From Hymenobacter puniceus (GTDB lineage Bacteria; Bacteroidota; Bacteroidia; Cytophagales; Hymenobacteraceae): DNA of 64,000 nt. The notes below the pieces were generated by a model, which made no database searches, was not told where the DNA came from, and saw nothing but the letters and a program-made list of their open reading frames with translations. The stretch's first letter is position 1. Every line of letters starts with the position of its first letter. Below, piece by piece: positions 1 to 64,000 of the stretch. Made by a program: the position numbers and the translations under genes. The DNA lies in contig NZ_JACSCX010000005.1 of assembly GCF_014333525.1 (NCBI RefSeq), forward strand, positions 186,001 through 250,000, read 5' to 3'.

Positions 1-354
1 CAAAGCCGGATGCAGGCCATCACGCGCCGTAAGTTTGGCTTGCGTCGCCAGGAAATCACCTTTGGCCCAGGCTTCGTGATGGACGTGACAGCCCGCGTGC
101 TGCGCCACGGCGAGCAGGAAGCGTCGCTCACCAAAAAGGAATTCGACCTGCTCCACTACTTGCTGCTGCATCGGGGCCGGGTGCTCACGCGCCTGCAGCT
201 GGGCGAGCACCTGTGGGGCAACGTGCTGGAAGACGATTCCGATTCCAACTACATCGATGTGCACATTAAGAACATCCGCAAGAAGCTCACAACCTTCGCC
301 CCCACCGACTTCCTGGAAACCGTGCGCGGAATTGGGTATCGGGTGGCGGAGTAA
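1..354 (+). CDS. Response regulator, OmpR/PhoB type, C-terminal part (5' end outside window)
   Basis: C-terminal 117 codons of a two-component response regulator whose start lies before the window. What is visible is an OmpR/PhoB winged-helix DNA-binding domain: the first helices with KKEFDLLHYLLLHRGRVLT, the recognition-helix stretch SNYIDVHIKNIRKKL, and the closing wing VRGIGYRVAE just before the stop. The receiver domain and its phospho-acceptor Asp cannot be seen. The histidine kinase starting at 718 is on the same strand and is presumably its partner. The gap between them is filled by a large imperfect inverted repeat, which is unusual for a regulator/kinase pair. Family call is firm; the signal is unknown. 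Confidence 0.92.
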   Translation, partial: QSRMQAITRRKFGLRRQEITFGPGFVMDVTARVLRHGEQEASLTKKEFDLLHYLLLHRGRVLTRLQLGEHLWGNVLEDDSDSNYIDVHIKNIRKKLTTFAPTDFLETVRGIGYRVAE

Positions 355-359
355 CTGTC

Positions 360-713
360 TGTCATTGCGAGGAGCCACGACGAAGCAATCCTTCCTTTCG
401 TGGCAGACATTATCCTAAGCCCGCAACCTTCGGGCGGTTGCTTGCTAACCCAAGCCGCGTAGCGGCAGCAGGCTTGTAATCGTTGCTTAGTTGGCGAATA
501 CAAGCCGCATAGCGGCGATAGATTAGCCTGCAAACCTGTCGCCGCTATGCGGCTTTTTCCCGGTGTCGACTGATGTTCTACACATCCACCGCCGCTACGC
601 GGCATCTTCTCACATTGAGTTAGCTTCCCCTCCTGCGGGAGGGCTTTTCTGATAATTGACGCTCACATCTTTTTAGAGGAAGGATTGCGTCGTCCTTCGT
701 CCTCGCAATGACA
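360..713. repeat. Composite inverted repeat, TGTCATTGCGAGG ends
   Basis: Fills the gap between the response regulator stop (354) and the kinase start (718). The outer arms are imperfect copies: TGTCATTGCGAGG at 360-372 with CGACGAAGCAATCCTTCC behind it, mirrored at about 679-713. Inside lie GCCGCGTAGCGGC-type palindromes, including a hairpin at about 503-557 (arms AAGCCGCATAGCGGC / GCCGCTATGCGGCTT followed by T residues), which could act as a terminator or attenuator between the two genes. A segment at about 656-690 recurs inverted at about 8690-8720. Confidence 0.8.
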
Positions 714-717
714 TCCT

Positions 718-2082
718 ATGCGTCTTGAAGCTAAGCTGGCTCTTTTTAATGCCTTGTCCAAGCTGCTGCTGGTGCTGCTGGGGGCGCTGGTGATTCCGCC
801 TATCGTGAGCCGGGTGGCCGTGGCGCACACCGACCAGCGCCTGCACGAAAAGAAGCGCGAGGTGCTGGCCCTGATTGCCCGCGACGGGCTGGCAGCTTTC
901 GTGCGGCAGGAACAGAACGAGGCCTATGCCGACTACAACATCCTCAAGCAGGAGTACATCAGCCTGACGCCGGAGGCCGGGCGCACGGCGTCCGTAGCCG
1001 TGGAACGCATCTTTGATGAGCAGCGGCAGGTCGACAATGCCGTGGAGGATTTCCGGATTCTGAGCTACCGGTTTGCGGCGCAGGGCCGTCCCTACCAGCT
1101 GGAAATCGGCTCGTCGCTGGCCACGGTGGAGCTGCTGGAAGCCACATTGCGGCAACTGGCGCTGTGGGTGCTGGTGGTGGGCGCCCTGGTTACCATCGTG
1201 ACGGATGCGGCCTTTGCACGCTTCCTGCTGCGCCCTCTCGGCGACCTGATAACGCGCAAGCTGCGCAATGTGCGCCACCCGTCGGCCTTCCCGTTCACGC
1301 CCATCAGCACCTCCACCACCGACTTCCGCCGCCTCGACGATAGCCTTAACGAAATGATGCGCCAGGTGCAGTCGGCGTTTGAGAAGGAGCGCGAGTTTAT
1401 GAGCAACGTGTCGCACGAGCTGCTGACGCCGGTGAGCATCCTGCAGACGCGCTTCGAGAATATGCTGCAAGACCCCGAGTTGGGCCACGCGCACTCGCTG
1501 AAAATTGTGGAGTCGCAGAAAACGCTCTACCGCTTGCGCAACACCGTCCGGACGCTGCTGCTCATTGCTAACATCGAAAACGAGCAGTACCTGCGCGAAG
1601 AAACGGTGAGTATAGCGGTAGTGCTGGCCGAGGTGCTCAACGAACTCGACGACCGGTTAGCTCAGCGCGAGCTGCACCTACGCACTCAGCTTTCCCCCGA
1701 CCTGGTGCTGCCCCGTGCCAATCACTCGCTGCTGTTTACGCTGCTGTTCAATCTGCTTAGCAACGCCATCAAGTACAACCGCTGGGGCGGCAGCATCACC
1801 GTGACGGGCACGCAACTGCCCGCCGGCGGCTACCGCCTGGCCGTAGCCGACACCGGGCCCGGCATTGCCCCCGAAAACCTGCCCCACCTCTTCGACCGGT
1901 TCCAGCGCTTCAACGCAGGTGGGGCCGCGTCGCCGGAAGGCTTCGGCCTCGGCCTGCCCATTGCCCTTACCATTGCCACCTTCCACGAGGCCACGCTCAC
2001 GGCCACCTCGGAGCTGGGCAAAGGCACCACGTTTGCGCTGGAGTTTGCCGGCGCACCAACGGGCAACTCAACCGAAGTGTAG
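718..2082 (+). CDS. Two-component sensor histidine kinase
   Basis: 454-residue membrane sensor kinase. Predicted membrane segments at about residues 12-30 and 143-165 enclose a periplasmic sensor loop of about 110 residues. A HAMP-like linker (FLLRPLGDLI) follows. The HisKA motif SNVSHELLTPVS carries the phospho-acceptor His233; the N-box NLLSNAIKYN is at about 345, the G1 box DTGPG at about 378 and the G2 box GFGLGLP at about 408, so the catalytic domain is complete. The ATG at 718 lies only 4 nt behind the end of the inverted repeat and has no obvious ribosome binding site. Presumed partner of the regulator ending at 354. Stimulus unknown. Confidence 0.93.
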   Translation: MRLEAKLALFNALSKLLLVLLGALVIPPIVSRVAVAHTDQRLHEKKREVLALIARDGLAAFVRQEQNEAYADYNILKQEYISLTPEAGRTASVAVERIFDEQRQVDNAVEDFRILSYRFAAQGRPYQLEIGSSLATVELLEATLRQLALWVLVVGALVTIVTDAAFARFLLRPLGDLITRKLRNVRHPSAFPFTPISTSTTDFRRLDDSLNEMMRQVQSAFEKEREFMSNVSHELLTPVSILQTRFENMLQDPELGHAHSLKIVESQKTLYRLRNTVRTLLLIANIENEQYLREETVSIAVVLAEVLNELDDRLAQRELHLRTQLSPDLVLPRANHSLLFTLLFNLLSNAIKYNRWGGSITVTGTQLPAGGYRLAVADTGPGIAPENLPHLFDRFQRFNAGGAASPEGFGLGLPIALTIATFHEATLTATSELGKGTTFALEFAGAPTGNSTEV

Positions 2083-2155
2083 CGGAATTCCCTCATACAG
2101 TCTTCATGTTGAGCGTGCTAGCTTAGAGCTCCCACTCACGCTACGCCTACCTTGC

Positions 2156-2359
2156 ATGAGCCACACCCTAGTTCGCCGCCATACCTACGCCAAAGCTCTG
2201 TTTGGCATTCTGATGCTGCTGGCCACACTGCTTGCGCTGCGCTACCTGCCCGTGCTGCAGAACCCCGCGCCGCCCGCCGCCGTGGCGCATGGCATCCCGC
2301 TGGTAGTGCGCCACGCACCCAGGCCAATAGTGCACCATGTGGGGAGAGTAGCGGAGTAA
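2156..2359 (+). CDS. Small single-pass membrane protein, hypothetical
   Basis: 67-codon ORF starting MSHTLVRRHTYAKALFGILM with one hydrophobic helix at about residues 14-30 (ALFGILMLLATLLALRYL), positive residues before it and a short His/Pro/Arg-rich tail. It lies 73 bp behind the histidine kinase on the same strand. I do not recognise a family. The reading frame continues upstream of the ATG through the kinase gene, so chance is possible; the basic N-terminus plus hydrophobic helix is the only support. Confidence 0.35.
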   Translation: MSHTLVRRHTYAKALFGILMLLATLLALRYLPVLQNPAPPAAVAHGIPLVVRHAPRPIVHHVGRVAE

Positions 2360-2383
2360 ATAGCCCACAGTGCTACTTATTAA

Positions 2384-2490
2384 GAAAGCCGCGTAGTGAC
2401 GGTAGATTCTGCTTATGAACCTGCCGCCGCCACGCGGCTTTGCCCTAGAATAGACTGGCTGACTGCTACAAACCTGCTGCCGCCACGCGG
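2384..2490. repeat. GCCGCGTAG-type palindromic repeat
   Basis: Left arm AAGCCGCGTAGTGACGGTAG at 2386 and right arm CCTGCCGCCGCCACGCGGCTTT at about 2420-2445 form a hairpin ending in a T-rich stretch; a second partial right arm (CCTGCTGCCGCCACGCGGCT) follows at about 2471-2490. It is the same family as the inner repeats at 453-604. It could terminate transcription from the upstream kinase unit. Confidence 0.65.
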
Positions 2491-2511
2491 CTACTGCGTA
2501 CTCTGGGCAAT

Positions 2512-2547
2512 CTTACTCAGCTACTCAATTACTCAGTTACTCGTTAT
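2512..2547 (-). repeat. 8-nt stop-word array behind surE (GAGTAACT x4)
   Basis: Read on the minus strand, the surE stop TAA is followed directly by four degenerate copies of an 8-nt word: GAGTAACT, GAGTAATT, GAGTAGCT, GAGTAAGA. Because 8 is not a multiple of 3, TAA, TAG and TGA triplets fall in all three frames within about a dozen bases. Related words sit at the proC stop (13028-13044) and upstream of ribBA (about 12888-12904). Confidence 0.7.
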
Positions 2548-3413
2548 CCCAGTCCTCCGGCCGATTCGCCGGGCTCAGGAGACGCGCTGCCCAGGTGTGG
2601 GGCGGGGGCGGTTGATACTTCCAAACGCGGACCCAGCTGCCAACTGGCGTTCAGGCTGCTGATGGCGTGGTGGGCCGTGAGGTCGAACTGGCAGGGCACC
2701 ACCGATATGAAGTTGTTGGCCAGCGCCCACTCGTCGGTATCGGTACCCTGGTCGAGGTTCACGAACTCCCCGATCAGCCAATAGTACGGCCGCTTGTAGG
2801 GGTCGTGGCGCAAGTCGAACTCTTCCTGCCATTTGGCGCGGGCCTGGCGGCAGATGCGGATGCCCGCAATCGGCTGCTCCGACTTCTTGGGGATGTTCAC
2901 GTTCAGGGCCGTACCAGCCGGAATGCCGTGCGTTAGCGCCTCTCGCACAATGTGCTCCACCCAAGCTTCGGTGTGTTCAAAATCAGCGTTATGGCCGTAT
3001 TCGCACAGCGAAAACCCGATGGCCGGCAGCCCTTCGATGGCCGCCTCAATGGCCGCCGACATCGTGCCCGAGTACAGCACGTTCACCGAGGAGTTGGAGC
3101 CGTGGTTGATGCCCGATACCACCAGATCGGGCTGGCGGTCTTTCAGCACGTGGTGCTTGGCCAGCTTCACGCAGTCGGCTGGCGTGCCGCTGCACTCATA
3201 GCTTTCGATACCGGGGAAGATGGTGCTGGGGTCGAGGCGTAGCGAGGTGCCGATGGTGATGGCGTGGCCCATACCCGACTGCGGCGAGTTGGGCGCCACC
3301 ACCACTACCTCGCCGATGCGCCGCATGACGCGCACGAGCGTGGCAATGCCGGGCGCCGTGATGCCGTCGTCGTTGGAAATGAGAATCAGGGGTTTACGGG
3401 CAGTTTCAGACAC
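2544..3413 (-). CDS. surE: 5'/3'-nucleotidase SurE
   Basis: Survival protein SurE, a cytoplasmic metal-dependent nucleoside monophosphate phosphatase. Chosen start is GTG at 3413, giving VSETARKPLILISNDDGITA, the usual N-terminus; the frame is open further upstream but that stretch has no family resemblance. The metal-binding Asp pair is D15/D16 in SNDDG, the conserved PNSPQSGMGHAIT loop follows, and SGINHGSN supplies the conserved Asn. Length 289 aa is slightly above the usual 250-260 because of a Pro/Gly-rich tail. It is monocistronic and divergent from the lipoprotein gene at 3549. The stop codon sits inside a stop-word array. Confidence 0.95.
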   Translation of the reverse strand: MSETARKPLILISNDDGITAPGIATLVRVMRRIGEVVVVAPNSPQSGMGHAITIGTSLRLDPSTIFPGIESYECSGTPADCVKLAKHHVLKDRQPDLVVSGINHGSNSSVNVLYSGTMSAAIEAAIEGLPAIGFSLCEYGHNADFEHTEAWVEHIVREALTHGIPAGTALNVNIPKKSEQPIAGIRICRQARAKWQEEFDLRHDPYKRPYYWLIGEFVNLDQGTDTDEWALANNFISVVPCQFDLTAHHAISSLNASWQLGPRLEVSTAPAPHLGSASPEPGESAGGLG

Positions 3414-3548
3414 GATGCGAAAGAGTGTGGTGAACGAAGAGGACAACAAAGGTACACGCTTCCCTACGCGCCGCCCGGGCTTCGTGGCCGACATATTCAC
3501 CAGATTCTCCGCCTAGAGCAGCATCAACTACGGTGGCGATTCCGCCGT

Positions 3549-4241
3549 ATGCCCATGATGCTGAATCGATTTACTTCTCTGGTTCCCACGCTGGCAACTG
3601 CTTTTCTGGCCAGCGCTCTGCTTGCTTCCTGTGGCTCCCCTTCCGACTCGGGCACGCCCCCTTTCCTGCCCGCCGACGGCGCCACCGACCCGGCCGCCCT
3701 CAAGCCCGGCAGCACGGGCGTAGCCCAGGAGCCTGGTGTTCCGGCCGCCGCCGCCGACCTCGACCTGCAGTACCTGATCAGTCCCGGCCGCGCCGGTTTG
3801 CTGCGGCTGGGCATGCGCGAAGCCCAAATCAAGAAGATTGTGCCCGCGGAGCAGTTGCGCGCCACCACTTACTCCGACAACGGCCAGCAGCTGCCGGCCT
3901 ATGAACTGCGCGACGCCCGGCGCCCCACTGCCCCCGCCAACATCCTGCACATGATTGCCGACTCGGCGGGTGGCTACCGCCTGCGCCGCATCCGCATCTA
4001 CGACCCGCAGTACCGCACGGCCGAGGGCATTGGCGTGGGCTCTCCGTTTGGGGCTGCCCGCCAGAACCTGGGGCTCACACGGGTGCGCAACACGCCTGCT
4101 GGCTTTGCGGCTGTATCGGGCGAGGTGAAGATTGCCTGGGTTATCGACCCGAACTCGCTGCCCGATAAGCATCCGGCGGAAATGAATTCGACGGATATTC
4201 CGCCGGCAGCGCGCATCACGGGGGTATTACTTTACCAGTAG
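3549..4241 (+). CDS. Secreted lipoprotein, hypothetical
   Basis: 230-residue protein starting at ATG 3549 (MPMMLNRFTSLV). The signal peptide ends in a lipobox LLASC, with the lipidated Cys at 28, followed by a Ser/Pro/Gly-rich linker. The mature part has a regular alpha/beta look (GRAGLLRLGMREAQIKKIVP, LRRIRIYDPQYRTAEGIGVG, VKIAWVIDP) resembling bacterial proteins that compute a scaling or saturation slope, but no named family is recognised. It is divergent from surE, 135 bp away, and followed by the DoxX gene. Exported lipoprotein is well supported; function is not. Confidence 0.8.
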   Translation: MPMMLNRFTSLVPTLATAFLASALLASCGSPSDSGTPPFLPADGATDPAALKPGSTGVAQEPGVPAAAADLDLQYLISPGRAGLLRLGMREAQIKKIVPAEQLRATTYSDNGQQLPAYELRDARRPTAPANILHMIADSAGGYRLRRIRIYDPQYRTAEGIGVGSPFGAARQNLGLTRVRNTPAGFAAVSGEVKIAWVIDPNSLPDKHPAEMNSTDIPPAARITGVLLYQ

Positions 4242-4342
4242 CCGACAAACGTCGGGGCTTGCAGTGCTGCATATTTCTTGTACTTTGCCAACGCAAGCAC
4301 CATTCCACCCCCGACTAAGTATTCCGGAATACCCTTTTTCCT

Positions 4343-4777
4343 ATGGTTCTGTTCGAAAACCGCTACCGCACCCACGACCTCGGCCTGCTGCTGCTGCGCG
4401 TGGGCATTGGTGTCATGTTCACCGTACATGGCTACCCCAAGCTGATTGGCGGACCCGAGGCCTGGGTGAAAGTGGGTAGCGTGATGAAGGTGGTGGGAAT
4501 AGACTTTGCGCCGGCTTTCTGGGGATTTATGGCGGCCGTAGCTGAAGCTGTGGGCGGGCAGCTGTTGGCGTTGGGCCTGTTTTTCCGGGTGGCCTGCGCC
4601 CTGCTGCTGGGCACCATGCTTATGGCCACCGTACAGCACCTGAGCGCCGGCGACGGGTTCAGCGGCTACTCGCACGCGCTGGAGTCGGCCATTCTGTTTC
4701 TAGGGTTGCTGCTGAGCGGCCCCGGCCGCCTCAGCCTCGACCAACTGCTGTTCCCGGCCCGCCGCCGGCTGTATTAG
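4343..4777 (+). CDS. DoxX family membrane protein
   Basis: 144-residue integral membrane protein of the DoxX type. The N-terminal pattern DLGLLLLRVGIGVMFTVHGYPKL is the family hallmark (Arg in the first helix and a G-x-x-K turn). Three further hydrophobic helices follow, and the YSHALESAILFLGLLL segment matches the conserved last helix pair. Members are often associated with quinone or thiosulfate redox functions, but many are unassigned. It is followed after 123 bp by the M14 peptidase; the gap is filled by an inverted repeat. Confidence 0.88.
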   Translation: MVLFENRYRTHDLGLLLLRVGIGVMFTVHGYPKLIGGPEAWVKVGSVMKVVGIDFAPAFWGFMAAVAEAVGGQLLALGLFFRVACALLLGTMLMATVQHLSAGDGFSGYSHALESAILFLGLLLSGPGRLSLDQLLFPARRRLY

Positions 4778-4781
4778 GCTT

Positions 4782-4886
4782 AAGAGTTAGGGCTTAGGGA
4801 CTAGGGCCTGGAGCTTAGGAAATATACGGGACCGTTGTGGCCTCTTTCTATCCTAAGCCCCAGACCCTAGTCCCTAAGCCCTAATA
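4782..4886. repeat. Inverted repeat of TTAGGG-like stop words
   Basis: Left arm with degenerate words AGTTAGGGC, TTAGGGACT, AGGGCCTGGAGCTTAGG (4787-4820); right arm CCTAAGCCCCAGACCCTAG, TCCCTAAGCCCTAA (4854-4886). It begins directly behind the DoxX stop TAG and ends 14 nt before the peptidase start. The left arm puts TAA/TAG triplets in all three frames within 30 nt of the stop codon. Confidence 0.75.
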
Positions 4887-4888
4887 CA

Positions 4889-4896
4889 TACCTTTG
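4889..4896 (+). promoter_or_regulatory. TAnnTTTG box (Bacteroidota -7 element) before the M14 peptidase
   Basis: TACCTTTG exactly matches the Bacteroidota -7 consensus. It ends only 4 nt before the ATG at 4901, so the transcript would be leaderless or nearly so if it is used. No clear -33 TTTG was found. Confidence 0.35.
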
Positions 4897-4900
4897 CCGC

Positions 4901-6652
4901 ATGCTTTCCTTCCTGCTTTCTGCGCTGCTGCTGTCGTCGGCGCCTCCCAAAACCGACTGGCGCACGCCCTACGAGCTGGGCAACGGCAATACCACCACCA
5001 CCCACGCCGCCTGCATCGACTACTACCAGCGCCTGGATGCGGCCTACCCGGAAATAACGCTGCGCGAGGCTGGCACCACCGACAGTGGCCGTCCGCTGCA
5101 CGAAGTGGTGGTTAGTCTCGATGGCGACGCCGACCCCGCTTCGGTGCGAGCCAAAGGGCGGCGCGTGGTATTCATCCAGAATGGCATTCATCCGGGCGAG
5201 CCGGAGGGCATTGATGCTGCCATGATGCTGGCCCGTGACTACGTGCAGCAGCCTAAGCTGCGCCGCCAGCTCACGGACATTACACTGGTAATCATTCCGA
5301 TATACAACGTCGATGGCGCACTAAACCGTAACTCCACGACCCGCGCCAACCAGAACGGGCCCGAGAGCTACGGCTTCCGCGGCAATGCCCGCAACCTCGA
5401 CCTGAACCGGGACTACATCAAGCAGGATTCGCGCAATGCCCGCGCCTTTGCGCAGCTGTTTCAGCGCTGGCAGCCCGACGTGTTCGTGGACACGCACACC
5501 TCCGACGGCGCCGACTACCAGTACACGATGACGCTCATTGCCACGCAGCAAAGCAAGCTGCACCCGGCTTTGCGCAGCTACCTCAACGGGCAGCTACTGC
5601 CGGCCGTGTACGGCGGCATGGCCAAGCGCAAAAGCCCCATGACGCCCTACGTGGACTTCGAGGGCCGCACGCCCGACGCGCGGGGCCTGACGGGCTTCAT
5701 GGAGTCGCCGCGCTACTCTACGGGCTATACTACGCTGTTCAATACCATCGGCTTCGTCACGGAAACGCACATGCTCAAGGCCTACGCGCCCCGCGTGAAG
5801 GCTCAGTACGATTTCCTGGAGCTGCTGGTGCAAGCCGTGGCCCAGCAGAAAGACGCGCTGGCGCAGGCCCGCGCCGCCGCCCAGCAGCAAACCGCCGCCC
5901 AAACCACGTTCCCGCTGGCCTGGAAGCTTGACACCACGGCCGCCGACAAAGTGACGTTTTTGGGTTACGAAGGCAAGCTGAAGCCCAGCGACATCAGCGG
6001 CCAGCCCCGCCTCTACTACGACCGCAAAGCGCCGTATTCGCGCCAGATTCCGTATTACAACACGTTTCAGCCCACCGTGCAGGTGCAGCGGCCGGTGGCC
6101 TACCTGATTCCACAGGCCTGGGGCGAGGTGCTGGAGCGCCTGCGCCTCTCGGGCGTGCAGCTGCGCCGCCTGCGCCAGGATACTACCCTCACCGCCGATG
6201 TGTACTACGTGCAGGACTACAAAACCGGCCAGCGCCCCTACGAAGGCCATTACGTGCATACGGCCGTGGAGCTACGCACTGCGCCGCAACCGGTAACCTT
6301 CCTGAAAGGTGACTACGTGGCCGACCTCAACCAGCCGGCCGCCCGCTACCTTATCGAAACACTGGAGCCGCAGGCCACCGACTCGTTTTTTGCCTGGGGC
6401 TTTTTTGACAGCGTGCTACAGCAGAAAGAGTATTTCTCGGATTACGTGTTCGAGGATGTGGCCGCCGACCTGCTCCGCCGCGACCCGGCCCTGCGCGCGC
6501 GGCTGGAGAAGCTCAAGCAGCAAAACCCCGCCTTTGCCGCCAGCGGCGCTGCCCAGCTGGACTGGGTGTACCGCCAGTCGCCGAACTACGAAAAAACCCA
6601 CCTGCGCTACCCGGTAGTCCGCTGGCTGGGCGGCGCGCTGCCGGTAGAGTAG
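4901..6652 (+). CDS. Secreted M14 family zinc carboxypeptidase
   Basis: 583-residue exported metallopeptidase. A short signal peptide (MLSFLLSALLLSSAPP) precedes the M14 catalytic domain. Zinc ligands are visible as H97 and E100 in NGIHPGEPEG and H199 in FVDTHTSDGADY; the general base is E288 in GFVTETHML. N-L-D-L-N-R-D (167-171) is the conserved substrate-binding turn. The last about 230 residues form a beta-rich C-terminal region typical of the large Bacteroidota M14 peptidases. It probably acts in the periplasm or outside the cell on peptides or murein fragments. Single gene, bracketed by an inverted repeat on each side. Confidence 0.93.
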   Translation: MLSFLLSALLLSSAPPKTDWRTPYELGNGNTTTTHAACIDYYQRLDAAYPEITLREAGTTDSGRPLHEVVVSLDGDADPASVRAKGRRVVFIQNGIHPGEPEGIDAAMMLARDYVQQPKLRRQLTDITLVIIPIYNVDGALNRNSTTRANQNGPESYGFRGNARNLDLNRDYIKQDSRNARAFAQLFQRWQPDVFVDTHTSDGADYQYTMTLIATQQSKLHPALRSYLNGQLLPAVYGGMAKRKSPMTPYVDFEGRTPDARGLTGFMESPRYSTGYTTLFNTIGFVTETHMLKAYAPRVKAQYDFLELLVQAVAQQKDALAQARAAAQQQTAAQTTFPLAWKLDTTAADKVTFLGYEGKLKPSDISGQPRLYYDRKAPYSRQIPYYNTFQPTVQVQRPVAYLIPQAWGEVLERLRLSGVQLRRLRQDTTLTADVYYVQDYKTGQRPYEGHYVHTAVELRTAPQPVTFLKGDYVADLNQPAARYLIETLEPQATDSFFAWGFFDSVLQQKEYFSDYVFEDVAADLLRRDPALRARLEKLKQQNPAFAASGAAQLDWVYRQSPNYEKTHLRYPVVRWLGGALPVE

Positions 6653-6666
6653 ACTAACTGTTGGAA

Positions 6667-6798
6667 GGCCGTCATGCTGAGCGCAGTCGAAGCAGCTCTA
6701 CCGCTTCGTTGTGAAACCATTTATTAGTTTGAGGTAGAGATGCTTCGACTGCGGCTCCGCACACTGACTTGATGCGCCACATGCTCAGCATGACGGCC
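6667..6798. repeat. GTCATGCTGAGC hairpin repeat, copy 1
   Basis: Ends GGCCGTCATGCTGAGC (6667-6682) and GCTCAGCATGACGGCC (6783-6798) are exact inverted copies. Inner arms GAAGCAGCTCTACCGCTTCG / GAGGTAGAGATGCTTCGAC are imperfect. It lies between the M14 peptidase and the ABC ATPase gene. Confidence 0.85.
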
Positions 6799-6839
6799 TG
6801 AAAGCGTTGTGTATCCCTTTTATTACTTGCTCCCCACTC

Positions 6840-7733
6840 ATGCCCATCCTCGAACTCGACAACCTTTCCAAAACCTACGGCAGCACCACGGCGCTGCGGG
6901 GCCTGACGCTGCAGGTGGAGCCGGGCAGTGTATATGGTCTACTGGGGCCGAACGGCAGCGGCAAAACCACCACGCTGGGCATTGCGCTGGGCGTGCTGCG
7001 GGCTTCGGGCGGGACGGTGCGCTGGTTTGGGCAGCCACCTACCTCGGCCGGGCGGCGGCGCATCGGGGCGCTGCTCGAAACACCCAACTTCTTCCCCTAC
7101 CTCTCGGCCCGCCAAAACCTGCAGCTGGCCGCCGACATCAAGCAAGCCGACCCGCGCAGCGTCGACCAGGCGCTGGATACTGTGGGGCTGGGCACGCGCC
7201 AGCACGATGCCTTCCGGGGCTTCTCGCTAGGCATGAAGCAGCGGCTGGCCCTGGCTTCCACCCTGCTCGGCAACCCCGAGGTGCTAGTGCTCGACGAACC
7301 CACCAATGGCCTCGATCCGCAAGGCATTGCCGAAGTGCGCGGCCTGGTGCAGCGCCTGGCGGCGGAAGGCAAAACCATCATCCTGGCTAGCCACCTGCTC
7401 GATGAAATCGAGAAGGTGTGCACCCACGTGGCAGTGCTGCAGCGCGGCGAGCTACGGGCGGCCGGGCCCGTCGGCAACATCTTGGCCACCGCCGACCGGG
7501 TGCTGCTGCGCCCCGAGCCGCAGGCTGCGGCCACCGTGCAGCAGGCCCTAGCTGCGCTGCCCTGGGTGTCGGACATACGTGCCGAAGCTGACGGCCAGCT
7601 TAGCGTGGCCCTCGCGCCCGGTCACGGCTCCGCCGACCTCAACCGCGCCCTGTTTGCCCAGAACATTGTCCTGGCCGGCCTGGAGTTGCGCCGCCGTAGC
7701 CTGGAGGCACAGTTCCTGGAACTGACGAAGTGA
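6840..7733 (+). CDS. ABC transporter ATP-binding protein
   Basis: 297-residue ATPase of the CcmA/GldA/BcrA type, which pairs with separate membrane subunits and is usually an exporter. Start is ATG 6840 (MPILELDNLSKTYG); an in-frame TTG upstream adds a non-conserved tail. Walker A GPNGSGKTT (36-44), ABC signature FSLGMKQR (about 128-135), Walker B VLVLDEP (148-154) and the switch His in LASHLLDE are all present, so it should hydrolyse ATP. The C-terminal about 80 residues are the usual regulatory extension. The permease follows at 7876. The gap holds an inverted repeat rather than tight coupling. Substrate unknown. Confidence 0.93.
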   Translation: MPILELDNLSKTYGSTTALRGLTLQVEPGSVYGLLGPNGSGKTTTLGIALGVLRASGGTVRWFGQPPTSAGRRRIGALLETPNFFPYLSARQNLQLAADIKQADPRSVDQALDTVGLGTRQHDAFRGFSLGMKQRLALASTLLGNPEVLVLDEPTNGLDPQGIAEVRGLVQRLAAEGKTIILASHLLDEIEKVCTHVAVLQRGELRAAGPVGNILATADRVLLRPEPQAAATVQQALAALPWVSDIRAEADGQLSVALAPGHGSADLNRALFAQNIVLAGLELRRRSLEAQFLELTK

Positions 7734-7875
7734 GGTGCTGATTTTTTGATATGCTGATGTGCTAATAATGCGTTGATTTTTTAATGAGTTAGACCAGCGC
7801 AGCACCAAAAACCAGCATTTCACCAACGCATCGAAAGACAGCACATTAACTCATTAAAAATCAGCACATCAAGAA
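7734..7875. repeat. Stop-word inverted repeat between ABC genes
   Basis: Fills the whole gap from the ATPase stop TGA to the permease ATG. The left arm combines words such as GTGCTGATTTTTTGAT, ATGCTGATGTGCT, AATGCGTTGATT and TTAATGAGTTAG; the right arm (about 7804-7872) carries the reverse complements in shuffled order (CCAACGCATCG, CAGCACATTAACTCATT, AAAAATCAGCACATC). Stops occur in all three frames within 27 nt of the ATPase stop. Confidence 0.75.
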
Positions 7876-8640
7876 ATGTTTTTTCGCGCCGAACTTCGCA
7901 AGATTCTTCCTTATCGTACTGTCTGGATTATTCTACTGGCTTACGCCGTACTGCTGCTGCTGTTTGTGGCGGCGGGCGGCAACCTGAACGTAAATGGCCA
8001 ACGCCTGGGCGAGTCGCTGTATGCGTTTCCGGGGCTGTGGGACAAGCTGAGCTACGTGGCCAGCTACTTCACCATGCTGCTGGGCATCCTGTTCATCATC
8101 CTGATTACCGACGAATTTCAGTTTCGCACGTTCCGGCAGCAGGTCATTGATGGCAGCTCGGTGGCAGGCTTGCTGCAGAATAAGCTGGCGGTATCGGGGC
8201 TGCTGGCGGGATTTGCGGTGCTGGTAGTGCTGGGCATCGGGGCATATTTTGGGCTGACGCGGGCGGCGGGTACGGTGGCACAGGCCGCGGGTGGTTTGCC
8301 GGCCGTGCTGCTCTACGGAGTGCAGGTGCTGGGGGTACTGGCGCTGGCCGCGCTGGTGGCCGTGCTGGTGCGCCGCAGCGGAGCCGCCATCCTGCTGTTT
8401 CTGCTGTATCTGTGGGTAGCCGAGCCGCTGCTGCGCCTGTCCCTGCCCGATGAGCTGGACCGCTACCTACCCGCCAAAATCTTCAACAGCCTCACGCCCA
8501 TGCCCGGGCAAGAGGTGCTGGCTACCGTCACGGGTCCTTCTGTAGCGCTGCTGCCCAGCCAGGCGTTGCCGCTGGCGCTGGCATATACGGCCCTGTTCTG
8601 GGGTTTGAGCTACCTGCTGCTGCGCAACCGGGATTTGTAA
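7876..8640 (+). CDS. ABC transporter permease
   Basis: 254-residue protein with about six hydrophobic helices, at roughly residues 17-33, 58-80, 102-122, 140-160, 165-185 and 225-248. The layout matches ABC-2 type permeases, with a long soluble stretch after helix one (NLNVNGQRLGESLYAFPGLW). It starts with MFFRAELRKILPYR, the characteristic short cytoplasmic lead of these subunits. The partner is surely the ATPase ending at 7733, and together they would form a homodimeric exporter. Substrate not determinable. Followed by a GTCAT-type repeat. Confidence 0.85.
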   Translation: MFFRAELRKILPYRTVWIILLAYAVLLLLFVAAGGNLNVNGQRLGESLYAFPGLWDKLSYVASYFTMLLGILFIILITDEFQFRTFRQQVIDGSSVAGLLQNKLAVSGLLAGFAVLVVLGIGAYFGLTRAAGTVAQAAGGLPAVLLYGVQVLGVLALAALVAVLVRRSGAAILLFLLYLWVAEPLLRLSLPDELDRYLPAKIFNSLTPMPGQEVLATVTGPSVALLPSQALPLALAYTALFWGLSYLLLRNRDL

Positions 8641-8644
8641 GGTT

Positions 8645-8835
8645 GCTGTCATTGCGAGAAGGTACGACATTCCGCGCATCAAGCGGCGTCAATCCTACCT
8701 TTAAAAGATGTGAGCGTCAACGCACAGCAAAGCCCTCCGGCATTGGTTTAGCACACTACTGCCGGAGGGCTTTGCTGTCAGGCCCCTGTCTGGTTATGAG
8801 AGGATGGATTGCTTTGCTCCGCTCGCAATGACAGC
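8645..8835. repeat. GCTGTCATTGCGAG composite inverted repeat with inner 19-bp stem
   Basis: Outer ends GCTGTCATTGCGAG (8645) and CTCGCAATGACAGC (8822-8835). Inside, ACAGCAAAGCCCTCCGGCA (8724-8742) and TGCCGGAGGGCTTTGCTGT (8760-8778) form a perfect 19-bp stem. The stretch around 8690-8720 is the inverse of 656-690. It sits between convergent genes ending at 8640 and 8844, so the stem may also terminate transcription. Confidence 0.85.
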
Positions 8836-8843
8836 GCCGCCAC

Positions 8844-9629
8844 TCACTCCTTTACCAGCGAGTTGGCGTAGTTCACGATAAAGGCCAGCTCGCGGGCCAC
8901 GGTGAAACTGAGGTTGTTGGTGCGGGCGTACTGCTCCAGCTGCTTTGCCTGCCCCCGAAATACAGCCAGCAGATCCTTCTTGGGGTTGCGCAGCGCAATG
9001 ATGCTGCCGGTAGGCGTAGCCAGGTAAAAATCGTCCTTTTTCTCGGTGTAGGTGCCGAAGTTGCGGCCGCCATAACCGTAAGCGCCGTAGCCGTACGGCC
9101 CATTATTCACGGTGCGCTCCACCAACGACTCGCGGCGCAGCAGCATGCGGGGGCCATTGCTGAGCTGCTCGAAGAATGCCGGCGACGTGAAGTCGCTGTA
9201 GTCATTGCCGCGGTTCCAACGGAAGGTGCGGAACACCCGCACGCGGTTCAGGTTTTCGGTTTCGGGGCGCAGGCGCGGCACGCCGTACAGAGGGTTGCCG
9301 TAGTAGTAGCCGTTGCGGGCATCCAAGAAGTTGTCGTAGTAGCCGTTGCCGAGGCGGCTGTCGATTTGCTCGCCCTTTACGGCAAAGCTGTTGACTGATA
9401 CCGCCGAAAGCGTCGTCAGAGTGCCATCGGGCTGGGCCATGAGCAGCACGTCCTGGTCGCGGCGCAGCGTAACAGGGCCCCGGAGCGTGTCGCCGGACGC
9501 CAGCAGAATGGTGCTGCCGGCAAACTCCTGCACCAAAGCCCGCTGGTTTTGCTGGGCCAGCGCGACGGGTGCGGCACTCAGCGCCAAGGCGGTCAGCAGC
9601 GTACGTACAACGGTAGGAAGCTTCATCAT
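8844..9629 (-). CDS. Secreted Tyr/Gly-rich protein, hypothetical
   Basis: 261 residues from ATG 9629 (MMKLPTVVRTLLTALALSAA), with a signal peptide cleaved near APVALAQ. The frame runs further upstream but that part lacks a plausible start. The mature protein begins with a beta-rich stretch (GSTILLASGDTLRGPVTLRR) resembling the many Bacteroidota exported proteins that react to a stress or phosphate signal. It also has tyrosine/glycine-rich segments (NGYYYGNPLYG, YGYGAYGYGGRNFG) and a C-terminal helical part. No enzyme motif seen and no family recognised. It faces the ABC permease convergently and is divergent from trehalase. Start could equally be M44 of the longer frame at 9626. Confidence 0.75.
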   Translation of the reverse strand: MMKLPTVVRTLLTALALSAAPVALAQQNQRALVQEFAGSTILLASGDTLRGPVTLRRDQDVLLMAQPDGTLTTLSAVSVNSFAVKGEQIDSRLGNGYYDNFLDARNGYYYGNPLYGVPRLRPETENLNRVRVFRTFRWNRGNDYSDFTSPAFFEQLSNGPRMLLRRESLVERTVNNGPYGYGAYGYGGRNFGTYTEKKDDFYLATPTGSIIALRNPKKDLLAVFRGQAKQLEQYARTNNLSFTVARELAFIVNYANSLVKE

Positions 9630-9818
9630 ATGCGGAGAAAGATAGCCGAAAAAATACGGGCCCGCCATGCCTGCACGCGGCTTTTTCCAGCTAACTCTGC
9701 TGTTGTGCGGTGGGTTCCGTAGAACCGGACGCAAGGCGGGCCTTTCCCCAACCATTGGCCCGCTGCCAGGCCGCCAGAACTCGTATCTTCAGGCTCTCAC
9801 CGCTCCCACTCCTTTGCT

Positions 9819-11390
9819 ATGCAAAAAACCCTCCTCTCCTTCCTGCTCTGCTGTCTGTCCGCTGGTTGGGCTACGGCTCAGCTGCCCCTCACGCCCCGCC
9901 AGCTCTATCCCGGCCTGTTCGAGGCAGTGCAGCAGGGCCGTGTGTACCCCGACAATAAGACGTTTGTGGATATGGTGCCACTGGCCCCGCCGGCCCGCAT
10001 TCTGGCCGACTATGCCCAGCAGCGCACCCAGCCCGGCTTCAACCTGGCCACCTTCACGAAGGCCCGCTTCCAACTGCCGGCCTCCGATGCCAGCACCTAC
10101 CGCAGCAACGTGGCCGCCGGCCTGCGCCCCCACCTCGATACGCTCTGGCGCGTGCTGGAGCGCCGCCCCCAGGATTCGGTGGCGCGGTTCTCGTCGTTGC
10201 TGCCGCTGCCCAAGCCCTATTTGGTGCCGGGCGGCCGCTTCCGGGAAGTGTATTACTGGGATTCATACTTCACGATGATCGGGCTGAGTGAGGCCGGCCG
10301 CACGTCGCTGGTGCGCAGCATGACCGACAACTTCGCCTACCTGCTGGGCCGCTACGGCTTCATCCCGAACGGCAACCGCAGCTACTACCTCACCCGCTCG
10401 CAGCCGCCCTTCTTTGCTTTGATGGTGCAGCTGCTGGCCCAGCAGCAAACCGACTCGGTGCTGCCGCGCTACCAGCCCGCGCTGCTGCGCGAATACGCCT
10501 ACTGGATGGCCGGGGCCGATTCGCTGGCGCCCGGCAAGGCCAGCCTCCGCGCCGTCAGGATGCCGGGTGGCGAGGTGCTCAACCGCTACTGGGACACCAG
10601 CACCGAGCCCCGCGAAGAGTCGTACGCCGAGGATGTGGCCGCGGCGAAAGGCCTGGCCAACCCGCGCCAGTTTTATCGTGATATTCGGGCGGCAGCCGCT
10701 TCTGGCTGGGACTTCAGCACCCGCTGGTTCGGGCCCGATGGCAAGCTGACGTCCATCCGCACCACCGAGCTGGTACCCGTGGACCTGAACTGCCTGCTGC
10801 TGACGCTGGAACAGACGCTGGCCCGCTCCTACAAAGCCCAGGGCCAGGCCGCTACGGCTAAAAGCTGGGACCTGAAAGCGACTAGGCGCCAGGCAGCCAT
10901 CCAGCGCTACTGCTGGAACAAAACCGCCAGCTGGTTCACCGATTATGACCTCCCACAGCGCCGCCCGGCCGCCATCCGGACGCTGGCGGGCGTGTTTCCG
11001 CTGGCATTTGGGGTGGCCACTGCCCCGCAGGCCAAGCTGGTAGCGGCCGGCCTGCAAAAGGATTTTCTGAAGGACGGCGGCCTGCTCACGACGCTCAACG
11101 CCAGCGGCCAGCAATGGGACGCGCCCAACGCCTGGGCGCCGCTGCAGTATCTGGCCATCCAGGGCCTGCGCCGCTACGAACAGCAGCCCCTTGCCGACAC
11201 GGTAGCCACGCGCTGGGTACGCCTGAACAGCCGCGTGTTTCAGCAAACCGGCAAGCTGCTGGAAAAATACAACGTGCAAAACACCAGCCTGCCCGCTGGC
11301 GGTGGCGAGTATCCGCTACAGGATGGCTTCGGCTGGACTAACGGCGTGCTGCTCTACCTACTGAACCATTCCAGCGCCAAGCAGCCGTAA
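9819..11390 (+). CDS. treA: Periplasmic alpha,alpha-trehalase (GH37)
   Basis: 523-residue exported trehalase that hydrolyses trehalose to two glucose. A signal peptide MQKTLLSFLLCCLSAGWATA (cut near residue 20) sends it to the periplasm. Both GH37 signatures are present: PGGRFREVYYWDSYF (137-151) and QWDAPNAW (432-439). The catalytic acid is D298 in SGWDFSTRW; a C-terminal GGGGEYPLQDGFGWTNG-type segment carries the catalytic Glu, as in E. coli TreA. Length matches the family. Monocistronic: divergent from the gene ending at 9629 and followed by a strong bidirectional terminator. Confidence 0.96.
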   Translation: MQKTLLSFLLCCLSAGWATAQLPLTPRQLYPGLFEAVQQGRVYPDNKTFVDMVPLAPPARILADYAQQRTQPGFNLATFTKARFQLPASDASTYRSNVAAGLRPHLDTLWRVLERRPQDSVARFSSLLPLPKPYLVPGGRFREVYYWDSYFTMIGLSEAGRTSLVRSMTDNFAYLLGRYGFIPNGNRSYYLTRSQPPFFALMVQLLAQQQTDSVLPRYQPALLREYAYWMAGADSLAPGKASLRAVRMPGGEVLNRYWDTSTEPREESYAEDVAAAKGLANPRQFYRDIRAAAASGWDFSTRWFGPDGKLTSIRTTELVPVDLNCLLLTLEQTLARSYKAQGQAATAKSWDLKATRRQAAIQRYCWNKTASWFTDYDLPQRRPAAIRTLAGVFPLAFGVATAPQAKLVAAGLQKDFLKDGGLLTTLNASGQQWDAPNAWAPLQYLAIQGLRRYEQQPLADTVATRWVRLNSRVFQQTGKLLEKYNVQNTSLPAGGGEYPLQDGFGWTNGVLLYLLNHSSAKQP

Positions 11391-11461
11391 GTGGATAGTG
11401 CGCCGCACTTGCTTCGCATAAGTCGAGGCAGAAAAGTAAGCTACAGACCTTCGGCACTAAC

Positions 11462-11500
11462 AAAAAAAACGCCCCGCACGAATCCGTGCGGGGCGTTTTG
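11462..11500. terminator. Bidirectional terminator between treA and ribBA
   Basis: Stem CGCCCCGCACG / CGTGCGGGGCG with a short AATC loop (11470-11495), preceded by an A-run and followed by TTTT, so it works on both strands. It lies between the convergent treA and ribBA genes. Confidence 0.9.
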
Positions 11501-11528
11501 CAATTACTCCAGTAAGCGTCAGGCTGCT

Positions 11529-12776
11529 CTACTCCACGCCCACTACCGAATCCGGGTCGAGGTGCGGGGTGCGGTCTTTGTGCAGAATGGTGTGGCCCAG
11601 CTTGTCGCGCTTGGTGGTGAGGTAGCGCTCATTGTGCTCGTTGGGCTCCACCTCAATGGCTACCGATTCCACGATTTCGAGGCCGTAGCCAATCAGGCCG
11701 GTGCGCTTGCGGGGGTTGTTAGAGAGCAGACGCATCTTGCTGATTCCCAGGTCGCGCAGAATCTGCGCGCCTACGCCGTAATCGCGCTCATCCATACCGA
11801 AGCCTAGTTCCAGGTTGGCTTCCACCGTGTCGCGGCCCTGCTCCTGCAGCTTGTAGGCGCGCAGCTTGTTGAGCAGGCCAATGCCGCGACCTTCCTGGTT
11901 CATGTACACAATCACGCCGCGGCCTTCGCGCTCAATCTGCTGCATGGCGCGGTGCAGCTGTGGGCCGCAGTCGCAACGGCACGAGCCGAAGATGTCGCCG
12001 GTGACGCAGGAGCTGTGCACGCGCACCAGCACCGGCTCGCCGTTGGCAATGTCGCCTTTTACCAACGCCAGATGCTGGGCGTTGGTAGTGCGCTGGGTGT
12101 AGGCAATCAGGTCGAAGTCGCCGTAGTCGGTGGGCAGCTTCACCGAAATTTCGCGATTGATGAGGCTTTCCTTCTCAAGACGATACTTGATCAGGTCCTG
12201 CACCGAAATCAGCTTCAGATTCCACTTGTCGGCAATTTCGCGCAACTCGGGCAAGCGGGCCATTTCGCCGTCTTCCTTCAGGATTTCCACCAGCACCCCG
12301 GCCGGCTCAAACCCGGCGAGGCGCGACAGGTCGATGGCGGCTTCGGTGTGGCCGGCGCGGCGCAGCACGCCTTCCTTGCGGGCTTTCAGCGGGAAGATGT
12401 GGCCCGGCTTGCCCAGCTCCTCCGGCTTGGTGTCGGGGTCGATGAGGGCCAGAATGGTTTTGCTGCGGTCAGAAGCCGAAATACCGGTGGTTACGCCGTT
12501 TTTCAGCAGGTCGATGCTGACGGTGAAGGGCGTGGAGTGAAGGGCCGTGTTGCGGCCCACCATCAGCTCCAAACCCAGTTCTTCGCAGCGCTGCTCGATG
12601 AGCGGGGCGCACACGAGGCCGCGGCCGTGGGTGGCCATAAAGTTGATGACCTCAGGCGTGGCACAGCGGGCGGCGCAGATAAAGTCGCCCTCGTTTTCAC
12701 GGTCTTCGTCGTCCACGACTACCACTACCTTACCGGCGCGGATATCGGCAATGGCGTCTTCGATGGAATCAAGCAT
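11529..12776 (-). CDS. ribBA: Bifunctional 3,4-dihydroxy-2-butanone-4-phosphate synthase / GTP cyclohydrolase II
   Basis: 415-residue riboflavin biosynthesis enzyme. Residues 1-200 are the RibB domain (ribulose 5-phosphate to DHBP): [12 protein letters not shown] at 21-32 carries the acidic metal-binding cluster, and [10 protein letters not shown] is present. The rest is the RibA domain (GTP ring opening): the zinc cysteines are C257, C266 and C268 in [15 protein letters not shown], and [14 protein letters not shown] is the active-site loop. ATG 12776 ([12 protein letters not shown]) is chosen because the longer frame adds non-conserved residues. No FMN riboswitch is visible upstream. Converges with treA. 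Confidence 0.97.
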
Positions 12777-12917
12777 GAATTGCAGATTTTGCAGATTATT
12801 AGGATTTCGCGGCGTATGGTTCCGGCCGGAACCGCGCGAAGCTGCTGCTACAACCAGCATCAGTGCCGCGAAGTTACGAGAGAGTGAGCGAGTAACTGAG
12901 TAGCCACGCGAATTAGC

Positions 12918-13023
12918 GTTCTGTCATCCTGAGCTTGCAAAGGACCTTATCACGCTTGGGAAGCTACTTGCCCAAGTTCGTGCAGCAGTGATAAGGTCCT
13001 TCGCAAGCTCAGGATGACAGAAC
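12918..13023. repeat. GTCATCCTGAGC hairpin repeat
   Basis: Ends GTTCTGTCATCCTGAGCTTGC (12918) and GCAAGCTCAGGATGACAGAAC (ending 13023) are exact inverted copies. They continue inward as AAGGACCTTATCACG / GTGATAAGGTCCTT with small mismatches; the loop is about 30 nt. It lies between ribBA and proC. Same end pattern as the GTCATGCTGAGC family but different inner words. Confidence 0.85.
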
Positions 13024-13041
13024 AATTACGCCTCAACTCAG

Positions 13042-13854
13042 CTACTCTTTCGCCAGCTCTTTGGCGCGTTGCTGGGCAGCTTTCATCCCGGCCTGCAAAG
13101 TTTCAGCCAGGCCACCGGCGCGGAATTCGCGCAGGGCGGCTTCGGTGGTGCCACCTTTGGAAGCCACGGCCGCAATCAGCTCGTCAGGGGTTTTGTCGGA
13201 GCTGTTGAGCAGGTGGTAGGCGCCCAGCATGGTTTGCTTCACCAGCAGCCCGGCCACCGACTCGGAGAAGCCCAGCTCGCGGCCCGCCTGCATCATGGCC
13301 TGCACGATGTAGTAGAAATACGCCGGGCCGCTGCCGCTCACAGCCGTCACGGCATCGAGCAGGCTTTCATCTTCCAGGAAAATCGACCGGCCGGTGGCAT
13401 TGAGCAGGTTCTCCACCTGATGCAGGCGGCTGCGCTCCACTTCCGGCGCCGCCGAAAACCCGGTGATTCCCAGCCCCAGCAGCGCCGGCGTGTTGGGCAT
13501 GGCGCGCATCACCTGCTGGTGGCTTAACTCGCGTTGCAACCGCCCGATGGTGATACCGGCCATAATGGACACCACCACCTGCCCGGGCAGCAGCACCGCC
13601 CGCAGTCCGGCGGCTATCTTACTGAAATCCTGCGGCTTCACAGCTACCATCACCACATCGTAGCTGCCCACGGGCGCTTTGAGCAGGCCGGTGGGCAGAC
13701 CCTGGTGGGTGGCGCCCAGCCGCTGGCAATGCGCCGCGTCGCGGCCGAGCAGCAGCAAATCGGCGTGCTCCACAAGGTTGTAGTGCAGAAACGCTTTGGC
13801 GAAGGCCATGCCCATGTTGCCGCAGCCCAGGATTGCAATGCGAAGAGGAGTCAT
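13042..13854 (-). CDS. proC: Pyrroline-5-carboxylate reductase
   Basis: 270-residue enzyme of the last proline biosynthesis step (reduction of P5C with NAD(P)H). Start ATG 13854 gives MTPLRIAILGCGNMGMAFAK, with the Rossmann GCGNMG at 9-14. The C-terminal substrate-binding signature AVTAVSGSGPAYFYYIVQAM and the conserved SKGGTTEAALREF are present. Length is typical. The frame upstream of the ATG is open but not conserved. The stop TAG is embedded in a GAGTAGCTGAGTTGAG word like the one behind surE. Confidence 0.96.
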   Translation of the reverse strand: MTPLRIAILGCGNMGMAFAKAFLHYNLVEHADLLLLGRDAAHCQRLGATHQGLPTGLLKAPVGSYDVVMVAVKPQDFSKIAAGLRAVLLPGQVVVSIMAGITIGRLQRELSHQQVMRAMPNTPALLGLGITGFSAAPEVERSRLHQVENLLNATGRSIFLEDESLLDAVTAVSGSGPAYFYYIVQAMMQAGRELGFSESVAGLLVKQTMLGAYHLLNSSDKTPDELIAAVASKGGTTEAALREFRAGGLAETLQAGMKAAQQRAKELAKE

Positions 13855-13986
13855 GGGGTTTACAGTTAAAATTGGTGAGCTATGCGAGTATGCTTGGCGC
13901 AGTCGGCAGCAGTACAGCCATTGACAGCCATTGCGGGCAGACACAGGAAGGCGGCTAATGCACACATGGAAGAAGCATGAGCCACC

Positions 13987-14409
13987 CTACGTGAGCAACT
14001 TCTGAATTACGAAGCCAACTGTCAATAATCCCCCAATTGCGGGGACTGCAAGACCCAAAACAGGCCCGCTGAACAACGCCGCAAAGCTATCCACTTCGGC
14101 CACTTCAGGTGTCAGCGGATCATGAATGATATTGATGTAAGTTCCGGCAAGGCTTTTTTCGTCGGAGCCAATCTGCGACACAAATTGCCACTGCTTGCCC
14201 TGATAGGAAAAGACTATAATAGGGGCAAAATACCTGTACCCCTCGCTATCAGCACTTTCCTCGAACCCGATTACCTCTCCGGTTTTGTGTATTCCGTGGC
14301 GCTTTAGCTGAATAGCCGCCAACAGCAGCCTACATGACTCTCTACCGACCCGAAACCACACGCTACCCAGAATTAGTGCTGTAAGTAAAGCAGTCAACCA
14401 ATCCAGCAT
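13987..14409 (-). CDS. DUF3592 membrane protein
   Basis: 140 residues. An N-terminal hydrophobic helix (WLTALLTALILGSVWFRV) and a C-terminal pair (LFSGPVLGLAVPAIGGLLTVGFVIQ) flank a soluble beta domain. That domain has the DUF3592 pattern: TGEVIGFEESADSEGYRYFAPIIVFSYQGKQ, then a GSDEKSLAG turn and the NIIHDPLTPEVAEVD strand, which resembles the usual YDPxNPxxA signature. Function of the family is unknown. It starts 8 bp behind the glycosyltransferase ending at 14418 and is probably the last gene of that operon. Coding GC is lower than its neighbours. Confidence 0.75.
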   Translation of the reverse strand: MLDWLTALLTALILGSVWFRVGRESCRLLLAAIQLKRHGIHKTGEVIGFEESADSEGYRYFAPIIVFSYQGKQWQFVSQIGSDEKSLAGTYINIIHDPLTPEVAEVDSFAALFSGPVLGLAVPAIGGLLTVGFVIQKLLT

Positions 14410-14417
14410 CAGGCGGG

Positions 14418-15584
14418 CTATTCAAACAACGCTTCCAACTTGTTGGTGGCGGCTTCCCAGTTGTAATGCTCCTGCACGAACAGGCGGCCTTGCCGGCCCA
14501 GCTGGGCCGCAGCGGCGGGGTCGTTGAGCAGGCCGATGATGAGGGCAGCAAGGTCCGGAGCCGACTCGCCCACGAGCAGGTTTTCGCCGGGGCGGCCGCG
14601 CAGGGCGTTGTTGGCCAGCGGTGTCGTCACGCAGGGGCGCTCCATAGCCATGGCTTCCAGCAGCTTGTTCTGCAGGCCCGTACCCACGCGCATGGGTGCC
14701 ACAAATACCTGCGCGGCAGCGTAGGCGTCGCGGATGTCGGGCAGGCGGCCGCTTACTGTTACTGCCTCGGAGGATAGTGCCTGCACCCGGGCTGCGGGCG
14801 TGGTGCCCGCAATCAGCAGGCGGGCTTCGGGGTGCAGCTGGCGCACCAGCGGCAGGATTTCCTCGGCCAGAAACACAGCGGCATCCACGTTGGGGTGGTA
14901 GCTCATGTTGCCGCAGAACAGCAACTCGTAGGTGGTTTCGGTGGCGCGGGGCTGGAAAAACTGCGTGTCGATGCCGTTGAGCACCACCTGAATCTGGGTG
15001 CGGTGCGGATGCTCGATAAGCTGGCGGTCCTGGTCGGAGATGATGGTGTGGTGGCGAAACCAGTCGAAAGCCCGGGCCTCGTAGGTACGAAGGCGGCGGC
15101 CCTCCCGCAGCCAGAGCGGCCGCTGCCACCCCGGCGCATTCTCGGCCCGGCGCAGCATGCCCTTCGAAAACACGTCCATGTAGTCGAGCGTCATGGGCAG
15201 GCGGGTGGTGTGGGCGCGCAGATAGTGCGCCATCCGAATCAGCTGGCAATACACGTGGTCGGGCCGAAACTGCCGGATCAGGGCATCAAGCCGGGTTTGA
15301 GCGGTGCGGTCGTAGAAGTAGCCGACCTGCAGCGGCAGCCGCTGGGTTAGGGCGCGGGTCATGTTCAGCACGATGCCGGGGCGGCGTAGGTGGTGCACAT
15401 GCAAGCCACCGGCGCACAGCGGCTGCACGGCGGCGTAATCGGCCGCAGTTACCGGCTCATCCGACAGCGCAAACAGACAAACCTCGTGGTGCCGGGCCAA
15501 GTGGCGCAGCTGATGAAACGCGCGCAGCTTGTCGCCCTTGTCGAGCGGATACGGAAACCGGGACAGCAGAACGAGAAGCTTCAT
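14418..15584 (-). CDS. Glycosyltransferase family 4
   Basis: 388-residue GT-B fold glycosyltransferase similar to the TIGR03087-type sugar transferases of exopolysaccharide clusters. The N-terminal domain opens with LLVLLSRFPYPLDKGDKLR, the nucleotide-sugar side has ELLFCGNMSYHPNVDAAVFL, and the conserved GT4 block VAPMRVGTGLQNKLLEAMAM with the acceptor Glu is at about 300-320. No membrane helix, so it is probably membrane-associated on the cytoplasmic face. It is 10 bp behind the second glycosyltransferase (15595-16818) and 8 bp ahead of the DUF3592 gene. Donor and acceptor are not known. Confidence 0.9.
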   Translation of the reverse strand: MKLLVLLSRFPYPLDKGDKLRAFHQLRHLARHHEVCLFALSDEPVTAADYAAVQPLCAGGLHVHHLRRPGIVLNMTRALTQRLPLQVGYFYDRTAQTRLDALIRQFRPDHVYCQLIRMAHYLRAHTTRLPMTLDYMDVFSKGMLRRAENAPGWQRPLWLREGRRLRTYEARAFDWFRHHTIISDQDRQLIEHPHRTQIQVVLNGIDTQFFQPRATETTYELLFCGNMSYHPNVDAAVFLAEEILPLVRQLHPEARLLIAGTTPAARVQALSSEAVTVSGRLPDIRDAYAAAQVFVAPMRVGTGLQNKLLEAMAMERPCVTTPLANNALRGRPGENLLVGESAPDLAALIIGLLNDPAAAAQLGRQGRLFVQEHYNWEAATNKLEALFE

Positions 15585-15594
15585 TGAGGCAAAC

Positions 15595-16818
15595 TTACGC
15601 GGTTTCGGCGCGGCGCTGGCGCACTACGCTGTACAAATCCACAAAGCTTTCTACTACGCGGCGGTTGTCGTAGAGGCGCCGGATGGTGCGGGCGGCCTCC
15701 TGCCCGATCAGGCCGGGGGCCAGCTGGCCGGCGTAGTAGCGGTCCAGCACCTCCAGCCAGGCGGCCGGCGAATCGCGCACCACGATGTCGAAGCCGTCTT
15801 TTACGTGAATGCCTTCCGCACCCAGCGTGGTGCTCAGAATGCACTTGCCCTGGGCCATGCCCTCAATAATTTTGATGCGCATGCCGCCGCCACTCAGCAG
15901 TGGCACCAGCATAATTTCGTATTGCTGCATGAAGGCCGCTGCCGACTCCACGAAGCCGTGTACCGTCACGCCGGGCAGCTGCAGCTCCCGAAAGCGGGCG
16001 GGCATTTCCTTGCCGGCTATATGTAACTCCAGACCGGGATATTTAACGGAAACCTGGGGCCAGACTTCGCGCAAAAACCAATCGAGCCCCTCCTGATTGG
16101 GCAGCCAGTCCAGCGAGCCAATCAGGAACAGCGTGCGGGGTTTGGGCTGAGTGTGGGGCGCCAGCTGCAGCCGGGCCAGCTCCACCCCGGCCGGCACGAA
16201 TACCACCGGCTCCGGGCAACCCAAGGCGCGCAGCCGCTGCTGGTCAGGCTCGGTGATGGCCGCCACCGCATCGAACCGGGGCAAATAGTCGTGCTCGAAC
16301 TGCTCCACGCGCCCGGCCAGATGCCCCAGATAGAACCGTTTCAGGGGGTTTCGCTCGCGCCGGGCCAGCATCTGCCAGATGGTGTATTCTACATTATGTG
16401 AGCGAAGCACCACCGGTACTCCCGGTGCCACCCGGCGCACCACGTCCACGTACCACGCCACAAACGTGCCTTCCATCTGCACAACATCCACGGCCTGCGT
16501 GCGCAACAACTCGGTTAGCTGCGCGGCAGCAGCTTCGCTCACAAACCGCTCGACATTGTACGGCAGCTCGCTACCAAGCAGGTTGCGCAGGGCTTTGACC
16601 GGCGACAGGCGCGTGTCAATATCCACCGTAACCAGGCGGAAGTTGGAACCCAGATGGTCGAGGGCGGTGGCAGGCTGGTAGTGCTTGGGCGTGTTCAGGG
16701 CCAGCATCGTCACGCGGTGGCCGGCCTGCACGAGGCCAGCGGCCACGTCATACATGGCAATGGCTCCACCATCAGTGGTAGGAAACGGAACGCGCGGACA
16801 GATTTGAAGGATGTGCAC
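15595..16818 (-). CDS. Glycosyltransferase family 4
   Basis: 407-residue GT-B glycosyltransferase. Chosen start is GTG 16818 (VHILQICPRVPFPTTDGGA), which puts the first beta-strand at the N-terminus. An ATG at 16854 is in frame but lies inside a hairpin repeat, so I regard it as less likely. Motifs: VHGFVESAAAFMQQYEIMLVP, LLSGGGMRIKIIEGMAQGK (GT4 nucleotide-binding block with E-x7-E) and GSLDWLPNQEGLDWF. It is the first gene of a three-gene minus-strand unit with the next glycosyltransferase and the DUF3592 protein, and likely works with the neighbour on the same glycan. Confidence 0.88.
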   Translation of the reverse strand: MHILQICPRVPFPTTDGGAIAMYDVAAGLVQAGHRVTMLALNTPKHYQPATALDHLGSNFRLVTVDIDTRLSPVKALRNLLGSELPYNVERFVSEAAAAQLTELLRTQAVDVVQMEGTFVAWYVDVVRRVAPGVPVVLRSHNVEYTIWQMLARRERNPLKRFYLGHLAGRVEQFEHDYLPRFDAVAAITEPDQQRLRALGCPEPVVFVPAGVELARLQLAPHTQPKPRTLFLIGSLDWLPNQEGLDWFLREVWPQVSVKYPGLELHIAGKEMPARFRELQLPGVTVHGFVESAAAFMQQYEIMLVPLLSGGGMRIKIIEGMAQGKCILSTTLGAEGIHVKDGFDIVVRDSPAAWLEVLDRYYAGQLAPGLIGQEAARTIRRLYDNRRVVESFVDLYSVVRQRRAETA

Positions 16819-16847
16819 TTTCGTGGGATGGCGGAGTGATGGGTTGG

Positions 16848-16944
16848 ACGTCATGCAGAGCGCAGCGAAGCATCTCGCTAGTGTAGCAATTAATAGCGCC
16901 ACAACCTCAGCACGCGAGATGCTTCGCTCTGCTCGGCATGACGT
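16848..16944. repeat. GTCATGC hairpin repeat, variant copy
   Basis: Ends ACGTCATGCAGAGCGCAGCG (16848) and CTCTGCTCGGCATGACGT (to 16944) with inner words GAAGCATCTCGC / GCGAGATGCTTCGC. It lies upstream of the glycosyltransferase start and behind the K+ channel gene, so it separates two minus-strand units. Confidence 0.8.
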
Positions 16945-16969
16945 TCTAGATAATCTACCATCACCACTG

Positions 16970-17986
16970 CTACGCCTGAAACTGGCGCACCAGCGAGGCA
17001 ATCTGGTCATCGGTACCCAGGAACAGCATGACGTCGCCGGGCTGGGGCACGGTATCGGCGCTGGGGCTCACCAGCAACTCGCCGTCGTGGTGCTTGAGGC
17101 CGATGACGGTGGCGCCGGTGCGGCTGCGGATATCCAGTTCACGGATGCTGCGGCCGCGCCATTCAGGGCGCATTTCGTCGGGGCGCAGCTCTTCCAGGCG
17201 CAACTTATTAGGGCCTAAACCTGAAATCATGTCCAGGAACCGAATAACCTCGGGCCGAATCACGAGGTTGGCCATGTGCGAGCCGCCGATTTCGTCGGGC
17301 ATCACCACCGAGTCGGCGCCGGCGCGCAGCAGCTTGGCTTCGCTGGTTTTGAGGCTGGCCCGCGCAATGATTTTAATGCCCGGATTCAGCTCACGGGCGG
17401 TCAGGGTCACGAACACATTATCGGCATCCTTGGGCAGCGCCGTGATAATAGCCCGCGCCCGCGCAATGCCCGCGGCCAACAGGGTTTCGTCGGTGGTGGC
17501 GTCGCCGAAAACGGCCAGCATTTTGCCGCCGCCGTCCAGAATGCTTTTGAGCAGGACATCATTTTGCTCGACAATCACCACCTGGGCGCCACTGTCGCGC
17601 AATTCGAGGTAGGCTTTGTTGCCGTTGCGCCCGAAGCCACACACAATGATATGGTTGGACACATTGCGGATTTCCTGGTCAGTGCGAAGCATGTGGAAGA
17701 GGTTGCGCAGCTCGCCATCGAAGATGTAGGTGGTGAGCACCGACACCAGGTAGGCCACCACGAGCAGGTTGAAGAAGATGTAAATCGAAACGAACAGCCG
17801 CCCCGCCGGCGACAACGGGTGCAGCTCCCCAAACCCCACCGTCGAGATGGTAATCATCGTCATGTAGAACGCCTCGAGCAGTGTGAATTTCTCAATCCAC
17901 ATAAAGCCCAGAATGCCCCCACCAAAGCTGATAATCGTGAGGACTACAGCCAGGAAAAACCGACTCAGATTAAAGCGTTGCCACAT
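16970..17986 (-). CDS. Potassium channel with RCK (TrkA-N/TrkA-C) domains
   Basis: 338-residue two-helix K+ channel of the MthK/Kch type. TM1 (FFLAVVLTIISFGGGILGF), pore helix and selectivity filter TISTVGFGE, then TM2 (LFVSIYIFFNLLVVAYLV). An RCK N-domain follows with the Rossmann pattern IIVCGFGRNGNKAY and acidic residue E in VVIVEQND, and a C-terminal TrkA-C domain (about 265-338) with TGATVIGLKHHDGEL. It should form a tetramer gated by a nucleotide or ion. The gene follows dnaG on the minus strand; the gap between them is entirely an AT-rich inverted repeat ending next to the ATG. Confidence 0.95.
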   Translation of the reverse strand: MWQRFNLSRFFLAVVLTIISFGGGILGFMWIEKFTLLEAFYMTMITISTVGFGELHPLSPAGRLFVSIYIFFNLLVVAYLVSVLTTYIFDGELRNLFHMLRTDQEIRNVSNHIIVCGFGRNGNKAYLELRDSGAQVVIVEQNDVLLKSILDGGGKMLAVFGDATTDETLLAAGIARARAIITALPKDADNVFVTLTARELNPGIKIIARASLKTSEAKLLRAGADSVVMPDEIGGSHMANLVIRPEVIRFLDMISGLGPNKLRLEELRPDEMRPEWRGRSIRELDIRSRTGATVIGLKHHDGELLVSPSADTVPQPGDVMLFLGTDDQIASLVRQFQA

Positions 17987-18162
17987 TTTTTCAATTAAAA
18001 ATTGCGAATTAAAAATTAAAAATGGGGGCTTTAGACTGGCTGTTATGACAAACCAAAAATCGAGAAATAAGCGAGACTTTCGAGGCGCAACAACGACTGC
18101 ACGAAATTAGCCAGCCACGCAATTTTTAATTTTTAATTTTTAATTCTTAATTTTTAGTTGAA
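17987..18162. repeat. AT-rich stop-word inverted repeat between dnaG and the K+ channel
   Basis: The gap between the dnaG stop (18163) and the channel ATG (17986) is one inverted repeat. Arms are made of 7-nt words: TCAATTAAAAATTGCGAATT then AAAAATTAAAAAT (17991-18024), and AATTTTTAATTTTTAATT with TTTAATTCTTAATTTTTAG (18119-18157). On the minus strand TAA triplets in all three frames follow the dnaG stop within about 25 nt. The A-rich end (TTGAAAAA before ATG) may serve as the ribosome binding region of the channel gene. A sister element lies at 51469-51590. Confidence 0.85.
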
Positions 18163-20262
18163 TCAGGCCCCGCGCGGAATCACCGTGCCCAGCAGATTGG
18201 CCAGCTGGTTGTCCATCTGCTTGAGCAGGTGGATGGTTTGCAGGTTTTCCATCATGCTGGCCTCATCTACCGGATTGCGCAGGGCTTCGAGGCGCACGGC
18301 CAGCTCACGCTCCACATTCACCTTGTTGAGGCGCAAAATGGCGTTGTCGCAGGCGGTTTGCAAGAGGTCCAGCTCGCGGGGGACATGAATCTGGTGGGTG
18401 GTCCAGTTGGGACTGAGCTCGTACTTTTCGGTGGCCAGCTCGGCTACCACGCTGCGGATGTCGGAGCGGCCGTGCTGAATGAGGGTGCGCACCTCGGGCC
18501 AGCGGCCCTGCTCCAGCTCCTGCCGGCACAGGTGCAGCAAGTCGGCATACACGCCGGTTTTAAAGGGCGTATCATCGAGCTGTTGCAGCAGGTATTGCGC
18601 CACGGCCACCTCGGGGGCCAAGGGCTGCGCCGAATAGAGCAGCAGCAGGCGCACCACTTCCCGCTCGCACTGCTCCAGCACGTCGGGCACGGGCTCCAGG
18701 TCCTCACGAGTGAGGTTCTGCAGGTCGCCACCGCCGCCCATCAGGTCCTCGGGCGAGGCGCCGTACATCAGGGCTTCGGCCTCTTCCTCGGGGCTCATGG
18801 GCCGCGGGGCGGGGCGCTGACTAGCGCCGCCATTGGGCACCTGCTGGCCGCCGCTATAGCCGCTGGCCGGACTGCCAGTCGCCCCGCTCCCACCGCTGCT
18901 GGCGCTGCTCTGGCCGCCGGACGCCTTCTGCGTGGCGTTGCGCACCAGCTTGTTGTACTCCGTGATAAGCACCTGCTCATCAATACCAAACGCCTGCGAA
19001 GTCTGCTGCAGAAACACCTGCCGCTTGATGGGGTCGGGTACTTTGCTGATGCTTTGCAGCACCTCGCGGATGGCTTCAGCCTTCTTCACCGGGTCGTGGG
19101 CCGCTTCGCGCGAAACTAGGTCGGTTTTGAACTGGATGAAGTCCTGGCTGGCCCCTTCCAGGTGCTCCTTAAAGCGCTGGTCGCCGACTTTGCGGATGTA
19201 GCTGTCGGGGTCGTCGCCATCTGGAAACAGCACCACGCGCACGTTCAGGCCACCTTCCAGCAGCATATCAATGCCGCGCAGCGAGGCCCGAATGCCGGCC
19301 GCGTCGCCATCGTAAAGCACCGTCACGTTGTCGGTGTATCGCTTGATGAGGCGGATCTGGCCGTCGGTGAGCGAGGTACCCGACGAAGCCACCACGTTCT
19401 TGATGCCGCCCTGGTGCAGACTCAGCACATCGAGGTAGCCTTCCACGAGGTAGCACAGCTCCTCCGAACGAATGGGCTGCCGGGCCTGGTAGAGCCCATA
19501 GAGCACATCCGACTTGTGGTAAATCTCTGATTCGGGCGAGTTGAGGTACTTGGCGGTCTTGTCGTTAGGCTTGAGCGTGCGCGCCCCGAAGCCAATGACG
19601 CGGCCCGACACGTTGTGAATCGGGAACATCACGCGGCCCCGGAACCGGTCGTAGCGGCGGCCGGTGTCTTGGCCCTGGTCGTCTTCGCGGCGCACTACTA
19701 GGCCGGTTTTCTCCAGATACTTCAGCTCGTAGCCCTGCTTCTCCGCCGATTTCAGCAGGTCGTCCCACTGGTCCAGCGAGTAGCCCAGCTCGAAGGTTTT
19801 GATGGTGGCCTGGTTGAGGCCGCGCTGCTTGAGGTAGCTCCAGCCAATGCTCTGGCCTTCCTCGTTGTCCTGGAGCAGCTTATGGTAATGGTCCTTGGCC
19901 CAGTTCGAGACGATGAACTGGGAGTCCTTTTCGTTCTGGGCCAGCTGCTGCTCGGGCGTCTTTTCCTCTTCCTGAACGTCGATGCCGTACTTTTTGGCCA
20001 GGTACTTCAGGGCCTCCACGTAACTGGTGCCCTCGATGTCCATGATGAACTGCACCACCCCGCCGGCCTTGCCGCACCCGAAGCATTTATACAGGCCCTT
20101 GGCCGGGGCCACCGAGAAGCTCGGCGACTTTTCGTGGTGAAACGGGCAGCAGGCCCACATATTCTGGCCCTTGCGCTTGAGGCTCACGAAGTCGCCCACC
20201 ACCTCCACAATGTCGGCGTGGTGGATAATCTGGTCGACAGTTTCTTTGGGGATACGGGCCAA
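18163..20262 (-). CDS. dnaG: DNA primase
   Basis: 699-residue replicative primase. The CHC2 zinc domain is at the N-terminus: CCPFHHEKSPSFSV and KCFGCGKAGG supply the C-H-C-C ligands. The catalytic core starts at about residue 120 and the TOPRIM part holds LVEGYLDVLSLHQGG and the acidic VLYDGDAAG. A Ser/Gly/Pro-rich linker (about 460-520) precedes the C-terminal helicase-interaction region. The start TTG at 20262 gives the usual (M)ARIPKETVDQII; the alternative TTG at 20304 is not conserved. Both starts are TTG, so translation may be weak. The gene precedes the channel on the minus strand. Confidence 0.96.
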   Translation of the reverse strand: MARIPKETVDQIIHHADIVEVVGDFVSLKRKGQNMWACCPFHHEKSPSFSVAPAKGLYKCFGCGKAGGVVQFIMDIEGTSYVEALKYLAKKYGIDVQEEEKTPEQQLAQNEKDSQFIVSNWAKDHYHKLLQDNEEGQSIGWSYLKQRGLNQATIKTFELGYSLDQWDDLLKSAEKQGYELKYLEKTGLVVRREDDQGQDTGRRYDRFRGRVMFPIHNVSGRVIGFGARTLKPNDKTAKYLNSPESEIYHKSDVLYGLYQARQPIRSEELCYLVEGYLDVLSLHQGGIKNVVASSGTSLTDGQIRLIKRYTDNVTVLYDGDAAGIRASLRGIDMLLEGGLNVRVVLFPDGDDPDSYIRKVGDQRFKEHLEGASQDFIQFKTDLVSREAAHDPVKKAEAIREVLQSISKVPDPIKRQVFLQQTSQAFGIDEQVLITEYNKLVRNATQKASGGQSSASSGGSGATGSPASGYSGGQQVPNGGASQRPAPRPMSPEEEAEALMYGASPEDLMGGGGDLQNLTREDLEPVPDVLEQCEREVVRLLLLYSAQPLAPEVAVAQYLLQQLDDTPFKTGVYADLLHLCRQELEQGRWPEVRTLIQHGRSDIRSVVAELATEKYELSPNWTTHQIHVPRELDLLQTACDNAILRLNKVNVERELAVRLEALRNPVDEASMMENLQTIHLLKQMDNQLANLLGTVIPRGA

Positions 20263-20341
20263 GGCGGTGCGGGCAACAGGGGTAGCAGCGGAACAGAACC
20301 CCAAAGGTAGGCAGGAACCGCCGCGAAGTGGCAGCCTAAAA

Positions 20342-20493
20342 GAACGTCATTCCGAGCGGAGCCGAGGAATCTCGCGTGCTGACATTGTAATAGAAACTGT
20401 CATGCTGAGCTTGCCGAAGCATCTCTACCGCTTCGTTGAGTTACTACTGCAACGAAGCGGTAGAGATGCTTCGACAGGCTCAGCATGACGTTC
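20342..20493. repeat. GTCATGCTGAGC hairpin repeat, nested copy
   Basis: The inner element (20399-20489) has exact ends GTCATGCTGAGC / GCTCAGCATGAC and arms GAAGCATCTCTACCGCTTCG / CGAAGCGGTAGAGATGCTTC. An outer pair GAACGTCAT (20342-20350) / ATGACGTTC (20485-20493) also matches. The left outer part GTCATTCCGAGCGGAGCCG belongs to a different, incomplete family, so the site looks like an insertion of one element into another. Confidence 0.8.
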
Positions 20494-20517
20494 CATTTGA
20501 GCCCCACTCCCCTGATT

Positions 20518-21531
20518 CTACCCCAGCAACGGCTTCACCCGCTCGCCCAGCAGCTCAATAGCGCGGAGCATCTTTTCGGGGGCCAGGTCGGCGTTGTCCA
20601 TCTGGAACGTGACGCGGCTCACGCCGCCCAGCGACTCGGCGTGGCGCAGAATCTTGGCAGCTACTTCCTCGGGGTTGCCGACCAACAGCGCGCCACGGGG
20701 TCCACGCTGGGCCTCGAAGTGGCCGGGCGTGACGGGCGGCCAGCCCCGCTCCCGCCCGATGCGAGTGAACGTGCGGGCATAGCCGGGGTAATAGTCGGCC
20801 ACGGCCTGCTCGCTGGTTTCGGCAACGTAGCCTAGGGAGTGCAAACCCACCTGCAACTGCTCGGGCGCGAAGCCGGCTTTCCGGCCAGCTTCCCGGTATA
20901 AATCGACCAGCGGCCGGAAACGGTGGGTTTCGCCACCGATGATGGCCACCATCAGCGGCAGTCCCATGGCCCCAGCCCGCACAAACGACTCGGGCGTGCC
21001 GCCCACGCCGCGCCAAATGGGCAGCTGCGCCTGCATGGGCCGCGGGTACACGGCCTGCCCCGTGAGGGCCGGCCGGAACCGGCCGGACCAGCTCACCTGC
21101 TCCTGGTCGCGGATCTGAAGCAGCAACGCCAGCTTTTCCTCGAACAGGGCGTCGTAGTCGTGCAGGTTGAGGCCGAAAAGTGGGAAGGCCTCGGTGAAGG
21201 AGCCGCGGCCCACCACCAGCTCGGCCCGGCCGTGGCTGAGCAAATCGAGGGTGGCAAACTGCTGGAACACGCGCACCGGATCGGCGGCGCTGAGCACGGC
21301 TACGGCGCTGCCCAGCCGGATACGTTGGGTGAGAGCCGCCGCCGCGCCCAGAATCACGGCCGGGGCTGAGTCGAGAAACTCGCGGCGGTGGTGCTCACCG
21401 ATGCCGAAGAAATCCAGGCCCACCTGGTCGGCCCGCTCGATGCGCTCCAGGAGCTGGCGCAGGGCCGTGGCGTTGTCGGAGGCGGTGCCACCCGTAGGGG
21501 CCGCGGCGAAGCTGTCGATTCCAAGCTGCAT
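20518..21531 (-). CDS. LLM class flavin-dependent oxidoreductase
   Basis: 337-residue bacterial-luciferase-like flavin oxidoreductase with a TIM-barrel fold. Visible family features: MQLGIDSFAAA at the N-terminus, FFGIGEHHRREFLDSAPAVIL (the usual GEHH motif), RIRLGSAVAVLSAADPVRVFQQFATLDLLSHGRAELVVGRGS, and the C-terminal VGNPEEVAAKIL block. Such enzymes use FMNH2 or F420H2 and oxygen; the substrate cannot be inferred. Single gene between a hairpin repeat and a complex palindromic region; a GTTGTCC-type word array begins 6 bp upstream of its ATG. Confidence 0.92.
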   Translation of the reverse strand: MQLGIDSFAAAPTGGTASDNATALRQLLERIERADQVGLDFFGIGEHHRREFLDSAPAVILGAAAALTQRIRLGSAVAVLSAADPVRVFQQFATLDLLSHGRAELVVGRGSFTEAFPLFGLNLHDYDALFEEKLALLLQIRDQEQVSWSGRFRPALTGQAVYPRPMQAQLPIWRGVGGTPESFVRAGAMGLPLMVAIIGGETHRFRPLVDLYREAGRKAGFAPEQLQVGLHSLGYVAETSEQAVADYYPGYARTFTRIGRERGWPPVTPGHFEAQRGPRGALLVGNPEEVAAKILRHAESLGGVSRVTFQMDNADLAPEKMLRAIELLGERVKPLLG

Positions 21532-21537
21532 GGTGGT

Positions 21538-21568
21538 GAGTTGTCCGTTGTTAGTTGTCCGTTGTCAG
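21538..21568. repeat. GTTGTCCGTTGTTAG word array
   Basis: Degenerate short words GAGTTGTCC, GTTGTTA, GTTGTCC, GTTGTCAG in tandem, starting 6 bp before the start of the luciferase-like gene on the minus strand. Only one arm is visible. It resembles in style, but not sequence, the stop-word arrays elsewhere in the window. Confidence 0.6.
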
Positions 21569-21602
21569 GGCTAAAGCTACGGCCTGCCGGGCAACTGGCG
21601 GT

Positions 21603-21654
21603 TCGCTGAACGATGTAGAGACGCGACACTTCGCGTCTCTACATCGTTCAGCGA
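21603..21654. repeat. Perfect 24-bp hairpin, GTAGAGACGCGA family
   Basis: Arms 21603-21626 and 21631-21654 are perfectly complementary over 24 bp (core GATGTAGAGACGCGA), with a 4-nt CACT loop. A shorter second copy with GAGACGCGA / TCGCGTCTC arms and an AGTG loop lies at 21691-21712. Confidence 0.85.
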
Positions 21655-21736
21655 CCGGGGCCACACCGACTAAACAACGTCAGCAACAACGAGACGCGAA
21701 GTGTCGCGTCTCTACGCCGTTCATCGGCTCAGAACG

Positions 21737-21828
21737 GCAGTAGCGCGAACTTTGTAGTTCGCGTCCCTACACCGTTGCAACAACTCCAGCGGCGCGGGGA
21801 CGCAAACTACAAAGTTCGCGCTACTGCT
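21737..21828. repeat. GCAGTAGCGCGAACTTTGTAG inverted repeat
   Basis: Left arm GCAGTAGCGCGAACTTTG with TAGTTCGCGTCCC from 21737; right arm GGGACGCAAACTACAAAG and TTCGCGCTACTGC to 21828. Together with the two preceding hairpins it fills the 304-bp gap 21532-21835, in which I see no gene. Confidence 0.75.
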
Positions 21829-21835
21829 GCCGGGG

Positions 21836-23089
21836 CTAGATATTGTGGCTGGCGGTGGTTTCGGGGATGATGACCACGTAATCAAAGTTCATGAGGGTAG
21901 TCACCAGGGCGGCACTGCTGATTTTCAGCTGGTCGCGGAGCAGGGCGCGGCGCAGAGGGCGTACGTCGAACACCTGCCAGGCCGCGCCGGCCGGTGTGGC
22001 CGCCACAAAGGGCCGGATCATGCTGGTTTCGGCGTTGGAATAGGTGGCCACGTTCTTGCTGAAATCTTGCAGATTGAAGCCGCTGGTCTGGGTGCCCTGC
22101 TTGCCGATGATGAAGATGTGCAGCGACTTCTGGTCCTGCATTTCGGCCAGATTCAGAGCCAGATTGCCCACGTCGTACACGCCGCCCGTGAAGCTGGCGC
22201 CGCGCCCCATGTGGCCAGCCCCGAACTTGAAGAGCATTTTGGGCAGCGGCTGGCTGGGCAGCTGGTAAGCGGGCAGCTCGACCATCAGGTTGCGGCGCAT
22301 CAGGTTTACGCGGTCCTGGTGGCTTTGGAGGCCGGTTTTGGGCTGGATGGCCGTCTGGTTGATGCGGACACTGGTGATGTACTCCTGCACCATGCGCTGC
22401 ACTTCCGGGCTTTCCGAGCGGGCCAGGGCCGTGAGGCTATCCAGGGTGGCCGGCGTGTGGCGGTACACCATCAGCTGGCCGGGGTCGGTGCCCATCACAG
22501 CCTGGTTGTGGGCCTGGTAGGCTGCGCCCCGTTGCCGCAGGTATGCCGCCGACTGCCTGTTCTTGGTTTTCTCAGCCAGTAACGAGTAGAAACGGCCCGG
22601 CGCGAAAAATCCTACCTGCTCCAGTCCTACAATAGCTGTGTTCTGCGCCCGCAGCGCCCGGGCTAGCTCAAACTCCTCGGCCCAGCTATAGAAGGAAAGC
22701 CCCATCGGGTACTGCCGCTCAACAGCTACGGGCAAGCCTGGCTGCGCAGCTAGCCGGGCTAAGTCACGAGCCTGGTACTTGTCGATTTCAGCTACGTATA
22801 CTTTGGGCTTCAGCACCTCGGCCACAGCTTGCGTGAACCCCGGAATCTGGGCCATGCCGTGGTCTTCGCCGACCAGCACCACCTGGCTTTTCTCGATGTC
22901 CTCCCGCAGCTTATCCCAGCCCGCACCTGAAAACCGGGTGCCCTTCTGCTCCAGCGCAAACTGGTATTTGCGGGTGAGGCGGGTGAGCGTGCTGTCCTGG
23001 GCCTGAACCTGCAGGTTGAGCAGACTGATCAGAGCGACGCCGGCGGCCAGGCGCAAACGGCGGGTGGTCGTATGAAAGCGAAGCGGCAT
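21836..23089 (-). CDS. Secreted esterase/ChaN-like protein, hypothetical
   Basis: 417 residues from ATG 23089 (MPLRFHTTTRRLRLAAGVAL); an in-frame ATG at 23107 is possible too. A signal peptide ends near VQAQD. The mature protein has the VVLVGEDHGMAQIPGF motif, reminiscent of the G-E-x-H-G start of erythromycin-esterase/ChaN-like folds, and later KMLFKFGAGHMGRG, which carries a second His. I see no other catalytic pattern, and the substrate is unknown. The C-terminus YVVIIPETTASHNI matches the usual end of this fold. It is divergent from the Mrp gene. Family placement is an inference from the two His motifs. Confidence 0.6.
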   Translation of the reverse strand: MPLRFHTTTRRLRLAAGVALISLLNLQVQAQDSTLTRLTRKYQFALEQKGTRFSGAGWDKLREDIEKSQVVLVGEDHGMAQIPGFTQAVAEVLKPKVYVAEIDKYQARDLARLAAQPGLPVAVERQYPMGLSFYSWAEEFELARALRAQNTAIVGLEQVGFFAPGRFYSLLAEKTKNRQSAAYLRQRGAAYQAHNQAVMGTDPGQLMVYRHTPATLDSLTALARSESPEVQRMVQEYITSVRINQTAIQPKTGLQSHQDRVNLMRRNLMVELPAYQLPSQPLPKMLFKFGAGHMGRGASFTGGVYDVGNLALNLAEMQDQKSLHIFIIGKQGTQTSGFNLQDFSKNVATYSNAETSMIRPFVAATPAGAAWQVFDVRPLRRALLRDQLKISSAALVTTLMNFDYVVIIPETTASHNI

Positions 23090-23246
23090 ACGCGGGGAAG
23101 GATACATGACTAATAAAACGGATAATAGGAGAAGCCACGAAGATAGCGGGGGATTACGCGCAGCCAAATCCGGCGCGCAGTTGCGTATGGGCGGGTGGAC
23201 GTTCCAGGGAAACCATACCACGCAACCGCCGCCCCGGTTTCCGGGT

Positions 23247-23254
23247 TATCTTTG
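23247..23254 (+). promoter_or_regulatory. TAnnTTTG box upstream of the Mrp gene
   Basis: TATCTTTG matches the Bacteroidota -7 consensus exactly, 33 nt before the ATG at 23288, which is a plausible leader length. No convincing -33 element is visible. Confidence 0.4.
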
Positions 23255-23287
23255 TGCTTTGCATCCGCACTTTCTTCGCTGACTATA

Positions 23288-24391
23288 ATGGAACCCATTA
23301 CCAAAGAAGCCGTCCTCAAGGCCCTGAGCTACGTGGAGGAGCCCGATCTGGGCAAAGACCTCGTGACGCTCAACATGATTGAGGACGTGCAGATTGACGG
23401 CCGCCGCGTGTCGTTCACGGTGGTGCTCACCACGCCCGCCTGCCCCCTCAAACAGCTCATCCACGACGCCTGCGAGCGGGCCATCCACACGATGGTGGAC
23501 AAGGACGCCGAGGTGGTGATTGTGATGACCTCGCGCGTGACCACCATGCGCCAGAACCGCGACCTGCTGCCCGGCGTGAAAAATATCATTGCCATTGCCT
23601 CGGGCAAGGGCGGCGTGGGTAAAAGCACCGTCACGGCCAACCTGGCCATTGCCCTGGCCAAAACCGGCGCCAAAGTGGGCCTCGTCGATGCTGATATCAG
23701 CGGCCCCAGCATGCCCCTCATGTTCGGCGTGATGGACGAGCGGCCCCACGTATTTCAGGGCCCGGATGGCAAAAACCTCATTCAGCCGGTGGTAGCCCAC
23801 GGCGTAAAGCTGATGAGCATCGGCTTCCTGGCCCCGGCCGAATCGGCCATTGTGTGGCGCGGCCCGATGGCCTCCTCAGCCCTCAAGCAGTTCATCACAG
23901 AAGTGGACTGGGGCGAGCTGGACTACCTGCTACTCGACATGCCTCCCGGAACCTCCGACATCCACCTCACCATGGTACAGACGGTGCCCGTTACCGGCTC
24001 ACTCATCGTGACCACGCCCCAGAAAGTAGCCCTGGCCGACGCCGAAAAGGGCCTGCAGATGTTCCGCCTGCCGCAAATCAACGTGCCGGTGCTGGGCATC
24101 GTGGAGAACATGGCCTGGTTTACGCCTGCCGAGCTGCCCGACAACAAGTACTTCATCTTTGGAGAAGGCGGCGGCGTGGCCTTGGCCGAAAAGCACCAGG
24201 TGCCGCTGCTGGGCCAGATTCCGCTGGTGCAAACCATCCGCGAAAACGGCGACCAAGGTACGCCTGCCATCTTGCAGGAAAACACGCCGGCCGCTGAAGT
24301 ATTCGCCCAGCTGGCCGAGGAGCTGGCCCGCCAGGTCAGTATCCGCAACGCCGTAGCCCCGAAAACCAACATCGTGGAAATGAAGTCCTAA
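23288..24391 (+). CDS. apbC: Mrp/NBP35-family iron-sulfur carrier ATPase
   Basis: 367-residue P-loop ATPase that carries Fe-S clusters to target proteins. Start ATG 23288 (MEPITKEAVLKALSYVEEPD); the upstream extension is not conserved. An N-terminal MIP18/DUF59 domain (1-85) is followed by the deviant Walker A GKGGVGKST (106-114) and the Mrp pattern GLVDADISGPSMPLMFG and LLLDMPPGTSDIHLT. The usual CxxC in the ENM(S/A) loop is replaced by ENMAWFTPAELPDNKY, so the classic cluster-binding Cys pair is absent. It is upstream of a NifU-like protein, supporting a role in Fe-S maturation. Confidence 0.92.
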   Translation: MEPITKEAVLKALSYVEEPDLGKDLVTLNMIEDVQIDGRRVSFTVVLTTPACPLKQLIHDACERAIHTMVDKDAEVVIVMTSRVTTMRQNRDLLPGVKNIIAIASGKGGVGKSTVTANLAIALAKTGAKVGLVDADISGPSMPLMFGVMDERPHVFQGPDGKNLIQPVVAHGVKLMSIGFLAPAESAIVWRGPMASSALKQFITEVDWGELDYLLLDMPPGTSDIHLTMVQTVPVTGSLIVTTPQKVALADAEKGLQMFRLPQINVPVLGIVENMAWFTPAELPDNKYFIFGEGGGVALAEKHQVPLLGQIPLVQTIRENGDQGTPAILQENTPAAEVFAQLAEELARQVSIRNAVAPKTNIVEMKS

Positions 24392-24416
24392 CTGGCGTAA
24401 CGACGGAGTAGATAGA

Positions 24417-24536
24417 CCGTCATGCTGAGCGAAGCGGAGCGGAGTCGAAGCATCTCTACCGCTTCGTTTCAATGCTATCAATTAGCCGGAGGTAGAGATG
24501 CTTCGACTGCGGCTCCGCCTTCGCTCAGCATGACGG
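24417..24536. repeat. GTCATGCTGAGC hairpin repeat, copy between Mrp and NifU
   Basis: Left arm CCGTCATGCTGAGCGAAGCG with GGAGTCGAAGCATCTCTACC (24417-24460); right arm GGTAGAGATGCTTCGACTGC and GGCTCCGCCTTCGCTCAGC with ATGACGG (24491-24536). The rest of the 306-bp gap 24392-24697 holds a -7 box at 24622 and no gene. Confidence 0.85.
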
Positions 24537-24621
24537 GCAATTTCTCACGTTCTCCGTAGCTATGTTCCCCCTGAACTTCTCCCCGCTCCGGCCGGTTTAC
24601 TGTAGCGTCGGCTGAATGTTC

Positions 24622-24629
24622 TACCTTTG
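24622..24629 (+). promoter_or_regulatory. TAnnTTTG box upstream of the NifU-like gene
   Basis: TACCTTTG, an exact -7 consensus, 68 nt before the ATG at 24698 and directly behind the repeat. It suggests the NifU-like gene has its own promoter rather than depending on the Mrp gene. The -33 region (TTTACTG) is only a weak match. Confidence 0.4.
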
Positions 24630-24697
24630 CTTTTGTATTGCCGACGCTGGCTTACGCTTTCCGGCCCAACCAGCGTACAACCCGTGAAATTCCCGTT

Positions 24698-25033
24698 ATG
24701 ACCGTATCGCCCGCCGTGGAAACTCATCCGCTCCTGCCTCGCATCGAACAGGCTCTGGACACAATCCGGCCTTATCTGGCTGCCGACGGAGGCAATGTGC
24801 GTGTGCTTGATATCACCGCTGATATGGTGCTACGGCTGGAGCTGCTCGGCGCTTGTGGCACCTGCCCCATGTCGCCGATGACGCTGAAAGCCGGCGTGGA
24901 GGAATCGGTGAAGAAAGCGGTGCCCGAAATCCGGGCGGTAGAAGCCATCAACCTCACGCCCATGTCGGCGCAGCCCGCTGGCCAGACGGGTCATCCTGTG
25001 TCGCCGACTCCCGTACCAACACCAGAGTTTTAA
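24698..25033 (+). CDS. NifU C-terminal domain Fe-S scaffold/carrier
   Basis: 111-residue protein with the NifU C-terminal (Nfu) fold: PLLPRIEQALDTIRPYLAADGG at the start, and the cluster-binding CGTC at C53 and C56 in GACGTCPMSPMTLK. Start ATG 24698 (MTVSPAVETH). A Pro/Thr-rich tail follows. It probably accepts Fe-S clusters and passes them to apoproteins. It lies 306 bp behind the Mrp ATPase on the same strand, the common Bacteroidota pairing. Convergent with the MpaB-like gene. Confidence 0.94.
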   Translation: MTVSPAVETHPLLPRIEQALDTIRPYLAADGGNVRVLDITADMVLRLELLGACGTCPMSPMTLKAGVEESVKKAVPEIRAVEAINLTPMSAQPAGQTGHPVSPTPVPTPEF

Positions 25034-25053
25034 GTTACTTCGTTAATTGCCCT

Positions 25054-25092
25054 GCGCCCCGCTCCTGCCGTTTTCCGGTGAGAGCGGGGCGC
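25054..25092. terminator. GC-rich hairpin between nifU-like and MpaB-like genes
   Basis: Arms GCGCCCCGCTC (25054-25064) and GAGCGGGGCGC (25082-25092) enclose CCGTTTTCCGG. No T-run follows, so terminator function is inferred from the convergent position. A near copy lies at 26525-26562. Confidence 0.6.
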
Positions 25093-25175
25093 GCCGGCTT
25101 TAGGGCCTGGGTGAACAGTTCATGTATCGTATACTTAAACTTTTTCGCTCGTCTGGCCCACTCGCGCCACCAGAC

Positions 25176-25946
25176 TCAGGCAGCTGAGCGCACCGGATCC
25201 AGGGCCTGAATCTGGGCTTTGTAGGCAGTGGGCAGCAGTGCCTCGCGGGCCCACTGGCTTAGCCCGAGCCGCTGGGTGCGGCGGTACACCGGAATGACGA
25301 GGCGCAGCCAGTAGCCCCGGCCCAGACCCAGCAGGAAGCGCACGTGCGGCGGCACTATCAGTCCCTGCGCGGCCAGCAAAAGCGGGTAGCGCACAGGCCC
25401 CAGGTGCTTGCGGTACTGCTGATACAGGTTGGTAGTGTAGCGGCTGGGCGCCAGGTTTTGCTGCAGATGCTGGTAGCGGGCCACTTGCCAGGTGGCATAC
25501 GTCAGGGGTACCTCCGGAATGCTCATCCGCTGCCCCACCCGGCCAAACACCACCACCACCTCTTCCTTTTCGGCAGCAGTCAGCGGCCGCTCCAGCGTCT
25601 CAAACGCCCGGATGGAGTAATCGATGAGCATAAACAGCACGTCGCGGTAGGCCCAGTCGGAGATGCGCTGGCCCCGACGCGCCTCCACGGCGGCGTGAAT
25701 GGCGGTAATGGTATCAATGGCGCGCTCGGCCGCGGCCTGCTCAGCAAATACAATCTGGCGGGCGTATTCTACCGTGGAGAACAAACGCCCCAGCGGGTCG
25801 GCGGGCAGACGGCCGGTGAAGTACAGCCAGTCCACTGCCTTATTGACGGCAAACTCCGCCGCGGCTCCGGCAAAAATGAACAGGATGGTATCGGCCTTGC
25901 CCCAAATGACACGCACAACCGAATTCTGCGACACAAAATATTCCAT
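25176..25946 (-). CDS. MpaB-like oxygenase (DUF2236)
   Basis: 256 residues of the DUF2236/MpaB heme-oxygenase-like family. The pattern WGKADTILFIFAGAAAEFAVNKAVDW, then VEYARQIVFAEQAAAERAIDTITAIHAAVE with its conserved His, and YRDVLFMLIDYSIRAFETLERPLT fits the family, which includes the rubber oxygenase LCP and the fungal MpaB oxygenase. The substrate is not known. Mostly helical, no signal peptide. Convergent with the NifU-like gene and divergent from the DUF2809 gene. Confidence 0.8.
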   Translation of the reverse strand: MEYFVSQNSVVRVIWGKADTILFIFAGAAAEFAVNKAVDWLYFTGRLPADPLGRLFSTVEYARQIVFAEQAAAERAIDTITAIHAAVEARRGQRISDWAYRDVLFMLIDYSIRAFETLERPLTAAEKEEVVVVFGRVGQRMSIPEVPLTYATWQVARYQHLQQNLAPSRYTTNLYQQYRKHLGPVRYPLLLAAQGLIVPPHVRFLLGLGRGYWLRLVIPVYRRTQRLGLSQWAREALLPTAYKAQIQALDPVRSAA

Positions 25947-26076
25947 AACAAGTTGCTACTCTACGTCCGCTTACTTCACTAACAGTTGGGAAAAGCTGAT
26001 TTCTGCCTGCAAGTTACCAAAGTACTTTCAAATACAAAGTTTACTAAATTTGAGGCAACTTCTATGATTACTGGTG

Positions 26077-26493
26077 ATGCCCCGACCCCTACTAGTTAAC
26101 CTATCTACCCAACGGCTGCGGCTGCTGGCCTCTGCGCTACTTACCCTGTTGCTAGGGCTGGGCGCCCGGCGCTACGCTCCGGAACTCCCGGCGTGGCTGG
26201 CCGCCTACGCCGGCGACACATTGTGGGCCCTGCTGGTTTTCTGGCTGATTGCGCTACTCCGGCTCCGATGGCTGATACGCAACATCGGCGCAGCTGCCGG
26301 ACTTGTAGCGCTGGCTATCGAAACCAGCCAACTCTACCAGGCGCCCTGGCTTACTGCCGTGCGCCACACCACGCTGGGCGGCTTGGTGCTGGGCTACGGC
26401 TTTCTGTGGACGGATGTAATTTGCTACTGCGTGGGAATACTGCTAGGCTGCGGCCTGGAAAGCGGCTGGCGCTACCGTCAGGCGCCAGTGTAA
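26077..26493 (+). CDS. DUF2809 membrane protein
   Basis: 138 residues from ATG 26077 (the frame also has GTG 26074). Four hydrophobic segments at about 17-30, 47-65, 70-84 and 105-130. The DUF2809 pattern is present: GDTLWALLVFWLIALL, then IETSQLYQAPWLTAVRHTTLGGLVLGYGF and LWTDVICYCVGILLG. Function unknown. It is divergent from the MpaB-like gene. A short sequence before it (TTGAGGCAACTTCTATGA at 26050) recurs before the MarR gene at 56414. Confidence 0.75.
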   Translation: MPRPLLVNLSTQRLRLLASALLTLLLGLGARRYAPELPAWLAAYAGDTLWALLVFWLIALLRLRWLIRNIGAAAGLVALAIETSQLYQAPWLTAVRHTTLGGLVLGYGFLWTDVICYCVGILLGCGLESGWRYRQAPV

Positions 26494-26524
26494 AGGGAAG
26501 GTCATTTTTTATGTAAAACAGCAA

Positions 26525-26562
26525 CGCCCCGCTCCTGCCGGTTTTCCGGTTGGGGCGGGGCG
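26525..26562. terminator. GC-rich hairpin behind the DUF2809 gene
   Basis: CGCCCCGC (26525-26532) pairs with GCGGGGCG (26555-26562) around CCGGTTTTCCGG. The sequence GCCCCGCTCCTGCCG...TTTTCCGG is shared with 25054-25092. Probably the terminator of the DUF2809 gene; an AT-rich island begins right behind it. Confidence 0.65.
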
Positions 26563-26574
26563 CTGTGAGTTTGG

Positions 26575-27430
26575 AAAAGTGTACGTTTATCAATATTAAT
26601 ATTCGCCCGCAATACCTATTAGTCACTGATAAAAACAAAAAATTCAGCTTTCGAATATTAGTCTTAAAAAGCTACTCATATCATTTATACGTTATAGCTG
26701 ATATTCTTTCACTAAATATCAAATACATTTCCATGATCATTAAAACCACGAATGCAGAACACTAAGACAACTCAAGTGCACATTACACAAACGCTAAAAT
26801 AACAATTCATTATATATACACGCATTTCATAATTATATGATTAATATATTCACATACTATAACCAATTATCACGTATAACATAGACGCGAATATGGAAAA
26901 GCATATAAAATATAATGTTTTAGTACGCAAAAGATTATATTCACGTACTTTAAACAGCTTTATTAACGCATAGTAAATAACCACAGAGAATATCAATACC
27001 TGAGTTATTTAATTGAAGTAGCATGAACTGCTTAATCTATTATCTAAGACAATATAATATAATGGCGATATTACAAATACCTCTGCTGTAAATAACATTA
27101 TATATTTATTAATTCTTATCACGTCAAATCCACAGATGACTAAATACAATAACATAACCCAAACAATTTTTGCATATAAAAACAAAATCAATCGACGATT
27201 AAACAAAGGAATTAAATGAGGACCAATATTCTCGGGCTCATACTCATAATAATTTCTTACACTTATGCAAATCCCTGTAGACAACAAAATTGCCACTATA
27301 ATTCGGAGCATGCTAATCCTTTTGACTATGTACATACTACTATTATTTTACTTTTTTTTATATGGATCAATATAGCAGCTTCGTAAATAGCGGAGCCACT
27401 GAAGAATACATACTGACTTTGTGCGCTGTG
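26575..27430. other. AT-rich island inside GC-rich chromosome
   Basis: Base composition drops abruptly to strongly AT-rich from about 26575 to about 27430, then returns to GC-rich before fahA. It contains one plausible gene, 27009-27335. The remainder (26575-27008 and 27336-27430) shows no gene, repeat or RNA that I can identify. The segment probably was acquired laterally or is a degraded remnant. Confidence 0.7.
27009..27335 (-). CDS. Small membrane protein of the AT-rich island, hypothetical
   Basis: 108-residue ORF from ATG 27335 (MYIVKRISMLRIIVAILLST); an internal Met at 27311 is an alternative. Three hydrophobic segments: LRIIVAILLSTGICI (10-24), LILFLYAKIVWVMLLYLVICGF (about 49-70) and the IMLFTAEVFVISPLYYIV stretch (about 79-96). 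Codon use is AT-rich like the surrounding island and unlike every neighbour. No family recognised. In AT-rich DNA a 108-codon ORF is less likely by chance than in GC-rich DNA because stops are frequent, and the hydropathy pattern is coherent, hence moderate support. Confidence 0.5.
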   Translation of the reverse strand: MYIVKRISMLRIIVAILLSTGICISVRNYYEYEPENIGPHLIPLFNRRLILFLYAKIVWVMLLYLVICGFDVIRINKYIMLFTAEVFVISPLYYIVLDNRLSSSCYFN

Positions 27431-27576
27431 GCGCAGTTCAGTTTTTTCTCAAGACTTAGTGCTTAGCGCGAAGATACTTAAAGTGTTTAGCTGCCGCTCG
27501 CCCATCAGTTCCACTAGCCGGCCCCATTCCGTCGTCCCCGTTACCTTTACCGCTCCTACCACTAACGAGCAACCGA

Positions 27577-28860
27577 ATGGCTAACCCCAACGACCCCGCC
27601 CTGCATTCCTGGATTGATATTGCCCCCGGCAGCGACTTTCCCATTCAGAACCTGCCCTTCGGCGTGTTTGAGACAGAGGAGCGCGGACCGCGGCTGGGCG
27701 TGGCCATTGGCGAGTATGTACTGGATCTGTACGCCGTGGCCCAGTTCGGTTTTTTCGATGACCTGGATTTAGGCGCCAAGATGCCCAAGGTGTTCCGCCG
27801 CCGCTCGCTCAACCAGTTCATTGCCCTGGGCCGGCCGGCGTGGCGGGCCGTGCGCCAGCGCGTCTCAGAGCTGCTGCGCCACGACAGCACCGCGCTCCGC
27901 TCGGATGAGGTGATGCGCGAGTGTCTGCTGCGCCAGCGCGAGGTGCGGATGCTGCGCCCCGTGAAGCCCCACAACTACACCGATTTCTACAGCAGCATCG
28001 AGCACGCCACCAACGTGGGCATCATGTTCCGCGACCCGGCCAACGCGCTGCTGCCCAACTGGCGGCACATTCCCATCGGCTACCACGGCCGGGCCAGCAG
28101 CATTGTGGTGAGCGGCACCGATATCCGCCGGCCCAACGGGCAGCGCAAGGCGCCCGATGCTGCCGCGCCCACCTTCGGACCGTCGCAGCAGCTGGACTTC
28201 GAGCTGGAAGTGGGCTTCATCGTGGGCCAGGGCACGCACCTTGGCGACACCGTGCCGATTCAGCATGCCGAGGACCACATCTTCGGGCTGGTGCTGTTCA
28301 ACGACTGGAGCGCGCGCGACATTCAGAGCTGGGAGTACGTGCCGCTGGGGCCGTTTCTGGGCAAGAGCTTCGGCAGCAGCATGTCGGCGTGGGTAGTCAC
28401 GCTGGACGCGCTGGAGCCGTTTCGGGTGGCCGGGCCGGTGCAGGAGCCCGAGCCGCTGCTGTATCTGCGCCAGCTGGATAAGCACAATTTCGATGTACAC
28501 CTGGAAGTGGAGCTGCAGCCTGAGAACGGCCCCGCCACCACCATTTCGCGCTCCAACTTTGGGCTCATGTACTGGAGCATGGCCCAGCAGCTAACCCACC
28601 AGGCCTCCAACGGCTGCAACCTGCAGGTCGGTGACCTGTACGCCTCAGGTACCATCTCGGGGGCCACGCCCGACTCATTGGGCTCGATGCTGGAGCTGGC
28701 CTGGCGCGGCACCCGCCCTGTGCCCCTGGCCGACGGCTCGGAGCGCAAGTTTCTGCTCGATGGCGACACCGTGACCATGCGCGGCTACTGCGAAAAAGAC
28801 GGCCTGCGCATCGGTTTCGGCGAAGTGACGGGCAAAGTGCTGCCCGCGCCGGTGGTGTAG
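27577..28860 (+). CDS. fahA: Fumarylacetoacetase
   Basis: 427-residue last enzyme of tyrosine/phenylalanine degradation (4-fumarylacetoacetate to fumarate and acetoacetate). An N-terminal SH3-like domain is followed by the FAH beta-roll. Catalytic and metal residues are visible: D136 and H143 in YTDFYSSIEHATNVG, Glu residues in DFELEVGFIVG, and Asp in VLFNDWSARDIQSWEYVP followed by GPFLGKSF. Length is typical of the two-domain enzyme. Monocistronic; no other tyrosine pathway genes in the window. Upstream TACCTTTA at about 27542 is a near match to the -7 box. Confidence 0.96.
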   Translation: MANPNDPALHSWIDIAPGSDFPIQNLPFGVFETEERGPRLGVAIGEYVLDLYAVAQFGFFDDLDLGAKMPKVFRRRSLNQFIALGRPAWRAVRQRVSELLRHDSTALRSDEVMRECLLRQREVRMLRPVKPHNYTDFYSSIEHATNVGIMFRDPANALLPNWRHIPIGYHGRASSIVVSGTDIRRPNGQRKAPDAAAPTFGPSQQLDFELEVGFIVGQGTHLGDTVPIQHAEDHIFGLVLFNDWSARDIQSWEYVPLGPFLGKSFGSSMSAWVVTLDALEPFRVAGPVQEPEPLLYLRQLDKHNFDVHLEVELQPENGPATTISRSNFGLMYWSMAQQLTHQASNGCNLQVGDLYASGTISGATPDSLGSMLELAWRGTRPVPLADGSERKFLLDGDTVTMRGYCEKDGLRIGFGEVTGKVLPAPVV

Positions 28861-28885
28861 GACTTTCCTGCTTTAAAAAACCTGT

Positions 28886-28934
28886 CTGAAAAGCTGGCGG
28901 CTGCCCTTGCGAGGATGGGCCGACAGCTTTTCAG
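28886..28934. terminator. Hairpin between convergent fahA and glpD
   Basis: Perfect 11-bp arms CTGAAAAGCTG (28886-28896) and CAGCTTTTCAG (28924-28934), located between the fahA stop and the glpD stop. The right arm overlaps the 3' end of glpD, so the stem likely terminates both genes. Confidence 0.7.
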
Positions 28935-30514
28935 CTTTCCGGCAAACTGCGGTACCCAGCCGCCAACTGCGCAAAATCCGCCAGCTGTTGCTGTTGCCAC
29001 GTTTCGGAATGACCTAGCTCAGTGGCAAGCAGATGCGCTACTACCGGCGCCGCCGTAGTGGCGGCGGTGGCGTCCAGGAATAGCAGCCGCAGGCGGCGGG
29101 CCAGCACGTCGGCTACGGTACGGGCCATTTCGTGGCGGGCAGCCCATACCACTTCGGCCAGCAGAAAGGGAAAGCCGGGGGCTAGTGGGGCCGCCCAGAC
29201 TGGATTGTCAGCCAGCAATTGCTGCAGCCCGGCAGCATCAGCGCCGTAAGCGGCCAGGTGAGAACTGGGCAGCGAATCCAGCGGTGCGGCACCGTGGATG
29301 GGCATTGTGGCGGTGCGGCAGGCTTGCTGGGGCAAGGCAGCAAGCTGCTGGGCGCGGTCCACTGCATCTTCGGCCATCTGGCGGTAGGTAGTCCATTTGC
29401 CGCCGATGATCGTGAGCAGGCCTGACGCTGACACCAGCAGCTTGTGGCTGCGCGAAATTTCCTTGGTAGCGGCTCCTGCCTGCGTGGGTGCTGCTAAAGG
29501 GCGCAGGCCGGCCCAGGTGCTGAGCACATCACTAAGCTTGGGCGGGCGCGTGAGGTAGCGGCCGGCCGTTTCCAGGATAAAGCGCACTTCGTCAGCTTGA
29601 GCGCGGGGCTCAAGCGTGGCTTGCGGCACCAATGTGTCGGTGGTGCCTACCACCACCCGGCATAGCCACGGCACTGCAAACAGCACCCGACCGTCGGGCG
29701 TCTGCGGAATCATGAGGGCCTCGGGGCCGGGCAGGAAGTCGGTGGGCAGCACCACGTGCACGCCCTGGCTGGGGCGCACCAGTGGGGCGGCAGCGGGCGT
29801 ATCGAGGCGCAGCACGTCATCTACGAATACACCAGTGGCATTTACCACCACTTTAGCCTGCAGCGCATAGGTATGGCCGGTTTCCTGGTCGCGGGCAATG
29901 GCACCGCACACGCGGCCGGCAGCATTTTTCTGCAGCGCTGCCACAGATACGTAATTGAGCACCGTGGCGCCGTGGTTGGCGGCCGTCTGGGCCAGGTTGA
30001 GCGCCAGCCGGGCATCATTGAACTGCCCGTCGAAGTAGCGCACGCCGCCCCGCAACCCTGTTAACTGTACGCCCGGCAGATGGCGGGCAGTTTCGGTGAC
30101 ATCCAGCGCCCGGGCCCCACCGATATTGTGCCGGCCGGCCAGCAGGTCATATATCTTCAGGCCAAGCAGGTACCACGGCCGCTCCCACCACCGGTAGCAC
30201 GGAATCACGAAAGCCTGCCGGTGCGCCAGGTGCGGCGCATTCTGTAGCAGCCGGGCCCGCTCGCGCAGGGCTTCGCGCACCAGCCCCACCTGGCCCTGCG
30301 CCAAATAGCGCACCCCGCCGTGCACAAGCTTGGTGCTGCGGCTGCTGGTGCCCTGCGCAAAGTCGGTGCGCTCCAGCAGCAGCGTGCGGTAGCCGCGGCT
30401 GGCCGCATCCACCGCCACGCCCAGCCCCGTGGCGCCACCTCCAATAACAAGCACGTCCCAGGCGGGCGTTGCGGTAAGCTGGGCCAGATGAGCGGCGCGG
30501 ACAAAGTCAGGCAT
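28931..30514 (-). CDS. glpD: Aerobic glycerol-3-phosphate dehydrogenase
   Basis: 527-residue FAD-dependent enzyme that oxidises glycerol-3-phosphate to DHAP and feeds electrons to the quinone pool at the inner membrane. Dinucleotide motif VIGGGATGLGVAVDAASRGY at about 22-41, followed by the family signature TSSRSTKLVHGGVRYLAQG, the GGVRYFDGQFNDARLA substrate loop, and GGKWTTYRQMAEDAVD near the C-terminal domain. Start ATG 30514 (MPDFVRAAHLAQLTATPAWD). No glpF or glpK neighbour. Convergent with fahA, divergent from the zinc alcohol dehydrogenase. Confidence 0.95.
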   Translation of the reverse strand: MPDFVRAAHLAQLTATPAWDVLVIGGGATGLGVAVDAASRGYRTLLLERTDFAQGTSSRSTKLVHGGVRYLAQGQVGLVREALRERARLLQNAPHLAHRQAFVIPCYRWWERPWYLLGLKIYDLLAGRHNIGGARALDVTETARHLPGVQLTGLRGGVRYFDGQFNDARLALNLAQTAANHGATVLNYVSVAALQKNAAGRVCGAIARDQETGHTYALQAKVVVNATGVFVDDVLRLDTPAAAPLVRPSQGVHVVLPTDFLPGPEALMIPQTPDGRVLFAVPWLCRVVVGTTDTLVPQATLEPRAQADEVRFILETAGRYLTRPPKLSDVLSTWAGLRPLAAPTQAGAATKEISRSHKLLVSASGLLTIIGGKWTTYRQMAEDAVDRAQQLAALPQQACRTATMPIHGAAPLDSLPSSHLAAYGADAAGLQQLLADNPVWAAPLAPGFPFLLAEVVWAARHEMARTVADVLARRLRLLFLDATAATTAAPVVAHLLATELGHSETWQQQQLADFAQLAAGYRSLPES

Positions 30515-30692
30515 GGTGAAAGCTGAGTTGAGTGCGGCAGTATACGGAAGTACCAGCTGAATTCAGCCGGCTTTTCAGCACAACAGCCACTGGCTATTTG
30601 TCCGCGCCTCAGCGCCTTGGCAGGCAACCACTTCTAGGTTCAACTCTCAAAATTGAAGCTGAACACTAACAACCTTGGCACAGACGACCGGG

Positions 30693-30719
30693 TACACCTT
30701 AGCGTCGACCCTAGGTGTA
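30693..30719. promoter_or_regulatory. Candidate operator palindrome upstream of the zinc dehydrogenase
   Basis: Imperfect dyad TACACCTTAG...CTAGGTGTAA centred on GTCGAC in the glpD/alcohol dehydrogenase intergenic region. It could bind a regulator of either gene; no regulator is encoded nearby. Confidence 0.3.
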
Positions 30720-30786
30720 ATCGTTGTTTTTCAACCTTCCTCGTTTCGTCTCACCTGTTCTACTTTCTTCTTAAACCAAGACGCAT

Positions 30787-31926
30787 ATGCTAGCTATGGA
30801 CTACCGGGGCCCGAAAAGGGTCCGTGCCGTGCAGAAACCCATGCCGGAAATAAAGCACCCACAGGATGCTATTGTGAAGGTGCTGCGCACCTGCATCTGC
30901 GGCTCAGACCTGCATCTCTACAACGGCAACGTGCCAGATACCCGCGTGGGCACCACTTTCGGCCACGAATTCGTGGGCGAGGTAGTGGAAATCGGCTCTG
31001 AAGTCACGAAGCTGAAAACCGGGGACCGGGTAATTGTTCCGTTTAATATTGCCTGCGGCGAGTGCCACTTTTGCCGCCAAGGCATGTTCGGCAATTGCCA
31101 CGAATCTAATACCGAGGCCTCGGCTGTGGGTGCCATCTTCGGCTATTCGCATACTGCCGGCGGCTACGACGGCGGCCAGGCCGAGTACGCCCGCGTGCCG
31201 TACGCCAATGTAGGCCCGACCATCGTTCCGGAAGGCATGGACCTGGATGATGCCGTGCTGCTCACCGACGTGGTGCCCACCGGCTACCAGGCGGCGGAAA
31301 TGGCCGGCATCCAGACCGGCGACACAGTGGTGGTGTTTGGCGCAGGCCCGGTTGGCATTATGGCCGCTCGCTGCGCCTGGCTGTTTGGCGCCGGCCGCGT
31401 GATTATCATCGACAAAGAAGAGTACCGGCTGGAGTTTGCCCGCAACTACTCGTACTGCGAGGCCTACAACTTCGAGGAAATGGACGACCCGGTGGTGTTC
31501 ATCAAGCGGCTGACCGACTGGATTGGGGCCGACTGCGTGATTGACGCCGTAGGGGCCGAAGCGGCCGGCAATGCCATGCAAACCATTACGGGCCGCAAGC
31601 TGCTGCTGCAGGCCGGCTCGGCTACGGCCGTGCACTGGGCTATCAACTCGGTGAAGAAAGGAGGCGTGGTGTCCATTGTGGGCGTGTACGGGCCGACCGA
31701 CAACTTGATTCCGATTGGCAATGTGCTCAACAAGGGCCTGACCATTCGGGCCAATCAGGCCTCGGTGAAGCGCCTGCTGCCGCGCTTGATCGAGCACGTG
31801 CAGAATGGCACGCTCAACCCCAAAGAGCTCATTACGCACCGCATTCCACTGGCGGAAGTGGCCGATGGCTACCGCATGTTTTCGGCCAAGCTCGACAACT
31901 GTATCAAGCCCGTGCTCATTCCTTAA
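30787..31926 (+). CDS. Zinc-dependent alcohol dehydrogenase (glutathione-independent formaldehyde dehydrogenase-like)
   Basis: 379-residue medium-chain dehydrogenase of the COG1063 type. Catalytic zinc ligands C38 (CICGSD) and H60-E61 (GHE); structural zinc cysteines C90, C93, C96 and C104 (ACGECHFCRQGMFGNC). The Rossmann motif is GAGPVGIMAAR. The long insert before NVGPT and the sequence AAEMAGIQTGDTVVVFGAG resemble the formaldehyde dismutase/FdhA branch. It oxidises an alcohol or hydrated aldehyde with NAD+. The 179-residue protein behind it is 27 bp away on the same strand and is probably co-transcribed. An ATG at 30796 is an alternative start. Confidence 0.9.
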   Translation: MLAMDYRGPKRVRAVQKPMPEIKHPQDAIVKVLRTCICGSDLHLYNGNVPDTRVGTTFGHEFVGEVVEIGSEVTKLKTGDRVIVPFNIACGECHFCRQGMFGNCHESNTEASAVGAIFGYSHTAGGYDGGQAEYARVPYANVGPTIVPEGMDLDDAVLLTDVVPTGYQAAEMAGIQTGDTVVVFGAGPVGIMAARCAWLFGAGRVIIIDKEEYRLEFARNYSYCEAYNFEEMDDPVVFIKRLTDWIGADCVIDAVGAEAAGNAMQTITGRKLLLQAGSATAVHWAINSVKKGGVVSIVGVYGPTDNLIPIGNVLNKGLTIRANQASVKRLLPRLIEHVQNGTLNPKELITHRIPLAEVADGYRMFSAKLDNCIKPVLIP

Positions 31927-31953
31927 CCTTCCCTTTCGAAACACCGACTGACC

Positions 31954-32493
31954 ATGGAAAAGAACGTAGTAAATACGCCCATAGACCCCAAGCAGATTCC
32001 GGGCTGGGGCGTGGATGCAGACCCTGAAAACGACCCCACTTACCCCATGCGGGCCCGCATGAACGTAGGCCAGGACCCCGACAGCAAGCACCGCCCTACC
32101 CTGCAGCACGATGACACCGAGAAGCTGCGTTCCATTGAGCGGCCCAATATATCGGCCGTATATGGAACTACCGTGCCCCCAAGCGGCCTCAGCGGCCTGA
32201 TTCGCCGGTTTGCGTTCAAGTACAGCGAAAACCGCTACCGCCACTGGCTGCCTTTGGTGGTTGCTGACCGAGTGAACGTGGTTGAGGGCATTCTGGACGA
32301 TTTTGTGCACGGCAAGGTGCCCAACATCTTCGCCGAGAAAGGCTACCCCGTGGAAATGAAACACAACCGAACGGCGTTCCTGACCAAGATGGCCACAATT
32401 GGCGCGGTTACGGCGGGCCTGGTCGTATGGCTGTCGGCTGACAGCAAGAAGAAACCAAAACAGCGTAAGAAAGACTACCTGAGCCGGTTTTAG
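31954..32493 (+). CDS. Conserved hypothetical protein paired with zinc dehydrogenase
   Basis: 179 residues, starting MEKNVVNTPIDPKQIPGWGV. The N-terminal half is polar and Pro/Asp-rich (DADPENDPTYPMRARMN), the middle has VPPSGLSGLIRRFAFKYSENRYRHWLPLVVADRVNVVEGI, and the C-terminus has one hydrophobic segment (FLTKMATIGAVTAGLVVWL) followed by a basic tail KKKPKQRKKDYLSRF. It could be tail-anchored with the soluble part in the cytoplasm. No family recognised. Position 27 bp behind the dehydrogenase suggests a joint role, possibly membrane tethering; that is inference. Confidence 0.75.
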   Translation: MEKNVVNTPIDPKQIPGWGVDADPENDPTYPMRARMNVGQDPDSKHRPTLQHDDTEKLRSIERPNISAVYGTTVPPSGLSGLIRRFAFKYSENRYRHWLPLVVADRVNVVEGILDDFVHGKVPNIFAEKGYPVEMKHNRTAFLTKMATIGAVTAGLVVWLSADSKKKPKQRKKDYLSRF

Positions 32494-32526
32494 AACGAGT
32501 GCAGGCCAGCAGTCTGCTCCCAATTT

Positions 32527-32560
32527 AAAAAGGCCTCAGCTTTTCAGCTGAGGCCTTTTT
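32527..32560. terminator. Bidirectional terminator before acs
   Basis: Perfect 15-bp stem AAAAAGGCCTCAGCT / AGCTGAGGCCTTTTT with a TTTC loop, between the plus-strand gene ending at 32493 and the minus-strand acs gene ending at 32614. The A and T flanks make it functional in both directions. Confidence 0.92.
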
Positions 32561-32613
32561 ATGCTTTGCGTCGGTGAGCTTATCAGTCCGACAAACCGTT
32601 AAGTCGCACGATT

Positions 32614-34542
32614 CTACTTACGCCCTTCGATGATTTCGTCTACCACAGCCGGGTCGAGCAGGGTGGTGGTGTCGCCGAGGCTGCTGATTTCGCCCTCGGC
32701 CACCTTGCGCAGAATGCGGCGCATGATTTTGCCGGAGCGGGTTTTGGGCAGGCCTGATACAATCTGAATCTTGTCGGGTTTGGCGATTTTACCGATTTCC
32801 GCCACGATGGTTTCAATGATGCTGGCCTCAATGTGCGCCTTATCCGACTCCTTCCCCACAGCGCCCGAACGGCAGATGACGTAGGCATAAATGCCCTGGC
32901 CTTTCACGTCGTGGGGGTAGCCCACGACGGCGCTTTCCACCACGTTGGCGTTCTGGTTGATGGCGTTTTCAATTTCGGCTGTGCCGAAGCGGTGGCCGCT
33001 CACGTTAATAACATCATCCACGCGGCCGATGATACGGTAGAGGCCCTGCTCGTCGCGGCGGGCGCCGTCGCCGGTGAAGTAGTAGCCTTTGTAGGGCGCA
33101 AAGTAAGTTTGCACGGCCCGGTCATGGTCGCCGTAGGTGGTCCGGATGATACCCGGCCAGCTTTGCTTGATGGCGAGGTAGCCTTCCTGGTCGTTGCCCT
33201 CGATTTCGGTGCCATCCTGGTTGAGCAGCACCGGATGCACGCCCGGCAGCGGCAAACCCGCATGCGTGGGCTTGCTGGGCGTGATGCCCGCCAGCGCCGA
33301 AATCATGATACCACCGGTTTCGGTCTGCCACCACGTATCCACGATGGGGCAGCGTTCCTTGCCCACGTGCTGGTAGTACCAGTACCAGGCTTCCTCGTTG
33401 ATGGGCTCCCCTACCGAGCCAATCACCCGCAACGAGTCCAGCGAGTAGCTAAGCACGTTGTCGAGGGGCGCGGCCATGAGGCTGCGGATGGCTGTGGGCG
33501 CGGTGTAGAACACGCTGACCGAGTGCTTGTCGATGACTTCCCAGAAGCGGCCGGCGTCGGGGTACGTGGGGATGCCCTCGAACATGAGCGAAGTGCTGCC
33601 GGCCAGCAACGGGCCGTAGAGCAGGTAGCTGTGGCCCGTTACCCAGCCGATATCGGCGGTGCACCAGTAAATGTCGTTTTCTTCCACCTGAAACACGTTG
33701 CGGAACGTGTAATCGGCCCACACCATGTAGCCGGCGGTGCTGTGCACGACGCCTTTGGGCTTGCCGGTGCTGCCCGAGGTGTAGAGGATGAACAGCGGGT
33801 CTTCGGCGTCCATTTCTTCGGCGGGGCAGGTTTTGGCCACGCCCTCTGCTTCCTCGTGGTACCATACGTCGCGGCCTTCCTCCATGTGCACAGGCCAGCC
33901 CAGGTGCTCTACCACAATCACGCGGCGCACGCCGGGGCAGGTTTCCAGGGCCTCATCTACCACGCGCTTCACCGGAATCTGCTTGGCGCCGCGGTTGAGG
34001 CCATCGGCCGTGAGCACCACTGTGGCCTGGGCGTCGTTCACCCGGTCGGCAATGGCCGTGGCCGAGAAGCCGGCGAAAATCACCGAATGTACCGCCCCGA
34101 TGCGGGCACAGGCCAGCACCGCAATGGCCAGCTGCGGAATCATGGGCATGTAGATGCACACCCGGTCGCCTTTCTCCACGCCGTTGTTGTGCAGCACGTT
34201 GGCGAAGCGGCAGACTTCCTGGTGCAGCTCGCGGTAAGTGAGGCGCAGGTGGCGGGTTTTGGGGTCGTTGGGCTCGTAGATGATGGCCAGCTTGTTGCCG
34301 CGCGTGGCCAGGTGGCGGTCCAGGCAGTTCTCGGTGATGTTGAGGCGGGCGCCCTGAAACCACTCGTTGTGGCCGGTTTCCATGTCGGAGTGCAGCACCT
34401 TGTCCCATTTGCGGCGCCAGGTGAAGGGCGCCGCTACCGAGGCCCAGAACTCTTCGGGATGGTTGATGCTGAGGTGATACGCCTCGTGGTAGCCTTCGAG
34501 GCTGCGAATGCGCGCATGCTTGGCAGGAGTTTGGTCGGGCAT
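32614..34542 (-). CDS. acs: Acetyl-CoA synthetase
   Basis: 642-residue AMP-forming acetate-CoA ligase, the high-affinity acetate activation enzyme. ATP/AMP motif YTSGSTGKPKGVVHSTAGY, acetate pocket motif VDTWWQTETGG, and the TRSGKIMRR motif with K605, the lysine acetylated in regulated family members. N-terminal WKDKV-like region reads WRRKWDKVLHSD. Full length. It is the last gene of the minus-strand carboxylate cluster, 72 bp behind the propionyl-CoA synthetase. Probably controlled by the SLC5-STAC kinase at 37171-39921 and its receiver partner. Confidence 0.97.
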   Translation of the reverse strand: MPDQTPAKHARIRSLEGYHEAYHLSINHPEEFWASVAAPFTWRRKWDKVLHSDMETGHNEWFQGARLNITENCLDRHLATRGNKLAIIYEPNDPKTRHLRLTYRELHQEVCRFANVLHNNGVEKGDRVCIYMPMIPQLAIAVLACARIGAVHSVIFAGFSATAIADRVNDAQATVVLTADGLNRGAKQIPVKRVVDEALETCPGVRRVIVVEHLGWPVHMEEGRDVWYHEEAEGVAKTCPAEEMDAEDPLFILYTSGSTGKPKGVVHSTAGYMVWADYTFRNVFQVEENDIYWCTADIGWVTGHSYLLYGPLLAGSTSLMFEGIPTYPDAGRFWEVIDKHSVSVFYTAPTAIRSLMAAPLDNVLSYSLDSLRVIGSVGEPINEEAWYWYYQHVGKERCPIVDTWWQTETGGIMISALAGITPSKPTHAGLPLPGVHPVLLNQDGTEIEGNDQEGYLAIKQSWPGIIRTTYGDHDRAVQTYFAPYKGYYFTGDGARRDEQGLYRIIGRVDDVINVSGHRFGTAEIENAINQNANVVESAVVGYPHDVKGQGIYAYVICRSGAVGKESDKAHIEASIIETIVAEIGKIAKPDKIQIVSGLPKTRSGKIMRRILRKVAEGEISSLGDTTTLLDPAVVDEIIEGRK

Positions 34543-34614
34543 GATATGGGGGAATGTGTGGGTGAAATTTTAGAGGTAAAATTCTCCTCCTTTTTCAGGG
34601 AGGGGAGTGATGTA

Positions 34615-36546
34615 TTAACTGGCATTCTGTTCAAACGCCTGCCCGATACCCCTTCTACGCAGCACCGCGCGGATTTCGTCGAGGATGGCAGGGTCGTCGA
34701 TGGCAGAGGGCATGGTAAACGCTTCACCGTCGGCGAGTTGGCGTAGGGTTTTGCGCAGGATTTTGCCGGAGCGGGTCTTGGGCAGGCGCGCCACCACGGC
34801 CGCCTGCCGGAAGCACGCCACTGCCCCGATTTGCTCCCGGATCAGGCACACCAACTCTTGCTCCAGCTGCGGCTCCGCAATGGTCTGGCCGTCTTTGAGC
34901 ACCACCAGCCCTACCGGCACCTGCCCACGCAGCGCGCAGGCAATGCCCAGCACGGCGCACTCGGCCACGGCTGGGTGGGCTGCCAGCAGCTCCTCCATCT
35001 CGCCGGTACTCAGGCGGTGGCCGGCCACGTTCATCACATCATCCACCCGGCCCATGATGTAGCAGTAGCCCTGCTCGTCGCGGTAGCCACCGTCGCCGGA
35101 GAGGTAGTAGCCGGGAAAGGTGTCGAGGTAGCTGCGCTGAAAACGGGCGTCGTCGTGCCAGAGGGTGGGCAGGCAGCCGGGCGGCAGCGGCAGGCGCACT
35201 GCTACCAGGCCGGTGGTGCCGCGCGGCACAAGCAGGCCGGCTTCGTCGAGAATCTGCACGTCGTAGCCGGGCACGGGGTGGCCGGCACTGCCGGCGCGGG
35301 GCGCGGGCATACTGGGCAAGCCTACCAGCGTAGCCAGCATCGGCCAGCCCGATTCCGTCTGCCACCAATGGTCTACCACGGGCACGCCCAGCGTGGCGCC
35401 GGCCCAGTCGTAGGTGGCGGGGTCGCACCGCTCGCCGGCCACAAACAGGTGGCGCAAACTGCTGAGGTCGTACTGCCCGGCCAGCTGGCCGGTAGGGTCT
35501 TCCTTCTTGATGGCCCGGATGGCAGTAGGCGCCGTGAACAGCACCCGCACCTGGTAGTCCTGGATGACGCGCCAGAACGTGCCGGCGTCGGGCGTGCGCA
35601 CTGGCTTGCCCTCAAACAACACCGTGGTGCAGCCGTGCAGCAGCGGCCCGTACACGATGTAGCTGTGGCCCACCGCCCAGCCCAGGTCAGAGGCGGCCCA
35701 GAAGGTTTCGCCAGGCTGCACGCCGTAGATGGCGCTCATGCTGTACTTCAGGGCTACAGCGTGGCCGCCGTTGTCGCGCACCACGCCTTTGGGCTTGCCG
35801 GTGGTGCCGCTGGTGTACAGGATGTAGAGCGGGTCGGGAGCATCGAGGGGCACGGCTGCCACGGGCGCGGCCTGCAGCAGCGTCTGGAAATTCACGTCGC
35901 GCGGGGCCTGCATTTCCGCCACGCAGAAGTCGCGCTGCACCACCACCACGTGGGCAGGCTTGTGGGTGGCTTTGCTGATGGCAGCATCCACGAGCGGCTT
36001 GTAAGGAATGGGCTTGTCGACTTCCATCCCGGCCGAGGCGCAGACGATGACGCGAGGCTGGGCATCGTCAATGCGCACAGCCAGCTCGTGGGGCGCAAAG
36101 CCGCCAAACACCACCGAATGCACTGCGCCCAGTCGGGCGCAGGCCAGCATAGCCACCACCGCCTCGGGCATGTTGGGCATGTAGATGATAACCCGGTCGT
36201 GGCGCTGCACACCCACCTGGCGCAAGCCGCCGGCAAAACGGCTGGTCAGGTCCAGCAGCTCGCGGTAGGTGAAGCGGCGCACGGTGCCCGTCACCGGCGA
36301 ATCATGGATGAGGGCCAGCTGCTCGGCGCGGCCGTTTTCTACGTGGTAATCCAGGCAGAGCCAGCTGGTATTGAGCTGCCCACCTTGGTACCAGCGGTAA
36401 AATCCGGTGTCAGCGGCCTGGCTGAGTACCGGCCGAGGTGGCTCCCGGAACCAGTGCAGCTGCTGCGCCTGCGAAGCCCAGAAAGCGTCGGGGTCCAGGA
36501 GGCTGGCGGCGTGCTCGGCGCGGTAAGAGTGATGGGCAGAGTTCAT
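34615..36546 (-). CDS. prpE: Propionyl-CoA/acetyl-CoA synthetase-like ligase
   Basis: 643-residue AMP-forming acyl-CoA synthetase of the PrpE branch. Diagnostic stretches: RDNGGHAVALKYSMSAIYGV, AASDLGWAVGHSYIVYGPLL and VLFEGKPVRTPDAGTFWRV, which separate PrpE from Acs. ATP motif YTSGTTGKPKGVV and the TRSGKILRK motif with K595. Start ATG 36546 (MNSAHHSYRAEHAASLLDPD). It lies between the receiver protein and acs on the same strand. The substrate is inferred as propionate or another short-chain acid; no methylcitrate genes are nearby. Confidence 0.88.
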   Translation of the reverse strand: MNSAHHSYRAEHAASLLDPDAFWASQAQQLHWFREPPRPVLSQAADTGFYRWYQGGQLNTSWLCLDYHVENGRAEQLALIHDSPVTGTVRRFTYRELLDLTSRFAGGLRQVGVQRHDRVIIYMPNMPEAVVAMLACARLGAVHSVVFGGFAPHELAVRIDDAQPRVIVCASAGMEVDKPIPYKPLVDAAISKATHKPAHVVVVQRDFCVAEMQAPRDVNFQTLLQAAPVAAVPLDAPDPLYILYTSGTTGKPKGVVRDNGGHAVALKYSMSAIYGVQPGETFWAASDLGWAVGHSYIVYGPLLHGCTTVLFEGKPVRTPDAGTFWRVIQDYQVRVLFTAPTAIRAIKKEDPTGQLAGQYDLSSLRHLFVAGERCDPATYDWAGATLGVPVVDHWWQTESGWPMLATLVGLPSMPAPRAGSAGHPVPGYDVQILDEAGLLVPRGTTGLVAVRLPLPPGCLPTLWHDDARFQRSYLDTFPGYYLSGDGGYRDEQGYCYIMGRVDDVMNVAGHRLSTGEMEELLAAHPAVAECAVLGIACALRGQVPVGLVVLKDGQTIAEPQLEQELVCLIREQIGAVACFRQAAVVARLPKTRSGKILRKTLRQLADGEAFTMPSAIDDPAILDEIRAVLRRRGIGQAFEQNAS

Positions 36547-36609
36547 GGGGTGGGAAGCGGGATAGTGGGAAGCGGCGGACAGGAGGCAGTTTTCGGAAGC
36601 CCCGGGTGG

Positions 36610-36996
36610 CTAGCCGCTGCGGGCCAGCGGCAGCAGCTCCCGCACTTTTTCCATGAGTTGGCGGGTGCTGAACGGCTTAGGTAGGTAGAGGTCGGCGCCG
36701 GCGTCGTAGCCTTTCTGCACGTCGGCCTCCTTGCTTTTGGCTGACAGCATCACCACGCGGGTGGCAGTGCGGTCGGGGCGCTGGCGCAGGTGGCGGCATA
36801 CCTGGTAGCCGTCCACGTCGGGCATCATGATATCGAGCAGCACCACATCGAAGGCGGTGTGGTCGATGGCCTCCAGGGCTTCGGTGCCATTGCGGGCGAT
36901 GCTGACCTGATAGCCACTCTTGCGCATCAGAAATTCCAGCGACATGACGATGTTGGGTTCGTCATCGACAATGAGAATGTGCGGGACCGTAGGCAT
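36610..36996 (-). CDS. Receiver-only response regulator
   Basis: 128 residues, only a CheY-like receiver domain. Acidic pocket D11-D12 (VDDEP), phospho-acceptor D55 (LLDIMMPDVDGYQ), switch region MLSAKSKEADV and K107 (LPKPFS). Start ATG 36996 (MPTVPHILIVDDEP); the longer frame runs into a hairpin repeat. There is no DNA-binding or enzymatic output domain, so it must work through protein contacts or a phosphorelay. It lies directly behind the SLC5-STAC kinase gene (hairpin repeat between) and before prpE, so it is presumably the kinase partner. Confidence 0.93.
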   Translation of the reverse strand: MPTVPHILIVDDEPNIVMSLEFLMRKSGYQVSIARNGTEALEAIDHTAFDVVLLDIMMPDVDGYQVCRHLRQRPDRTATRVVMLSAKSKEADVQKGYDAGADLYLPKPFSTRQLMEKVRELLPLARSG

Positions 36997-37037
36997 GGGA
37001 ACGTTTGTTTTCGAAGGATAGGGCGGGTGGAGCGGAA

Positions 37038-37136
37038 GCACGTCATGCTGAGCTTGTCGAAGCATCTCTACCGCTTTGTTGCAGTAGTAAATCAACGAAG
37101 CGGTAGAGATGCTTCGACAAGCTCAGCATGACGTGC
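37038..37136. repeat. GTCATGCTGAGC hairpin repeat, copy between kinase and receiver genes
   Basis: Near-perfect arms: GCACGTCATGCTGAGCTTGT with CGAAGCATCTCTACCGCTT (37038-37076) and AAGCGGTAGAGATGCTTCG with ACAAGCTCAGCATGACGTGC (to 37136). Unlike the other copies the arms are almost identical over about 38 bp, which suggests a young insertion. Confidence 0.9.
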
Positions 37137-37170
37137 TTTTCAGCATGACGTACTTTTTGTTCTGGCACTC

Positions 37171-39921
37171 TCATAAAACCGGCAATTCAAACGAGAACCG
37201 GGCACCCTGCTCGGGTGCGCTTTCCACCCAGATGCGGCCGGCGTGCAGCTCCACTATTTTCTTGGTGATGGCCAGGCCCAGGCCCGAGCCTTCTGGCTTG
37301 CGCATGGTTTGGTTGCGGGCCTGGAAAAACTTGTCGAAGATGAGCTGGTGAAACTCCGGCGCAATGCCCTTACCGTTGTCCTGCACCGTGATGCGCAGCT
37401 GGTCAGCGGGGGTTTCCACGCTCACCAGAATGCGGCCGCCACCGTCGGCGCGGCACGATTTGACAGCGTTGGAAAGCAAATTCACCAGCACCTGCATCAG
37501 CCGGTCCCGGTCGCCGGAGAGGGGCGGCAAGCCGGGCGGCACGGCCAGATCGAGGTGGATGTGCTTGGCGCGCAGGAGCTGCCCCACAGCCTCCAGCGCA
37601 TCGGTGATGACGTCGGCCACGTCCACCGGCGCTTTTTCCAGCGTGGCCTTGCCCGACTCGTACTTTTCCAGGTCCAGCACCAGCGTAATCAGGCGGCTTA
37701 GGCGCTCCGACTCCTTGGTGATGGTGAGCAGAAACCGGTGCTGCTCTTCTTCCTCCAGATCGGGGTTGTCGGTGAGGATTTCCGACAGCGCCCGGATGCT
37801 GGTGAGTGGCGTGCGCAGCTCGTGCGTGACGGTGTAGAGGAACTCGTCTTTGTGCTGATCCAGCTCCTGCAGCTGGTCGTAGGCGGCCTGCAACTCCTGG
37901 GTGAGGCGCTGCAGCTGCCGCTGCTGCTTCTGCAGTTGGCGGTTGGCCTCCAGCAGCTGTTGGCTTTCGCGCAGGATGCCTACCACGTTGTCGAAGCTGA
38001 TATCCTCCACCCCTACCGACGAGCGCAGCAGCAGCCGCGCCGACGCCGGGCCTATGCTGCCGGCCAGCAATTTCTCGGCATAGGCCAGCAACCGCGGATC
38101 TGCCTGGAGGGGTGCGGGCACGCTGGCCGTATCGGGTGCGTGGGCATCCGGAAACCGTTGCTCGAAAGCCCGCAAGGCCTGGTTGGTGCGCTTTTTCCCA
38201 AGGAAGCCGGCCAGCAGTGCCCGCACATCGGGCAGGGCCGCGGCGCCCTGCCAGCCGGCCCGTCCTTCGAAGCCAGTGCCGTGCCGAAACACGTCTACAA
38301 ACACGTCAGCTTGGTGCAGCTCCAGGTCGGTGGGCTGCTTCCACAACGACACACCCACGTACAGCGCCAGATTGAAAAACCAGCTCCAGAACAAGCCGTG
38401 TGACAGATAATCGAGCCCTTCGAGGTTGAAGAGTGCAAACGGCCGCAACCAGTGCAAGCCAAACAGCCCCTCGCGCAGCACGGTATCGGGCAGCAGCGCG
38501 GGGCCGACCAGCGTGGGCAGCACCAGCGTATAGAACCACACCACAAAGCCCGCCATAATGCCGGCCGTAGCACCCTGCCGGGTACCGCCTTTCCAGTAGA
38601 GGCCGCCCAACACCACCGGCACAAACTGCGCCACCGCCGCAAACGACACCAGCCCGATGTTCACCAGCGGCAGCAGGTGGCTGACTTCGACGTAGTAGCC
38701 GTAGGCCAGCAGCAACACCAGCACCACGGCCAGCCGGCGGCTATGCAGCGCCACTTGGCCCAAGTAAGCAAACCAGCGCGGCCCTTCGGCGCGGGCGGCC
38801 GGCACCCGCACCAGCAAGGGCATCAGCAGGTGGTTGCTCATCATCACGCTCAGGGCAATAGTTTCCACGATAATCATGCTGCTGGCCGCCGACAGCCCGC
38901 CCAGATAGATGAGCAGCGCCAGCCACGGCCGGCCCGCCTGCAGCGGCAACGCCAGCACAAATGTGTCGGCATCGAGTTGGCCGGCCCCGTCGAGCAGCCG
39001 CCCGCCAAAAGCCAGCGGCAGCACAAACAGATTGATAATGATGAGGTAGAGCGGAAACAGCCACATGGCCTTGCGCAGGTGGTTTTCGTTGACGTTTTCC
39101 ACCACGGCCACCTGGAACTGACGCGGCAGCAGCAGGATGGCCGACATGCTCAGCAGCAGCAGCGTGAGCCACTGGCTGCCGCCGGTGCCCGCGCCCTGCA
39201 GCGTAAACAGTCGGCTGAGGTCGGGCACCTTGGCGGCCCGCTCAAACACGTCCGCAAACCCGTCAAACAGGCCATAGGTGACAAACAGGCCGGCCGCCAG
39301 AAACGCCACCAGCTTCACCAGGCTTTCCAGGGCCACGGCCAGCACCATGCCCTCGTGCCGCTCGGTGGCCTCAATGGAGCGCACCCCAAAAATGATGGTA
39401 AAAAACGCCAGCGCCACCGTGGTAGCAAACGCCGACGACACCGCCACGCTGCCCGAGGCCTGCAGCGTGCCACCGCCCCCGGTCAGGATGTCAAACGAGG
39501 CCGCAATGGCTTTGATTTGCAGCGAAATATAGGGCACCACACCCAGCACGCACACCACCGTCACGAGGGCGCCGAGCCAGGCGCTTTTGCCGTAGCGCGC
39601 CGAAATGAAATCGGCAATGGACGTGAGGCGCTGCACCCGGCAGATGCGGATGATTTTGCGCAGCACCAGCCACGCCATCGGGGCCATGAGCGTGGGCCCA
39701 AGGTAGATGCCCACAAACTCCAGCCCGAAGTATGCTGCCCGCCCCACCGAGCCATAGTACGTCCAGGCGGTGCAGTATACAGCCATGCTCAGGGCGTACA
39801 CATACGGGTTGCTCACCAAGCTCCGCCGCGCCGAGCCGGCCCGCCGCTCCGCCGCATACGCCACCCCAAACAGCAGGACAAGGTAGCCGAACGAAAAGCT
39901 GATGACGAGCCAGGTGGGCAT
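37171..39921 (-). CDS. SLC5-STAC sensor histidine kinase (CbrA/CrbS-like)
   Basis: 916-residue fusion of a sodium/solute-symporter domain with a histidine kinase. Residues 1-480 are an SSS transporter module with about 12-13 membrane helices (WTYYGSVGRAAYFGLEFVG, SARYGKSAWLGALV). A STAC domain follows (DVRALLAGFLGKKRTNQAL at about 560, LLAYAEKLLAGSIGPASARL). A coiled coil (QLQKQQRQLQRLTQELQAA) leads to HisKA with H700 (VTHELRTPL), N-box NLLSNAVK, G1 QDNGKG and G2 GSGLGL. Such proteins (CbrA, CrbS) sense amino acids or acetate by transport-like binding. CrbS controls acs in Vibrio, and acs lies in this same unit, so an acetate switch is a strong inference. Partner: the receiver at 36610. Confidence 0.93.
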   Translation of the reverse strand: MPTWLVISFSFGYLVLLFGVAYAAERRAGSARRSLVSNPYVYALSMAVYCTAWTYYGSVGRAAYFGLEFVGIYLGPTLMAPMAWLVLRKIIRICRVQRLTSIADFISARYGKSAWLGALVTVVCVLGVVPYISLQIKAIAASFDILTGGGGTLQASGSVAVSSAFATTVALAFFTIIFGVRSIEATERHEGMVLAVALESLVKLVAFLAAGLFVTYGLFDGFADVFERAAKVPDLSRLFTLQGAGTGGSQWLTLLLLSMSAILLLPRQFQVAVVENVNENHLRKAMWLFPLYLIIINLFVLPLAFGGRLLDGAGQLDADTFVLALPLQAGRPWLALLIYLGGLSAASSMIIVETIALSVMMSNHLLMPLLVRVPAARAEGPRWFAYLGQVALHSRRLAVVLVLLLAYGYYVEVSHLLPLVNIGLVSFAAVAQFVPVVLGGLYWKGGTRQGATAGIMAGFVVWFYTLVLPTLVGPALLPDTVLREGLFGLHWLRPFALFNLEGLDYLSHGLFWSWFFNLALYVGVSLWKQPTDLELHQADVFVDVFRHGTGFEGRAGWQGAAALPDVRALLAGFLGKKRTNQALRAFEQRFPDAHAPDTASVPAPLQADPRLLAYAEKLLAGSIGPASARLLLRSSVGVEDISFDNVVGILRESQQLLEANRQLQKQQRQLQRLTQELQAAYDQLQELDQHKDEFLYTVTHELRTPLTSIRALSEILTDNPDLEEEEQHRFLLTITKESERLSRLITLVLDLEKYESGKATLEKAPVDVADVITDALEAVGQLLRAKHIHLDLAVPPGLPPLSGDRDRLMQVLVNLLSNAVKSCRADGGGRILVSVETPADQLRITVQDNGKGIAPEFHQLIFDKFFQARNQTMRKPEGSGLGLAITKKIVELHAGRIWVESAPEQGARFSFELPVL

Positions 39922-39973
39922 GAGGATGACTTGATGTAGTAATTAAGAATTTTCGGGCAGTTGGGGTTTACGA

Positions 39974-40063
39974 AGACGTTATGCTGCGCCTGCCGAAGCA
40001 TGAAGGCTTCGCCTGAACTGTCCGACGAAGCGATAGACATGCTTCGTCAGGCTCAACATGACG
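39974..40063. repeat. GTCATGCTGAGC hairpin repeat, diverged copy
   Basis: Imperfect copy with GACGTTATGCTGCGCCTGCC and GAAGCATGAAGGCTTCG on the left, and CGATAGACATGCTTCGTCAG with GCTCAACATGACG on the right. It lies between the kinase and the DUF3311-like gene. Confidence 0.7.
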
Positions 40064-40096
40064 CTCTGTTTTCCGAGGTTTTCCAATCATCTCCCT

Positions 40097-40366
40097 TTAG
40101 CTTTTAGCAGACTTACCCCGTACCAGCCAGCCCGTCAGGGCTACCAGCGACGCCCAGGCGAGCAACACGTAGAGGTAGAGTCCGGGAATACCGCCAATGC
40201 GTGTTTCCCGGTCGAAGGTGCCGAGGAACGGGAACGTGAGCAGCACCCCGAACAGCACAGCCACGAACAGCAGGCGCTGGCCAAGGCGCTGCTCCGGGCG
40301 GTCGGGCAATGGGCCGGATGGCAGCGGCGCAGGTCTGGTAGAAGCGGGTGGCAAAGGAGCGGCCAT
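40097..40366 (-). CDS. Small two-helix membrane protein, DUF3311-like
   Basis: 89 residues from ATG 40366 (MAAPLPPASTRPAP). A Pro-rich cytoplasmic lead precedes helix one (LLFVAVLFGVLLTFPFLGTF); the loop DRETRIGGIPGLYLYVLLAWASLVA contains the D-R-x-x-x-x-G-x-P turn and helix two; the end is a basic tail VRGKSAKS. The layout matches the small DUF3311-type partners that accompany SSS transporters, and here it sits directly upstream of the SLC5 kinase. A subunit of that transporter-sensor is inferred, not shown. Confidence 0.7.
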   Translation of the reverse strand: MAAPLPPASTRPAPLPSGPLPDRPEQRLGQRLLFVAVLFGVLLTFPFLGTFDRETRIGGIPGLYLYVLLAWASLVALTGWLVRGKSAKS

Positions 40367-40425
40367 AACACAGCGTAAAAGGTGGTATTCGGCTTGCCAG
40401 CTAACACAAGGCAAACTGGCAAGGA

Positions 40426-40488
40426 CCGGCCGAAACATACAAAATCCGCCGAACCAACGGCCCGGCGGATTTTGTATGTTTCGGCCGG
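40426..40488. terminator. Perfect 26-bp hairpin behind the MHS transporter
   Basis: Left arm 40426-40451 (starting CCGGCCGAAACATACAAAAT) and right arm 40463-40488 are perfectly complementary over 26 bp with an 11-nt loop. It lies 12 bp behind the transporter stop codon. No long T-run follows, so it may also protect the 3' end of the mRNA rather than simply terminate. Confidence 0.8.
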
Positions 40489-40499
40489 GAGGGTTCAGC

Positions 40500-42020
40500 C
40501 TATTTTACGTCGCCGGAGTTTTCTTCCATCAGCTTCACGTTGCGCACGTCCTTCATCAGCGCCTGCCCGATAAACCAGCAGATCAGGGCAATGATGACCG
40601 GATAAAGCAGGCCAGCGAAACTGCTGTAGGTTTTAAACAGCGTGCCTTCGGGCTGGGCCGCGGCGCGCAGCGTAAGGGCCGTGGCAATGAAGGGCACGAA
40701 GCCCCCGAATACGCCGTTGCCGATGTGGTACGGCAGCGAGAGGCTGGTGTAGCGCACTTTCGTGGGGAACAGCTCTACCAGATAAGCCGCAATCGGGCCG
40801 TAAGCCATGGTCACGAACAGCACCAAACAGAATGTCAGCACTGTCATGGGCACGAGGCTCGGCGAAAGGGCTTTCATTACGGCGGGAACGGCTTTGCCGG
40901 TGGCATCCACGGTGGCAGCGGCGGTTTCGGTGAGTGGGCCGGCAAACGCCTTGAGGCCGTAGAAAATCGGAATGGTGAACAGCGCGCCGCAGAGCAAACC
41001 CATCATGATGATCTTTTTGCGCCCGATACGGTCCGAGAGACTACCGAAATACACGAAGAACGGCGTAGCCAGCAGCAGCGCAATGCACAGCACCAGCGAG
41101 GCATCCACGAGGTCGAGCTTGAGCGTGTTCTGCATAAACGAGTAGGCGTAGAACTGGCCGGTGTACCACACCACACCCTGGCCCATGGTGGCGCCGAACA
41201 GCGAAATGAGCACGAGGCGGCGGTTTACGGGGTTCACGAACGACTCGCGCAGTGGGTTGGTGCTGGTTTTACCCTCTGCCTTGGCTTTGGCAAACAGCGG
41301 CGACTCGTGCAGCTTGCGGCGGATGTAGTAGGAAGCAATTACCAACAGACCCGACAGCAGGAACGGAATGCGCCAGCCCCACTCCTTAAAGGCATCCTCA
41401 CCCATGGTTTTGCGGGTCGTGATAATCACCAGAATGCTCAGAAACAGGCCGGCCGTGGCCGTAATCTGAATGAACGAAGTGTAGTAGCCCCGCTTGTTGT
41501 CCGGCGAGTGCTCAGCCACATACGTAGTGGCGCCGCCGTACTCACCACCCAGCGCCAGACCCTGCAGCAGGCGCAGCAAGGTCACGATGATGGGAGCCGC
41601 CACCCCGATTTTGTCGTAGCTTGGAATCAAACCCGTCACGAACGTGGCGCCGCCCATGATGAGCAGCGTCAGCAGAAACGTGTACTTCCGCCCGATCATG
41701 TCGCCGATGCGGCCAAAGAACACGGCACCAAATGGCCGCACCACGAAACCGGCCCCAAACACAGCCAGCGTACCCAGAATGGTGTCCTCAATCTTGCCCG
41801 TTGAGCCGAACAGCACCGGCCCGATGATGGCGGCCAGCGAACCGAAAATGTAGAAGTCGTACCACTCGATTACGGTGCCTACTGAGGAAGCCGTAATCAC
41901 CTGCCAGATCTTGCTGGTCGAAACGTCGTTGTTGTCGTGGCTCACGGCCTCGGCCGTGCCAGCCACGGGAGTGGCTCCGGAGTATGCTCCGGAATCACGC
42001 TGCGGTAGGTTTTGGTTCAT
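40500..42020 (-). CDS. MFS transporter, MHS (ProP/ShiA-like) family
   Basis: 506-residue 12-helix metabolite:H+ symporter. Start ATG 42020 (MNQNLPQRDSGAY). Family markers: WYDFYIFGSLAAIIGPVLF in helix 1, FVVRPFGAVFFGRIGDMIGRK (loop 2-3), RLLQGLALGGEYGGATTYVAEHSP, and SLSDRIGRKKIIMMG in the second half. MHS carriers import small carboxylates, betaines or aromatic acids. Between the porin and the SLC5 kinase it most likely imports acetate/propionate or a related acid, which the ligases then activate. Probably in the same unit as the porin. Confidence 0.92.
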   Translation of the reverse strand: MNQNLPQRDSGAYSGATPVAGTAEAVSHDNNDVSTSKIWQVITASSVGTVIEWYDFYIFGSLAAIIGPVLFGSTGKIEDTILGTLAVFGAGFVVRPFGAVFFGRIGDMIGRKYTFLLTLLIMGGATFVTGLIPSYDKIGVAAPIIVTLLRLLQGLALGGEYGGATTYVAEHSPDNKRGYYTSFIQITATAGLFLSILVIITTRKTMGEDAFKEWGWRIPFLLSGLLVIASYYIRRKLHESPLFAKAKAEGKTSTNPLRESFVNPVNRRLVLISLFGATMGQGVVWYTGQFYAYSFMQNTLKLDLVDASLVLCIALLLATPFFVYFGSLSDRIGRKKIIMMGLLCGALFTIPIFYGLKAFAGPLTETAAATVDATGKAVPAVMKALSPSLVPMTVLTFCLVLFVTMAYGPIAAYLVELFPTKVRYTSLSLPYHIGNGVFGGFVPFIATALTLRAAAQPEGTLFKTYSSFAGLLYPVIIALICWFIGQALMKDVRNVKLMEENSGDVK

Positions 42021-42076
42021 GGTGGGCAGAAATGAAGTGGGAAGATGGATGATGAGCGCCAACACCACGTACGGCG

Positions 42077-42109
42077 CAGGAATCAGTGGCTTTCAACCAC
42101 TGATTCCTG
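42077..42109. terminator. Hairpin between porin and transporter genes
   Basis: Perfect 13-bp arms CAGGAATCAGTGG (42077-42089) and CCACTGATTCCTG (42097-42109) with a CTTTCAA loop, just behind the porin stop on the minus strand. It may attenuate read-through so that porin and carrier are made in different amounts. Confidence 0.75.
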
Positions 42110-42140
42110 AGGCCATGGCGGCAGTCTGCAGCAAAATGTT

Positions 42141-43682
42141 TTACAGGGCAACCTGCGTCTGGAGCGTAATTTCCGGCTTGTAGTTCACGTTGTTCACGTC
42201 CGTAAAATCGGGCCGGGCGCGGTAGTTGAGCGTGAATTTGGCGTTGTGGCCATCAACGTAGAAGTTGGCGCCGGCATCGAAGATGTTCACGTTCTGCTGC
42301 TCCCCGTCGGACTTGCGCAGGCCTTCGTAGCCGGCCAGTAGGTGCGAGGCGTAGGGCTGCACCCGCAGCTTGGGGCCCAGCAGGCTCTTAGGCAGCAGAT
42401 AGCCGGCCTGCACGTAGCCCACGTTGCCGGTGCCGGAGTGCGGCACGGCATTGCCGCGGCGGGCATCCGTGCCCCAGCCAGGGTTCGAGGCCCCGATGAA
42501 ACGGGTATGATTGGGGCCCATGTTGTAGTTGTAGTACACTGCGTAGGCCGTGAAAGCCGTACCGGTTTCCTTGTTGACCGGTGTATCAAAGAACACATCA
42601 GCCGAAAACAAAGCAATATCGTGCTTCTCGGTAGGCACTGTGTTAAAAGCGCTGGTACCGGCGGCGTTAGCCGCCGTGATACCCGCGGCATCCAAAACGC
42701 TGCTATTCGGGCGCGACACCATTCCGTCCTTGTTGTAGAAGAAGCCGGCCCCGATGTTGAACACGCGCTTAGAGCCCAGGTATGTGCCTACATTGAATGG
42801 CAGCAGGTTGGCTTCCTGCTCCAGAAATTCGTAGCTGGCGTAGCCTTGGTACACATGGTTGGTGCCTTGCGGATTGTACTGTGCCACATTGGTGCCCGTA
42901 TTCACGGCCGCGCTACCCGTACCGGTGGTAGTGCCCAAGCCAAGCGGCGTGCTGAAGGCACCGGTTTGGTTGGTCAGGAATGATTCGTTGACCGACAGTA
43001 CGTAATCGAGCTTGCCGACGCGACCTTTGCCGTACACGCCAATGCCCCGCACAAACTGGTCGATGGCTTCAATAACGGGCCAGTTGGTGAGCGGCGCGTC
43101 CAGCGTGAGGTAGTTGATGGTGCTGGAGCGCGTCATGCGCGAGAGGCCATTCTGGTAGTGCATGCCGGCCCCCAGGTTCAGGTACTTGTTCACCTTGTAC
43201 TCTACCACCGCCTCGTGCACAAACAGCTGCGGCTTCTTGCCATCCACGGCCGGGGCCGTACCGCCGCTCACGGCCGTCTGGTTGTTGATGCCGATGTGGG
43301 TGTACACCAGAAACCGCGGATTCAGCTGCGACAGCACAATAAAGCGGGAGCGGCGCAAAGCAAAGTCCACCTGATCGGACTGGGGCTTGCCAGGGGCGCG
43401 CAGGGTTCCGGTGTTGTTTTCAGTGTAGCGGGCCCATACCTGGTGCCAGGTGATAAAGCGGATATACTTAGAGCCGTCAGCCGAGATATTCACTTTCATA
43501 CCTGGCCCGTAGGGCGCCGACTCGGTGGGTGGCGGCGGCGTGGCGGCTACCACCGGGACCGGAGCTGCGGGAGCCGGAGCGGGCGGGGTAGTGCTTGGTG
43601 GCGGAGTAGGCGCCACTTGGGCAGACGCGCCGGCTGCTGACAGCAGCGCGCCTAAAGCCAGCGCATAACGGGTATTTTGCAT
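42141..43682 (-). CDS. Outer membrane porin
   Basis: 513-residue exported beta-barrel protein. Signal peptide MQNTRYALALGALLSAAGASA (cut about 21), then a Pro/Ala-rich periplasmic spacer (to about 55), then the barrel: KYIRFITWHQVWARYTENN, RRSRFIVLSQLNPRFLVYTHIGINN and the terminal NYRARPDFTDVNNVNYKPEI, all with alternating hydrophobic/polar strands ending in an aliphatic residue. It resembles phosphate-selective porin O/P-like proteins. It is the first gene of the carboxylate cluster, so likely provides outer-membrane passage for the same acids. Confidence 0.85.
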   Translation of the reverse strand: MQNTRYALALGALLSAAGASAQVAPTPPPSTTPPAPAPAAPVPVVAATPPPPTESAPYGPGMKVNISADGSKYIRFITWHQVWARYTENNTGTLRAPGKPQSDQVDFALRRSRFIVLSQLNPRFLVYTHIGINNQTAVSGGTAPAVDGKKPQLFVHEAVVEYKVNKYLNLGAGMHYQNGLSRMTRSSTINYLTLDAPLTNWPVIEAIDQFVRGIGVYGKGRVGKLDYVLSVNESFLTNQTGAFSTPLGLGTTTGTGSAAVNTGTNVAQYNPQGTNHVYQGYASYEFLEQEANLLPFNVGTYLGSKRVFNIGAGFFYNKDGMVSRPNSSVLDAAGITAANAAGTSAFNTVPTEKHDIALFSADVFFDTPVNKETGTAFTAYAVYYNYNMGPNHTRFIGASNPGWGTDARRGNAVPHSGTGNVGYVQAGYLLPKSLLGPKLRVQPYASHLLAGYEGLRKSDGEQQNVNIFDAGANFYVDGHNAKFTLNYRARPDFTDVNNVNYKPEITLQTQVAL

Positions 43683-43823
43683 GGTGAAGGTGGTGGGAAT
43701 GAATGTGGAAGAAGGTCAGGAAAGACAACCCGCGCCTCGTGGAGGCCAGAACGTGCCGTCAAGTAGTAGAATCCTCCCACAGAAGCCACCCATTTGCTAT
43801 AGTTCCGCTAAGCGCTATAGCCC

Positions 43824-44246
43824 CTACCCTTGCCGAAACCGTTCCCAGCGGATCATCATATACTTGTCGCCCAGCTCCGTTACCATTAATCCCGCCTCCT
43901 TCAGGTTTTCCGGCTTCTGAAAAAACTCCGCCAACTCTTTCTGGTTAAGTATTTTATAGGTTGGATGATATTCCGTCTGGCGCGGAGCTTTGACCCCGTA
44001 TTTCTTTACCCAATTCATCACGCTCACATGGCTCACCCCCAGCAGCCGCTCGATTTCGCGGTAGCTGACTCCCTCAACGTAGAGTTGTAAGGCCTTAATG
44101 ACATAGTATGGATTGGTTTCCTTGCCCGTCTTGGCTACCGAGTAATGGTAACCGCAATTTCGGCACTTAAAACGCTGCCGACCGCCCACAATACCGCTTT
44201 TAGTGGCTTCTTTGGATTCACACTTAGGGCAGCTGATCTGTGACAT
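43824..44246 (-). CDS. Orphan IS1 InsA-like zinc-ribbon/HTH protein
   Basis: 140 residues. An IS1 InsA-like N-terminus with zinc-ribbon cysteines C6, C9, C28 and C31 (CPKCESKEATKSGIVGGRQR, FKCRNCGYHY) and a helix-turn-helix at about 57-80 (YREIERLLGVSHVSVMNWVKKYG). Then comes a 50-residue C-terminal domain (YHPTYKILNQKELAEFFQKP ... ELGDKYMMIRWERFRQG) that is not part of a transposase. No InsB/DDE gene follows and no terminal inverted repeats were found. It looks like a domesticated DNA-binding protein. It lies 141 bp upstream of the porin gene on the same strand and might regulate that cluster. Confidence 0.8.
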   Translation of the reverse strand: MSQISCPKCESKEATKSGIVGGRQRFKCRNCGYHYSVAKTGKETNPYYVIKALQLYVEGVSYREIERLLGVSHVSVMNWVKKYGVKAPRQTEYHPTYKILNQKELAEFFQKPENLKEAGLMVTELGDKYMMIRWERFRQG

Positions 44247-44347
44247 GGAGTGGTGAGTGAGGACTTACAAAATATCTATAGCTATTTAGTAAAGATATAG
44301 TATTTTAGCAAAAAAACGTTTCTATTCGCTATTTCAATCGGGTAGCC

Positions 44348-44986
44348 ATGAGAGTCATCAAGCACCGTAAAACCACTTACTATCGGGATTGTAAAAAGAT
44401 ACGTGGTGGCAAACGGCACCTGAGGAGGCTACAGAACGAAAGCACCTAGGCAGCAGCCCTTTCTACTGATGCTCTGTTGAACCGTCGCTATTACTACGAA
44501 AAACTTGGGCTTCACCCCTAGCACTGGCACCATCGGCAACCACCGAAACGGGTGCGGCAGCTGGCCGCCCAGTACCTGCTCACCACCTTTTTCAACTGGC
44601 AGCAACAGCTACAAGCGCAGCCGGAGCCATTCTATCTGGCTACCTGGCTGGTACAGGGGCCCGAGTTTGCGCACAGCTCGCAGGTTGTTGTGGGCATACA
44701 GAAAAAGATAGAGTGGTACTCCGCGCGCTTTGGCGACCCGGATCCGGCTGGTCCTCCGCTGCCGCCAGAATACCGCGCATTGCCCGGCGCGGATACGCTA
44801 ACGTGGCAGCCCTACCCCTGGGAAGTTCTGGTAGACTCATTTGATTACCCGGCTGGCTGGCCGGCCTGGGCGCTGGAAAAACCGCATTACCTCTGTCAGC
44901 CAGAGGACAATGATGCGTACCTGCTGGTGCAAACCGGCTGGGTGTGGGTGGGGCAGGCTCTCGGAGCTACGGCCTCAGCCACGTAG
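44348..44986 (+). pseudogene. Hypothetical gene interrupted by two in-frame TAG codons
   Basis: One reading frame covers 44348-44986: MRVIKHRKTTYYRDCKKIRG (33 codons to TAG 44447-44449), then AAALSTDALLNRRYYYEKLG to TAG 44519-44521, then an open 154-codon stretch with FFNWQQQLQAQPEPFYLATW and FDYPAGWPAWALEKPHYLC, ending in TAG at 44986. No frameshift is needed to join the three parts, and the last part has coherent coding character. The only start for the last part alone is GTG 44552. Most likely a decayed gene; the family is not recognised. The 3' end overlaps the convergent M28 peptidase by 12 bp. Confidence 0.55.
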
Positions 44987-45922
44987 CAGCGTAGCCAGCA
45001 GCGCGTCTACGGCCAAAGCCAGGCGGCGCATGTCCAGGCGGGCCAGGGTGTCGGTTGGCTGGTGGTAGTGCTTGTTGCGGTAGAAGGCCGTGTCGGTGAG
45101 CAGCACGGCCGGGTAGCCGAACTGCCAGTAGTTGAGGTGGTCGGAGAAGTCGATGCCGGGCAGCCAGGCCGGGGCCTTGAAGCGCCGCACGGGCAGCGTG
45201 GCCAGGCCTTTGTAGCGGCGCGCAAACTGCCGCCCAAAGCGCCCGTTACCGAATTTCTGGGCCACCGTCACATAGTTGCCGCGGCTACCATAAATCCATT
45301 CCAACGGCCCAAATGGATACTCCTGGCTGCCTCGGCGGTCATCGTAGTAGCCCAGCATTTCCAGGGCCACCATCCCACGGATAGGGACGCCGGCCTCGTG
45401 CAGAGCGCGAGCATGCACATAGCTGCCCATTTGCGGCGTCCGGAAAAACGGGGGCTCCTCCAGCGTGTAGGCTACCAACTCGATGCCGTAGGGCAGCGCC
45501 GGCTGCTGCCCTAGCAGCCGGGCCAGTTCCAGCAGCGCTGCCACGCCGGTACCGTTGTCGTCGGCGCCGGGCTGCTCGCCGCACACATCATAGTGCGCCC
45601 CAATAATCAGCCGCGGGCCAGTGGCAGGACCGAAGCGGCCCACAACGTTGTAATAGGTAGCGCCCTGCACTTCGTAGGGCTGCCGTGTGGGTTGGGCACC
45701 CAGCGCTTTCAACTGCTGTTCTATGTAGCTGGCTGCCAGGTTGAGGCTGGGCAGGTGCTGGTAGTTGCGCGGCTCGGGCGTACTGGTAAGTGCTATTAGA
45801 TGCTGGCGCAGCCGGCTGGTATCGGCCGTAGCAATGACGGGCGCAGCAATAGGCGCGGCTACGGCAGCAGACAATGGCCCCGACAGGCTGGCAAGTAGCA
45901 ACTGAAACATACGCCTGCGCAT
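44975..45922 (-). CDS. Secreted M28 family metallopeptidase
   Basis: 315-residue exported aminopeptidase-like enzyme with a signal peptide (MRRRMFQLLLASLSGPLSA). Zinc ligands: H110 and D112 in IIGAHYDVCG, bridging D121 in GADDNGTGVAALLELA, catalytic E155/E156 in YTLEEPPFF, then Asp in FSDHLNYWQFG and the last His in HYHQPTDT. The set is complete, so it should be active on N-terminal peptide bonds. No PA domain. It is divergent from the TPR kinase and overlaps the pseudogene end. Confidence 0.92.
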   Translation of the reverse strand: MRRRMFQLLLASLSGPLSAAVAAPIAAPVIATADTSRLRQHLIALTSTPEPRNYQHLPSLNLAASYIEQQLKALGAQPTRQPYEVQGATYYNVVGRFGPATGPRLIIGAHYDVCGEQPGADDNGTGVAALLELARLLGQQPALPYGIELVAYTLEEPPFFRTPQMGSYVHARALHEAGVPIRGMVALEMLGYYDDRRGSQEYPFGPLEWIYGSRGNYVTVAQKFGNGRFGRQFARRYKGLATLPVRRFKAPAWLPGIDFSDHLNYWQFGYPAVLLTDTAFYRNKHYHQPTDTLARLDMRRLALAVDALLATLLRG

Positions 45923-46045
45923 CAGATAGCCTGAGAAGAAGAAACGAAACCGGTAATATAGGATTTGAACTTGTTAAACACGAAACACAGCCTCCGGCCT
46001 CACCGGCAAGCTTGCCACGCGTTGCGCCGCTGGTTACCTTCACGC

Positions 46046-48142
46046 ATGACTATACGCCGTTGGCTGCCGTTGCTGGGTGTTTTGGTAGTGTTGGCTGGTA
46101 TTCCGGCAGCAGCTCAGAGCCCCGAGTCCGGGCCAGTGCGGCGGGCCCTGGCTCAGGCTACCACCGACACGGCCCGGGTGCTGCTGCTTGCCGACCTGAG
46201 TGCCACCTACCGCTACTCACGCTTCGATTCGGTTCGGTTTTATGCGCAGCGCGGGTTGCAGCTGGCCCGGCGCATCGGCTATGCCAAGGGCGAAGGGCGC
46301 TGCCTGTCCCGGCTGGGCATTCTGATGGGCGAACGAGGCAACCTGCCGGCGGCGCTGCGCATCAACCTGCAGGCCCAGCAGCTCAACGAAGACAGCAACG
46401 ATTGGGTGGGTACCGCCCGCACCCTCAACCAAACGGGTTTGCTCTATTTCGCGCTCGACGATTTTCGGCCGGCGCTGCGCTACTTTTTTCGGGCGCTGCA
46501 CTTGTACAAGCAAAGCAGCAGCCCCGACGACTCCCAGTTGATCAGTGTGCTTACCAACATAGGCGCCAGCTACGAGGGCCTGCAGCAGCTGGATTCAGCC
46601 ACTTACTACCTCGATAAGGCCCATGCCCTCACCATCGCGCCACATCCGCGTGGCTGGAGCTGCTGGGGCAACCCGCTGCCGTATGTGCTGCGCGAAATAG
46701 GCTTGCTGCACGCCTCGCGCGGGCAGAGCCTCCAGGCCATTGCCTACTATCACCGCAGTGCCACAGCTTCTGTGCCCGAAAACGACCAGCGCAGCCGCAG
46801 CCGCGCCTACCAGTACCTGGCCGAGCTCTACCACAAACGCCAGATGCCCGATTCCAGCATTCACTATGCCCGGCGGGCGCTGGCAGTAGGCCAGACACTC
46901 CCCTTTATGCTGGGTATTTTGCGCAACAGTGCCCTGCTGGCCAACGCCTATGAGCTGCAGCGCCGCCCCGATAGCACGCTCAAGTACCTGCGCATTATGC
47001 TCACGGCCCAGGACAGTCTGCATGATCCGAAGCGCATCAAACAGCTTGATGCTATTGGGTTTGCCGAACAGCAGCGCCTACGGCAGCTTGAAGAAGAAAG
47101 CTCTCGTCTGGACAACTCTGTCCGGCTGTATCTGCTGTGGGCCGGGCTGGGGGTGCTGGCGCTGGTCGCGGGGCTGCTAAGTGGCTATATCTGGCGGCAG
47201 CGCCGGGCCAATCAGTTGCTGCAGCAGCTCAACAGCCAGATAACCGAGCAAAAAAGCCAGCTTACCCACCAGCGCGACCGACTGGCGCTCATGCTTCAGG
47301 AGCTACGGGCTGCCCAGAGCCAGCTGGTGCTACGCGAGAAAATGGCGACTCTCGGGGAGCTGATGACCGGCGTGGCCCAGGAAATCCAGAACCCAATGAA
47401 TAATGTCCGGAACCTGGCGGCTATCAGCGTGGATTTGTGTCAGGAAATCCGGGAAGAGCTGGCCAAGCTGCCGCTGGCCTTGGATGAGCAGCAGGATATC
47501 GAGGGCATGTTCGAGAACCTGAGCCGTTACCAGACGCGCATCGTAAAGCACAGCCAGCGCGCCGACGACATTGTGGCCGGTATGCTGGACTATTCCAGCA
47601 GCAGCCCCGCCCAGCGCCAGCCCACCGACCTTAATGTACTGGCCAATGAGTACATGCGCCTTGTCTATCACGACCAGCGGCTGAAAAACCGCCATTTCAA
47701 CGCGGCCCTGCTGCCGCGCCTCTCACCCGACCTGCCCATGGTGCCGCTGGTGCGCCAGGATGTGGGCCGGGTGCTGGTCAGCCTCTTTACCAACGCATTC
47801 TACGCCGTGCAGCAGCGCCAGCGCCTGGGCCTCGACGACGAGTATGTGCCCCAGGTGATTCTGGCTACGCATGTTGTTGATGGCTGCGTGGAAGTGCGGG
47901 TGCGCGACAATGGCCTGGGCATTTCGGCGGCGGCGCAGGCCAACGTGTTTCAGCGCTTTTTCACTACCAAACCCAGTGGTGAAGGTATCGGGTTGGGGCT
48001 GGCTGTCAGCTACGACATTATTACACGCGGCCACGGCGGTACGCTCCGAGTGGAAAGCCAGGAAGGCGAGTACACCGAATTCATCATGCAGCTGCCGCTG
48101 GAAGCCAAAGCAACGCCCATCCACTGGAGCAGCCCCGCCTAA
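46046..48142 (+). CDS. TPR sensor histidine kinase lacking phospho-acceptor His
   Basis: 698 residues from ATG 46046 (MTIRRWLPLLGVLVVLAGIP). Signal/anchor, then a periplasmic tetratricopeptide array (about 45-360), a membrane helix (LLWAGLGVLALVAGLLSGYIW), a coiled coil (QITEQKSQLTHQRDRLALML), a dimerisation region, and an ATPase domain with N-box LVSLFTNAFYAVQQ, G1 DNGLG and G2 GEGIGLGL. In the H-box the usual A-H-E-I-x-N-P reads GVAQEIQNPMNN: Gln445 (CAG) replaces the phospho-acceptor His. It may act as a pseudokinase partner in a heterodimer. No response regulator lies beside it. Confidence 0.9.
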   Translation: MTIRRWLPLLGVLVVLAGIPAAAQSPESGPVRRALAQATTDTARVLLLADLSATYRYSRFDSVRFYAQRGLQLARRIGYAKGEGRCLSRLGILMGERGNLPAALRINLQAQQLNEDSNDWVGTARTLNQTGLLYFALDDFRPALRYFFRALHLYKQSSSPDDSQLISVLTNIGASYEGLQQLDSATYYLDKAHALTIAPHPRGWSCWGNPLPYVLREIGLLHASRGQSLQAIAYYHRSATASVPENDQRSRSRAYQYLAELYHKRQMPDSSIHYARRALAVGQTLPFMLGILRNSALLANAYELQRRPDSTLKYLRIMLTAQDSLHDPKRIKQLDAIGFAEQQRLRQLEEESSRLDNSVRLYLLWAGLGVLALVAGLLSGYIWRQRRANQLLQQLNSQITEQKSQLTHQRDRLALMLQELRAAQSQLVLREKMATLGELMTGVAQEIQNPMNNVRNLAAISVDLCQEIREELAKLPLALDEQQDIEGMFENLSRYQTRIVKHSQRADDIVAGMLDYSSSSPAQRQPTDLNVLANEYMRLVYHDQRLKNRHFNAALLPRLSPDLPMVPLVRQDVGRVLVSLFTNAFYAVQQRQRLGLDDEYVPQVILATHVVDGCVEVRVRDNGLGISAAAQANVFQRFFTTKPSGEGIGLGLAVSYDIITRGHGGTLRVESQEGEYTEFIMQLPLEAKATPIHWSSPA

Positions 48143-48216
48143 AAACCATTCTACCGGCGTATTGTGGCATATTTGCAGGCCCAAAGGGCTTGTCTTTTTC
48201 ACTCTTCCTCTTGCTT

Positions 48217-49131
48217 ATGCCTGCTGCCTTCCGCACCATCGTTCCTTCCGAGCTCAGCCCCACCGACTGGCACCCGTTTATGGTGGGCGCCGTGGCGCCG
48301 CGCCCGGTGGCCTTCGTGAGCACCGTGGCCGCCGATGGCAGCGTGAACCTGAGCCCGTACAGCTTCTTCAACTGCTTCGGCTCCAACCCGCCCATCCTGG
48401 CTTTCTCGCCGGCCAACCGCGTGCGTGACAACTCCCAAAAGCACACGCTGCAGAACGTGCGCGAGGTACCCGAGTGCGTGGTGCACATCTGCGACTACGC
48501 CATGGTCGAGCAGATGTCGTTGGCCAGCACCGAGTATGCTAAAGGCGTGAATGAGTTCGTGAAAGCCGGCTTCACAGAAGCGCCCAGCCAGCTGGTGCAA
48601 CCGCCGCGCGTGCTGGAGGCACCGGCCGCCTTCGAGTGCGTGGTGGAGCAGGTGATTGAGTTGGGCCAGAACAACGGTGCTGGCAACCTCGTGCTGTGCC
48701 GTGTGGTGCTGGCCCACTTCCGCGAAGACATCATCCTACCGTCCGATATCGGCATCGACCCACGCAAGCTCGACGCCGTGGCCCGGCTCGGCGGCGACTG
48801 GTACAGCCGCTCGGCCGAAACCCTGTTCGAGGTGCCCAAGCCCAACCGCCGCCTCGGCATCGGCTTCGACCAGCTCCCAGCGCACCTGCGCGAGTCCACC
48901 ATCCTAACCGGCAACAACCTGGGCCGCCTCGCCAACATCGAAGCGGAAGCCATGCCCACGCCCGAGCAGGTGCAGGCGTTCCGCCAGGATCCAATGGTGA
49001 GCTACACCCTCAGCAAGCACGCCGCCAACCAGCCCGAGCAGCGCCGCCAGCTAACACTGCTGGGCCAGAAACTGCTGGAAGAAGGCAATATGCCGGACGC
49101 GTGGAAGGTGCTGCTGCTGGCGGCGGAGTAA
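48217..49131 (+). CDS. Flavin reductase family (FMN-binding split barrel) protein
   Basis: 304 residues from ATG 48217 (MPAAFRTIVPSELSPTDWHP). The N-terminal about 190 residues are the flavin-reductase-like split barrel: GAVAPRPVAFVSTVAADGSV, the NLSPYSFFNCFGSNPP FMN-binding loop, and the ENVREVPECVVH-type strand (here NVREVPECVVHICDY). The C-terminal about 110 residues form a helical extension common in the Bacteroidota members. Likely binds FMN and reduces it or acts as an FMN-dependent oxidoreductase. Downstream of the TPR kinase on the same strand, 74 bp apart; co-transcription is possible. Confidence 0.88.
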   Translation: MPAAFRTIVPSELSPTDWHPFMVGAVAPRPVAFVSTVAADGSVNLSPYSFFNCFGSNPPILAFSPANRVRDNSQKHTLQNVREVPECVVHICDYAMVEQMSLASTEYAKGVNEFVKAGFTEAPSQLVQPPRVLEAPAAFECVVEQVIELGQNNGAGNLVLCRVVLAHFREDIILPSDIGIDPRKLDAVARLGGDWYSRSAETLFEVPKPNRRLGIGFDQLPAHLRESTILTGNNLGRLANIEAEAMPTPEQVQAFRQDPMVSYTLSKHAANQPEQRRQLTLLGQKLLEEGNMPDAWKVLLLAAE

Positions 49132-49177
49132 GCAGTTAAGCTCACATACCCTTGTACCATTCAGGAAGATAAGGCGC

Positions 49178-50155
49178 TCAGCGCACTATGGTATAAGGTA
49201 TTCGTATGTGGAAGGTAGTGTCCTGATCCACCAGTCGAAACGTAACAGAGCCGTCCCAACTGGTCCGCATTGTGTCCATGCCCAGACGTAAAGCTGGTGG
49301 CGCAGGAAATGCTACTCGCCCTACCCCATCCAAGTCTACTGCAATCGAACGTCCGTTGGCAGTCATCCGCATGTTCCGGGCATCGGTGGTGTGTTGAACA
49401 AGCATCAGCACTGCCCTGTACGTTTCGCCTGCACGTACCACATTTGATTGAGAGCTGGCAAAGACTCCTATCCGGTCTGTGATAATCTGGTATCCGCATC
49501 CTATACGCTGTGCCTGGTTTTCCAGAATAGTACCTCCCAGCCGCAGTACTTCTGCCTCCTGCTGCGCCAACACAGCCAGCACTTCAGCCGCCCCAGCATC
49601 CTCGAAATAAAACCGGCGGTAATCGGCGGTACTGACTGGGGTTCGGCTGGCTATGGTTGGGTGCACAGCATCCTCCGGCAGTAGCCAGGGCAGCTGCTCT
49701 GTCTGCGGCGCCAGCTGCTGCATATAGTCCGTGTAAGCGCGCAGATGTGCATACAAGCTATCAAATGATACGGGAGAGTTGGTCGGCAGCAGCGTATCAT
49801 CCACAACCTGTTGGCTACCCAACTCACGCGGGTGATATTCGCCGCCCAAGCGGGCCAGCAGCGCTGCCCGCATCCGGCGCAGCCGCTCCGAAACAGCTTG
49901 CGTGCGCTGCAGGATAGCCCGGGCCTGCGCCAGTACCGCCAGATCCCGCGGCGCGTTGCGGTTGCGCTCCACATTAGCCTGAATCCTTTTCACGGTGGCG
50001 CCAGCCTCACGCAGGGCCCGGTCGTTGGCGCGCTGCTGCGTGTCGGCTAGTAGCTTTAGGCGCAGCATGCGCGGGTCGGGCTCGGGGCTGCAAGAAACCA
50101 GATTGCTGCTTACCAGCAGCAATAGCAACAAAGAGCAGAATATACGCATAGCCAT
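49178..50155 (-). CDS. GldM-like lipoprotein
   Basis: 325 residues. Signal peptide with lipobox LVSC, lipidated Cys22 (MAMRIFCSLLLLLLVSSNLV). A long helical segment (about 35-160) with LLADTQQRANDRALREAG and YAHLRAYTDYMQQLAPQTEQ, then TADYRRFYFEDAGAAEVLAVL and a beta domain with VVRAGETYRAVLMLV and MTANGRSIAVDLDGVGRVAF. The last stretches resemble GldM, the gliding/type-9-secretion motor protein, but the membrane helix of GldM is replaced by a lipobox and the protein is shorter. No gldKLN genes are nearby. Possibly a duplicated, specialised GldM-like periplasmic protein. Confidence 0.65.
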   Translation of the reverse strand: MAMRIFCSLLLLLLVSSNLVSCSPEPDPRMLRLKLLADTQQRANDRALREAGATVKRIQANVERNRNAPRDLAVLAQARAILQRTQAVSERLRRMRAALLARLGGEYHPRELGSQQVVDDTLLPTNSPVSFDSLYAHLRAYTDYMQQLAPQTEQLPWLLPEDAVHPTIASRTPVSTADYRRFYFEDAGAAEVLAVLAQQEAEVLRLGGTILENQAQRIGCGYQIITDRIGVFASSQSNVVRAGETYRAVLMLVQHTTDARNMRMTANGRSIAVDLDGVGRVAFPAPPALRLGMDTMRTSWDGSVTFRLVDQDTTFHIRIPYTIVR

Positions 50156-50161
50156 AAAACG

Positions 50162-50190
50162 AAAAGGCCCGCGCTTTAGCGCAGGCCCTC
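50162..50190 (-). terminator. Terminator behind alanine dehydrogenase
   Basis: On the minus strand GGGCCTGCGCT and AGCGCGGGCC form a stem followed by TTTTCGTTTT. It lies behind the alanine dehydrogenase stop (50242) and before the lipoprotein start (50155). Confidence 0.8.
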
Positions 50191-50241
50191 AACTTACCGA
50201 ATCGTCCACAACATCCGTGTCAATTTGCAAAATTCGCGTAC

Positions 50242-51468
50242 TTAATTGCGAACCGCAATCATCAGCCCCAGCTCTTTGTAGCGCATGTTGAAGCGCTTGG
50301 CGATGGTGGCATTGGTGAGCGAGCCTTTGTAGATGTAGACGCCGCTGCGGAAGTGCTCATTCGTGAACAGCACCTCGTTGATGCCACCGTGCTGGCTTAT
50401 TTCCTGCAGAATGGGCGTGAAAATGTTGCTTAGCGCGTTGGTAGCAGTGCGCGGCACGCGGCTGGCAATGTTGGGCACGCAGTAGTGAATCACGTCGTAT
50501 TTGCGGAAGACGGGCTTGCTGTGGCTGGTCATCTCGCTGGTTTCAAAGCAGCCGCCCTGGTCGATGCTCACGTCGATGATGACCGAGCCGGGCGCCATGC
50601 TGGCTACCATGCTTTCGGGCACCATGAACGGCACGCGGCCCTCTTCGGCATTGAGGGCCCCAATCACCACATCGGCGCGGCGCAGCTGCTGGCTGAGGGC
50701 AAACGTGTCGAGGGTGCTGGTGTAGAGCTGGGTGCCCAGATTCTGCTTGAGGCGGCGCAGCTTGTAGAGGTGGTTGTCGAACACCTTCACCTCGGCACCC
50801 AGGCCGGTAGCGGCGCGGGCGGCGTACTCGGCTACGGTACCAGCCCCCAGAATCACGACCTGCGACGGCGGCACGCCCGTAATGCCGCCCAGAATGATGC
50901 CCTTACCCTCGTTGGAGCGCGCCAGATATTCGGCCGCAATCAGCATGACGGTGGAGCCTGCAATTTCGCTCATGGCGCGCACCACTGGCCGCGCCCCGCT
51001 CGGGTCCTTGATCAGCTCGAAGCTGATGGCATTCACCTTTTTGCGGGTGAGAGCCATGACGTATTCCGAAGTGAGCGTGCCGAACTGCAAGGCCGAAATC
51101 AGGGTCTGGTTGGCGTGCAGAAACTCGATTTCATCGTGGGTGGGCGGGGCCACTTTCAGGATGAGGTCGGCCTCGTACACTTCCTTCTGCGAGTAGGCAA
51201 TGGTGGCGCCGGCCTCGGAGTAGTTATGGTCGGAGTACTTGCTGGGCTCCCCGGCCCCGCTTTCCATGATGATTTCGTGGCCTTCCTCCACCAGATGCTT
51301 CACGGCCTCGGGCGTGAGGCAGATGCGGTTTTCCTGCAACGACGTCTCGCGCGGCAACCCGATAAACAGCTTGCGCTTCCGGGTTTCCACCGCCAGCATG
51401 GATTCCTGCGTGAAGTAGGCGCGGCCCGTAGCCAGCGACTCGAATCCGGGGGGTACTGCGTCGGGCAT
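50242..51468 (-). CDS. ald: Alanine dehydrogenase
   Basis: 408 residues, NAD-dependent alanine dehydrogenase/PntA-type: pyruvate + ammonia to alanine. Start ATG 51468 (MPDAVPPGFESLATGRAYFT), which begins directly behind the A-rich end of an inverted repeat. Markers: FIGLPRETSLQENRICLTPE at the N-terminus, VVILGAGTVAEYAARAATGLG (Rossmann), DVSIDQGGCFETSEMTSHSK and HYCVPNIASRVPRTATNALSN. Length and motifs fit the Bacteroidota type, which carries a longer N-terminal lead than the classical enzyme. Downstream of tsaE on the minus strand. Confidence 0.92.
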   Translation of the reverse strand: MPDAVPPGFESLATGRAYFTQESMLAVETRKRKLFIGLPRETSLQENRICLTPEAVKHLVEEGHEIIMESGAGEPSKYSDHNYSEAGATIAYSQKEVYEADLILKVAPPTHDEIEFLHANQTLISALQFGTLTSEYVMALTRKKVNAISFELIKDPSGARPVVRAMSEIAGSTVMLIAAEYLARSNEGKGIILGGITGVPPSQVVILGAGTVAEYAARAATGLGAEVKVFDNHLYKLRRLKQNLGTQLYTSTLDTFALSQQLRRADVVIGALNAEEGRVPFMVPESMVASMAPGSVIIDVSIDQGGCFETSEMTSHSKPVFRKYDVIHYCVPNIASRVPRTATNALSNIFTPILQEISQHGGINEVLFTNEHFRSGVYIYKGSLTNATIAKRFNMRYKELGLMIAVRN

Positions 51469-51590
51469 TTTTTTCAATTAAAAATTGAGAATTAAAAATT
51501 AAAAATCGAGACCATTGCACTTACACAACTCATTCGGAGAAAAGGGTTTCAGGCAATTTTTAATTTTTAATTCTCAATTTTTAATTCCCT
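51469..51590. repeat. AT-rich stop-word inverted repeat between tsaE and ald
   Basis: Left arm TTCAATTAAAAATTGAGAATT with AAAAATTAAAAAT (51473-51506), right arm AATTTTTAATTTTTAATTCT with CAATTTTTAATTCC (51557-51588). It is the sister of the element at 17987-18162. The last five residues and stop of tsaE (51567) lie inside the right arm, and the ald ATG follows the left arm end directly. Confidence 0.85.
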
Positions 51591-51989
51591 TGATGAAGGT
51601 CCGGTGACGGTGAGCGTGAGGAGTAGTCGTTCGGGGGGCAGCAGCGCCTCAATGCGGCTGGGCCACTCGATTAGGCAAAGATAGCCGGAATCGAAGTACT
51701 CCAACGCGCCAATATCCTCGGCTTCGCCGGGATGGTTGAGGCGGTAGAAGTCGAAGTGATAGATGGGCTGGTTGCGGGCGTCGCGGTACTCATTTACCAA
51801 TGAGAAGGTGGGGCTGCTGACCTCGTCCTCGGGCACGCCCAGGCTGGCGCACAGCGCCTTGATAAACGTGGTTTTGCCGGCCCCCATTTCGCCCTCGAAG
51901 CACACGATGGAGCGGCCCTGAATGGCATCCCGGACCTGATTGGCGACGGTGGGCAGGGCCTGCAGGCTGGATATATCTAGTGTCAGCAT
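51567..51989 (-). CDS. tsaE: tRNA threonylcarbamoyladenosine biosynthesis ATPase TsaE
   Basis: 140-residue P-loop ATPase of the t6A37 modification complex. Walker A GEMGAGKTTF (33-42), the conserved SPTFSLVNEYRD, HFDFYRLNHPGEAEDIG and CLIEWPSRIEALLP are all present. The C-terminal SSRELKIEN and its stop codon derive from the inverted repeat element behind it, so the natural end may have been changed by insertion. It is upstream of ald on the minus strand; the other complex genes are not in the window. Confidence 0.95.
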   Translation of the reverse strand: MLTLDISSLQALPTVANQVRDAIQGRSIVCFEGEMGAGKTTFIKALCASLGVPEDEVSSPTFSLVNEYRDARNQPIYHFDFYRLNHPGEAEDIGALEYFDSGYLCLIEWPSRIEALLPPERLLLTLTVTGPSSRELKIEN

Positions 51990-52108
51990 ACGAGTTCAAA
52001 GGTTGGGGTTGCAAGGTAGCACGCAGCAGAGAGTCATTCGGCACCTTGGCAGCAGCAGTATCGGCAGCTTTGCCGGCAGCCGGAATTTTTCCACCACCCC
52101 GTTCTTCC

Positions 52109-52116
52109 TACATTTG
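52109..52116 (+). promoter_or_regulatory. TAnnTTTG box upstream of the aminotransferase
   Basis: TACATTTG, an exact -7 match, 23 nt before the ATG at 52140. A TTTTT stretch at 52086-52090 is about 18 nt upstream and could serve as the -33 element. The best promoter candidate in the window. Confidence 0.5.
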
Positions 52117-52139
52117 GCTTATCATAAACTATCTTTCTC

Positions 52140-53396
52140 ATGCAAGTTTCGCGAATGGCCGGCAGCCTCATCGGCTCGGAAATCATTAAAATCGGCAACG
52201 AAGTAAACGACATGATCCGCCGGGGAGAGCAGATCTGCAACCTGACCATCGGCGACTTCGACCCCGCCATTTTCCCGATTCCGGCCGCGCTCGAAACTGA
52301 AATCACCAACGCCTACCAGGCCGGCCACACCAACTATCCGCCCGCCAACGGCATGGCTGCCCTGCGCGAAGCTGCTACCGCCTTCACCAAGGAGCGCCTG
52401 GGCCTCGACTACTCGCCCAATGATGTGCTGGTGGCCGGCGGCTCGCGCCCCCTCATCTACGCCACCTACCTGGCCCTGGTAGACCCCGGCGACCGGGTGG
52501 TGTTTCCGGTACCAAGCTGGAACAACAACCACTACTGCCACCTCTCGGGCGCCACGGCCGTGATGGTGGAAACCCGGCCCGAAAACAATTTTATGCCCAC
52601 GGCCGAGGAACTGGCCCCGCACCTGGCCGGCGCCACGCTGCTGGCCCTCTGCTCGCCGCTCAACCCCACCGGCACCGTCTTCACCCGCGACAACCTGCTA
52701 GCCATCTGCGACCTGGTACTGGCCGAAAACCAACGCCGCCAGCCCGGCGAAAAGCCGCTCTACCTGCTCTACGACCAGATTTACTGGATGCTCACCTTCG
52801 GCCAGACCGAGCACTTCGACCCAGTGAACCTGCGCCCCGAGCTGCGCAACTACGTAGTGTACATCGACGGCATCTCGAAGTGCTTGGCCGCTACCGGCGT
52901 GCGGGTGGGTTATGCGTTCGGGCCGGCCGTCGTGATTGACAAGATGAAGGCCATTCTGGGCCATGTGGGCGCCTGGGCCCCCAAAGCCGAGCAGGTAGCC
53001 ACCGCCAAATTCCTGCCTGACACGCCGGCCGTCGATGGGTTCATTGGCGAGTTCAAGGAGAAAATCCAGCGCAGCCTTGATAGTCTGCATACGGGCCTGC
53101 AGGAGCTGAAGGCCGCCGGCTACCCCGTAGATTCCATCGTGCCGATGGGCGCCATCTACCTCACGGCCCGCCTTGATGTGCTGGGCAAAACTACCCCGGC
53201 CGGTCAGGTGCTTAGTACCGCCAAGGAGCTGACTTCCTACCTGATCAGCGACGCCGGGCTGGCGCTGGTGCCGTTCAGCGCCTTCGGCACGGCCGGCACG
53301 GCGCCCTGGTTCCGCATGTCGATAGGCGGCGCGTCCCTGGAGTCGATTGAGGCGGCGCTGCCCCGTTTGCGGGCCGCGCTGGACGCTTTGCGGTAG
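52140..53396 (+). CDS. PLP-dependent aminotransferase class I/II
   Basis: 418-residue fold-type I aminotransferase. Markers: NLTIGDFDPAIFPIP near the N-terminus, HTNYPPANGMAALREAATAF, LCSPLNPTGTVF with the conserved Asn, LLYDQIYWMLTFG with the PLP-contacting Asp/Tyr, the Schiff-base lysine K247 in YIDGISKCLAATGVRVGY, and FRMSIGG with the substrate Arg near the C-terminus. Probably an aspartate- or aromatic-type enzyme; substrate not settled. Divergent from tsaE, followed by a strong terminator. Confidence 0.93.
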   Translation: MQVSRMAGSLIGSEIIKIGNEVNDMIRRGEQICNLTIGDFDPAIFPIPAALETEITNAYQAGHTNYPPANGMAALREAATAFTKERLGLDYSPNDVLVAGGSRPLIYATYLALVDPGDRVVFPVPSWNNNHYCHLSGATAVMVETRPENNFMPTAEELAPHLAGATLLALCSPLNPTGTVFTRDNLLAICDLVLAENQRRQPGEKPLYLLYDQIYWMLTFGQTEHFDPVNLRPELRNYVVYIDGISKCLAATGVRVGYAFGPAVVIDKMKAILGHVGAWAPKAEQVATAKFLPDTPAVDGFIGEFKEKIQRSLDSLHTGLQELKAAGYPVDSIVPMGAIYLTARLDVLGKTTPAGQVLSTAKELTSYLISDAGLALVPFSAFGTAGTAPWFRMSIGGASLESIEAALPRLRAALDALR

Positions 53397-53458
53397 TCGT
53401 GTTCGTACATCTTTTGGCAGTTCGGCTTTGGGGCTCAACTGGCAAATTGTGGTGTTGT

Positions 53459-53492
53459 AAAGTCTCCAACCAGCTTGGTTGGAGACTTTTTT
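53459..53492 (+). terminator. Terminator behind the aminotransferase
   Basis: Perfect 14-bp stem AAAGTCTCCAACCA (53459-53472) / TGGTTGGAGACTTT (53476-53489) with a short GCT loop, followed by a T-run. Confidence 0.93.
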
Positions 53493-53796
53493 GTTGGCTG
53501 GCGGCGTCCAAACCCGGTTACGTCTTCCGGTAGCTAGCCAATTGATGGCTGGTTCCGCGACGCGGCATAGATGGAATGCCTTTGGGCTTATGAAATAATT
53601 ACTTACGTGGCATTTTAACCGGAACCTGGTTTGTCCCTATCTTTCGTAGCGTTAAGTAGTACCGGTTTTAGTTTGGCGGCGCTTAGCAGTTATCCTTGCT
53701 CTCTATCCCCACAAAGTAAGCACCCCATTACCCGGGCCAATTACTTTGCCTGCCACCTATTGCACGTTCCGTTTTTTCTCACCGGAAAGTGCGCAC
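53493..53796 (+). other. Non-coding upstream region of the first TonB receptor
   Basis: No gene seen. A possible ECF-type promoter is GGAACC at 53621-53626 with CGTA about 18 nt downstream (53645-53648); a TATCTTTC sequence at about 53638 is a near match to the -7 box. Neither is firm. Confidence 0.3.
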
Positions 53797-56253
53797 ATGG
53801 ATTCTTTTTTTACCGGCACGCTGCGCCGGATTACGTGCCTGCTGCCGGCGCTGCTTGTTCTGGCAGCCTCCCTGGCAGCGCAGGAGTTGCCCACGCCCAT
53901 ACTGGGCCAGGTTCGCACCGGCGCCGGAGCGCCAGTGGAATATGCCACGGTTACGCTGCACCGTGCCCTTGACTCGGTAGCACTCAAAACCGAGTTTACG
54001 GATGCCGGCGGGCATTTTATGATGGTGCCCGCCAGCACGGGCCAGTATCTGGTGTCGGTGGCGCACATCGGCTACGCGCCGGCCTGGGCGGGGCCCTTCC
54101 CAGCTACGGGTAGCGCTATTGCGCCACTGCGCATCACGCTGGTGCCGGGTGCCACACAGCAGCTACGCGGCGTTATTGTCACGGGCCAGAAACCGCCTTT
54201 CGAGCGCCTCGCCGACCGCACCATCATCAACGTGGAAGGCAGCTCGCTTTTCAGTGGCAGTACGGCGCTTGACGTGCTCAGCCGCTCGCCGGGCGTGACG
54301 GTGGATGGCAGCGACAACCTGGCCTTGCGCGGCCAGCGCGGCGTGCTGGTGCTGCTAGACGGCAAGCGCGTGCCCATGACCGGCACGGAACTGGCGGATC
54401 TGCTGCGGTCTTTGCCCGCCGAGCAGGTCAGTACCATGGAGCTGCTCACCAACCCGCCGGCTAAATACGATGCGCAGGGCACCGCCGGAGTTATCCTTAT
54501 CAACCGGAATAAAGACCAGCGCCTGGGCACCAACGGCAGCGTGAATGCCAGCTATGGCCGCGGGCACTACGGCAAGCACACCTCAGGACTGTCGCTAAAC
54601 CACCGCGGGCCACACGCTAACTTCTACGCTACCTATGCCTACTCCGACCGCCGCAACTTTCAGAACCTAACCTTTTCACGCATCTACCGCCCCGAAAACC
54701 AGCTGCCGGTAACCAGCCAGCAGCGCAATGAAATGCGCAACCATCTGGTTTCGCACTCCTGGAAAGTTGGCCTCGACTATACGCTGAGCCCGCAAACCAC
54801 GCTCGGCGCTATGGTGAGCGGACTGGCCAGCCGGTCGCCGTGGCAGGGCACCAACACCTCCACGTTTTTGGATGCGCAGGGCCAGCCCGTGCGCCAGTAC
54901 ACTTCCGACAACTTCCGCAACCTGCGTACGCCCAACGTGGCCGCCAACCTCACGCTGCGCCACACGTTCCGGCCCGACTCAGCAGGTACGCCCGAGCTGA
55001 CCGCCGACGCCGATATGGCGCGCTACGGCATCCTGCGTACCCTGGACCTGGCTACCACGTTCAGCTTACCTGCCAATCAGCCTTTCACGTCCCTCACCGG
55101 CACGCAAGATGGCTCCCTGCTCATCCAGAGCGCCAAGGCCGACTATGTGCGGCCACTGGCGCGCGGTTTTCGCCTGGAAATTGGGCTGAAAGCCAGCCAA
55201 GTGCGCGCCGATAACGACGTGGTGTTCTACCGGGACGGCAGCCGCCTTCCGGACACCACCCAATCGAACCGCTTTCACTACGACGAAAACATCAATGCAG
55301 CATACCTGACGTTGTCGCGCACCCGGCCGGGGCTGACCCTGACGGCCGGTCTGCGCGCCGAGCATACCGTAGCCACCGGCCGCCAGGATATCGGCAACGA
55401 AAACTTCGACCGCCGCTATCTGCAGCTGTTTCCGAACCTGAGTCTAAGCCGGACGCTGTCGGAATCCCATACAGTAAGCGTTGGCCTGAGCCGCCGCCTC
55501 GACCGGCCTACGTACAGCCAGCTCAATCCCTTCCGTTCGTACGTAGATGCCACCTCGTATCGCGCCGGCAACCCCTATTTGCTGCCCATGACCAGCTACA
55601 GTGCCGAGCTGACGCACACGTGGCGCCAGAAATACACCACGGGCCTCAGCTACGCACGCGGCCATCAGCCTATCGTGCCGGTGTATCTGGCGCAGCCCGG
55701 CCCCGAGCGCCTGGTAGCGGCCACCGACGTAAACCTGCGCACCCGCCACTACTATGCCTTCACTCTGGCAGCCCCGCTGACCCCAACTAAATGGTGGCAG
55801 CTTTACACCGATGTCGAGCTGTTCTATATCTACTTTGATGGCCGCCTGAGCAATACCGTTGCGCCCGCCGGACGCCCGGGGGCCATTGCCACTGCCAACA
55901 GCACGTTCACGGTTGGTAAGGGCTGGACCGCCGACCTGAGCGGCAGCTACCATTCCCGCGAGCTATATGCCTTTCAGGTGGTGAAGGCGTTTGGGCAGGT
56001 AGGCGTAGGGCTGCAGAAAAGCTTGCTGGACGGCCGCGCCACGTTGCGCTTCAATGCCACCGACCTGTTCTACACTGCCCCCATTACGGCTACTTCCCGC
56101 TACCAAGTGTTCGAGGAAACGTACCGGGCCAACCAGGATAGCCGCGTGGCTACGGCGTCGTTTTCGTACCGCTTCGGCAGCAACGAGGTGCCACCGGCCC
56201 GCAAGCGCGCTACCGGCGCAGAGGAAGAAAAGCGCCGCGCCGTCAGCCAATAG
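53797..56253 (+). CDS. TonB-dependent outer membrane receptor, paralog 1
   Basis: 818 residues from ATG 53797 (MDSFFTGTLRRITCLLPALL). Signal peptide to about residue 28, then a carboxypeptidase-regulatory-like domain (about 30-115: GAGAPVEYATVTLHRALDSV), a plug domain (RPPFERLADRTI-like, DVLSRSPGVTVDGSDNLALRG, VLLDGKRVPM), and an outer membrane beta-barrel (OMP_b-brl_3 type) to the C-terminus, which ends SFSYRFG then a basic tail KRATGAEEEKRR. No TonB-box is identified with confidence. It is about 60% similar in appearance to the receptor at 57238 and lies just before the MarR gene. Substrate unknown. Confidence 0.9.
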   Translation: MDSFFTGTLRRITCLLPALLVLAASLAAQELPTPILGQVRTGAGAPVEYATVTLHRALDSVALKTEFTDAGGHFMMVPASTGQYLVSVAHIGYAPAWAGPFPATGSAIAPLRITLVPGATQQLRGVIVTGQKPPFERLADRTIINVEGSSLFSGSTALDVLSRSPGVTVDGSDNLALRGQRGVLVLLDGKRVPMTGTELADLLRSLPAEQVSTMELLTNPPAKYDAQGTAGVILINRNKDQRLGTNGSVNASYGRGHYGKHTSGLSLNHRGPHANFYATYAYSDRRNFQNLTFSRIYRPENQLPVTSQQRNEMRNHLVSHSWKVGLDYTLSPQTTLGAMVSGLASRSPWQGTNTSTFLDAQGQPVRQYTSDNFRNLRTPNVAANLTLRHTFRPDSAGTPELTADADMARYGILRTLDLATTFSLPANQPFTSLTGTQDGSLLIQSAKADYVRPLARGFRLEIGLKASQVRADNDVVFYRDGSRLPDTTQSNRFHYDENINAAYLTLSRTRPGLTLTAGLRAEHTVATGRQDIGNENFDRRYLQLFPNLSLSRTLSESHTVSVGLSRRLDRPTYSQLNPFRSYVDATSYRAGNPYLLPMTSYSAELTHTWRQKYTTGLSYARGHQPIVPVYLAQPGPERLVAATDVNLRTRHYYAFTLAAPLTPTKWWQLYTDVELFYIYFDGRLSNTVAPAGRPGAIATANSTFTVGKGWTADLSGSYHSRELYAFQVVKAFGQVGVGLQKSLLDGRATLRFNATDLFYTAPITATSRYQVFEETYRANQDSRVATASFSYRFGSNEVPPARKRATGAEEEKRRAVSQ

Positions 56254-56396
56254 TGGCACCTGGCTCACGCTTTTCAATAAGCGGCCGGCAGAATATGGAG
56301 GTGCTGCCTGAGCAGCGAAACCAATCCAGCTTGGCTGGCTTGAGGCTGCCACGAAAGCAGGTAATTCGGGTATATTAAAGCCAAGTGCTGAAAATG

Positions 56397-56413
56397 AGGA
56401 AAAATATTTTCCT
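56397..56413. promoter_or_regulatory. Candidate operator palindrome before the MarR gene
   Basis: AGGAAAAATATTTTCCT, a 17-nt perfect dyad, 61 bp before the MarR ATG. It is a plausible site for autoregulation by the MarR protein. Position and symmetry are the only evidence. Confidence 0.4.
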
Positions 56414-56474
56414 TGAGGCGCAACTTCTATGACATATCATACATCTATATTTCAGTAATCAGAAAAGCTTTGGT

Positions 56475-56909
56475 ATGCTCTCCAGTGTCATCTTTTATTC
56501 CCTCGATAAAGCCATCCGGCAGTACCGCAAGCTGGCGCAGGCCAATATCGACCGGGCAGGCATTGCCATTACCATCGACCAGTGGCTGGTGCTACGCGTG
56601 ATTCAGGAGCACGACGACCTGACCCAGACCGACATTGCCGAGCGCGTATTCAAAGACCAGGCTTCGGTGGCCCGCATGATCAGTTTGCTGGCGGGCCGGC
56701 AGCTGCTGGTATCGGTGCCTTTGCCCTCCGATGGCCGCCGGAGCCAGCTCCGCGTGACCGAAGAGGGCGAGCGGGTACTGGCTGCTGTGCAGCCGGTGGT
56801 GCTCAGTAACCGGGCCCTCGCCCTGCGCGGCCTCTCCGAGGCCGACCTGACCGTGCTCCGCACCTTGCTAGAACAGATTTACCAGAACTGCCTCCCTCCC
56901 GCCACCTGA
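56475..56909 (+). CDS. MarR family transcriptional regulator
   Basis: 144-residue winged-helix regulator. Start ATG 56475 (MLSSVIFYSLDKAIRQYRKL), helical dimerisation ends, HTH core ITIDQWLVLRVIQEHDDLTQ then DIAERVFKDQASVARMISLL and the wing PLPSDGRRSQLRVTEEG with its basic loop. MarR proteins usually repress a nearby gene and lose DNA binding on ligand contact. It sits between two paralogous TonB receptors, so control of one or both is the natural inference. The dyads at 56397 and 57048-57093 are candidate sites. Confidence 0.93.
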   Translation: MLSSVIFYSLDKAIRQYRKLAQANIDRAGIAITIDQWLVLRVIQEHDDLTQTDIAERVFKDQASVARMISLLAGRQLLVSVPLPSDGRRSQLRVTEEGERVLAAVQPVVLSNRALALRGLSEADLTVLRTLLEQIYQNCLPPAT

Positions 56910-57047
56910 GTTTCACGTTGGCGCCACGCCTTTCCTGAGTTCAGCTGCTACCGATGCCTGCTGAGGTGTACTTGCCGCTTCCACACTCCCTCTACCTAGC
57001 AACCTGCTGTACGGGTAAGTCAAGCAAAAAATGTAGCTAAAACTTGC

Positions 57048-57093
57048 ATCTACGAATATATTCGCATACAATTGTACGAACAATTTCGTAGAT
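57048..57093. promoter_or_regulatory. Nested palindromes upstream of the second TonB receptor
   Basis: Outer dyad ATCTACGAA (57048-57056) / TTCGTAGAT (57085-57093). Inside lie CGAATATATTCG (57053-57064, perfect 12 bp), ACAATTGT (57068-57075) and TTGTACGAACAA (57072-57083). This AT-rich spot in GC-rich DNA is 145 bp before the receptor ATG and a good candidate operator for the MarR protein. The rest of 56910-57237 holds no gene. Confidence 0.5.
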
Positions 57094-57237
57094 CAAGATA
57101 AAGCGCGACAATTTCCTATCGGGCCCTGCTGCAGCGGGCTTGCCTGGGCATTTCGCACTGGTTGCTGTCAGCCTTCTGCTGAAGAAGCAGCCCAATTCCT
57201 CATTTTTCTTATTCACCAGTAAAACAGCGTATTGCGC

Positions 57238-59727
57238 ATGAAAATCTGGCTTTTCTGGCTGCTACGGCGGCCGGCCCTCTTCGCTATTGCCTTTTTGTCA
57301 GGGCTATTTACCTCGGTATCTGCCTGGGCACAGGGCGCGGGAACTATAGAAGGGACTGTACAGACAGCTGCCGGCGCGCCACTGGAATTTGCCACACTTA
57401 CGCTGCATCGGGCGCAGGATTCGGTGGTAATGAAGTCAGAGTTCAGTGACGCGAAAGGCGCTTTCCGGCTTGGGCCGGTAGCAACTGGGCGCTATCTGGT
57501 GCTGGCGTCACAGGTGGGGTTCCAGCGGCGCTGGAGTGCACCCGTGGAAGTGGCCGGCACCCTGGTGAAGCTGCCGCCGCTGGTGTTGCAGGCCAGCGGC
57601 GCTACAGCCCTGAAAGAAGTGACGGTAGTCGGCCAGAAACCCCTGTACGAGCGCCTCGCCGACCGCACCATTGTGAATGTGGAAGGCAGCACGCTGGCGG
57701 CTGGTGCTACTTCCTTGGAAGTGCTGGGCCGGGCACCGGGCGTAACCGTGGATGGCAGCGACAACCTGGCGTTACGCGGCAAGCAGGGCGTCTTGGTGCT
57801 GATCGACGGCAAGCGCCAGCCCATGACCGGCACCGAGTTGGCCGACTACCTGCGCGCCCTGCCCGCCGACCAAGTGAAAAATATCGAGCTAATCACCAAT
57901 CCGCCCGCCAAATACGATGCGCAGGGCGGTGCCGGTATCATTGCCATCAACCTCAAGAAAGACCAGCGCCTGGGCACCAACGGCAGCGTGAATGCCAGCT
58001 ACGGACTGGGCCGCTACGGCAACGACAAGTACACGGCCGGGCTCACGCTCAACCACCGCCGCAAAGGCCTCAACTTGTTTGGCAGCTACAACTACGCGGA
58101 CCGCACGAATTTTGGCGCCCTGACGATTTATCGGGACTTTTTCAGCTATCCGGACGGGCAGCGCACGTTTGCGGGCAGCACCGAGCAGGACAACTTCAGC
58201 AAGAGCCGCTCCTACTCGCACACCTGGAAAGCGGGCCTGGACTACGACCTGACCGAGCGCACGGTGCTGGGCGCCGTGGTGAGCGGCGTCGGGTTTGAGC
58301 TGGGCCAGGACGGCACCAACCTAACCGAGCAGCTAACCGATGCCAGCCAGCTGCAAGCCCGGTATGGCTCGGTGAATACGCGTAGCGTTGAGGCGCCCAA
58401 CGTAGCCGCCAACCTTAACTTCCGCCACACTTTCGGGGCTGATTCGGTGGGGCCGCGCGAGCTTACCGCCGATGCCGACCTGGCCCGCTACGACACGCGC
58501 CGCCTGCAGCTGCTGAGCACCCGCTACACCTTCCCCCGCGACTCCTCGGATTTACTCGACAGCAACCAGCAGGGGAAGCTTTCTATCTGGTCGGTGAAGG
58601 CGGATTACACGCACCTGCTAAGCAAGCAGCTCACGCTGGAGGCCGGCGGCAAGCTGAGCTGGGTGCAGTCAGACAATGACCTGCTGTTTCAGGTGCCGGG
58701 ACCCGACGGCGGCCCGCTGGTGCGCGACCCAACCCGCTCCAACCGCTTCCGCTACGATGAAAACATCAATGCCGGCTACGTGAACCTGGCGTACACGCGC
58801 CCTGGCTGGACACTACAAGCGGGTTTGCGAGGCGAGCAAACCAAGGCTACCGGCGTTCCGGACCTACCGGCGCAGGGCTTCGACCGCAACTATTTCCAGC
58901 TGTTTCCGAGTGCTGCGCTAAAGCGGGAGTTTTCCAAGAATCACTCGGTTTCGCTATCGTTGAGCCGGCGCATCGACCGGCCTTCCTACGGGCAGCTGAA
59001 TCCGTTCCGGTCCTACATCGACGCCACCACCTACGGCGCCGGCAACCCCGACCTGCGCCCGCAAACCAGCTACAACTTCGAGCTAACCCATACTTTCCAG
59101 CAGAAATACAGCCTGGGTGTAAGCTACAGCGTCACCAACGACCCCATCATCGGGACTGTGCAGCCGGCCGCTGACACGGGCCGGGCAGTGGTATCCACGA
59201 GCCAGAACCTGGGCCGCCAGCAGTATGCGGCGCTTACGCTGGATGTCCCAGTGGAGCTGGCCAAGTGGTGGACACTGACCAACAACGCGGTGCTGTATTA
59301 CAATCATTTCACCGGCGCCCTGGCCGGCACCAACCTCAACACCGGCAAAGTGGCGTATACGCTCACCAGCAACAGCTCCTTCGTGGTGGGCCGCGGCTGG
59401 AGTGCCGACCTGAATGCCCGCTACCAGTCGGCCGAGGTGTATGGCTTCTTTACGGTGCGGCCGCAGGGGCAGCTAACGGCCGGCGTCCAGAAGGCGTTGT
59501 GGGACCGGAAAGGCACGCTGAAGCTGAACGTAACGGATATTTTTTACACCAGCGTGGTCCGGGCTACTTCCACTTATCAGAACTACGTGGAGCAGTTTTA
59601 TCAGCGCGGCGACTCCCGAGTGGCCACGCTGTCGTTCAGCTACAAGCTTGGCAACGATAAAGTGTCGCCGACGCGGCGCCGCGCCAGTGGAGCCGAAGAC
59701 GAGAAGCGCCGCGCCGGTGGCTCATAA
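57238..59727 (+). CDS. TonB-dependent outer membrane receptor, paralog 2
   Basis: 829 residues from ATG 57238 (MKIWLFWLLRRPALFAIAFL). Signal peptide to about 34 (SVSAWAQ), then a carboxypeptidase-like domain (GAPLEFATLTLHRAQDSVV), plug (GQKPLYERLADRTIVNVEGS, LDGKRQPM-like segment IDGKRQPMTGTELADYLRAL) and beta-barrel ending in LSFSYKLGND with a basic tail RRRASGAEDEKRR. It shares its whole layout and many identical stretches with the receptor at 53797 (for example TVDGSDNLALRG and DQRLGTNGSVNASYG), so the two arose by duplication around the MarR gene. Substrate unknown. Confidence 0.9.
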   Translation: MKIWLFWLLRRPALFAIAFLSGLFTSVSAWAQGAGTIEGTVQTAAGAPLEFATLTLHRAQDSVVMKSEFSDAKGAFRLGPVATGRYLVLASQVGFQRRWSAPVEVAGTLVKLPPLVLQASGATALKEVTVVGQKPLYERLADRTIVNVEGSTLAAGATSLEVLGRAPGVTVDGSDNLALRGKQGVLVLIDGKRQPMTGTELADYLRALPADQVKNIELITNPPAKYDAQGGAGIIAINLKKDQRLGTNGSVNASYGLGRYGNDKYTAGLTLNHRRKGLNLFGSYNYADRTNFGALTIYRDFFSYPDGQRTFAGSTEQDNFSKSRSYSHTWKAGLDYDLTERTVLGAVVSGVGFELGQDGTNLTEQLTDASQLQARYGSVNTRSVEAPNVAANLNFRHTFGADSVGPRELTADADLARYDTRRLQLLSTRYTFPRDSSDLLDSNQQGKLSIWSVKADYTHLLSKQLTLEAGGKLSWVQSDNDLLFQVPGPDGGPLVRDPTRSNRFRYDENINAGYVNLAYTRPGWTLQAGLRGEQTKATGVPDLPAQGFDRNYFQLFPSAALKREFSKNHSVSLSLSRRIDRPSYGQLNPFRSYIDATTYGAGNPDLRPQTSYNFELTHTFQQKYSLGVSYSVTNDPIIGTVQPAADTGRAVVSTSQNLGRQQYAALTLDVPVELAKWWTLTNNAVLYYNHFTGALAGTNLNTGKVAYTLTSNSSFVVGRGWSADLNARYQSAEVYGFFTVRPQGQLTAGVQKALWDRKGTLKLNVTDIFYTSVVRATSTYQNYVEQFYQRGDSRVATLSFSYKLGNDKVSPTRRRASGAEDEKRRAGGS

Positions 59728-59787
59728 AAACACGCCGTGGCTAACTGATTCTGCTGACCTTTGTGGCTGTAGCTGCTATAATCTGCC

Positions 59788-60507
59788 GTGGCCAATTCGT
59801 ATTTTCAGTTCAAGCAATTTCGGGTCGAGCAGGGCGAATGCGCCATGAAAGTCAGCACCGACGCCTGCGTGCTGGGCGCCGTGGCCCCAGTAGCCGGGGC
59901 CCAGCGGCTGCTGGATATTGGCACCGGCACCGGCCTGCTGGCCCTGATGGCCGCCCAGCGCACTGCCACTGCCGATATTCATGCCGTGGAACTGGACCCG
60001 GCCGCCGCCGCGCAGGCCACAGCCAACTTCCAGGCCAGCCCCTGGGCGCCGCGCCTGACGCTGCATGCGCAGCCACTAGCTAGCCTAGCTGCCACTCGCC
60101 CCGCCCCTTTCGATTGTATTCTCTGCAACCCGCCCTTTTTCCGCCACTCGCTCCGCTCCCCCGATGCCCGGCGCACCACCGCCCGCCACACCACCGACGC
60201 CTCGCTGACCTTTGAGGAACTGGCTGCCTTTGCCGCTGACTTTCTGACGCCCGCCGGCCACCTCACGGTACTGCTGCCACCGCCAGAAATGCAGCACTTC
60301 GAGCGGGCCGCAACCTTGGCGGGACTATGGCCGGTGGCGCAGCTCGTCTTGCGGCACCGGGCTGGCAGCAAGCCGTTGCGCCATATTACCACCTTTGGGC
60401 GCCAGCGGGCCACATTCCAGCCAACCGAAATACTGGTGCGGGACACCAACGAGCAGTACTCCCAGGAGTTTCAGGCGCTACTGCGGCCGTTTTACCTGGA
60501 CCTATGA
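59788..60507 (+). CDS. trmN6: tRNA1(Val) (adenine37-N6)-methyltransferase
   Basis: 239-residue SAM-dependent methyltransferase of the YfiC/TrmN6 type. GTG start at 59788 (MANSYFQFKQFRVEQGECAM), which matches the family N-terminus FxFKxFxVxxxxCxMKVxTD. SAM motif LLDIGTGTGLLALM, then AVELDP, and the N6-adenine catalytic motif NPPFF in DCILCNPPFF. Short gap (60 bp) behind the TonB receptor, so it may be co-transcribed. Convergent with the ABC ATPase gene. Confidence 0.92.
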   Translation: MANSYFQFKQFRVEQGECAMKVSTDACVLGAVAPVAGAQRLLDIGTGTGLLALMAAQRTATADIHAVELDPAAAAQATANFQASPWAPRLTLHAQPLASLAATRPAPFDCILCNPPFFRHSLRSPDARRTTARHTTDASLTFEELAAFAADFLTPAGHLTVLLPPPEMQHFERAATLAGLWPVAQLVLRHRAGSKPLRHITTFGRQRATFQPTEILVRDTNEQYSQEFQALLRPFYLDL

Positions 60508-60566
60508 GCCAGCCTTTAGTTGGCTTGGTGCATCGGCCGTTCTGGTTTGCTACAGATATAAATTTT

Positions 60567-61268
60567 CTACGTTGTGGGGAGTAGCTGGCGCACCTGAGCC
60601 AGCTTGTCCTGGTAAAACTCATCCAGCAAATCAGCCTGCACCTGCCCAAACTCGGCCGCAACATAGCGGCGGCGCACGGTGCCATCGGCCAGTACGGTCA
60701 GCTCGTCGCAGAGTTCCGTGAGGGAGCCCAGCAAGTGCGAGGTCAGCAGAATGCCAGTGCCCTGCTCGCGCAGCCGCCGCAGAATTTCCATCAGCAGCAG
60801 GTTGGCGTTCAGGTCGAGGCCATTGAAGGGCTCGTCGAGGATGAGGTAGCGGAAAGGCTGCACCAGCAGCGCCAGCAATGCCAGCTTCTTTTTCATGCCA
60901 GCCGAATACTCTTCGGCGTATTGGTCGAGCGGCAGTTCCAGCAGCTGGTTCCAGCCGTTGAAATCCGGGATACGCCGCCCGCAGGCCTGCAGCGTGAACT
61001 CCAGGTACTCGCGCCCGGTGAGGCGCGGGTAGAAATAGGGCTCGTAGGGCAGCAGCCCCGTATGCGGCCGGATCGGCAGGCCGGTGCTTTCCGCCACAGT
61101 ACCCCGGTAGTCGGCATGCAAGCCGTAGAGGCAGTGGAGCAAGGTGGTTTTGCCAGCGCCGTTGGCCCCTACCAGGCCGTGCAACGTACCAGGACGTAGC
61201 GTCAGGCTCACTTCCTGCAATACCTGCTGGGTGCCGAAGGCTTTGCTCAGGTTACGTATTTCAATCAT
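60567..61268 (-). CDS. ABC transporter ATP-binding protein
   Basis: 233-residue ATPase. Walker A GANGAGKTT (near 34-42), signature YSAGMKKKLALLALL, Walker B YLILDEP and the switch TSHLLGSLTELCD. Related to short ATPases of Bacteroidota two-component ABC exporters. ATG 61268 overlaps the end of the preceding permease gene by 8 bp, so the pair is translationally coupled. Substrate unknown. Confidence 0.92.
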   Translation of the reverse strand: MIEIRNLSKAFGTQQVLQEVSLTLRPGTLHGLVGANGAGKTTLLHCLYGLHADYRGTVAESTGLPIRPHTGLLPYEPYFYPRLTGREYLEFTLQACGRRIPDFNGWNQLLELPLDQYAEEYSAGMKKKLALLALLVQPFRYLILDEPFNGLDLNANLLLMEILRRLREQGTGILLTSHLLGSLTELCDELTVLADGTVRRRYVAAEFGQVQADLLDEFYQDKLAQVRQLLPTT

Positions 61269-62205
61269 GCCGAAAAGTGGACAAACGATGGCGGCTTTTC
61301 CAGATCAGGCCACTGAAAACAACCAGCAGCAACGCGGGGAAAACGGGGTGGCCAGCAAGCAGCACTGTCATGGCCACCACGCCGCTTTGCGTGAGGCGCA
61401 CCAATAGCGCGTCGGGGTAGAAGGCATAACGGGCCAGCACGACCATCAGCAGCAAGGCTCCGCCCCACACCAGCAGCAACGCGGCCCCGCTCAGGCCAGC
61501 AGGCCCCAGGGCCAGCAATCCGGCAAATGGCGCGGCCGTGAGCAGGAAATACAATACAGCCAGCCCAACCCGCCGCCGCAGCCACACGCCTGGCCGCCGC
61601 AGTGCGGGCAGCAGCAGCGTCCAGGGCTCAGGAGTGCCATAGCAGCCAACCAGCAGCAGCACCCAAGCCGCCAGGGCCAGCGCCGGCACTATCGGGTGCT
61701 GCCGCCACCAGGCCGCTGCTGCCAGCAATAGCAGCCACCATAATTCGGCGTGCATTTGGCGGAAGCCACTCACCAGCTCCAGCGATTCGCTGCGCACCAG
61801 ACTGAGGCGGCCGCGCATGCCTGCCTGATTGGTGGCAGCGGGTAGCCAGGCGGCAGCAGCGGCCAGCACCACAGTCAGCAAGGCTGGCCAGACGCGTCCA
61901 AGCCCTAAAAGGGCTGCGGCAACCGGCAAACTCCACAACCCATACTCCAGAGCCAGCCACGGCCGAAAACGAGGCGCCGTCAGCTGCAGAAACTCCAGAT
62001 CCGGACGGCGGCGGTGTTGGCTGGCCACCAGCCCCGCCACTACCAGCGGCACCAGCCACTGCCCGGCAGCGTGCGGAGCCAGCACAAACAAAGCCCGCGC
62101 CACGGCCAGCAGCAGAAAAGGCCCCAGCAGCGCCAGCCGCCACCAGCCCAGCTCAGCCAGCAGTCGGCCTGCTATTCGTAGCCGCAGCCACAGATACCGT
62201 TTCAA
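61261..62205 (-). CDS. ABC transporter membrane subunit, hypothetical
   Basis: 314-residue, strongly hydrophobic protein with about eight predicted helices (for example LALLGPFLLLAVARALFVLA, LLLLAAAAWWRQHPIVPALALAAWVLLLVG, AGLSGAALLLVWGGALLLMV) and little conserved soluble sequence. The 8-bp overlap with the ATPase gene strongly suggests it is its membrane partner, although its sequence is not a recognised ABC-2 permease. It starts MKRYLWLRLRIAGRLLAELG with the basic lead typical of these proteins. Confidence 0.8.
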   Translation of the reverse strand: MKRYLWLRLRIAGRLLAELGWWRLALLGPFLLLAVARALFVLAPHAAGQWLVPLVVAGLVASQHRRRPDLEFLQLTAPRFRPWLALEYGLWSLPVAAALLGLGRVWPALLTVVLAAAAAWLPAATNQAGMRGRLSLVRSESLELVSGFRQMHAELWWLLLLAAAAWWRQHPIVPALALAAWVLLLVGCYGTPEPWTLLLPALRRPGVWLRRRVGLAVLYFLLTAAPFAGLLALGPAGLSGAALLLVWGGALLLMVVLARYAFYPDALLVRLTQSGVVAMTVLLAGHPVFPALLLVVFSGLIWKSRHRLSTFRHD

Positions 62206-62284
62206 GCGCGCAGATATTACCGATTCAAGACAGTGAAACTTCTCAAAGCGTATTCAATACGGCAGGCACTCACCTGCAGCTGCT

Positions 62285-63652
62285 CTAACGGAACTGACGC
62301 ACTGTTTCGTGCTCCTCGAACCGAACGCCATAGTCGGCGGCCAACTCAGCCAAAATAGGCTTGTACAAGTCGGCGCGGGTAGGGATGAGCACCCCACGGG
62401 TGGCCACTTCACCCCGCGCCAGGCGGCGCACGGCCATGCCCAGCGGCAGTCCTACGGTCTTGGCCATAGCCGTGTGCGTGGCATCGTCGCCGAGCACGAC
62501 CAGTGACGAAGTACTATCATAATGCACGCCAGCCAGTTCGAACTCGAACAGGTGCTGCATCACAATCATGTCGTGGTCGGTGGGCTGCAGCTGCCACTTT
62601 TCCGTCAGCAGGCGCTCCAGCAGCTGCGCGGGCGTGGCGTCGGCAAGGCCTACCGGTTGTTCGGTGAACATCCCCAGCCATTGTAGCCGCTGCATTTCAG
62701 GCCCCGCCAGCGGCAAGCCTAAATAGTTGGCGCAATGCGCAGCCAGTTCGATTTCAGTGGTGGTATGCGGCACCGCAACCGGCAAGTACGATTCCAGCAG
62801 CTCGCGCCACGTCAGATCGGCTGAGTTTCCAAGGTGTACCGAATCATCCGTCAAGCCCAGGCAAACCAGCGCATGCCAGGCGGCGCAATAGCCGGCCCGG
62901 CGCAACGTGCCCCGCAGAATCGTGGGAATATCCTCCAGCCCATAGGGCGCGCGGTAGCCGAGCGAATCCCGGTTGGCGTAGCCGTCGAAGTCGCCGTAAC
63001 CCGGCATCGTAATCGTTTCGGTGCGGGCAAACAGGTGCTGGTACGGAATGAAGCGCGCCCGGCCGTTTTCCAGGTATTTGGCCGTTCCCTGCCCGGCCAG
63101 CACCACGTTGCGCGGGTTCCAGGTGAACTTGTACTTCCACGGATTATCACCTTCCGAATCGGGCGCCAGAAGGCCGCCGCAATACGACTTGAAGGACGTA
63201 ATCCGGCCGCCACGGGCACGGATATTTTCAATCATAGCCATAGCCGACATATGGTCGAGGCCGGGGTCGAGGCCACATTCCATCAGCAACGTACTGCCCG
63301 CAACTCGTGCGGCGGCATCAAGCCCCCTGATTTCCTCACTCACGTAGCTGGCCGTAGCCAGATGCCGGCCTAGCTGCACACACATCCGGGCCACCGGGCC
63401 GTGCAGAAGAGCCGGCAGCATTGAAATAACGATGTCGGAGTTAGCTACCAATTCCTGCAACAGGGTTTCGTCTTCCAGCGCGAAGGGCACAGCACGGGCA
63501 TATTCGCTGTGAGCGGCCAGCACCGGCGCCAGATGCGCAGGATTGGCATCTGCTACAATGATTTGCCAGTTTTCGGTGGCTGCCTGGCGCAGCAGATACT
63601 GAATCAGCGAGGAAGCAGAGCGGCCGGCTCCTAGCAAGGTAATACGAGTCAT
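62285..63652 (-). CDS. Saccharopine dehydrogenase-like enzyme (LYS9/SDH C-terminal type)
   Basis: 455 residues from ATG 63652 (MTRITLLGAGRSASSLIQYL). Rossmann motif LLGAGRSASSLIQYLL at the N-terminus, then DIVISMLPALLHGPVARMCV and the family signature ECGLDPGLDHMSAMAMIENI, and GGLLAPDSEGDNPWKYKFTWNP followed by NVVLAGQG, which is the saccharopine dehydrogenase (glutamate-forming) C-terminal domain. It probably splits saccharopine to lysine or semialdehyde and glutamate in lysine catabolism. No lysine-ketoglutarate reductase domain is present. Upstream extension of the frame is not conserved. Confidence 0.92.
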   Translation of the reverse strand: MTRITLLGAGRSASSLIQYLLRQAATENWQIIVADANPAHLAPVLAAHSEYARAVPFALEDETLLQELVANSDIVISMLPALLHGPVARMCVQLGRHLATASYVSEEIRGLDAAARVAGSTLLMECGLDPGLDHMSAMAMIENIRARGGRITSFKSYCGGLLAPDSEGDNPWKYKFTWNPRNVVLAGQGTAKYLENGRARFIPYQHLFARTETITMPGYGDFDGYANRDSLGYRAPYGLEDIPTILRGTLRRAGYCAAWHALVCLGLTDDSVHLGNSADLTWRELLESYLPVAVPHTTTEIELAAHCANYLGLPLAGPEMQRLQWLGMFTEQPVGLADATPAQLLERLLTEKWQLQPTDHDMIVMQHLFEFELAGVHYDSTSSLVVLGDDATHTAMAKTVGLPLGMAVRRLARGEVATRGVLIPTRADLYKPILAELAADYGVRFEEHETVRQFR

Positions 63653-63920
63653 GCAGGGGAATTTGCGGGGGAATAGCGTCGTCGGCTTGGCAAACGAAAC
63701 AGCACAAAGCGGGGTCAATTCTAGTGAATTCCAGCCAATCAGCTGCTACCTCCCTGCGCGCACATCACGCAGTGGCAGCGAAACTCTGCCGCGTACTGGC
63801 TGCCAGCTACGCCTTCAGCAAGCCAGTTGGCGTCATTGCGTAAGAATTGTAGTACATTCACCGCCCCTTCTACAGCCGGGGCCGCGAGCCGGTACCGCAA
63901 TATCTATTTCTGCCTACTTC

Positions 63921-64000
63921 ATGGCCCACCCGCTCCACCTCACTATTCACGTCGAGGTTCTCACTGAAGCCGAGCTAACGCCCGCCGAAGCTACCACCTG
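63921..64000 (+). CDS. Unidentified gene, 5' end only
   Basis: An ATG at 63921 opens a frame MAHPLHLTIHVEVLTEAELT that is still open at the window end (26 complete codons). Too short to place in a family. The 268-bp gap before it (63653-63920) shows no repeat or other gene. Confidence 0.4.
   Translation, partial: MAHPLHLTIHVEVLTEAELTPAEATT

Follow-up and report, generated by a model that had tools for sequence, protein, structure and literature searches.

Intergenic repeats built of short words were recognized decades ago in cyanobacteria, with no agreement so far on their function or origin. A search of the literature on Hymenobacter repeats found nothing relevant, and the nearest known kinds for the array described here, at the end of the surE gene of Hymenobacter puniceus, are the cyanobacterial STRR and, closest of all, the P6b stem in the tRNA-Leu(UAA) intron of Nostoc. 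The P6b stem is made of degenerate heptanucleotides, TDNGATT in Class I and NNTGAGT in Class II (PMC4476775, PMC3488679). As in the arrays described here, both sides of the stem consist of degenerate short words, Class II holds the same TGAGT core, the region has repeatedly been replaced by the other word class, and extra stem-loops have been inserted inside it. However, P6b is a single locus in a group I intron with a 7-nt period, whereas the Hymenobacter arrays are found at many intergenic loci, have an 8-nt period (GAGTARYT) and lie flush with coding ends.

PMC2670836 describes STRR as 7-bp, hairpin-forming repeats of unknown function. STRR and the “structured” intergenic regions (PMC2670836, PMC2408588) are intergenic, hairpin-forming tandem arrays of 7-nt words, and three Nostoc words given in PMC2408588 (Table 3), ttgtcagttgtcagttgtca, ttgttagttgttag and attgcgaattgcgaattg, are identical to words of this genome. 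The word arrays of Hymenobacter are likewise intergenic and multi-copy, are made of tandem words of about 7 nt (families include GAGTARYT, AATTAAA, TTAGGGC and GTTGTYAG), and are predicted from RNA folds to form hairpins by word pairing. They differ in that pairs are the rule, while the GTTGTYAG arrays of one cyanobacterial genome, judged by eye, lie mostly on one strand only; the consulted passages of the two STRR papers do not mention a position flush with gene ends.

Two other kinds of element share some of these features. REP/REPIN with RAYT (PMC3116915, PMC3733652) are dispersed extragenic inverted pairs that form hairpins, and CGTC and GTAG REP-like pairs share intergenic regions with the word arms, often nested inside them. 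Unlike REPINs, the word arms are not palindromes (GAGTARYT arms, read by eye, have no inverted repeat of their own), carry no GTAG or CGTC tags, do not lie beside RAYT genes and are flush with coding sequence instead of set back; neither an arm in the form of a tagged palindrome nor a RAYT gene flanked by the same repeat was found. MITEs are non-autonomous, intergenic and bounded by terminal inverted repeats in fixed orientation, all as here, but the word elements have no conserved interior, and target site duplications, clean empty sites and a partner transposon were not seen.

A simple minisatellite or VNTR, that is, a single uniform array, fails as a description here since the arrays are paired, though it holds elsewhere in GTDB. 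Genomes scattered over many phyla contain the exact 8-nt word, there mostly as one uniform VNTR: 86 of 94 matches lacked a mate, in a search whose pattern favors perfect arrays. The array was also found on a Hymenobacter crusticola scaffold. In a Bacteroidaceae MAG and in Segatella copri (L228, L252), the same words are paired facing outward.

Many Hymenobacter species have been sequenced, and the position, orientation and turnover of the inverted pairs can be measured among them. Should the pairs move or be rewritten as whole units, new stop codons, C-terminal tails and signal peptides would come from them, and the unrelated look of intergenic regions in sister species would be partly explained. 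The stop-word property offers a testable reason for the survival of only certain words beside genes.

The surE array and other elements of the window

The window is the whole 64,000-nt stretch of DNA that was analyzed. The surE coding sequence lies on its minus strand (2544–3446, with the start uncertain, at 3446 or 3500); Pfam confirmed the identities of surE, proC and ribBA. The gene ends GGA-TAA, with TAA at 2546–2544, and this stop is followed on the minus strand by C and then four 8-nt words, GAGTAACT GAGTAATT GAGTAGCT GAGTAAGA, reaching 2512. TRF reported a period of 8 with 4.4 copies at 2513–2546. The array thus starts exactly at the surE stop, as an earlier note on this DNA had read it. 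What that note missed is that the array (2512–2546, minus strand) is only the right arm of a pair. The left arm, GAGAGTAGCGGAGTAA, is an inverted partner on the plus strand at 2344–2359, and its last TAA (2357–2359) is the stop of a small convergent ORF at 2156–2359. Aligned as GAGTAGCGGAGTAAATAGCCCACAGT / GAGTAGCTGAGTAAGATTGCCCAGAGT, the arms have an inverted-repeat score of 16.9. The interior, 2360–2511, has a terminator-like hairpin made of AAGCCGCG..CGCGGCTTT.

The same is true of two words near proC and ribBA, which were correctly placed in the earlier note, one over the proC stop and the other upstream of ribBA, but listed there as separate features. They are the two arms of one element. 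The left arm, GAGTAACTGAGTAG, is upstream of ribBA at 12890–12903 on the plus strand, and the right arm, GAGTAGCTGAGTTGAG, at 13034–13048 on the minus strand, provides the proC stop (GAG TAG, 13042–13044). Nested within the element at 12918–13023 is an inverted pair of the REP-like repeat TTCTGTCATCCTGAGCTTGCAAAGGACCTTATCAC, a family present at many loci in a survey of inverted repeats. Four elements were folded as RNA, and all gave negative z scores, in part from nested REPs: −5.1 for the whole surE element (2343–2546), −12.8 for the proC/ribBA element, and −11.5 and −9.2 for the others.

Arrays of 7-nt words in the window have the same inverted-pair architecture. A TTAGGGC element at 4787–4884 has arms at 4787–4819 and 4852–4884. 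Two AATTAAA elements are found at 17990–18160 (arms 17993–18023 and 18121–18156) and at 51474–51586 (arms 51476–51506 and 51555–51586, with 31 nt of perfect complementarity). The inverted-repeat survey added an element of 8-nt words, ATGTGCTG, at 7731–7872. No Rfam family scored above its gathering score in the window. The stretch 21531–21835 contains a GTTGTC/GTTGTTAG array, for which no mate was found, and after it GTAG-REP pairs of two kinds; GTTGTC/GTTGTTAG words and an agacgcga..tcgcgtct palindrome have been published for Nostoc 7120 (PMC2408588).

Abundance, orientation and position of the word pairs

In 864 kb of this genome there are 12 matches to the pattern GAGTARnnGAGTAR, while order-1 simulations gave 0, 0, 0, 0 and 1. 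A three-word pattern with up to 3 mismatches was found 43 times in the whole genome (4.86 Mb), compared to 6 times for a reversed control. A plus-strand array match is typically followed by a minus-strand match 60–200 bp further on. All 13 of the GAGTARYT elements examined (11 loci that were read and the two in the window, with four weaker single matches left aside) are inward-facing inverted pairs, with the stop-rich strand inward. Among GTTGTYAG arrays, 20 have an inward mate, none an outward one, and 10 are single.

Inverted repeats that run from edge to edge of an intergenic region, at a score of at least 15 and with edges from a home-made gene caller, were found in 101 of 568 intergenic regions (18%). 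The controls were below 1%: pairing with an edge of a different region gave 2, and testing for direct repeats gave 4. Such repeats were present between 40 of 106 convergent, 57 of 364 tandem and 4 of 98 divergent gene pairs. Across 14 genomes of the genus they were found in 194 of 1059 regions, which fell into rough sequence classes: 40 word arrays, 78 REP-like pairs (a CGTC type, GTCATTCCGAGC..GGAATCTC, and a GTAG type, GTAGCGCGAACTTTGTAGTTCGCG) and 76 others, including terminators. Arrays with a period below 9 mostly had periods of 7 (36) or 8 (10), the latter being the period of the surE family. Within a genome one degenerate word is found at many loci, and the word families differ between genomes. 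These survey numbers rest on a home-made gene caller, a single genome for each species, sampled parts of the genomes and rough classes, and the family counts are small.

The arms are flush with coding sequence. At gene 3’ ends, all 18 GAGTARYT arms (including loci of genomes G059, G074 and G078) begin between −21 and +9 nt from the stop, where negative values mean that the stop lies within the array. Counting all word families together, the start falls within −25 to +5 of the stop for 37 of 45 arms at 3’ ends; the median is −2 nt, measured from the end of the stop. REP pairs lie further off, with a median of +11 and 40 of 99 beyond 15. Arms at gene starts are often 2–5 nt off the ATG or run into the ORF.

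Some arms are translated. In comparisons with a sister species (G002) and an outgroup (G007), translated by eye, arms form the C-termini WRVAE* (WLTR* in the outgroup), KHKRVIE* (KHKRPVSEPVS*) and VIE* (VVV*). A lipoprotein signal peptide, MPKHLTQLLRCSVTLCAVGAAGC, is encoded by a word arm inside the ORF (L006:1492–1700; G000:C12:301691–301880); the sister species has a variant of it, and the outgroup has the unrelated MPDLLPPALSARRRSRMVGGGLAVGAVLAGC.

Turnover between species and evidence on mobility

The sister genome has about 90% identity in the flanking coding DNA. It retains the pair at most GAGTARYT loci, with changed word numbers and interiors. At E11 it has a GTGAGAGGTGAG pair in place of GAGTARYT, and at 51.5 kb in the window it has AATTAGT where this genome has AATTAAA. 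Near position 354 there is GAGTAAC in the sister and a REP pair here, while near 8640 the sister has a GCCCCAGCGGGGC REP and this genome another REP pair. In further relatives the surE stop is met by flush inverted 8-nt arrays of a different word, GTGANNTT. In the outgroup no such array was found genome-wide at one mismatch, and these loci have a plain terminator or nothing. REP-like pairs at 354–717, 8640–8843, 16854–16969 and 24391–24637 of the window have other repeat pairs at the same gene borders in the sister.

Partner arms have a mean similarity of 21.9 to each other and 17.4 to arms of other loci, and for 7 of 26 arms the best match is the partner; as partner arms are only moderately more alike, a common birth of the two is not proven. 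Similarity is about the same between orthologous arms (22.4) as between the two arms of one locus (22.1), and regions without inverted repeats align better (27.4). Concerted evolution of arms is therefore not indicated. Restoration of operon spacing by looping out was also discarded, because the outgroup has gaps of 65–145 bp at several loci without an element.

No Y1/RAYT transposase gene (PF01797) was found in this genome, although 73 of 101 genomes of the genus have one. At 20 Y1/RAYT-like loci of relatives there were no word arrays beside the gene, only other palindromes or none. Comparison of this genome with the sister and the outgroup gave no target duplication or simple empty site; the regions differ by replacement. 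RAYT insertion targeted to GTAG at G-TAG stops was rejected, since only 1 of 16 and 1 of 12 GTAG-REP copies use a gene stop and there is no Y1 gene here. REPs are nonetheless present in this genome without such a gene.

Many Hymenobacter Y1/RAYT-like genes have their own palindromic repeat on both sides (L166–L185), and the repeat beside one such locus in the sister (L167) resembles the sister repeat that replaces this genome’s at 8640. In the sister counterpart of window positions 28860–28930, a GTAG-REP pair absent here directly follows, on the 3’ side, the GTAG that arises at the stop GTG-TAG; on sequence grounds it resembles a clean insertion at this stop.

Stops in three frames and the origin of the pairs

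Stops in all three frames are present in 64% of inward word arms at gene 3’ ends, compared to 22% of the same arms read outward and 17% of shuffled words; ordinary sequence after stops has such coverage in 4.5% of cases. The frame coverage is thus well above that of random words and of base composition, as the earlier note had supposed. The association with stop codons was upheld in part: the arms do lie at or over stops, but stop coverage is not special to 3’ ends, reaching 49% for inward arms at gene 5’ edges. Because the two arms of a pair are not independent, these counts overstate the evidence. Since an arm replacing the last codons of a gene is viable only with a stop, an inward bias of stops is expected from survival alone. 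The three-frame stops are a real property, probably a condition for survival at gene ends and not the purpose of the array.

With moderate confidence, the surE array is taken as one of the two arms of a fold-back element of short words, dispersed among intergenic regions, which is a variant of a kind already known but little understood. In such an element, two arrays of one degenerate word, here the 8-nt TGAGTARY, face inward across the intergenic space, flush with coding sequence on one or both sides. The facing arms can fold together as a long DNA or RNA hairpin, and an RNA hairpin may form in the cell. The interior is variable, often with nested REP-type palindromes or a terminator. The arrays would spread to gene borders, or be replaced there, as pairs. 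The inward strand has stops in every frame and the outward strand of the TGAGTARY word none; an arm overwriting last codons would then supply a new stop, and one overwriting first codons would leave the gene open. Pairs could persist at gene borders because of these two properties, with the three-frame stops acting as a survival filter and backup termination as a by-product. Against this, no transposase was found linked to the word arrays, no clean insertion with a target duplication was found, and a flush fit on both sides is odd for a randomly inserted element. A more specific form, considered unlikely, is a distinct fold-back class of stop-bearing words only, which a dedicated process would set precisely at coding boundaries, rewriting protein ends (stops, C-terminal tails, a signal peptide), and which would be exchanged wholesale for other word families between sister species.

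The pairs might instead arise locally, with an array expanding by slippage at a gene end, an inverted copy made by template switching in a quasi-palindrome, and the hairpin renewed in place. Template switching is known to give rise to hairpins and to mend them (PMC8794818), change at fixed places is rapid, and some arms at E11, E12 and E2 share locus-specific word order and inner sequence. However, the same degenerate words are found at many loci and the families differ between genomes, so dispersal is needed, and with orthologous and paired arms about equally similar, no strong homogenization is seen; local origin is judged quite improbable. An equally low probability is given to a functional 3’-end structure, in which an RNA hairpin starting at the stop codon would protect the transcript, end transcription or couple the stop to the next start. 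The predicted folds are stable, pairs are rarest between divergent genes, the Nostoc trnL intron uses word-built stems (PMC4476775), and STRR hairpins were proposed to stabilize transcripts or couple translation (PMC2670836). Yet the word arrays themselves are equally frequent between tandem (31 of 683) and convergent (7 of 189) genes, and the outgroup does with a plain terminator or nothing at the same loci.

In the earlier note the array was taken for a minisatellite that originated in, or was selected at, the stop codon, possibly to catch read-through and frameshifted ribosomes. The start of the arrays at the stop, the excess of three-frame stops over shuffled words, and the usual inward direction of the stop strand in families with stops on one strand only all agree with this. 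So does E10, where this genome no longer has the first array stop, and the next one closes the frame two codons further on (CVESN*, compared to CVE* in the sister); going by the reading frame, E10 is a natural case of an array stop that would act as backup. But every array examined has an inverted partner, including those near gene starts. In tandem gene pairs the partner lies near the start of the next gene, where stops are useless, with coverage nearly as high, which argues against ribosome catching. One word is dispersed over many loci, at others the words have stops on both strands, some loci swap families between sister species, and most genes do without an array. This origin is therefore regarded as very unlikely, and the dispersed fold-back element remains the preferred reading.

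Two minor features of the arms were also seen. Edge-to-edge pairs of CACGGATTAACGCGGATT-like words form another gene-end-flush family (L033:3664–3828, L043:6705–6862, L054:9437–9663). The inner ends of word arms are often GTTCTG..CAGAAC (L003, L024, L028, window position 12918, and L129 of the sister), possibly a common core hairpin.
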